From: a virus
DNA: 24,733 nucleotides
Virus record (IMG/VR): IMGVR_UViG_3300046804_002692
Location: 1-24,733 of that record
Reading direction: 5' to 3' (one strand)
Under the pieces are notes generated by a model. It had not been told where the DNA came from and made no database searches. It was given only the letters and a program-made list of their open reading frames with translations. Positions within the stretch are counted from its first letter, which is position 1, and every line of letters starts with the position of its first letter. The translations under genes and the position numbers were made by a program. This document shows positions 1-24,733 of the stretch, piece after piece.

Positions 1-39
1 ATAATATGTGTCATAATAAGAATTAGTCACTTCTACATA

Positions 40-47
40 TATTTATA
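40..47 (-). promoter_or_regulatory. T4-type late promoter motif for the gene left of the window
   Basis: The minus strand reads TATAAATA, an exact match to the T4 late promoter element bound by the gp55/gp33 sigma system. It lies in the gap after the last gene of the window, with no downstream gene inside the window. By T4 gene order the next gene would be the tail sheath gp18, but that is inference. No hairpin terminator is visible in bases 1-59. Confidence 0.6.
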
Positions 48-59
48 AGTTATGGTTTT

Positions 60-1097
60 CTAACCATCAAACCTATAAACTGTGCTCTTCTTAATCGTAA
101 TAACATCATCTAGTGCCGTATCTTTCCTATCTACGGACTTTTTTTTAGGCCTAGGTTTTATCGGCTTTTTCCTTGGAACTGGCTTTGGCTTAGGTTTCTT
201 TTTAGGAACTGCAGGCTTTGTTCTCTTTGGAAGACTCGGCTTTTTGGGTTTCTTAGGCTTAATCGGTAATGTTCTCGATACCCCAGAAGGTGTCACTTTA
301 TCCATGACTTTTACCTCCTTCTCTTCTACTTTGGTACTTGCACGAGGAGTACCTTTCCTCATTTCCATGTTCGCAGCTATCAGTAGTAAAATAGCCAATG
401 GATCAAATACGCAGATGATTAGTATGATGACTAATCTAACTGCTTTATCAATAACCTCGACTGACGAGTCACTATAGATCAACTCTGCAACGTATTTTAT
501 CGGGCCAACTTCTGCTTCAATCTTTCTCAGATCAGTAGCAATAGGTGCCTTCTCTGCATTAAGTTTTTCAATTGTCTTTTGTGATTCATCAATCGAGGCT
601 AAAAGTGTACGACGTTCTTTCTGTTGTGAACGTCTTAAGGCTGCAGATCTTTCTGCACCTTTCTCATCAGTAGATCTAGCCATTGTTTGATCTACTGACT
701 CATCTAATTGTTTTAAAGCTTTCCTTGCTGTACTTATATTCTCTTTTTCAGTCGATATCTTTTCATCGATTAACTGTACTTGCGATGATACACCACCAGA
801 AACCACAGAGTGTTCTAAGTGTGCTTTAGACAAATAACCAAAGATACCCATTGAAGTAATTATTGAGAGTATCAGTACTGCTGCTGTAAAGTAATACTTG
901 AGTAACTTAGCAGCGTTATTCCAATTTCTATATAACCAAGATGCAGCGACTAGTTTAGCAATCTCAAGAGCAACACCCATCACGATAGAAGCGATAGCTT
1001 CACCTGAGAATATTGCAACTAATCCTGCTACTGAATAGTATGCAGCGACAGTTGAGATTGTAAATGCTGATGCGAATAGTATTAAAGCAAAGTTCAT
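60..1097 (-). CDS. Membrane protein with coiled coil and Lys/Pro-rich tail
   Basis: Function not recognised. Counting from the ATG at 1097 (345 residues), there are three hydrophobic helices at about 3-23, 25-51 and 66-89. A long charged, probably coiled-coil segment follows at about 105-200, then a fourth helix at about 219-243. The C-terminal tail at about 276-325 is almost entirely Lys, Pro and Arg, so it is very basic and disordered. I chose the ATG at 1097 because it overlaps the gp17 stop as ATGA. An in-frame TTG at 1118, with GAGAG five bases upstream, is a less likely start. The gene sits where T4 would go straight from gene 17 to gene 18, so it is an insertion in the packaging/tail block. 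The basic tail could contact DNA or acidic surfaces at the membrane, but this is speculation. Confidence 0.85.
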   Translation of the reverse strand: MNFALILFASAFTISTVAAYYSVAGLVAIFSGEAIASIVMGVALEIAKLVAASWLYRNWNNAAKLLKYYFTAAVLILSIITSMGIFGYLSKAHLEHSVVSGGVSSQVQLIDEKISTEKENISTARKALKQLDESVDQTMARSTDEKGAERSAALRRSQQKERRTLLASIDESQKTIEKLNAEKAPIATDLRKIEAEVGPIKYVAELIYSDSSVEVIDKAVRLVIILIICVFDPLAILLLIAANMEMRKGTPRASTKVEEKEVKVMDKVTPSGVSRTLPIKPKKPKKPSLPKRTKPAVPKKKPKPKPVPRKKPIKPRPKKKSVDRKDTALDDVITIKKSTVYRFDG

Positions 1098-2743
1098 GGT
1101 TGTGGGTCGTCTGGCCAATTAAACTCTCGCCAAACCTGTCCTTCGTTATCTACGTGGGTTGCATTGACTTCTTCCCTACCATCATCATTAAAACCAAATG
1201 GTAAGACTTCGTCCTCTATTTGTTTCATCTGTTGAGAATAGATGTATTCTCTCATGCCAGTATCGATAGACTCTACGAACATAGGAGTAGCAGCAAACCA
1301 ACCAAACATAACCAAGTTCATCATCAAGTCATCGTGCATACCAACCATAGCTTCGTATGATTGACCTTTAGAAACAAATGTTGACATCTCAACGATTGTC
1401 TCTGCATCGACGATCTCGATTTTCTTCTGCTCTACTAAGTCTTTAATATGAGAACAACCAATCTTCTTGGTTCGCTTATCCATGTAAACGCCGATAGCAT
1501 CAGCCTTCACTCCATTGGATGTATAGACATTCTCATATTCAAGATCATAGAATACACCATTACATACTACCTGACCAGCATCATTGTTTTCAATAACAAC
1601 TAATGCTTTATTATACAGATTAGCATATTTATAAATGACGTCAGGGAACAATAGAGGGGAGATTAGGTTATCTCTATATGTAGCCACTTGCCTAAATGGG
1701 TTTGTGCTTGCGTCAATGATAGTAAATGTTGAGTAGTCTTGTCCACGACCCTTAGCTACGTCAACCAACATGATATAGTTGTGATCCTTAGAATCTGGTA
1801 CTTCTTTATCTCGTTTAACTGGCACTTCGTACACGTTGACATTATTCATTGAGTAGAGAGGTTCTTTTGACTTCAATGATAATAGAGTATTTGCATTAAT
1901 TAGTGTATTACCTGTACCATGGAAGTTATTACCAAATTCTTGGTCGAACTGTAATTCAGATGTGTTAGCAATCGTTTGACGACGCCATTCTTCATCACGA
2001 CCAGGAACGTCCCACCAATCCACGCGGAATGGTTTGAAATCATTAGTACCTTGTACTGCACCTTCCCACAATTTATGGAAAGTGTTGCCTAAACCATTTG
2101 CTGTCGATGTAATAATAACTCGAGTAGTCTTACCTGAAGTAATTACAGGATATGTAGATGTATAGAATGTACCATCGTTCTCAACGAATGCGAACTCATC
2201 AAGGAACAGTAAGTTGACTGACATACCACGAATTGAGTTGCCAGATGTTGCTGCAGCAACGATACGAGAGTTATTAGAGAACTCAATCGATTTTTTGTTC
2301 AGTGTCTTACAACCAGGTTGCAGGAAGAATGGCAAGTTTTCTAACGCAAGCGTAACACGACCTAGCATCTCTTGTGCAGTTGCACCTTTGTTTGCTAAGA
2401 TCGCGATTGTTTGTTCTGGTTTGAAGATCGCATACCAGAGAATGTATACGACTGAAGAGATAGACTTACCTGACTGACGACAAGCAAGTACGATAGAGAA
2501 TCGATTCTCATTAAAGTGATCAAACATCTCTCCTTGATATGGATAAAGATCGAATGGTACAAGACCTTTATCTAAGTTGATGATCTTAATGTACTTACGT
2601 GCAAAGTACGAAGGATCATTCATACATCGAATGTATTCTTGTAGTTCTTCTTGGGAGAAAGTCTGTTCGACACCATCCCGTTTAACGAGAGGGTTCCCTA
2701 GGTAACCGTACTCATTATTGGTTAGGTGTGTTAGTGTTGACAT
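1094..2743 (-). CDS. gp17: Terminase large subunit gp17 (packaging ATPase/nuclease)
   Basis: This is the motor subunit that cuts concatemeric DNA and pumps it into the prohead through the portal. The N-terminal ATPase has a Walker A motif, CRQSGKS, at residues 88-94 and a Walker B motif, LLFLDE, at 178-183, where E183 would be the catalytic carboxylate. The C-terminal RNase H-like nuclease has acidic residues at D328 (in VDVAKGRGQDY, close to the T4 VDVSEGRGQDY), E385 (VIEN) and D471/D472 (MHDD). At 549 residues it is somewhat shorter than T4 gp17 (610) and appears intact. Its start overlaps the end of gp16 by 29 bases and its stop overlaps the next gene as ATGA, which suggests translational coupling. 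No strong Shine-Dalgarno precedes the ATG. Confidence 0.97.
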   Translation of the reverse strand: MSTLTHLTNNEYGYLGNPLVKRDGVEQTFSQEELQEYIRCMNDPSYFARKYIKIINLDKGLVPFDLYPYQGEMFDHFNENRFSIVLACRQSGKSISSVVYILWYAIFKPEQTIAILANKGATAQEMLGRVTLALENLPFFLQPGCKTLNKKSIEFSNNSRIVAAATSGNSIRGMSVNLLFLDEFAFVENDGTFYTSTYPVITSGKTTRVIITSTANGLGNTFHKLWEGAVQGTNDFKPFRVDWWDVPGRDEEWRRQTIANTSELQFDQEFGNNFHGTGNTLINANTLLSLKSKEPLYSMNNVNVYEVPVKRDKEVPDSKDHNYIMLVDVAKGRGQDYSTFTIIDASTNPFRQVATYRDNLISPLLFPDVIYKYANLYNKALVVIENNDAGQVVCNGVFYDLEYENVYTSNGVKADAIGVYMDKRTKKIGCSHIKDLVEQKKIEIVDAETIVEMSTFVSKGQSYEAMVGMHDDLMMNLVMFGWFAATPMFVESIDTGMREYIYSQQMKQIEDEVLPFGFNDDGREEVNATHVDNEGQVWREFNWPDDPQP

Positions 2744-3182
2744 CGATCACATCATTCTTATTCTGTTGTGCAAGAATAAAACGTTGTAGGTCTGTAGTAG
2801 ATCCTACAAATACATTATTATTAGTTACTTTTTCGGGAGTATTAGATTTGCTCTTCGGGCCGTTCCGAAGATTTTGAAGTTTTTTCTGGAGATCTGCCAG
2901 TTTGTCAGTGTTATCAGCCTGTGTTTTTAATAAACCAGCTAATACTTCGAAAGCGCGTGGATGTTGAGAATCTTTTGCAAGTTCCATCATCAAGTCGATA
3001 GCTACATTACCCTTATCAATAAGCTCTTTATATGTCTCTCTCGACACATCATAGTCGACCTGCAGGTCGTCGACCGGTGGCGAAGATTCCAATGGTGCCG
3101 ATATCGGCATATTCTTACTAAGGGCTTCTGCTATCTTCTCTTTTTTGCTTACAGTATTATCTATATTTTTCATATCGTTCAC
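2715..3182 (-). CDS. gp16: Terminase small subunit gp16
   Basis: This is the small terminase that helps gp17 recognise and cut DNA at the start of packaging. The central region carries the T4-like phage signature: a YKELIDKG helix followed by an AKDSQHPRAFEVLAGLLK-type helix and a Leu/Lys-rich coiled coil at about 75-108. The length (155 residues) is close to T4 gp16 (164), and the gene is directly upstream of gp17 as in T4. The first start, at 3182, is GTG and overlaps the gp15 stop as GTGA. An ATG three codons later (3173), with GAG about 8 bases upstream, is an equally good choice and would give 152 residues. Confidence 0.93.
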   Translation of the reverse strand: MNDMKNIDNTVSKKEKIAEALSKNMPISAPLESSPPVDDLQVDYDVSRETYKELIDKGNVAIDLMMELAKDSQHPRAFEVLAGLLKTQADNTDKLADLQKKLQNLRNGPKSKSNTPEKVTNNNVFVGSTTDLQRFILAQQNKNDVIDVNTNTPNQ

Positions 3183-3949
3183 TCAGTGAAACCATAATCC
3201 TGATCATAATTAATTATGGTTTCTGTAATAGTATATGTATCATTAGGCCCAACGTTCAACGGTGTAACCTGATCATTAATCGTCGAGATCTTTTTATTGC
3301 TATTAACATCTCTGATATTGACAGAAGAATCTTTAATAACTCCAACATCTTTCTGAATCGGACCATAGAATTGAATCTTCATATTAAAATCAAGTGTATA
3401 GATCAACGTTCTACGCTGTTCAAATTCACCCTCATAATCATCACTCATGCTAACTGATTGTAATGTTATAGGCACATCTCTAACTAAATTAATGGATGGA
3501 ATCTCTTTTACTGTAACAACATATTCTGGATTGAAGTATGGTAAGATCTGTTCAGTGATTTGAAGCACTTCATCTTGTGTCTTACCAATAATATTTAGCT
3601 GCATTGATAAGTTATATGGAGCAGATGTATAGATCGTATTAACTCCATGGATAGACGGAGTTTGAAGCTTCATATTCTTATTAACTTTTGCATTCGTATC
3701 ATATGTAATTGATGTAATTTCAAATGACATACGTGGTAAACGAATAGCAACCTCAGGAGCCAATAGATCTGGTTCTTCCTTTAGACGCGCTAAGAACTTT
3801 TGCTTTGGGCCATAGGCTAATGGTACTTTAGAAGTACTTAATATGTTACCCTGAGTATCAACCTTCACCGTGTTGATATTGTTGAATAGAGTGCCAAATA
3901 CAGCAACGCTCTTGCGAAGGTGTTGATTATAAAAGTATTGACCGAACAT
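3179..3949 (-). CDS. gp15: Tail sheath stabiliser / tail completion protein gp15
   Basis: In T4, gp15 forms the hexameric ring capping the tail tube and sheath and joins the tail to the neck. The N-terminus MFGQYFYNQHLRKSVAVFGT, followed by LFNNI, is the conserved start of this family. The length (256 residues) is close to T4 gp15 (272). The ATG is preceded by AAAGG about 7 bases upstream, and the stop is shared with the GTG of gp16 (GTGA). It sits immediately upstream of gp16 and gp17, as in T4, but is separated from gp14 by an inserted fibre-like gene. Confidence 0.94.
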   Translation of the reverse strand: MFGQYFYNQHLRKSVAVFGTLFNNINTVKVDTQGNILSTSKVPLAYGPKQKFLARLKEEPDLLAPEVAIRLPRMSFEITSITYDTNAKVNKNMKLQTPSIHGVNTIYTSAPYNLSMQLNIIGKTQDEVLQITEQILPYFNPEYVVTVKEIPSINLVRDVPITLQSVSMSDDYEGEFEQRRTLIYTLDFNMKIQFYGPIQKDVGVIKDSSVNIRDVNSNKKISTINDQVTPLNVGPNDTYTITETIINYDQDYGFTE

Positions 3950-3959
3950 TAATTAGCCT

Positions 3960-6134
3960 TTAAATAGCTGGAGTTGTACCATATAAAGCCAACCAACCTG
4001 CCGTTGAATAAATTAACTCAGCTGTAGTAGATGGATTAACTAGTAGAGGGAAGTCGATAATTCCAGTTATAGCTAATGTACACAGAGAAGAACTGTTAAT
4101 AATAACCAATCGTTGTCCAGTAGCAGCAGCTGGTAGATCAACAGTATGACCATCATTACCCATATATCCAATAGCAGGTTGGCAGAACAATAAATTAAAG
4201 TTAAGGTTAGTAACTGTTAATGTTGTATTAACACCATCAAAATCATATGTTTGTTGTCCTGTGACAGCTGTTAATACTGAGTTACCAGAACTATCTTTGA
4301 TGTCACCACCAGCTGGAAGAGTTATATTACCGCTTGCATCAAACGTCCATTGATTACCATATGTGCTTACATAAACAGAACCATGAGTACCACCTTGACC
4401 AGCTCTAAGTGTAAGATTACCAGAAGTAGTATTTGATGATCCACCAGTTATGTATACATCACCACCATGGGTAAATCCATAACCACCGTCGATGTTAATA
4501 TAACCACCGTATCCAGTCGTGCCATCATCTGCATCACCAGCATAGATCTTAATGTCACCGCCATTATTTTCAGCATCACCACCCCATAGATAAACATCTC
4601 CACCTTCGCCTGTGCCATATCCACGTTGACCTTGAATAATTATACGCTGAGCATTTGTATCTACATCTGGAGTAGGGCCAGTAATAATTACTTGTTCACT
4701 AGGATTACCAAACTGTAGCGTTTGAGCTGATTGATTGCCACCATTGTGTATGTCTGTTGTTAATGTTGGGAATGTAACTGTGCCATTAGTATTAAATCTC
4801 CATACATTTTGAGCACCCTCGTTACGATCATTCGTTCCAATGAAAACACCTTGAGCATAATTAACTACTTGTAAATAGTTGTAGTCGTCACCTAAGAATA
4901 AATCTTGTGTAGGTATAGTTGAATTACTTCCGCTAAATGCGATATGGAAATGTTGTGGAACGCCAGGACCTTCCATGTTTCCACCAAGGTTTAAAGATCC
5001 ACGAGATGTAATTAAACTAATACCACCATCACCATAGTTACCTAATTCTGTGTCACCACCGCTGGCAGCTTCTGAATTATTTGGCAGCCATAACCAACTA
5101 CTTCCTTCACCATTAGGTGATATGTTGAGACTTGTTGCACCCCAAGTCTCTTCAGTAGATCCTTGAGTTCCTAAGTATGAACCTTGAATCTTAAAGTCGC
5201 CTAAATCAATACCGGTGAATCCACTACCATATGGCGCCCAAGGGACAGATTTCCAAATAGAAGGCTGATCGATCTTGATAGTCAACCCTTCATAGTCTGC
5301 GATCTCACTGCCTGCGGTATATGTTACAACAATCTCGTTCGTTATAGAATTACGAGCAACGTGATTAACAAGACGACCATAACCATCATATGTTACATGA
5401 AGGTGGATTGATTTACCTAATGCATGAGCATCGATCAAGTTTTGATATGCTACATTCCATGTAGAATAGAATGCATATTGTCCTGACGCAAGAGGGAAAG
5501 ATAAAGTATAGTGTGTTCCAATAGTGCTCGTAAACGCACCGTCTAATGTGCAAAGATAATATACTGTAGACCCATCTAATTCTTGGCTAACAGCTGTAAT
5601 AGTACGTGTAGTAGTTCCATCAGAAACTGTCCAATCTACTTCTGGTGCAATAGGAGCTAATGATTCATTTTGTGTGAATGCGATTGTAGAACCAGTATTA
5701 GCAAACCTAGCTTCTAAGCTGTATGCTACATCACCGTCTGCTCTTAAGAAATTAAAACTTCCAAACTCTTCTGTCTCAACATAGTCTTCGCGACACACGT
5801 ATAAGTTGTTGCCATCAAATGCTAGGTTACCAGCCACGTGACCTTCAGACCCTGCAGAATTACCTGGAACACCAACGAAGATGCCGATATCTGGTCGTGC
5901 AGACAAGTCATAGAAATCTCCAGAAGTTGCAACTACTGCAAACTCTGGTTTATTACGAAGATCTTGGTAGTCACCAGTTTTTAATACGTTACCACCAGAG
6001 ATATTCATCCCGTCATTTGCTAATGCTGCATAGATCTCTTCGAAGTTTGCTTTGATCTTTAATGCACCGGCGCGCAGTGTATCACCGGTCTTATCATTAT
6101 TTGCGCTACCTGCGTTGAGTACTTGTTTTGCCAT
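3960..6134 (-). CDS. Fibre-like virion protein inserted between gp14 and gp15
   Basis: This 724-residue protein starts with a segment (residues 1-36) containing GSANNDKTGDTLRAG and NFEEIY. That pattern is shared by many marine phage fibre and structural proteins and probably attaches them to the virion. Residues of roughly 460-620 are rich in Gly and carry repeated GGDVY/GGDIK/GGYIN units, typical of beta-solenoid or triple-stranded fibre shafts. The C-terminus is a small beta-rich domain, possibly the tip. An AGGA Shine-Dalgarno about 7 bases upstream supports the start. The gene lies between gp14 and gp15, where T4 has none, so the product could be a neck or tail-terminus appendage (whisker- or collar-like) rather than a baseplate fibre. 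That placement is inference. Confidence 0.8.
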   Translation of the reverse strand: MAKQVLNAGSANNDKTGDTLRAGALKIKANFEEIYAALANDGMNISGGNVLKTGDYQDLRNKPEFAVVATSGDFYDLSARPDIGIFVGVPGNSAGSEGHVAGNLAFDGNNLYVCREDYVETEEFGSFNFLRADGDVAYSLEARFANTGSTIAFTQNESLAPIAPEVDWTVSDGTTTRTITAVSQELDGSTVYYLCTLDGAFTSTIGTHYTLSFPLASGQYAFYSTWNVAYQNLIDAHALGKSIHLHVTYDGYGRLVNHVARNSITNEIVVTYTAGSEIADYEGLTIKIDQPSIWKSVPWAPYGSGFTGIDLGDFKIQGSYLGTQGSTEETWGATSLNISPNGEGSSWLWLPNNSEAASGGDTELGNYGDGGISLITSRGSLNLGGNMEGPGVPQHFHIAFSGSNSTIPTQDLFLGDDYNYLQVVNYAQGVFIGTNDRNEGAQNVWRFNTNGTVTFPTLTTDIHNGGNQSAQTLQFGNPSEQVIITGPTPDVDTNAQRIIIQGQRGYGTGEGGDVYLWGGDAENNGGDIKIYAGDADDGTTGYGGYINIDGGYGFTHGGDVYITGGSSNTTSGNLTLRAGQGGTHGSVYVSTYGNQWTFDASGNITLPAGGDIKDSSGNSVLTAVTGQQTYDFDGVNTTLTVTNLNFNLLFCQPAIGYMGNDGHTVDLPAAATGQRLVIINSSSLCTLAITGIIDFPLLVNPSTTAELIYSTAGWLALYGTTPAI

Positions 6135-6149
6135 TTTTTTTCCTATTAA

Positions 6150-7187
6150 TTATCTTGCATCCCACGTTGCGGTATTCTCATCGAAACGTAAGATATGATT
6201 ATCTAATGATATAGCTTTTGGTTGATATTCTGATAATGTAAGTTGTTCATATTCTCCACCTGGTTCACCAAATGGATTTGATTCAGAGAAGTCAAGTATT
6301 GTATCGCCGAAGTTTTCGAACTCGATATTTTGAGAATTAGGATCATTCGGCAATTCAAGACCACTACCAGCTGTAGTAATCAAGAAAGATGCACCAGATT
6401 TCATACCAATCAATCGACGTTCAGTAGCCGCATCACCAATACCAGATTCTTGGAAGTATCTTGGCTTCTTATCGTTAGAAGCTATCTGATTAACTGTAAT
6501 AGCTGCAGCAACACCACCAGCAAAGTCAACGGATGCTAATGTACCATATACAAAGATTGGTTTATTATCTGTATCATAACCAAGGAACTGTTGAACTTCT
6601 TCATTTGCAATAAATGATCTACCGTTACCAGATCCAAGATTTAATGTTTGTGCAGCAGCGTATGTATTCTCGATACCATCAATGATATCGTAACCAGTAT
6701 TGAACTTCTCACCAGAGTATTCCCAAGTTTCACAATGAAGTTCGTAAACGAAGATGTTCGCCAATTGATAGAAAGCAGCTTCGTGTTCAACGAACTTGAT
6801 TTCCATAAATGTACCTGACAAAGGTATGTATAGCAGATCACCTTCGTTAGGTCTACCACCAATCATGGTAGTATTTTCTCGACCAATAAAGTTTTCCCAA
6901 CGACGGCGTGATACGACGAATGTTGCTTGGTCTCGAATTTCTAAACCAAATTTATTCATGATTGTACCTTCACCAGTATAACCGCCTTCATCGATATACA
7001 TTTCAATGAAGTATGCTTGGTTATATTCAGATGCTATAGCATCGTTTAATACTGAATCTAAATTCTTTAGGTTTCTTGGGATATAGTAAATGTCTTGCCC
7101 GTAAATACGAAGCGATTCTTCAATCATGTCCTCGTAGAGACGCTGCTCTGCTAAGACTCCGGGGTTAAAATAGACATTGGTTGGCAT
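6150..7187 (-). CDS. gp14: Neck protein gp14
   Basis: This is a T4-like neck (head completion) protein that, with gp13, seals the filled head and provides the docking surface for the tail. The N-terminus (NVYFNPGVLAEQRLYEDMI, then the segment ending QDIYYIPR) and the central GRPNEGDLLYIPL and FVYELHCETWEYSGE segments are typical of the marine T4-like gp14. At 345 residues it is longer than T4 gp14 (256), as is usual for the cyanophage form. It follows gp13 with a four-base gap. The upstream Shine-Dalgarno is weak (GTGGA). Confidence 0.94.
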   Translation of the reverse strand: MPTNVYFNPGVLAEQRLYEDMIEESLRIYGQDIYYIPRNLKNLDSVLNDAIASEYNQAYFIEMYIDEGGYTGEGTIMNKFGLEIRDQATFVVSRRRWENFIGRENTTMIGGRPNEGDLLYIPLSGTFMEIKFVEHEAAFYQLANIFVYELHCETWEYSGEKFNTGYDIIDGIENTYAAAQTLNLGSGNGRSFIANEEVQQFLGYDTDNKPIFVYGTLASVDFAGGVAAAITVNQIASNDKKPRYFQESGIGDAATERRLIGMKSGASFLITTAGSGLELPNDPNSQNIEFENFGDTILDFSESNPFGEPGGEYEQLTLSEYQPKAISLDNHILRFDENTATWDAR

Positions 7188-7191
7188 TTAA

Positions 7192-7929
7192 TTATCCACA
7201 GAAAAAGTCGACTGGTAATTCGTGTGTGCTTCTTAGTTCTTCTTCTAATAATCTAATATCGTTCTCAGCGTCATCAATATATTGACGAGCATTAATTGTA
7301 ACACCACCAGGTAATTGCATACCATCGAACTTAGCTAAGTTTGCACCCCATTGGAATTGAATCAATGCAGTTGCATAACGCTTAAGCCAAAAGTCATTCC
7401 ATATCTCATCACTTGTTACCCTAGCATAACCTTCAACCATTATATATTGACCAGGTTGTACTTTTTCACTCCACTTAGTTTCGATGTATAGTCTATTACC
7501 GTGACGTTGATATTGTACAGTTTGCACACCATTCAATAAAGAATCTAGTGTAGAAAGATATTGTTGCATCTCTACAAAGTATTGCATAGAGTCTGCACGA
7601 TATAACGCATAGAAGTCATTTAAGTACATCTGATACTTCATGTTAAACATATTCATGCCTGACCATGTAGAAGTCAACGGTAAAACACGTTGAACTGAAA
7701 TAACATCGTCTGAAAGAGCTAAGTATCCATTCGCGATATCGATATCTGTTACTTGATGAGGTATATAAACTCTACGTTGAGCATCGTAGTGATAGTCGTA
7801 GTATTTTTGAAGTGCTTCATCAATACGATCGTCTACTTGATCGTCATCGATATTAACTTCAAGCACTGGCTGACCCAATGCTCTAAGACAATATTCTTTT
7901 AGCTCTGCTCTACTTGTTGGGGTTGCCAT
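7192..7929 (-). CDS. gp13: Neck protein gp13
   Basis: This is a T4-like head completion protein that forms the upper ring of the neck beneath the portal. The N-terminus has the family pattern: RAELKEYCLRALG, then VNIDDDQVDDRIDEAL and YYDYHYD. The middle contains the GYLALSDDVISVQRVLPL stretch seen in marine T4-like gp13. It is 245 residues, shorter than T4 gp13 (309), as expected for the cyanophage type. GAGA lies about 8 bases upstream of the ATG. It is the second gene of the unit driven by the late promoter at 8412-8419 and is followed directly by gp14. Confidence 0.93.
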   Translation of the reverse strand: MATPTSRAELKEYCLRALGQPVLEVNIDDDQVDDRIDEALQKYYDYHYDAQRRVYIPHQVTDIDIANGYLALSDDVISVQRVLPLTSTWSGMNMFNMKYQMYLNDFYALYRADSMQYFVEMQQYLSTLDSLLNGVQTVQYQRHGNRLYIETKWSEKVQPGQYIMVEGYARVTSDEIWNDFWLKRYATALIQFQWGANLAKFDGMQLPGGVTINARQYIDDAENDIRLLEEELRSTHELPVDFFCG

Positions 7930-7939
7930 TTAATTTCTC

Positions 7940-8377
7940 TTATCTCTTTAGGATAGAACGAACCATCCATGCTGTTTTCTTATGAGCAGCTAAACGATCT
8001 GCTGCATAGTTTGAAATTTGGTGTTCACGTGCTTCTTCAGATGCATCATACAAACCTTGATATAAAGTAATCATAGTTTGTGTATCAGCTTGAAGCTTTT
8101 GAAACATTTCCATTGGACCTGGGAAAGTTTCTTCGTCTTTGATTAGACTTTGTTGTGCGTATACTGTTAAAGAACCTGGTGCTTTTTCATCCAATTGACG
8201 GATAAATTCAGCTAGTGTATCAGTCTGAGCCCATAGGTCAGCATAAACATCGCCAAAGAAATCGTGATATTCTGGGAAATCAGCACCTTCAATGTTCCAA
8301 TGGAACATGTGTGTTTTTAGGTAAAGAGCAAAGTTAGAAGTTAGGACTTTGCGGAGTTGTTCAACTAGCTTATTCAT
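7940..8377 (-). CDS. Dps-like ferritin (DNA-protection / iron-storage protein)
   Basis: Dps proteins form 12-subunit shells that oxidise Fe(II) with peroxide and protect DNA. The motif LKTHMFHWNIEG (about 20-31) and the ligand set H26, H38, D53 and E57 have exactly the spacing of the inter-subunit ferroxidase ligands of E. coli Dps (H51, H63, D78, E82). The protein is 145 residues, within the family range, with all helices of a four-helix bundle apparently present. It lacks a long basic N-terminal tail, so DNA binding is uncertain. AAGGA precedes the ATG by about 7 bases. It is the first gene after a T4-type late promoter and is followed by gp13, so it should be made late with the virion proteins. 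Confidence 0.88.
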   Translation of the reverse strand: MNKLVEQLRKVLTSNFALYLKTHMFHWNIEGADFPEYHDFFGDVYADLWAQTDTLAEFIRQLDEKAPGSLTVYAQQSLIKDEETFPGPMEMFQKLQADTQTMITLYQGLYDASEEAREHQISNYAADRLAAHKKTAWMVRSILKR

Positions 8378-8411
8378 ATGCGTTTCCTTATGGTGGATAT
8401 ATAGCTAATTC

Positions 8412-8419
8412 TATTTATA
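8412..8419 (-). promoter_or_regulatory. T4-type late promoter motif for Dps-gp13-gp14 unit
   Basis: The minus strand reads TATAAATA followed by G, an exact T4 late promoter element. By the T4 spacing, transcription would start near base 8405, leaving a leader of about 28 bases before the Dps ATG at 8377. It directly follows the terminator at 8424-8448 and shares a T with its T-tract, so it restarts transcription where the upstream unit ends. Confidence 0.75.
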
Positions 8420-8448
8420 AAAAAATGGGGATCATTAAGATCCCCATT
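8419..8448 (-). terminator. Rho-independent terminator after the outer-membrane protein gene
   Basis: A perfect 10-bp inverted repeat (8424-8433 with 8439-8448, GGGGATC core) encloses a five-base loop. On the minus strand it is followed by a run of T residues (complement of the A run 8419-8425). The T-run lies only on the minus-strand side, so it terminates the right-hand unit that ends with the gene at 8477-9340. Confidence 0.88.
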
Positions 8449-8476
8449 ACATGATATATTATAAGTTTATCGGCTT

Positions 8477-9340
8477 TTATTTAAAGTCATATGCAAATAT
8501 TAAAAAGCTTCTACTATCATAATAACCTTCGCTGCTAATTCTTGGCATATATTCAGCTGATAAACGAGCTCTATTGGTTATTTTATAATTCACCGCAGGC
8601 CCAGCATACACCTCTGTTAGATGTGTATCATAATCATACTTTCTTACATGAGAAGATAGCCCAACCATCAAGTTATCATTAATGACTTTACCGATACTAG
8701 CAGTAACTGCATACTCTTTTTCTTTTTCTTCAGCAGTTTTACCTCCTAGATTGGCTTCATAAATTAGATTAGCTGCCCAAATCCAATCAGTATTTCCAAT
8801 CCTATCACTTAATAATAGCTTAGGTTCAATACCTTGACGATCTTTAAACAATTTATGCTCAAAGTATAAAGTTGGATTGCCTGGAATTTTACCCCAGTCT
8901 GCTAATGCATATCTAATTTCCCAACTAAAACCTTTATTTGTAAAGGTTCTTTCTCCTTCTGCACCATCATAAACAGTATGATTATATAAGTCAAGCTCTA
9001 ATCTATTTCCAAGACCAAAAGCTAATTCATCGCGCATACGTGTTTGTACTGGTCCATCTCTACGGGCTCTAAAATCAAACCAGCGTTCATATTTTACTGA
9101 ATCCTCTGGTTGCATAACATAAGCTCTACTGGATGCAAACATCCTAGTAGTGGTCCATACAGGTTGCTTATAATCTCCAACTAAATCGAACTGAGTTGGA
9201 TATTTTTCAACTACTACTACTGGTGGAAGTTGATCCAGCTTTTCAGCTTGAACTTGTTCTGTCGGTGTTTCTAACTTACTCTGTGCTAGTGCCGAACACG
9301 CAAATAGCACAAGAGATATTACTGAAAATATCTTTTGCAT
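8477..9340 (-). CDS. Predicted outer-membrane beta-barrel protein with signal peptide
   Basis: The N-terminus is a clear Sec signal peptide: a short Lys-containing start, a hydrophobic core at about 4-16, and an Ala-Leu-Ala/Gln cleavage site after residue 19. C15 could in principle be a poor lipobox (LFAC). The mature part has many alternating-hydrophobic strands with aromatic girdles. The chain ends in a strand finishing Tyr-Asp-Phe-Lys, resembling the terminal strand of outer-membrane barrels. The length (287 residues) would suit a 10-14-strand barrel. The shape recalls small transport-type barrels of the phenol-degradation MetA type, but I cannot assign a family. AAAGGG lies 8 bases upstream of the ATG. 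It is the last gene before the terminator and follows the DUF401-like transporter. Confidence 0.75.
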   Translation of the reverse strand: MQKIFSVISLVLFACSALAQSKLETPTEQVQAEKLDQLPPVVVVEKYPTQFDLVGDYKQPVWTTTRMFASSRAYVMQPEDSVKYERWFDFRARRDGPVQTRMRDELAFGLGNRLELDLYNHTVYDGAEGERTFTNKGFSWEIRYALADWGKIPGNPTLYFEHKLFKDRQGIEPKLLLSDRIGNTDWIWAANLIYEANLGGKTAEEKEKEYAVTASIGKVINDNLMVGLSSHVRKYDYDTHLTEVYAGPAVNYKITNRARLSAEYMPRISSEGYYDSRSFLIFAYDFK

Positions 9341-9363
9341 TATTTTTACCCTTTGTTTTATGT

Positions 9364-9386
9364 GGAGGACTGTCTACCAATCCTCC
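9364..9386 (-). other. Short GC-rich hairpin in the transporter/OMP gap
   Basis: GGAGGA (9364-9369) can pair with TCCTCC (9381-9386) across an 11-base loop, in the 63-base gap between the transporter stop and the outer-membrane protein start. No T-run follows on either strand, so it is not a convincing terminator. It may be an RNA processing or attenuation structure, or chance. Confidence 0.3.
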
Positions 9387-9403
9387 GGTAATGCTTTAAA
9401 TTT

Positions 9404-10444
9404 TTATAATAGGAATGTAATAACTCCAGCGGTCGCTAAAAGTAAACCACCCCATGTACCTAGTGCTTTATAATATGTTGATAGTGGAGTATTAAAATAC
9501 TTGTGACCCACCATCACGCACTTATGTGTTGGACTTAATAAGTATCCTGTAAAGTCTACTGCAAAGAACCATAAGAAGTACTCAATGCCAAAGACTTGAG
9601 CCATTAATACAGCGATTGCGACAAACTTACCACTACTACCCATTAAGAAACTTGCTATAAAACCAATAGCTGAGATGATTAGCATACCAACAAAAGTTGC
9701 TGGATCTAATCCAACTCCTTTAATCAATGCTTCAAATTCTGAGCCATGTGATTTCATATAGTTACCTAATATGATAACTGAACCAACCATCAATAGTACG
9801 TCCCATCGAATGTAGTTTAATAACTTCTTAAAGTTCCATTCTTGGGTAATTAACATATAATATAAAGTTAAGAAACCAAAACAACCGATCATCCAGTCTT
9901 TGTTATAGATGTAAAGGCCAATGGCAATAAACATCGGTATAACATTTCGTAAAACTGCTGATAGTTTAAAGTTTCCTGGAGCGATCGCAATTTGTTCTTC
10001 ATGTACCTGATACCAAATATACCATGCAATGAATGCCAAACTGACAACCAAGAGAGGCGCGATAAAGCCTAACCATGCTGTATAAGAGAGACCAAATGCA
10101 GCGATCGGTAAGATAACTGTCTTCTCTATCGGCGACCACATATAATAGTGATGCGTCGCTAGATAGTCAACAATACCTAACTTTTCTCTGCCGTGACCTT
10201 CTTTGGGTGCCACTGTATCAAGTAAACCTGCAGATACAGTAACTCTACCCTCAATTGGTAAAATACCACCAATCGCGCTTAGGAGTACAACAACAAACTT
10301 ATTACTTCTGAATGTGTTTCTTACATATGCGAAAGCTGGGGCGAAGAGCTGATGCTCTTTTGCTAGTCCAGCAGTGATCATGATGAAGAATATCATCCAG
10401 AGGTATGTGATGTCTTTTAACAAGACGTTTAGGACGAAGTCCAT
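9404..10444 (-). CDS. DUF401-like polytopic membrane protein (probable transporter)
   Basis: The 346-residue protein is almost wholly hydrophobic, with roughly ten helices. It resembles the DUF401 family, putative permeases of the ion-transporter (ArsB/NhaD-like) fold. The matching landmarks are the first-half re-entrant-type segment GGILPIEGRVTVSAG (59-73), then VDYLATHHYYMWSP (92-105). In the second half they are ASFLMGSSGKF (264-274) and the C-terminal DFTGYLLSPTHKCVMVGHKY (297-316), like the LSPxHxC...YF signature of the family. GAGG lies about 8 bases upstream of the ATG. It lies between a small four-helix protein and an outer-membrane barrel, which suggests a transport or envelope-modifying module. 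The substrate is unknown, and the family call comes from memory of its motifs. Confidence 0.72.
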   Translation of the reverse strand: MDFVLNVLLKDITYLWMIFFIMITAGLAKEHQLFAPAFAYVRNTFRSNKFVVVLLSAIGGILPIEGRVTVSAGLLDTVAPKEGHGREKLGIVDYLATHHYYMWSPIEKTVILPIAAFGLSYTAWLGFIAPLLVVSLAFIAWYIWYQVHEEQIAIAPGNFKLSAVLRNVIPMFIAIGLYIYNKDWMIGCFGFLTLYYMLITQEWNFKKLLNYIRWDVLLMVGSVIILGNYMKSHGSEFEALIKGVGLDPATFVGMLIISAIGFIASFLMGSSGKFVAIAVLMAQVFGIEYFLWFFAVDFTGYLLSPTHKCVMVGHKYFNTPLSTYYKALGTWGGLLLATAGVITFLL

Positions 10445-10454
10445 AGTTTACCTC

Positions 10455-10805
10455 TTAAACTAAGTTTTTAATAATGACCATCACGCTAATCCAAGTCCAA
10501 AGTGTATTGAAAGCCACAAGTGTTGGCAATAACTTTTTATTACTAGCCCAAATCAATGTAAGACTTGTAGCGAGTGTTAAAAAATAAAGCCACCAGATTT
10601 GGATTCCAAATATTAAACCTGGGACGATGATGATCGCCTTTGTGCCCCATGACAGGGCTTCTACTATGTTATAGTTAGTCCAATACTCTCGTTTGAACCA
10701 CATCGCATAGCAGTCTTTTATAGCCTGAAAACCAACATGTTTATAGACTACAAAAACTAAAATGCCTGTAATCATACAGGCAACTACTGTCTGATATATT
10801 GTCAT
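10455..10805 (-). CDS. Small four-helix membrane protein
   Basis: Not recognised. This 116-residue protein has about four hydrophobic segments (around 5-22, 53-72, 73-89 and 94-114) with a charged loop at about 28-45. It has no signal peptide or catalytic motif. Its ATG overlaps the upstream stop by one base (TAATG), and the DUF401-like transporter follows after ten bases, so it is probably a partner or accessory subunit of that transporter. That pairing rests on gene order only. Confidence 0.72.
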   Translation of the reverse strand: MTIYQTVVACMITGILVFVVYKHVGFQAIKDCYAMWFKREYWTNYNIVEALSWGTKAIIIVPGLIFGIQIWWLYFLTLATSLTLIWASNKKLLPTLVAFNTLWTWISVMVIIKNLV

Positions 10806-11581
10806 TATTTATACCACCTATGGAAAGGGCACTTCGATTCATTGTGTTTATCATACGCAGACTTCATGGCAGTACGCTTAAAGGTGAAAGTAAAGTTTTT
10901 AAGAAATTGTTTTTTCTTTAACCAACTTTCATCTTTTTTGCTTTTATCTCTACATTCAAATGTGTATTTATTCTCAGTGATTGGCACTAAATATGCTAGT
11001 GGTGTACCCGCTTTAATTGTATATTCACCGTTAAGCTTATGCCAATATAGTTGACAATTAATTGCAGAAGATATACTAGGGTCCAATATTCCAATAGATT
11101 GTGTGAAAGTAAAGTCATTTGAATACGGAACTGGTAACATCATAAACTTAATACCCTTTGGAGCCATAATATGCCAAGGAGTATTGATCTTAATAATAGA
11201 TCTTAGTGTATTTGGAGGGATTGGTATATGTTTAGCTACTCCATTAAATGAATGTTCTTGGACGATAGGACTATCTTCTGCTTTATCCATCAATTCAATT
11301 AAACTAATATTAGGTAAAGTCCATTTATAATAGTTTGGATCACCATTAGTTTCAATCTTTATATCACACCAAGCTGTTACAAAAAAACCAGTCTTGTATA
11401 ACTCAAATATTCCTGGACATCTATACGCATGTGCAAATGTACCGCCATTTGCAGCATTTAATTCTTTAATATAATCATTTCTAGATTCACTGAACCAAGC
11501 CTGTTGATAATCTTTAGCTTCTAATATAGGAGTAGAATCTGCAACTCCATCTATGCTAGAAAAAAATTCAATCTTCATCAT
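10805..11581 (-). CDS. DUF6065-like protein of unknown function
   Basis: This 258-residue protein has no catalytic motif I recognise. Its layout resembles the phage/bacterial DUF6065 family: an early acidic segment, a central KINTPWHIMAPKGIKFMMLP stretch (a beta-strand pair around an APKG turn), a GILDPSI segment, a KAGTPLAYLVPIT strand, and a Cys/His end HNESKCPFHRW. Sequences of this type often lie near oxygenases and halogenases, which fits this position, but no activity is established. The assignment is from memory of the family pattern. The start at 11581 overlaps the upstream stop as ATGA, and the second codon is also ATG. The stop overlaps the next gene as TAATG, so it is tightly embedded in the tailoring-enzyme cluster. 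Confidence 0.75.
   Translation of the reverse strand: MMKIEFFSSIDGVADSTPILEAKDYQQAWFSESRNDYIKELNAANGGTFAHAYRCPGIFELYKTGFFVTAWCDIKIETNGDPNYYKWTLPNISLIELMDKAEDSPIVQEHSFNGVAKHIPIPPNTLRSIIKINTPWHIMAPKGIKFMMLPVPYSNDFTFTQSIGILDPSISSAINCQLYWHKLNGEYTIKAGTPLAYLVPITENKYTFECRDKSKKDESWLKKKQFLKNFTFTFKRTAMKSAYDKHNESKCPFHRWYK
10806..10813 (-). promoter_or_regulatory. TATAAATA match abutting the small membrane protein start
   Basis: The minus strand has an exact TATAAATA in the last codons of the upstream gene, directly before the ATG at 10805. A start at the usual distance would fall inside the small membrane protein gene, so it could serve only the transporter and outer-membrane protein genes. The octamer also encodes part of the upstream C-terminus, so it may be coincidental. 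Confidence 0.3.
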
Positions 11582-12069
11582 TTATAGTCAATCACTAATA
11601 TACTTCGTTTTTGTTTGCATGGTCGACTAGAATGCATCAACCAACCTGGAATATATATCCAATCTCCAGGTGTCAATGTTTTTACTTCAAATCCTCCAGT
11701 TGGTCTTGTATCATAAAGAAGTAAATCTCCGTTGCCAACCAAATTGATTATCATAGTACCAATACTACTTCTATGAATATGAGGATCTTGATATCCACCA
11801 ATCTCGTAGTCTATTACCCAACTACTTTTATTTTTTAAATGAAAAGTATCATCTATTTGTGAAATTATATTTTTATGCCATTCGGGTTGAATATCATTAT
11901 TTTTAAATGCATATTGCCAACCATTATTTGTTGTGCTTGTATCGCTAATATCTTCTTCTAATAATTTTTGAATCTCTAACCACTTTAAATAATCTTGTGT
12001 GGTTTTATCATCAAGCTTTATTTTGCCAAAAAATATTTCAACAGGAAATAGTATTTCACTTTGGTTCAT
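11578..12069 (-). CDS. Cupin-fold Fe(II)/2-oxoglutarate oxygenase-like protein (second copy)
   Basis: The 163-residue protein ends in a double-stranded beta-helix. Visible candidate metal ligands are H97 and H99 in DPHIHRSS and the distal H146 in IPGWLMHSSRP. R149 or R155 is a candidate 2-oxoglutarate-binding residue. The ligand pattern HxH...H, and the spacing GDWIYIPGWLMH, parallel the neighbouring 202-residue protein, so the two are probably distant paralogues. A plain cupin or a hydroxylase acting on a protein or small molecule is possible, and the substrate is unknown. I chose the ATG at 12069, which overlaps the upstream gene by 14 bases. An in-frame ATG at 12099 would extend it by ten residues with a larger overlap. 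Neither has a good Shine-Dalgarno. The stop is coupled to the next gene by ATGA. Confidence 0.75.
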   Translation of the reverse strand: MNQSEILFPVEIFFGKIKLDDKTTQDYLKWLEIQKLLEEDISDTSTTNNGWQYAFKNNDIQPEWHKNIISQIDDTFHLKNKSSWVIDYEIGGYQDPHIHRSSIGTMIINLVGNGDLLLYDTRPTGGFEVKTLTPGDWIYIPGWLMHSSRPCKQKRSILVIDYK

Positions 12070-12664
12070 AAATAAATGGTACATCAATATCAAAGACAAT
12101 GTTAATACGTTGACGATCTGCCATATTAGGTTCTACCTCATGAGGAATCCACGAAGGCCATAAGACCAAATCTCCATCTTTAGGAAGGAAATAAAAGTCT
12201 CTACTATATGGAGAAAAATCGTTACAATCATTTAACACATTTGCAGGATTTGATAATATTAATCTTCCAGTATCTGTGGCTTGCAAATAATAAACACAAG
12301 AAAATATAGATCCTTTATGCGCATGATAAACATTTCTTGCATATTTTTCATTAACATTGCACCAACTACCTATAGAAATTTTATTTTCTTCTGATGGTAA
12401 TCTTATCCTACTTCCAGGTTGATTACCATAATATGTAAATGCATCATTCATAATTATAGAAACAGCATGATTTAACCATTCACAGTCTTTTACTGGATAT
12501 GAATATCTCCAGCAACCTTCATTATTAGTCAACTCATTGATATCTCTCGCTCCTGAAGCTTTTAATGCTAAAATCCTATCAATCAATTCTTGCCTTTGTT
12601 CAGGCGTGCCTACATTTGCATAACTAAATAAATCAGCTCTAAATAGTGTTACCGGTTCTCTCAT
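12056..12664 (-). CDS. 2OG-Fe(II) oxygenase-like protein (PF13759-type)
   Basis: The sequence matches the pattern of the 2OG-Fe(II) oxygenase family PF13759, common in marine T4-like phages. It has an early W/N-rich region, then NVYHAHKGSIFSCVYYLQ with H114 and H116, a LILSNPANVL turn, and GDLVLWPSWIPHEV with H175. An ending with R184/R186 (RQRINIVFDI) would contact the cosubstrate. Such enzymes use Fe(II), O2 and 2-oxoglutarate to hydroxylate or otherwise oxidise a substrate, and the target here is unknown. The length (202 residues) is normal for the family. The ATG at 12664 overlaps the halogenase end by 26 bases and the next oxygenase-like gene overlaps its end. That links it to halogenation as a probable tailoring pathway. 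Confidence 0.85.
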   Translation of the reverse strand: MREPVTLFRADLFSYANVGTPEQRQELIDRILALKASGARDINELTNNEGCWRYSYPVKDCEWLNHAVSIIMNDAFTYYGNQPGSRIRLPSEENKISIGSWCNVNEKYARNVYHAHKGSIFSCVYYLQATDTGRLILSNPANVLNDCNDFSPYSRDFYFLPKDGDLVLWPSWIPHEVEPNMADRQRINIVFDIDVPFIYEPK

Positions 12665-14168
12665 ACCAATCCTTCAAAAATTCATAATGATTTGGGAAAT
12701 ATTCTATAGCATTATCTATCTCATCAGTTTTTGACTTAATATAGTATTCAGCGTATTTCATCTCTTCTTCTGATAACTTCGGCTTCTCTATATTATCATA
12801 TACTCCATTAGCATGCAACATACTAAACCAATGACCACTATGGAAACCTGAAGTTTTATCATCTATATAAAACTTTCTATGAAGTGTAGGGTAGAAGTGA
12901 CTAAACATTTCTTGAATATATTGTGGTGCGTTTTCTATTTTTTGGTTTCTAATCTCTTGCCAGAAAGGAGTATCATCTCTATCACTATAATGGTAATGGG
13001 CCCAAACAAATGCAATTATTTCGACTACCATATTAATGTATGCAGCATTAAATGCATTCATTAGATTATCATTCCAAATACCGCTGTGATGATTTAACCC
13101 ATTAGTTAGTGCTTCAACGATCTTAGTGGTGAATGTAATACCAGTTGCTTCTAATGGTTCTACGAATCCAGCAGATAACCCAACTGCAATAACATTTTTA
13201 TGTGCTACTGCTTCAGAAGCTCCACACCTCATTTTTAAATGACGAGCTTTAGCATTATACTCACCAATAGAATCTCTTAATTCTTTTTCTGCATCTTCAG
13301 CTGAAATATGTTTTGATGAATACACATAACCGTTACCAATTTGTTTGAATGTTGGTATTGTCCATCTCCAACCAGAAGTCATAGTAGTTGCTTTGGTATA
13401 TGGATGACATTCTTCTTGTGGATCTTTATACTGTGTAGGCATAGCAACAGCACTATCGCATGGAAGAATATCAGATATATCAATAAATGGAACGCCTAAT
13501 TCTTTATTAATCAACTTTGCTTCAAATCCGGTACAATCAATAAAAAGATCAGCTGTGTGTTTTCTTCCCTGTTCATCTAGCAAATATTCAATGCCTTCAT
13601 CATTAGATTTTATCTCTGTAATCTTAGTATCGAAATATATAATTCTATCTTTAATTAGATCATGAATAGTATCTAATATATCTAATGCTGAGAAGTGCAC
13701 AGCACCCCAATCTTTAAAGTCTCTAAGCGACATAGAATGATCGTAACCACCTAGCTTAGGACTTTTATTTGCCATAGCTAATCTATACGCAGGTTGCCAT
13801 TTTACCCACTCTTCATTAGGTTTATGCATAAAATAATCATGTGCATATAAACCTGGAGCCATGATATGATTTTCTATAAAATCATTATCTACGAAGTATG
13901 GCTCTTTATTCCAACCAGATAACAATACACCATACTTAAATGCAGCTTGTGCGGGTTTCATCCATTCTTTTGGTTCTAATCCAGCATCATGTAAAAATCT
14001 TGAAGTAAATGGTTGAGTTCCTTCACCAACTCCAATCGGGCCAAGCGCTTTACTTTCTATTAAAGTAATCTTACACGGAAAGTTTAAACGATTTGTCATG
14101 TAAGCTGCTGTTAACCAACCGCTGGTACCACCACCAAATATAACAATATTTTTTATCTTCTTAATCAT
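12639..14168 (-). CDS. Flavin-dependent halogenase (tryptophan-halogenase family, VirX1-like)
   Basis: The enzyme should use FADH2, O2 and halide to form hypohalous acid, which passes to a catalytic lysine and halogenates an electron-rich aromatic substrate. The FAD-binding GGGTSGW lies at residues 12-18. GVGEGTQP is at 46-53, and the catalytic lysine is K78 in QAAFK, aligned with K79 of PrnA. The halogenase-specific WxWxIP motif is W267-R-W269-T-I271-P272. FVEPLEATG (335-343) aligns with the PrnA FVEPLESTG segment; E340 is kept, but the following Ser is Ala341. At 509 residues it is full length. Related viral enzymes are known, notably VirX1 of cyanophage Syn10, which was shown to iodinate diverse substrates. 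It is coupled by ATGA to the upstream U32/methyltransferase fusion and overlaps the oxygenase downstream. No flavin reductase is seen here, so FADH2 would come from the host. Confidence 0.95.
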   Translation of the reverse strand: MIKKIKNIVIFGGGTSGWLTAAYMTNRLNFPCKITLIESKALGPIGVGEGTQPFTSRFLHDAGLEPKEWMKPAQAAFKYGVLLSGWNKEPYFVDNDFIENHIMAPGLYAHDYFMHKPNEEWVKWQPAYRLAMANKSPKLGGYDHSMSLRDFKDWGAVHFSALDILDTIHDLIKDRIIYFDTKITEIKSNDEGIEYLLDEQGRKHTADLFIDCTGFEAKLINKELGVPFIDISDILPCDSAVAMPTQYKDPQEECHPYTKATTMTSGWRWTIPTFKQIGNGYVYSSKHISAEDAEKELRDSIGEYNAKARHLKMRCGASEAVAHKNVIAVGLSAGFVEPLEATGITFTTKIVEALTNGLNHHSGIWNDNLMNAFNAAYINMVVEIIAFVWAHYHYSDRDDTPFWQEIRNQKIENAPQYIQEMFSHFYPTLHRKFYIDDKTSGFHSGHWFSMLHANGVYDNIEKPKLSEEEMKYAEYYIKSKTDEIDNAIEYFPNHYEFLKDWYERTGNTI

Positions 14169-15847
14169 TTTTTAATCACCAAAATATATAATCCATTCCA
14201 CCACTCTCTAGGATTTTCTTCAGAATTCAATATCATCTTTTCATAGATTACTTTAGCTTCCACTTCATTTAGTCCATCTCTAACGCCTTCAATAACCGTT
14301 TCCCAATTTGCATCATCAAATATTAAGATGGCTTCATCAGCTAATGCTGGCCAATAATATTTAATAGCATCACTCGTAGATTTAGCATCGTGCGGACCAT
14401 CATACATGAACATGTCAACCTTTGAATCAATTTCTTGTAAATTAATATTTAACATGTCTTCTCTAAATATTTTTACGTCTGATTCTTGTACGTATGGTGT
14501 AATATTATTAATAAATGTATCATAATCGTTGGCTTCAGTTTGAAAGCTATCTGTTGCCGGTTGAATTTGTTGTTCCCATTTATCGATAAAATAAGCCTTA
14601 ATTGGGTTTTTATATAACACCGCAGCAGCAGTTGCACCTAAATAGGAACCTACTTCTAAGTATGAACCGCACTTAGAAGCTAAACTATTCAATAAAGTTT
14701 GTACTCGTGAACTAGTTAAACCACTAATGTTAATATTCACTTTTGGAATACCGCTCTTTGCAATACAATCTACTACATGTTTTGTCATGTCAGTATAATC
14801 ATATTCATCTTTCTTTTCTTCGATCTTGTCACAATACTGACATTCCCAACAATCGAATTTACAATTACGAATCTTGTCACGCCAAATATTAATTGGTTTT
14901 CCGCTAAGTTGTGCTTTATCAATGAAATCTTGGAAATTGTCATCTAACACTTCTTGATTAGTAACATAACGTTCAACTTTTCTCATAGTCTCTGCTAATC
15001 GTTGAATACTTTCGCGACCATGCATTTTAAATATATCGATGCCTAAATCTAAGTATTCATCCCAATCTGCTTTCCATGGAGAGAAGTTTGCAGTCTTTAA
15101 ATAAACCGCAGGGTCTTCTACATCCCATTTTGGACAACTAACTCTACTAATAGCAGAATTAAAATATGATGGATCTTTTTCACCGCGTGTATTATTATAT
15201 TCGAAGTGTTCATCCATCATATGACACTCACCTAAACAGCCTTCATTAGCTAGCAAACTGTAGTGAATGTCTTTACCTAAATTTACTTTAATCCATTTCT
15301 TAGCTTCTTGCAATCTAAGTAATGCATCTCTATCACGCATTAGATCGCGATCTAAATTAATATAATCAAAACCTTCTTTAGCCAAAGCAACGACTTCTGC
15401 TGGTCGTCTTACATTTCTTAGAATAGTATTTTTAACATATAATTCTGGGAATGCAGCTTTGATTTGACCAGTTGCCATCCAATGTGTATGAGGGATGGTT
15501 GCTGTTCTAATACCTGCATCATATAACGGTTTAAAGTTGACAATAAAAGTATCTAAATTTGTTTGTGTTGGAGGTACTTGGATATTATTAAATGTCGCAG
15601 AAGCTTTAATCCCAAGATGTTTTTGTATGTTTAATGCGGTCTCGATAAGATTAATCCTATCTTGATTAAACATGATGACGTCACCCATTGCATCTTGGTT
15701 GAACGGGTTTATTCTAGATGTGAAATATACATCGGCGATCCAGTCTTTATATTCTGAAAGCCAATAATAAAATGCCGTAAACTGTTCTTGTGAAAGTTTA
15801 GGATTGATTGGAATACTGAAGATTTTTTTTGGAGTCACTTTACTCAT
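14165..15847 (-). CDS. Fusion of U32-peptidase-like domain with a class I SAM methyltransferase
   Basis: Residues of about 8-330 resemble the TIM-barrel U32 family (RlhA, UbiU/V, TrhP relatives). Landmarks are TATIPHTHW, FPELYVKNTIL, GFDYINLDRDLMRD (159-172) and NEGCLGEC (201-208). C204, C208 and C238 are plausible iron-sulphur or metal ligands. A Cys cluster, CxxxCxxCxxC (C329, C333, C336, C339), follows as a possible second metal site. Residues of about 378-560 form a class I methyltransferase of the Methyltransf_24 type, with the SAM-binding EVGSYLGATA at 398-407, YDGPHDA at 482-488 and IFDDANW at 509-515. The fusion is unusual. Modern U32 enzymes modify RNA or hydroxylate quinone precursors, so this may be an RNA-, peptide- or metabolite-modifying enzyme. 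Its stop overlaps the halogenase ATG. There is no clear Shine-Dalgarno. Confidence 0.78.
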   Translation of the reverse strand: MSKVTPKKIFSIPINPKLSQEQFTAFYYWLSEYKDWIADVYFTSRINPFNQDAMGDVIMFNQDRINLIETALNIQKHLGIKASATFNNIQVPPTQTNLDTFIVNFKPLYDAGIRTATIPHTHWMATGQIKAAFPELYVKNTILRNVRRPAEVVALAKEGFDYINLDRDLMRDRDALLRLQEAKKWIKVNLGKDIHYSLLANEGCLGECHMMDEHFEYNNTRGEKDPSYFNSAISRVSCPKWDVEDPAVYLKTANFSPWKADWDEYLDLGIDIFKMHGRESIQRLAETMRKVERYVTNQEVLDDNFQDFIDKAQLSGKPINIWRDKIRNCKFDCWECQYCDKIEEKKDEYDYTDMTKHVVDCIAKSGIPKVNINISGLTSSRVQTLLNSLASKCGSYLEVGSYLGATAAAVLYKNPIKAYFIDKWEQQIQPATDSFQTEANDYDTFINNITPYVQESDVKIFREDMLNINLQEIDSKVDMFMYDGPHDAKSTSDAIKYYWPALADEAILIFDDANWETVIEGVRDGLNEVEAKVIYEKMILNSEENPREWWNGLYILVIKK

Positions 15848-15865
15848 CCTATAAAATTATTACAA

Positions 15866-16582
15866 CTAAATGTTAACTAATACTGGTTCACCAATTTCCC
15901 ATTTTAGTTCAAATACTTCTGGACTAATAGTATCTATAGTGGGTCCAGGATCAAGCATTTCCGGAGTAAAATGTGAAACTTCTGTTTTTTTAGATGGAAC
16001 CGATAGATCCCATTTTGCACCAGGTAAAGAAGTTCCAAGTTTATCTTTTACTACTAATAGCGGATAATTAAAATGATTGTGCATAATTACATGACAATCA
16101 TAATTTGTTTTGCATTCTTGTATGGCATTTTTTATGCCATTAATTTTTTTATTATAACGAACTTTATTACCTTCAGAAAGCGAATTATAATGTTTTTGTA
16201 AATAATCTAATAAGATTATCTTAATAAATTCAACAGAACTTTTTTCATCTTCTTCTGTAATAGTATATGTAAACTTATCTCTTGGATTTAATTCTATATT
16301 TGCAGGAATATTAAGAGAATCTTTTACCCATTGAAATGTAAATTGTTCTACCTTCACATTCATGGTATTGCGTTGATTTAAATCTATATGTGAAAATATA
16401 GAACCTCTAGCAATGTTTTCGGGTATTTGAATTATAACACGTTGTAATTCACTAGGAAAAACAGTGATGTCATCTTCAATTTGATATACATCATAAATCC
16501 AAAAACTAGTCAATGGTCTATTATAATATTGTTTTAATAGACCATTTTCATATTCACTTTTTTCAAAGGTTATAAATTTCAT
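15866..16582 (-). CDS. Protein of unknown function in the tailoring cluster
   Basis: Not recognised. Counting from the ATG at 16582, it is 238 residues. The N-terminal part is beta-rich (FWIYDVYQIEDDITVFP, then IPENIARGSIFSHIDLN). A mid-region of amphipathic helices follows (FIKIILLDYLQKHYNSLSE), with a Cys/His-containing segment CKTNYDCHVIMHNHF. The end is Pro-rich and beta-like. The mixed HxxH-like HVIMHNH could bind a metal but is not a known signature. I preferred the ATG at 16582 because the ATG at 16618 would overlap the upstream gene by 56 bases. Neither start has a good Shine-Dalgarno. It lies just upstream of the U32/methyltransferase fusion and is among the most AT-rich stretches in the window. 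Confidence 0.7.
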   Translation of the reverse strand: MKFITFEKSEYENGLLKQYYNRPLTSFWIYDVYQIEDDITVFPSELQRVIIQIPENIARGSIFSHIDLNQRNTMNVKVEQFTFQWVKDSLNIPANIELNPRDKFTYTITEEDEKSSVEFIKIILLDYLQKHYNSLSEGNKVRYNKKINGIKNAIQECKTNYDCHVIMHNHFNYPLLVVKDKLGTSLPGAKWDLSVPSKKTEVSHFTPEMLDPGPTIDTISPEVFELKWEIGEPVLVNI

Positions 16583-17477
16583 TGAATTCTTTTGGCAAAG
16601 TTGGAGGAGGAGGTTCATTAGAATTTTTATTATCTAAATTTAACCTAGCGCTTGCTGCCTTTATAAGTTCTAAGTCTGCATTGATAGCATTATTAATAAG
16701 TTCCGGGTTTAATGAACCAATATATTGCATCTTCCCATCATTAGTAAGTTGTAATGATTTTGCTGCTTCTTGACGTAATGTAGTTTGTTGTTGTTCTACG
16801 GCTAAATTAACTGTATGCGCAAGAGCAAGAGTTTCTTCTCGCTGGTCAGCGCCAAGTTGCATGATTGCATCTAAATTACCAGAGCCAATGCGTCCATACG
16901 CACATAGATCCATAGCTGCTTGTCTAGCTAAACGAACTGTCCAATATTCTTTTTCATACAATTCTTCTTCTTCTGTTCCTAGTACAGAAGTAAGAGGACG
17001 ACCGTCTGGAGTTTTTCCATGAGGACTATTTAAAAACTCTTCAACTAATTCTAAGAAAAATTGACGCTCAATATAAAGATCTTTTACTCTAGCTTGAGTT
17101 GATGATACACCATTTGTCTTACGTTTAACTTCCAGATCTAGCAATTCTTTAATTAGAGGATCAGTTTCTTCATCGCGATCTCGAATAGCAATCTTTAATT
17201 CTATCTCTACTTTTTTAAGTTCATATTCTTGTGATTCTATAGAATCTTCACGCGCTCTTAACTCTAAAAGATATTGACGAATTATGTGAAATGGTGTATA
17301 TTCAGCCTGTCCCACAAACCACTTTAGCTTAAACTTTGGAGTACTCCAATAGTTATTATAAGAAAACTCTATTAATTCTTGGGATTTTTTAGGGATTAAA
17401 GAAACATCAGTTGAAAGCTTCTTTTTAGGGAAGTGATTTTCGTACTTATATTTTCCATATTCTACTACATCAGTCAT
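16563..17477 (-). CDS. Coiled-coil protein of unknown function
   Basis: Not recognised. The 304-residue protein has a basic N-terminal segment and an aromatic motif YWSTPKFKLKWFVGQAEYTP (43-62). A charged helical segment, likely coiled coil, runs over about 68-120. A helical middle contains YGRIGSGNLDAIMQLGADQR, a long Gln/Ala-rich helix follows, and the tail ends in PPPPTLPKEF. There is no signal peptide, membrane helix or catalytic motif. AAAGG lies about 10 bases upstream of the ATG. It is the first gene after the fibre paralogues, so it might be a fibre chaperone or virion accessory protein, or it could belong with the tailoring genes that overlap its 3' end. The sequence does not decide. 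Confidence 0.78.
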   Translation of the reverse strand: MTDVVEYGKYKYENHFPKKKLSTDVSLIPKKSQELIEFSYNNYWSTPKFKLKWFVGQAEYTPFHIIRQYLLELRAREDSIESQEYELKKVEIELKIAIRDRDEETDPLIKELLDLEVKRKTNGVSSTQARVKDLYIERQFFLELVEEFLNSPHGKTPDGRPLTSVLGTEEEELYEKEYWTVRLARQAAMDLCAYGRIGSGNLDAIMQLGADQREETLALAHTVNLAVEQQQTTLRQEAAKSLQLTNDGKMQYIGSLNPELINNAINADLELIKAASARLNLDNKNSNEPPPPTLPKEFNEIYNL

Positions 17478-17517
17478 TTTTTTTTACCTTTAACAAAAAA
17501 ATTATTTAGCTAATACT

Positions 17518-17546
17518 ATATATTAATCTCTCCAGAAACAATGTCC
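17518..17546. repeat. 29-base direct repeat at the end of fibre paralogue 2
   Basis: These 29 bases are identical to 18772-18800. They cover the last codons (Cys-Phe-Trp-Arg-Asp and stop) of the fibre paralogue and a few bases beyond the stop. Confidence 0.9.
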
Positions 17547-18773
17547 TGAGGAAGCTCCGGCATGTCCTTGAATAGTTGTGCCTAGTTGTGCACCGCTATC
17601 TGTAGCATACGTGTGTCTACCACATCTGTTATTTTGTCCTACACCTGCAGAGTCATCATATTGTCCAAGCATATAACCGTTATCTTGAGACATACCATAG
17701 TTTTCTTCACCACAGTTACCCCACATTTTACTAACTGTACTATATGATTCATTAGTGATATTAGTTTTTCTATAGTTATATCCACCAGCGTAAGAACCTT
17801 CATTACCACCGTAACCAAATCCAGTTTTAGCAGACATACCCTTTTGTTGACCGTGAGCACCGCCGTACATGATACCTGTTGCTATTCCTTCTGTAGAGAA
17901 ATCTATTTTCTGAGAAAAGTTAGTACTTGTTCCTGCCCACCAAATACCTTTATTTTCACCAGATATTCCGGAAGCATGACCACCATTACCGCTGCCTAAT
18001 GTAGCAAATGCATTTGTACTTGCAGTAAACCTAAATGTATTACTTATACCGTCACCAGTTGTAAATGATCTATTACGATCTGGAGCAAATACAGTACCAG
18101 TGTTTGCACAAGCATAACCTGGAGCACCAACTCCGTTTACCTTTGTCTCAGTTCTCAGTTGAAATGTAGTTGTGCTGTTACCATTCCAGATGTGACCCCT
18201 ATTATCGTCACACATACCAGATTTGTAATGATAGTTGTCAATTAAACCATCACCTAAGTTAGTACATGTCTCAGTAGATCTTGGGAAACGGTTAACGTTA
18301 GACCATAATGATGAATCTTTATATCCACCAGCCATGTATAATGTAGTAATGATCTGACGATATAGCCAAGGAACTGATAATGTTACGCTATATGATCGAT
18401 CAGAAGTGGTCTTTGCGCCAGGAGAATTATCTGATGCACGAACAGTGAAGCTATAAACTGTTCCATCAGTATTGATACCAGAAGCTGAATACGCTCCACT
18501 GATTTGACCGGTTGAAGAATTTAGTGTGAAACCTGGAGGTAGAGAACCTGAAACAATAGAATATTGAACACCAGTATGCCATGGATCAAAGACTTGACGT
18601 TGACCAGAAATTGAATTTGATGTTGTATTGGCAATCGTACTACCAGTACCACTGACTGTTGCTGTGCCTAAAGATCCAGCTGCTGCAGATGAAGCAGTAT
18701 CAGCGATCGCACCAGGATGATATCCTCCTCGACCGCTATTTCTAGTATTTCCGCTATTAGTGCCGTATGCCAT
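17523..18773 (-). CDS. Fibre/adhesin-like virion protein, paralogue 2 (Ig-like domain)
   Basis: This 416-residue protein is a shorter paralogue of the gene directly upstream. It has a Gly/Ser-rich start with RGGYHPG (15-21) and an Ig-like He_PIG-type domain at about 50-132, containing GSLPPGFTLNSSTGQISG. A conserved body begins SVPWLYRQIITTLYMAGGY (133-151), with paired Cys residues (TETCTNLGDG, KSGMC, GYACANTG). It ends with GHAGASSGHCFWRD. Relative to its partner it lacks about 130 residues after the N-terminal motif. The body probably forms a receptor- or glycan-binding tip on the particle surface. The Shine-Dalgarno for this gene (GGAGAG) is made from the last codons of the upstream paralogue. 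Confidence 0.8.
   Translation of the reverse strand: MAYGTNSGNTRNSGRGGYHPGAIADTASSAAAGSLGTATVSGTGSTIANTTSNSISGQRQVFDPWHTGVQYSIVSGSLPPGFTLNSSTGQISGAYSASGINTDGTVYSFTVRASDNSPGAKTTSDRSYSVTLSVPWLYRQIITTLYMAGGYKDSSLWSNVNRFPRSTETCTNLGDGLIDNYHYKSGMCDDNRGHIWNGNSTTTFQLRTETKVNGVGAPGYACANTGTVFAPDRNRSFTTGDGISNTFRFTASTNAFATLGSGNGGHASGISGENKGIWWAGTSTNFSQKIDFSTEGIATGIMYGGAHGQQKGMSAKTGFGYGGNEGSYAGGYNYRKTNITNESYSTVSKMWGNCGEENYGMSQDNGYMLGQYDDSAGVGQNNRCGRHTYATDSGAQLGTTIQGHAGASSGHCFWRD
18500..18548. repeat. 49-base identical tract shared by the two fibre paralogues (copy in paralogue 2)
   Basis: Base-for-base identical with 19754-19802, in the Ig-like domain (codons for SLPPGFTLNSSTGQI). Flanking sequence is clearly diverged at synonymous positions. 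Confidence 0.92.
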
Positions 18774-18800
18774 ATATTAATCTCTCCAGAAACAATGTCC
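18772..18800. repeat. 29-base direct repeat at the fibre paralogue junction
   Basis: Partner of 17518-17546. It spans the end of paralogue 1, the three-base gap and two bases of the start codon of paralogue 2, so the duplication included the intergenic junction. Confidence 0.9.
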
Positions 18801-20414
18801 GGATGAAGCTCCGCCATGTCCTTGTATACTTGTAAAACCAGAAGCTATGGCATCTGTCGCATATATCACTCTACCACAATTATTGTTTTGTGCGCCGTTG
18901 TATTCGCCAAGTATATAACCACGATCTTGTGACATAGCATAATTTTCTTCGCCGCAATTACTTAAAGCTTTAGTAATTGTGCCATAAGTTTCATTGGTAA
19001 TATTAATCTTGCGCCAGTTATATCCGCCGTTGTATGTACCTTCATTGCCACCATAACCATAGCCTGTCTTAGCTGATAAACCTTTTTGTTGGCCATGAGC
19101 GCCACCTGCCATACTGATAACTGCTTGTGCTTCTGTGGAGAAGTTGATAGATCTATTAGCATCACCCCAGAAAATACCTTTATTTTCTCCAGATACTTGA
19201 CATGCATGACCGCCTTGCCCACCACCCAAAGTAGCATAAGCTTCAGTAGATGCTGTAAATCTAAAACAGTTACTAACACCTTCGCCAACTGTAAATGATC
19301 TATTACGATCTGGAGCAAACGCCGATGCAGTATTACTACACGTATATCCAGGAGCTCCTGGATTTGTTCCTTTAGTTTCAGTTCTTAGATTAAATTTAGA
19401 AGTAGCATTTAAATTTACACCCGCTCCTCCACCAGCACCAAACATGTAACCACCATTATCGCTACACATACCAGACTTATAATTATAGTTATCAATCAAT
19501 CCATCACCTAAGTTAGTACATGTTTCTGTTGATCTCGGGAATCTGTTGACGTTTGACCATGCAACAGAATCTTTATATCCACCAGCCATATACATGGTCG
19601 TGATGATTTGTCGATATAACCAAGGCACACTTAGAGTAACTGTGTAACTTCTATCAGAGGTCGATTTTGCCCCAGGAGCATTATCAGTTGCACGAACAGT
19701 AAATGAATATACTTGTCCATCAGTATTCACGCCTGATGCTGTATATGTACCAGTGATTTGACCGGTTGAAGAATTTAGTGTGAAACCTGGAGGTAGAGAA
19801 CCAGCTGAGATTGAATATGTTATAGCACCCTGGAAAAATGGATCATAAGTACCACGTTGACCAGAGATACGAGTAGAACTTGTGTTAGCAGTAGTATCGC
19901 CTGTGCCATTAACTACTGTTGTGCCTAATGTACCGCTTACTTCTGAAACAGGATCATCAAATGACCAGATATACATCGCAGAGTTATTATCATATGTGTA
20001 CGTGCCAGCAGTAAAATCTCTATAAAAAACTGAAACGTTTGTTTCACCGGAAATATAACTTTTTCCAGTCTCATACGATGTCCAACCAGTAGTATCAACA
20101 GCATTCCAAGATGGAACTCTTAACATGTATACTCTACATGGTTTAGTAATAGTAAATGTTCCGCTATCAGTTTCATTGATAACAGTAGATGTTATTTTAC
20201 CAACGCCAGTTAAATAAGCTGGTAAATTCTGATATTGAGACCAAATATTCTGAGCCGCATCAATTCTAAGTTGCAATCCATTAATCGGAGATTGCAACTC
20301 AGTACCAGTGCTCACAGAGACTGGATAATTGATATCAATTGGTCCTACTCCTGGGTGATATGCTCCACGGCCAGTTTTGGTATTACTCCCACCAATGGTT
20401 CCACTAAAGGCCAT
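18777..20414 (-). CDS. Fibre/adhesin-like virion protein, paralogue 1 (Ig-like domain)
   Basis: The 545-residue protein shares the N-terminal GRGAYHPG (15-22) with its downstream paralogue. It has an extra domain at about 28-158, beta-rich with several aromatic residues (YMLRVPSWNAVDTTGW, VFYRDFTAGTYTYDNN). The Ig-like He_PIG domain follows at about 180-262 (GSLPPGFTLNSSTGQITG), then the same Cys-containing body and GHGGASSGHCFWRD terminus. Most of the sequence-conserved body lies C-terminal, as expected for an adhesive tip. AAGGA lies about 8 bases upstream of the ATG. It follows the 1155-residue virion protein with a short gap, so both are probably expressed together and may join in one fibre. 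Roles are inferred from composition and context. Confidence 0.82.
   Translation of the reverse strand: MAFSGTIGGSNTKTGRGAYHPGVGPIDINYPVSVSTGTELQSPINGLQLRIDAAQNIWSQYQNLPAYLTGVGKITSTVINETDSGTFTITKPCRVYMLRVPSWNAVDTTGWTSYETGKSYISGETNVSVFYRDFTAGTYTYDNNSAMYIWSFDDPVSEVSGTLGTTVVNGTGDTTANTSSTRISGQRGTYDPFFQGAITYSISAGSLPPGFTLNSSTGQITGTYTASGVNTDGQVYSFTVRATDNAPGAKSTSDRSYTVTLSVPWLYRQIITTMYMAGGYKDSVAWSNVNRFPRSTETCTNLGDGLIDNYNYKSGMCSDNGGYMFGAGGGAGVNLNATSKFNLRTETKGTNPGAPGYTCSNTASAFAPDRNRSFTVGEGVSNCFRFTASTEAYATLGGGQGGHACQVSGENKGIFWGDANRSINFSTEAQAVISMAGGAHGQQKGLSAKTGYGYGGNEGTYNGGYNWRKINITNETYGTITKALSNCGEENYAMSQDRGYILGEYNGAQNNNCGRVIYATDAIASGFTSIQGHGGASSGHCFWRD
19754..19802. repeat. 49-base identical tract shared by the two fibre paralogues (copy in paralogue 1)
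   Basis: Partner of 18500-18548. A further 30-base identity links 18060-18089 with 19290-19319, in the APDRNRSFT coding segment. Confidence 0.92.
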
Positions 20415-20427
20415 TCTTTAATCCTTA

Positions 20428-23400
20428 TTAACCGTATGAAGACATTTGACCTAACACTACCCAAGCACCAGCACTAGTTCTAATTAATGAGAACACTACA
20501 ACGTCTGTCTTGTTTGCTTGAGGTGTAGGTTGTGTATTACCCGCCCATTTAATAGTTTGTGATGCACCATCGATCTGTACAGCTGTAGGTAAGTAACCTG
20601 TGCCGCCTTGTGCTAGAACTAGTGTCACAGAAATAATTCTACCAGAAGTTGTAGGTACGTTAGTGATATTAGCTGTAAAGTTTGCACTGATACTAGAATG
20701 ATAGAATACGTCAGTAGTAGTAAAGTCATGTGTTACTGTACCAGTCGCAGAAGTCTTAGAATCCATAACCTCAACGATTGACTTAACGTTGGTTATACCA
20801 CTAACTGTCAAGCCATTATTAACAGTAGTTGTACCAGTTGCTGCACCTAAAGAAACAACAGTAGCTGCACCACCGATATTCAATGTGGTAGCGTTAGTGT
20901 TGAATAGTGTTGCCGTACCTGTACCAGTCGTAGTAATATCAGAACCGTTAACAGCTAAGTCACCAGAGAATGTACCACCAGCAGCAGTCAATGCACCAAT
21001 CGTAAGAGGTGCATATGTTAAGTCTGCATTAGAGAAGTTAATTGTACTTGTTGGAGCAAGACCACTTAAGTTTCTAAACATCTTAAATGTGTCGTCACTT
21101 GCATCTCTTACTAAACCAGTAAACTTAGGAACATAAATTGCTACACCAGTATTGTGTGTAGCAGCAGTAGTACCATTTGCACCACGAGTAACACCGGTTA
21201 ATGTATTAGATGACTTACCAGACCATGTAATCTCTTCGTCTTCGATAAATGCATTACCAGAAGTTGGGAATGATGCTGCGCTTGTCAATACAATAGAAGT
21301 TGCAGAATTAGTAATAGTACCATTCAACGTAGAAGCGATAGAAGCGTAGATGCCGATAAAACCTAGGTCAGTTAAGTCTGCAGCGTTACCTTTACCCATT
21401 TTAATAGTTGGATCACTAACAGCAAGTGTCTGTGTAGAAACAGAAGAACCAGCACCACCGACTGTAATTGTACCAGTGATCGCAACGTTACCACCAACGT
21501 TTAGGTTACCGATTAGACCTAAACCACCGCTAACACGAAGCGCACCTGTTGTAGTAGATGTAGATTCTGTAGAAGCTAAAACTTCTACACCTGCAGCTTT
21601 ACCTACACGTGATGCACCTACGATACGTAAACGTTCATTACCAGCAGCGAATCCATTTGTGAAGAAGATGATGTCATCTTGTGTACCAGTATCATCTGTA
21701 CCAATCAATAAATTGCCAGTGGATGATGATCCAGCTGGTGCAGACATAAAGATATAACCAGTAGAAGGACCAGTAACTGTAAATGTTGGATCATTATAGT
21801 TTTCTGATGTGATACCCATATCGATCCAACCGGAATCATTATCTCCGTTAGATGCGTATGCGATAATATCTGTTGAAGCACTAGTACCGCTGCTGAAGTT
21901 CTTCAGCGCAACTTGTACAAATGAATCAGCATGACCAGTGAATACAGCAGATGCATCTGTTAAACCAGTATAACCTGAGTAAACCGAATCATCTTGTGTT
22001 AATTGCTTAGCGGTTACTTCGCCGTCACGACCTTGATAGATAGCACCACCATAAGCTTGGATTTCACCATCTAAGTTTAAGTTACCTGCTAAACCGATAC
22101 CACCTTGTACACGTAAAGCTCCGGTATATGGGTTATAAGAATTTGTGTTGATATAAATTTCAACACCTGCAGGATCTTCTTGCTCAGTAAAAGTAGTTCC
22201 AGAAGCGACAGTCTGTCTTTGATCGACAGTATATGTTCCAACACCTCCAGCTGTACCAGTTAATTGTGATGTAATGGTTGTTCCATTAGTTACACCAGTT
22301 CCAGTAATTGTTTTTGTACCATCAAAAACAATAGTACCGCTAGTCTTCGAAGTAACAGTCAATATGTTACCAGAGATTGAACCTACAAAAACTGCTCCGT
22401 CACGGCCTTCACCAATGATACGAACTTTTTCAGCATCTGTGTTTGTTGCTGGATCGAAACCACCTGTAACGAATACGATATCTCGTTCTGTACCGTTTTC
22501 ACCGGTAGCGATAACTAAGTTACCAGTTCCTGATGATGCAACTGGTGCATTCATGAAGATGTAACCGTCATGAGAACCAGTAATACCAAAACCAGATGTG
22601 ATGTCGAAGTTAGATGATGTGATACCCATATCGATCCAACCAGAATCGTTATCACCGTCATCAGTATAAGCGATCAAGTCAGTGGAAGCAGATGTACCAG
22701 AGTTTGAATTTTTAAGAGCGATCTGGCCGAAACCATTAACGTTAGATACTGCTAAGAACTTAACGTCTGTTAGACCGGCATAACCAGTATATAGATAATC
22801 ATCGTTTTGATAGAAAGTAGCTTCAGGACCAATAAACACACCTGAGTCGCTTCCAGTTTCAGGACCAACTTCTAAGTCTCTTGCTACGTGGATGCCATCA
22901 ACTGAGATGTAGGCATTAGTAGACCATTCAGGTTCAGTACCAGCTGCGTTTACAGTTAGAATAGGTTGTATATCTTGTGGATTACCGTCTGAATCAGTAT
23001 AACTTACTAATGCACCAATTGGAAGACGTTGAGCACCGCTGCCATCACGATAGATTGTATCACCTTGTACAGTAACAACAGCAGAAGCTGAACCGTCAGC
23101 TAATGTATCCCAATAAGCGTGAACTGTATCAGCGCTTGGAGAATTTAATGAACTAGCTGTGTGTGCTTGAATACAAATATATGTTGATGTACCAGACTTA
23201 ACGGCTTCATTTACTTTGTATGCAGTACCACTAGTCCAGTTTTGTTGCCAAGCAAAACCTTGGCTAAATAATTCCCAATAATCTGTATTATAAGGATTTT
23301 GTGTTGTAGCATCGGCGATACAAAGATATTGATTACCGCCGTAACGTACTAGATCACCCGTCTTATATGGCAATACGCCAGAACCAGAAGCAACCCATGC

Positions 23401-23895
23401 TCCTCTGTTGTTTAGACCTTCAACGAATGGTCTCCAAACATCAACATCAGATGTTGGAACTACACCATCATTTGCTTCTAAAGCATAGTATGTGTAACCA
23501 CCATATGAAACGACGTCACCAATTTGGTATTCAACTGCATTGTCCCAAGATTCTTCAACCTCTACGCCTTTAGCAAAGATATCCCAATAACTTGGGTTTA
23601 AAGTAGAAGTTGATGTATGAGCAGTTGTACAAATATATGTTGAACCGCCGTATGCAACTATATCATTAACTTTATAATAGGTTGCGGTTGTGTACGTGTT
23701 TTTCCATGCAAAACCGTCGTTCATCAATTCCCATTTGGCAGAATCTGAATACAGTGTACCGCCAGCGACGTGTCCTTGTACGCATACATAAGATTTTCCG
23801 CCGTGACGTACAATGTCATCTTTTACATACGTAGCAGACGAAGCCCATTGACCTTTCCATACGAATTTAAGTCTACCTAGTTTAAACTCTGCCAT
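20428..23895 (-). CDS. Large modular virion structural/fibre protein with repeated domains
   Basis: This 1155-residue protein is built of repeats. Residues of about 13-264 hold five units of 40-50 residues, each with an aromatic start, a Y..gd.V.yg..tYic core and a terminal W (for example [18 protein letters not shown]). They look like small carbohydrate-binding modules of the CBM5/12 type. Two long homologous blocks follow, around 345-500 and 625-770, each with GTSASTD and [12 protein letters not shown]. Collagen-free Gly/Thr/Ala-rich repeats such as [19 protein letters not shown] come next, then a beta-rich C-terminal domain with [15 protein letters not shown]. Comparable proteins are annotated as virion structural proteins in marine T4-like phages. 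AAAGG about 8-10 bases upstream supports the start. A role in binding host surface glycans is plausible but inferred. Confidence 0.85.
21805..21831. repeat. 27-base internal repeat in the 1155-residue protein gene
   Basis: Identical with 22615-22641. It encodes the GWIDMGITS segment of the second of two homologous blocks in the protein. Confidence 0.9.
22615..22641. repeat. 27-base internal repeat in the 1155-residue protein gene, other copy
   Basis: Partner of 21805-21831, in the first homologous block of the large virion protein. Confidence 0.9.
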
Positions 23896-23929
23896 TTGTT
23901 ATTTCCTTTGAATTGCAATTAAATGCTTA

Positions 23930-24718
23930 TTAATCGTCGTAACCTGTCCAAGTACCAGTATTTGTCCAGGTATCAATATTCTCGAATCCTCTAAATACGT
24001 TAGCGTATTGGCCATTGAACACGCCGGCTTTAACAAGTCCACTGTTTGTAAATGTATCAACTGCTGTCTCGATATTTATAGCTATGCCATAATACCTGTT
24101 AACCACAGGATCGCTCTGTAAATTACCATTACAACCTATAATATTACCGTTATTTATGATAGTCAAACCATTCTTAAATTGTTTATCAATAACTAACGAT
24201 GCTTTTCGAGGATGTGTAGATCTGATGTTACCAGTAACAGTAACGATTGCTTCAGACAATCCATTCCATCCCATTTCAATTAATTTATTGTATAAGTTAA
24301 CATTATAATTTTCACCAACAATCTCAAACGTTTGTTGATGTCCGACTGGGATTTGAATATCTTCTATTTGTGACAACTCTAAATTACCAGTACTTAATGT
24401 AAAATTTCCATCAGAATCTATATAATATGTTTGTTGGCTATTTAACCACTTCCACTGTTCATACTTTACATCATCAGCGCTATAGACTAGCTCATGAGCT
24501 TCGTCTCTTCCATTAAAAAAATCATCACCTAGTTGATAGTCTTCAAAATCCGCTGGTACTTCTTCACCAAAAAGTTTAAAGCTAGCATCTGGATCAGTCT
24601 CACTGACCTTCAACAAATATAGATCGCCATCCTCTGTGCGTCTAAGCGCATACAGATATGTTGATGTTGGATTATTGTACTCTTCTACTGATTTTCCAAG
24701 GACGTATGGTGTAGTCAT
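23930..24718 (-). CDS. Virion structural / adhesin-like protein
   Basis: This 262-residue protein has an N-terminal part (residues 1-100) with LYALRRTEDGDLYLLKV and several acidic, aromatic segments, resembling the start of marine phage structural proteins. Residues of about 120-205 hold the segment VGENYNVNLYNKLIEMGWNG, then TVTGNIRST and LTIINNGNIIGCNG. This pattern (Tyr-Asn-Val, a Gly-Trp-Asn turn, then an NNGxIxGxxG turn) recurs in phage tail fibre and tip proteins. The C-terminus is a beta-rich repeat with TFTNSGLVKAG, then WTNTGTWTG. AAGG lies about 9 bases upstream of the ATG. It precedes the 1155-residue protein by 34 bases and is the most upstream complete gene here. Exact position in the particle is unknown. 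Confidence 0.75.
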   Translation of the reverse strand: MTTPYVLGKSVEEYNNPTSTYLYALRRTEDGDLYLLKVSETDPDASFKLFGEEVPADFEDYQLGDDFFNGRDEAHELVYSADDVKYEQWKWLNSQQTYYIDSDGNFTLSTGNLELSQIEDIQIPVGHQQTFEIVGENYNVNLYNKLIEMGWNGLSEAIVTVTGNIRSTHPRKASLVIDKQFKNGLTIINNGNIIGCNGNLQSDPVVNRYYGIAINIETAVDTFTNSGLVKAGVFNGQYANVFRGFENIDTWTNTGTWTGYDD

Positions 24719-24733
24719 ATATTAACCTTATGA

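Follow-up and report, generated by a model that had tools for sequence, protein, structure and literature searches.

A run of minus-strand genes encoding a putative flavin-dependent halogenase, two putative Fe(II)/2OG oxygenases and a predicted methyltransferase fusion is located directly behind two tail-fibre genes in a fragment of a T4-like marine myovirus. The window (the whole stretch of DNA analysed, a 24.7-kb viral record) comes from the uncultured marine viruses of bacteria. The locus raises the question of whether these enzymes share one substrate, and whether that substrate is a small molecule, an RNA or a protein of the virion.

Layout of the gene run

The preliminary description had placed eight consecutive minus-strand genes, joined by overlapping starts, in an AT-rich block. 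All eight coupled open reading frames were found there (17477–10455), and the GC content is 31-34% at 11-17 kb versus 35-41% outside. The extent given for the run was too short, since it continues into a DUF401 permease gene. Fibre genes flank the unit, which contains the following features together with the adjoining late promoter motif.

17523..20414 (-): tandem pair of paralogous fibre genes (phrog_1417 family) immediately upstream of the cassette; candidate substrates
16563..17477 (-): 304-aa protein, phrog_1409; first cassette gene and part of the fibre module; kin of P-HM2 PHM2_100, T4-like GC 353
15866..16618 (-): 250-aa protein (238-aa from ATG 16582), without family assignment; in this clade only
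14165..15847 (-): 560-aa putative fusion of a TIM-barrel-like N-terminus (seven invariant Cys; U32-like, weak) and a predicted C-terminal class I O-methyltransferase
12639..14168 (-): flavin-dependent halogenase, PF04820; GGGTSG, catalytic Lys78 and Glu340, and GWxWxIP retained
12056..12664 (-): Fe(II)/2OG oxygenase 1, 2OG-FeII_Oxy_5; HxH...H...R retained
11578..12099 (-): putative Fe(II)/2OG oxygenase 2, cupin-like, phrog_81; HxH...H...RS retained; start at TTG 12099 or ATG 12069
10805..11581 (-): gene 12, predicted dUTPase-fold protein ("DUF6065-like", phrog_7084), adjoining 2OG oxygenases and halogenases
10455..10805 (-): 116-aa membrane protein, coupled to gene 12 by TAATG
9404..10444 (-): DUF401-family permease, PF04165, at the 3' end of the run; adjoins the fusion gene in other phages too
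8424..8448 (-): intrinsic terminator, conserved in relatives (10-bp stem and T-run), closing the fibre/cassette unit
8412..8419 (-): T4-type late promoter motif TATAAATA, 42 nt ahead of the ferritin/gp13 unit; sole intergenic site in relatives

The 304aa frame ends at 16563 and overlaps the next frame, whose start is at 16618 for a 250-aa product or at 16582 for a 238-aa one. An 18-nt gap (15866/15847) separates the 250aa gene from the fusion gene, which meets the halogenase gene in a 4-nt ATGA overlap (14165-14168). The halogenase and oxygenase 1 genes overlap by 26 nt (12639-12664), and the two oxygenase genes by 14-44 nt, a range given because the second may start at TTG 12099 or at ATG 12069. 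Oxygenase 2 is joined to gene 12 by ATGA (11578-11581), and gene 12 to the membrane protein gene by TAATG at 10805. Most of these junctions, read from the coordinates, recur in relatives with overlap lengths nearly unchanged.

The run starts at the fibre genes and ends at the conserved terminator ahead of the gp13 unit. With the late promoter motif taken from PMC2984593, the fibre-cassette unit showed no strong late promoter in its interior, nor was TATAAATA found within this unit in close relatives. Of 10 close relatives, 6 have the sequence NATAAATA where the fibre and 304aa genes meet. In DNA this AT-rich, about as many late promoters are expected by chance as were counted, and position and conservation alone are telling; sigma-70-like promoters occurred in the region at chance level only. 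We infer that the cassette products act together late in infection.

Predicted enzymes and their relatives

The halogenase call was borne out by PF04820, which matches the protein over its full length (E 3.2e-94; 316.8 bits, cut-off 21). GGGTSG, GWRWTIP, K78 and E340 are invariant or nearly so among 14 diverse phage halogenases, and K78/E340 of the window protein are at the positions of PrnA K79/E346. The best full-length PDB matches are the tryptophan 5-halogenase PyrH and its relatives (2WET, 8FOV), with which the flavin site and the catalytic Lys/Glu are held in common. PyrH F451-E452-T-Y454, the residues that bind free Trp in the PyrH structure, is F-H-S-G in the window halogenase (E452/Y454 replaced by H/G), and the fusion-linked halogenase clade has F-x-x-x at these positions, without E or Y. 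At the level of sequence, the predicted enzyme thus lacks the signature of a free L-tryptophan 5-halogenase of the PyrH type.

Oxygenase 1 matches PF13759 (2OG-FeII_Oxy_5) with E 1.8e-17, and H114, H116, H175 and R186 are invariant; its reading as an Fe(II)/2OG oxygenase is upheld by both the family model and the metal- and 2OG-binding residues. The same reading of oxygenase 2 is more tentative: HxH...H...RS is invariant in 8 sequences, whereas the family match comes through phrog_81 only (E 4.6e-9) and cupin models reach sub-threshold E values only.

The structure model of the gene 12 protein (pLDDT 90.5) retrieved dUTPases as all listed PDB matches (Z 9.4-10.4, ~115 residues, rmsd mostly 2.5-3.2), and the protein is predicted from this model to have the dUTPase (beta-clip) fold. 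The GxLDP-type motif III of the dUTPase family is conserved, but identity to dUTPases is 11-21% and the C-terminus differs. In the 44-sequence alignment of gene 12, neither RSG, the catalytic motif II of dUTPases, between W136 and G164 nor the glycine-rich C-terminal motif V was found. The protein is probably not a dUTPase, judging from these residues. The earlier name, DUF6065-like, was given up: none of 49 members (the window protein and 48 relatives) matches DUF6065 (PF19541) at E 0.1, and the dUTPase fold describes gene 12 better. A weak signal was obtained with hhalign (27.3 versus at most 23.8 in 60 shuffles), and hmmsearch ranked gene 12 first of 2001 but with E 0.41. A Bacteroidota genome match for the halogenase and gene 12 (L105) is a contig of cyanophage P-TIM40 (98.1% identical) and is therefore uninformative on bacterial hosts.

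The C-terminus of the fusion matches the methyltransferase family PF13578 (E 1.2e-9), and residues 367-560 match O-methyltransferases in fold comparison (Z 15-17); the domain is predicted to be a class I O-methyltransferase with a Rossmann fold. The methyltransferase half of the U32/methyltransferase fusion first proposed was thus retained, but the U32 half fared less well. The fusion did not match Pfam U32 (PF01136) up to E 10. A collinear hhalign match of the N-terminal barrel to U32 (score 33.2 versus at most 23.1 in shuffled controls; E 0.0015 for a single comparison) is only suggestive. The invariant Cys residues (204, 208, 238, 329, 333, 336 and 339) are spaced CX3CX29C plus CX3CX2CX2C, whereas the Fe-S motif of U32 oxidases is CX6CX15CX3C (PMC11574389). 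Peptidase U32 was therefore rejected as a firm label and "U32-like, weak" was kept. In the fold search with the whole fusion, the list was filled by the methyltransferase domain, and the N-terminal barrel was barely probed; the Cys-rich segment 203-253 has pLDDT under 50 in the model.

A rival reading is modification of RNA or nucleotides. The fusion would then be a joined TrhP (U32, 5-hydroxyuridine) and TrmR producing a 5-methoxyuridine-like wobble base, with the dUTPase-fold protein handling nucleotides and the oxygenases and halogenase acting on the same or other bases. Profile comparison of the fusion family with the PDB gave a single match, TrmR/YrrM (E 0.007), and TrmR also matches by fold (Z 15-16), the N-terminus is collinear with U32 proteins (33.2 versus at most 23.1 shuffled), and nucleotides are bound by the dUTPase fold. 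In B. subtilis, trmR, trhP1 and trhP2 share one operon (PMC6599085); the domain types match, and are apparently fused here. The resemblance to a tRNA hydroxylase/methyltransferase pair was counted against a fibre target. An RNA target is nevertheless quite improbable: the U32 oxidase Cys motif is absent and N-terminal similarity to TrhP is weak, O-methyltransferases acting on many substrates match the fusion equally well by fold, the dUTPase-fold protein is without RSG, and the linkage to fibre genes is left unexplained.

Recurrence of the run beside fibre genes

A search of marine phages for the same gene order had been proposed as a check, and many divergent viruses were indeed found to share it. 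As far as contig ends allow, 11/11 close relatives have the arrangement fibre–304aa–(250aa)–TIM-barrel/O-methyltransferase fusion–halogenase–2OG oxygenase–"DUF6065-like"–DUF401 permease, and slightly altered versions of it occur on dozens of divergent viral contigs. The halogenase gene is next to the fusion gene in 48 of 75 non-redundant fusion-gene loci; among these 48, a 2OG oxygenase is the next recognised gene in 45 and the dUTPase-fold gene is present in 41. Fibre genes are located within 3 kb of the fusion gene in 76/79 tests and the 304aa gene accompanies it in 80/82, the latter adjoining fibre genes in 79/80. Fibres are upstream in all 43 halogenase-positive fusion loci with upstream DNA available. 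Gene distances are correlated across loci, indicating co-inheritance, and every gene of the run has a dN/dS well under 1, indicating purifying selection. By conserved order and dN/dS, the run exceeds chance.

The proposal of one eight-gene pathway stands as far as order and co-inheritance are concerned, but the run is not indivisible. The fusion occurs without a halogenase in 27 of the 75 loci, and the 250aa gene is confined to this clade, with no match among 50,697 phage records. Independent occurrence, named beforehand as an argument against a single pathway, was seen for the fusion and dUTPase-fold genes, each found without a halogenase.

The fusion gene was detected in 123 cyanophage records, and in those inspected its neighbours are a 304aa-like and a fibre gene, with no halogenase present. 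In P-HM2, P-RSM1 and S-CAM4 (T4-like GC 351-354), fibre, 304aa-like and fusion genes have the same order as in the window, and the module precedes gp13 in P-HM2 and S-CAM4. Unlike the window, these modules contain no halogenase and no recognised dUTPase-fold gene, and their fusions are only 42-43% identical to that of the window. The 304aa gene and the fusion belong to an older fibre module carried by cyanophages without the halogenase, which is optional. Halogenase-positive and -negative phages were also compared at the aromatic positions of their fibre genes; differences were seen, but they are confounded by descent.

The slot between fibre genes and gp13 is highly variable among cyanophages, which differ there in their 2OG oxygenases and in further annotated genes. 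It could thus be a cargo hotspot that gathers independently useful oxygenases and halogenases, neighbours without a common substrate. The 27 fusion loci without a halogenase fit this, as does the outer-membrane gene beside the cassette, which is freely swapped among close relatives. A mere hotspot is improbable, since the genes of the fusion-linked clade keep a fixed order with overlapping starts and are strongly co-inherited. The dUTPase-fold gene speaks against it too: phages that are otherwise unrelated repeatedly have it paired with oxygenases or halogenases, and it adjoins 2OG oxygenases in phages without a nearby halogenase.

The halogenases fall into two deeply separated clades on long, strongly supported branches, one fusion-linked (SH-aLRT 100) and the other containing Syn9/VirX1. 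Both are located behind fibre or fibre-assembly genes with the dUTPase-fold gene and 2OG oxygenases. The second clade includes VirX1 (cyanophage Syn10, PDB 6QGM); the Syn9 gp41-gp54 block resembles the window in that genes for tail fibres and fibre assembly precede a phage flavin-dependent halogenase (FDH), after which come the same dUTPase-fold gene (syn9 gp43) and several 2OG oxygenases. In contrast to the window, the TIM-barrel/O-methyltransferase fusion was not found in the Syn9 stretch, and the syn9/Syn10 protein is ~28% identical to the window halogenase. Around the other halogenase lineages examined, a 2OG oxygenase is present within 1.5 kb in 36/56 loci versus 1/15 for the gp14 control. 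Halogenases of the HTVC008M type are located between terS and terL, away from fibres, which was counted against a fibre target.

Candidate substrates

The cassette probably decorates some product of late infection, perhaps the fibres themselves. Our tentative preference, held at somewhat less than an even chance, is for a late-expressed tailoring cassette on tail-fibre genes whose target is most likely a late phage product, above all the adjacent upstream fibres. Fibres are favoured because the order is identical in 11/11 relatives, fibre linkage is close to complete (76/79 and 43/43) and two halogenase clades stand behind fibres; because oxygenases are near halogenases of other lineages (36/56 versus 1/15); because TATAAATA is absent inside the unit, which is co-inherited and under purifying selection; and because the clade is without the presumed free-Trp-binding motif E452/Y454. 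A further reason is precedent, as phage virion proteins, including a tail fibre, can bear post-translational methylation (PMC13288928).

Host-supplied FADH2 would serve the halogenase, hydroxylation would fall to the Fe(II)/2OG oxygenases, and the fusion would hydroxylate (or bind) and O-methylate, while the dUTPase-fold protein may bind the substrate or present it to the oxygenases. Fibre side chains would be halogenated, hydroxylated or methylated before assembly, and such marks may tune receptor fit or protect the fibre. The bolder statement, that marine T4-like phages halogenate, hydroxylate and O-methylate their own fibres through a dedicated late cassette with a catalytically altered dUTPase-fold protein as substrate-presenting partner, is doubtful.

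A small-molecule pathway is possible, if on the unlikely side. A host or phage-made aromatic metabolite (signal, toxin, antibiotic-like) would be halogenated, hydroxylated and methylated, and the DUF401 permease and the membrane protein would move substrate or product across the membrane. The permease (PF04165) is coupled to the run, and S-H25 and metaG-MbCM1 likewise have it linked to the fusion gene; known FDHs use small aromatics, VirX1 accepts many small molecules as substrates (PMC8407142), and antibiotic protection was proposed by earlier authors (PMC2984593, PMC9964418). Yet the unit stays fibre-bound through divergent lineages, the run is without a carrier protein, ligase or other scaffold-building gene, and the free-Trp-binding motif is lost. 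A permease and a membrane protein as the last genes of the run are more in keeping with a small-molecule role and were counted against a fibre target.

The literature searched for hydroxylation or halogenation of phage fibres contained nothing relevant; the parts are known, and their assembly appears to be undescribed there. We know of no natural substrates for viral halogenases and many marine-phage 2OG oxygenases. Fibre modification, if true, would supply one for VirX1-type viral halogenases, and fibre halogenation would be, to our knowledge, the first of a virion protein. Across deeply separate halogenase clades, viral halogenases and 2OG oxygenases are linked both to fibre genes and to a single dUTPase-fold partner. 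The substrate question becomes directly testable in cultured phages (e.g., Syn9, S-RIM44), whose fibres can be examined for halogen, oxygen and methyl marks.

Source virus and conservation of the gene block

The window carries genes encoding terminase subunits, a tail sheath stabiliser, head closure Hc2 (gp14) and head-tail adaptor Ad2 (gp13), and its source is a T4-like myovirus. The terminase shows 45-47% identity with cyanophage and pelagiphage proteins and 67% identity with that of phage C48C1 (Kyanoviridae record). No cassette of the window's type was found among the annotated genes in the regions of C48C1 examined. The eight minus-strand genes with overlapping ends reported in the preliminary description were borne out, and the DNA of this block has a GC content of 31-34%. 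The two adjacent fibre genes (17523-20414, minus strand) are paralogues arranged in tandem; both contain repeated TET-type segments, and they share a glycine-rich SSG end.

A search with the window halogenase identified 11 contigs at 84-96% identity. The suggested check for a common gene order found fibre, 304aa, 250aa, fusion, halogenase, oxygenase 1, oxygenase 2, gene 12, membrane protein and DUF401 permease in the same order in all 11, scored as far as the ends of each contig permit, and most of the junction overlaps were found again. Between the window and seven relatives, dN was far below dS for all cassette genes (most dN/dS values were 0.03-0.3, and saturation affected part of the synonymous sites). 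Among close relatives, only the adjoining outer-membrane-type gene is swapped or absent. This gene (8477-9340, minus strand) encodes a protein whose start resembles a signal peptide. Some relatives have it, whereas about 1.9 kb of other DNA takes its place in contigs L001, L002 and L009 and it is missing in L003, L006 and L007; it marks a local swap site.

Enzymes encoded by the cassette

The halogenase matches PF04820 over its full length and retains the flavin site, the catalytic Lys and Glu, and GWxWxIP. Its closest solved structures are Trp 5-halogenases. The F-E-x-Y segment, which binds free tryptophan in PyrH, reads F-H-S-G in the window halogenase, and E and Y are missing throughout the clade sampled; judged from these residues, it is doubtful that free Trp is the substrate. 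In oxygenase 1 the HxH...H...R set is intact, and the protein matches two solved structures, both of uncharacterised proteins; oxygenase 2 has an invariant HxH...H...RS with a weaker family score than that of oxygenase 1.

Of the proposed U32/methyltransferase fusion, the C-terminal O-methyltransferase stood by family and fold. The N-terminal barrel, which has seven invariant Cys, resembles U32 proteins above shuffled controls, but the U32 Cys motif is not present in it. TrmR is the only PDB sequence match of the fusion. In B. subtilis, TrmR lies in one operon with U32-type TrhP genes (PMC6599085), whereas in the window the two domain types appear to be fused. By analogy with this match and operon, hydroxylation followed by O-methylation is a sensible guess for the fusion.

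A high-confidence model of gene 12 (pLDDT 90.5) matches only dUTPases among the PDB matches listed (Z 9.4-10.4 over about 115 residues). Gene 12 shares the motif-III-like GxLDP with dUTPases; unlike them, it has no RSG motif. As to its earlier label, DUF6065-like, its score does not place it in the Pfam family, though alignment with a bacterial DUF6065 protein was slightly better than with shuffles. Together, the TrmR-like/U32-like fusion and the dUTPase-fold partner are compatible with a less likely rival explanation, that the cassette may act on RNA or nucleotides.

A gene 12 homologue lies directly behind a halogenase in 14 of 14 phage records carrying such a homologue, including cyanophage Syn10, the source of the halogenase VirX1. 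A PF13640 or PF13759 oxygenase adjoins gene 12 or is one gene off in six fusion-less loci, chosen by eye as illustrations. Many loci (L039-L046, L131, L134, L135, L137 and others) contain two gene 12 copies, which are either tandem or separated by about 0.4 kb, the second being further diverged from the window protein.

Distribution, joint inheritance and fibre linkage

With gene 12 and the fusion gene each used as a query, about 150 further viral loci were gathered, and a profile scan distinguished four arrangements. Group I, the window's type, has the order fibre-304aa-(250aa)-fusion-(oxygenase)-halogenase-oxygenase-gene 12, often with DUF401. Group II has this order without halogenase and in several cases leads straight into gp13. 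Group III, the cyanophage type, has halogenase-(halogenase)-gene 12-oxygenases without the fusion, with gp13 next in several cases, and group IV comprises gene 12 in other phages. In two loci, L178 and L181, the fusion gene and gene 12 are inverted as a unit and run counter to the fibre and gp13 genes.

Among 75 non-redundant fusion loci whose downstream DNA was long enough, 48 had a halogenase; a 2OG oxygenase was the next recognised gene in 45 of these 48, and gene 12 followed in 41. In loci found via the fusion gene alone, a count free of selection on gene 12, a halogenase was present in 42/56, and 35 of the 42 also had gene 12. A 2OG oxygenase lies within 1.5 kb of the halogenase in 36 of 56 HTVC008M- and P-SSM2-type loci, and within 1.5 kb of the control gene gp14 in 1 of 15. 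Pairwise distances for fibre, 304aa, fusion, halogenase, oxygenase and gene 12 are correlated across 34 group I loci (r 0.70-0.92), and for no gene pair did any of 500 permutations reach the observed value; this demonstrates that the genes are inherited together, which does not in itself mean that they function together.

A fibre gene was found less than 3 kb from the fusion gene in 76 of 79 tests, and a 304aa homologue near it in 80 of 82. The co-occurrence implied by a single coupled pathway holds as gene order and joint inheritance in group I, but the fusion also occurs without a halogenase, both in group II and in the cultured cyanophages P-HM2, S-CAM4 and P-RSM1. These three share the trio of fibre, 304aa homologue and fusion with the window, but in them no halogenase accompanies it; the trio is therefore a fibre module that predates the halogenase/oxygenase/gene 12 part fitted into it. 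Cyanophages Syn9, S-RIM44, S-CREM1, P-TIM40 and Sf-FR1 resemble the window in having a halogenase followed by gene 12 and at least one 2OG oxygenase, behind fibre, fibre-assembly or collagen-like genes, but their halogenase differs.

A tree of 125 phage halogenases, built by a quick method and rooted at the midpoint, places the window in a clade of 33 fusion-linked halogenases (SH-aLRT 100), divided by a long branch from the Syn9/VirX1 clade, which is likewise linked to gene 12. Given this deep separation, the same partner genes accompany at least two old halogenase clades. In loci L109, L111 and L113, halogenases from both clades lie close together, one adjoining the fusion and the other near gene 12.

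Probable late transcription and candidate target

The late promoter is TATAAATA in T4 and NATAAATA in cyanophages (PMC2984593). In DNA this AT-rich, about as many copies of the motif are expected by chance as were counted, which leaves position and conservation as the only informative features. Close relatives have a single intergenic TATAAATA, directly after a strong terminator and ahead of the ferritin/gp13 unit, and none was found inside their fibre-cassette stretch. The corresponding features of the window are as follows.

8448-8412: terminator and TATAAATA, 42 nt ahead of the start codon; same pair as in close relatives
7940-8377, minus strand: Dps/ferritin-like gene before gp13 (PF00210, E 7.5e-22); kept in close relatives

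The Dps/ferritin-like gene is the first gene of the next late unit. Of 10 close relatives, 6 have NATAAATA where the fibre gene meets 304aa, and the window has ATATATAG at the same junction. A further TATAAATA in the window overlaps the junction between gene 12 and the membrane protein gene and is 8 nt away from the start codon. The simplest reading of these motifs is that transcription of the cassette would be late, together with the fibres or shortly after them, and would end at the terminator.

Given its late timing, its linkage to fibre genes and its repeated assembly, with two clades of halogenase, the cassette would act on a late product of the phage, most likely the fibres. The cassette may alternatively act on a small molecule, an explanation compatible with the coupling of the membrane protein and DUF401 permease to it.

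Enzymes of this kind have been handled as metabolic genes, with functions called unstudied (PMC9602691, PMC3037559, PMC9964418). VirX1, cyanophage 2OG oxygenases and the fibre module genes are already known singly; the cassette, its gene order, the dUTPase-fold partner and the fibre link appear new in that no description was found in the literature searched, a scope outside which most subscription journals fall.

The group II locus L048 carries heme oxygenase and ferredoxin-dependent bilin reductase genes (12001-13319) between DUF401 and gp13. Locus L105 (NZ_RMVE01000006.1, 188,235 bp) belongs to a Nonlabens xiamenensis assembly but is cyanophage P-TIM40, at 98.1% across the 16.7 kb compared; the bacterial genome record is probably contaminated.
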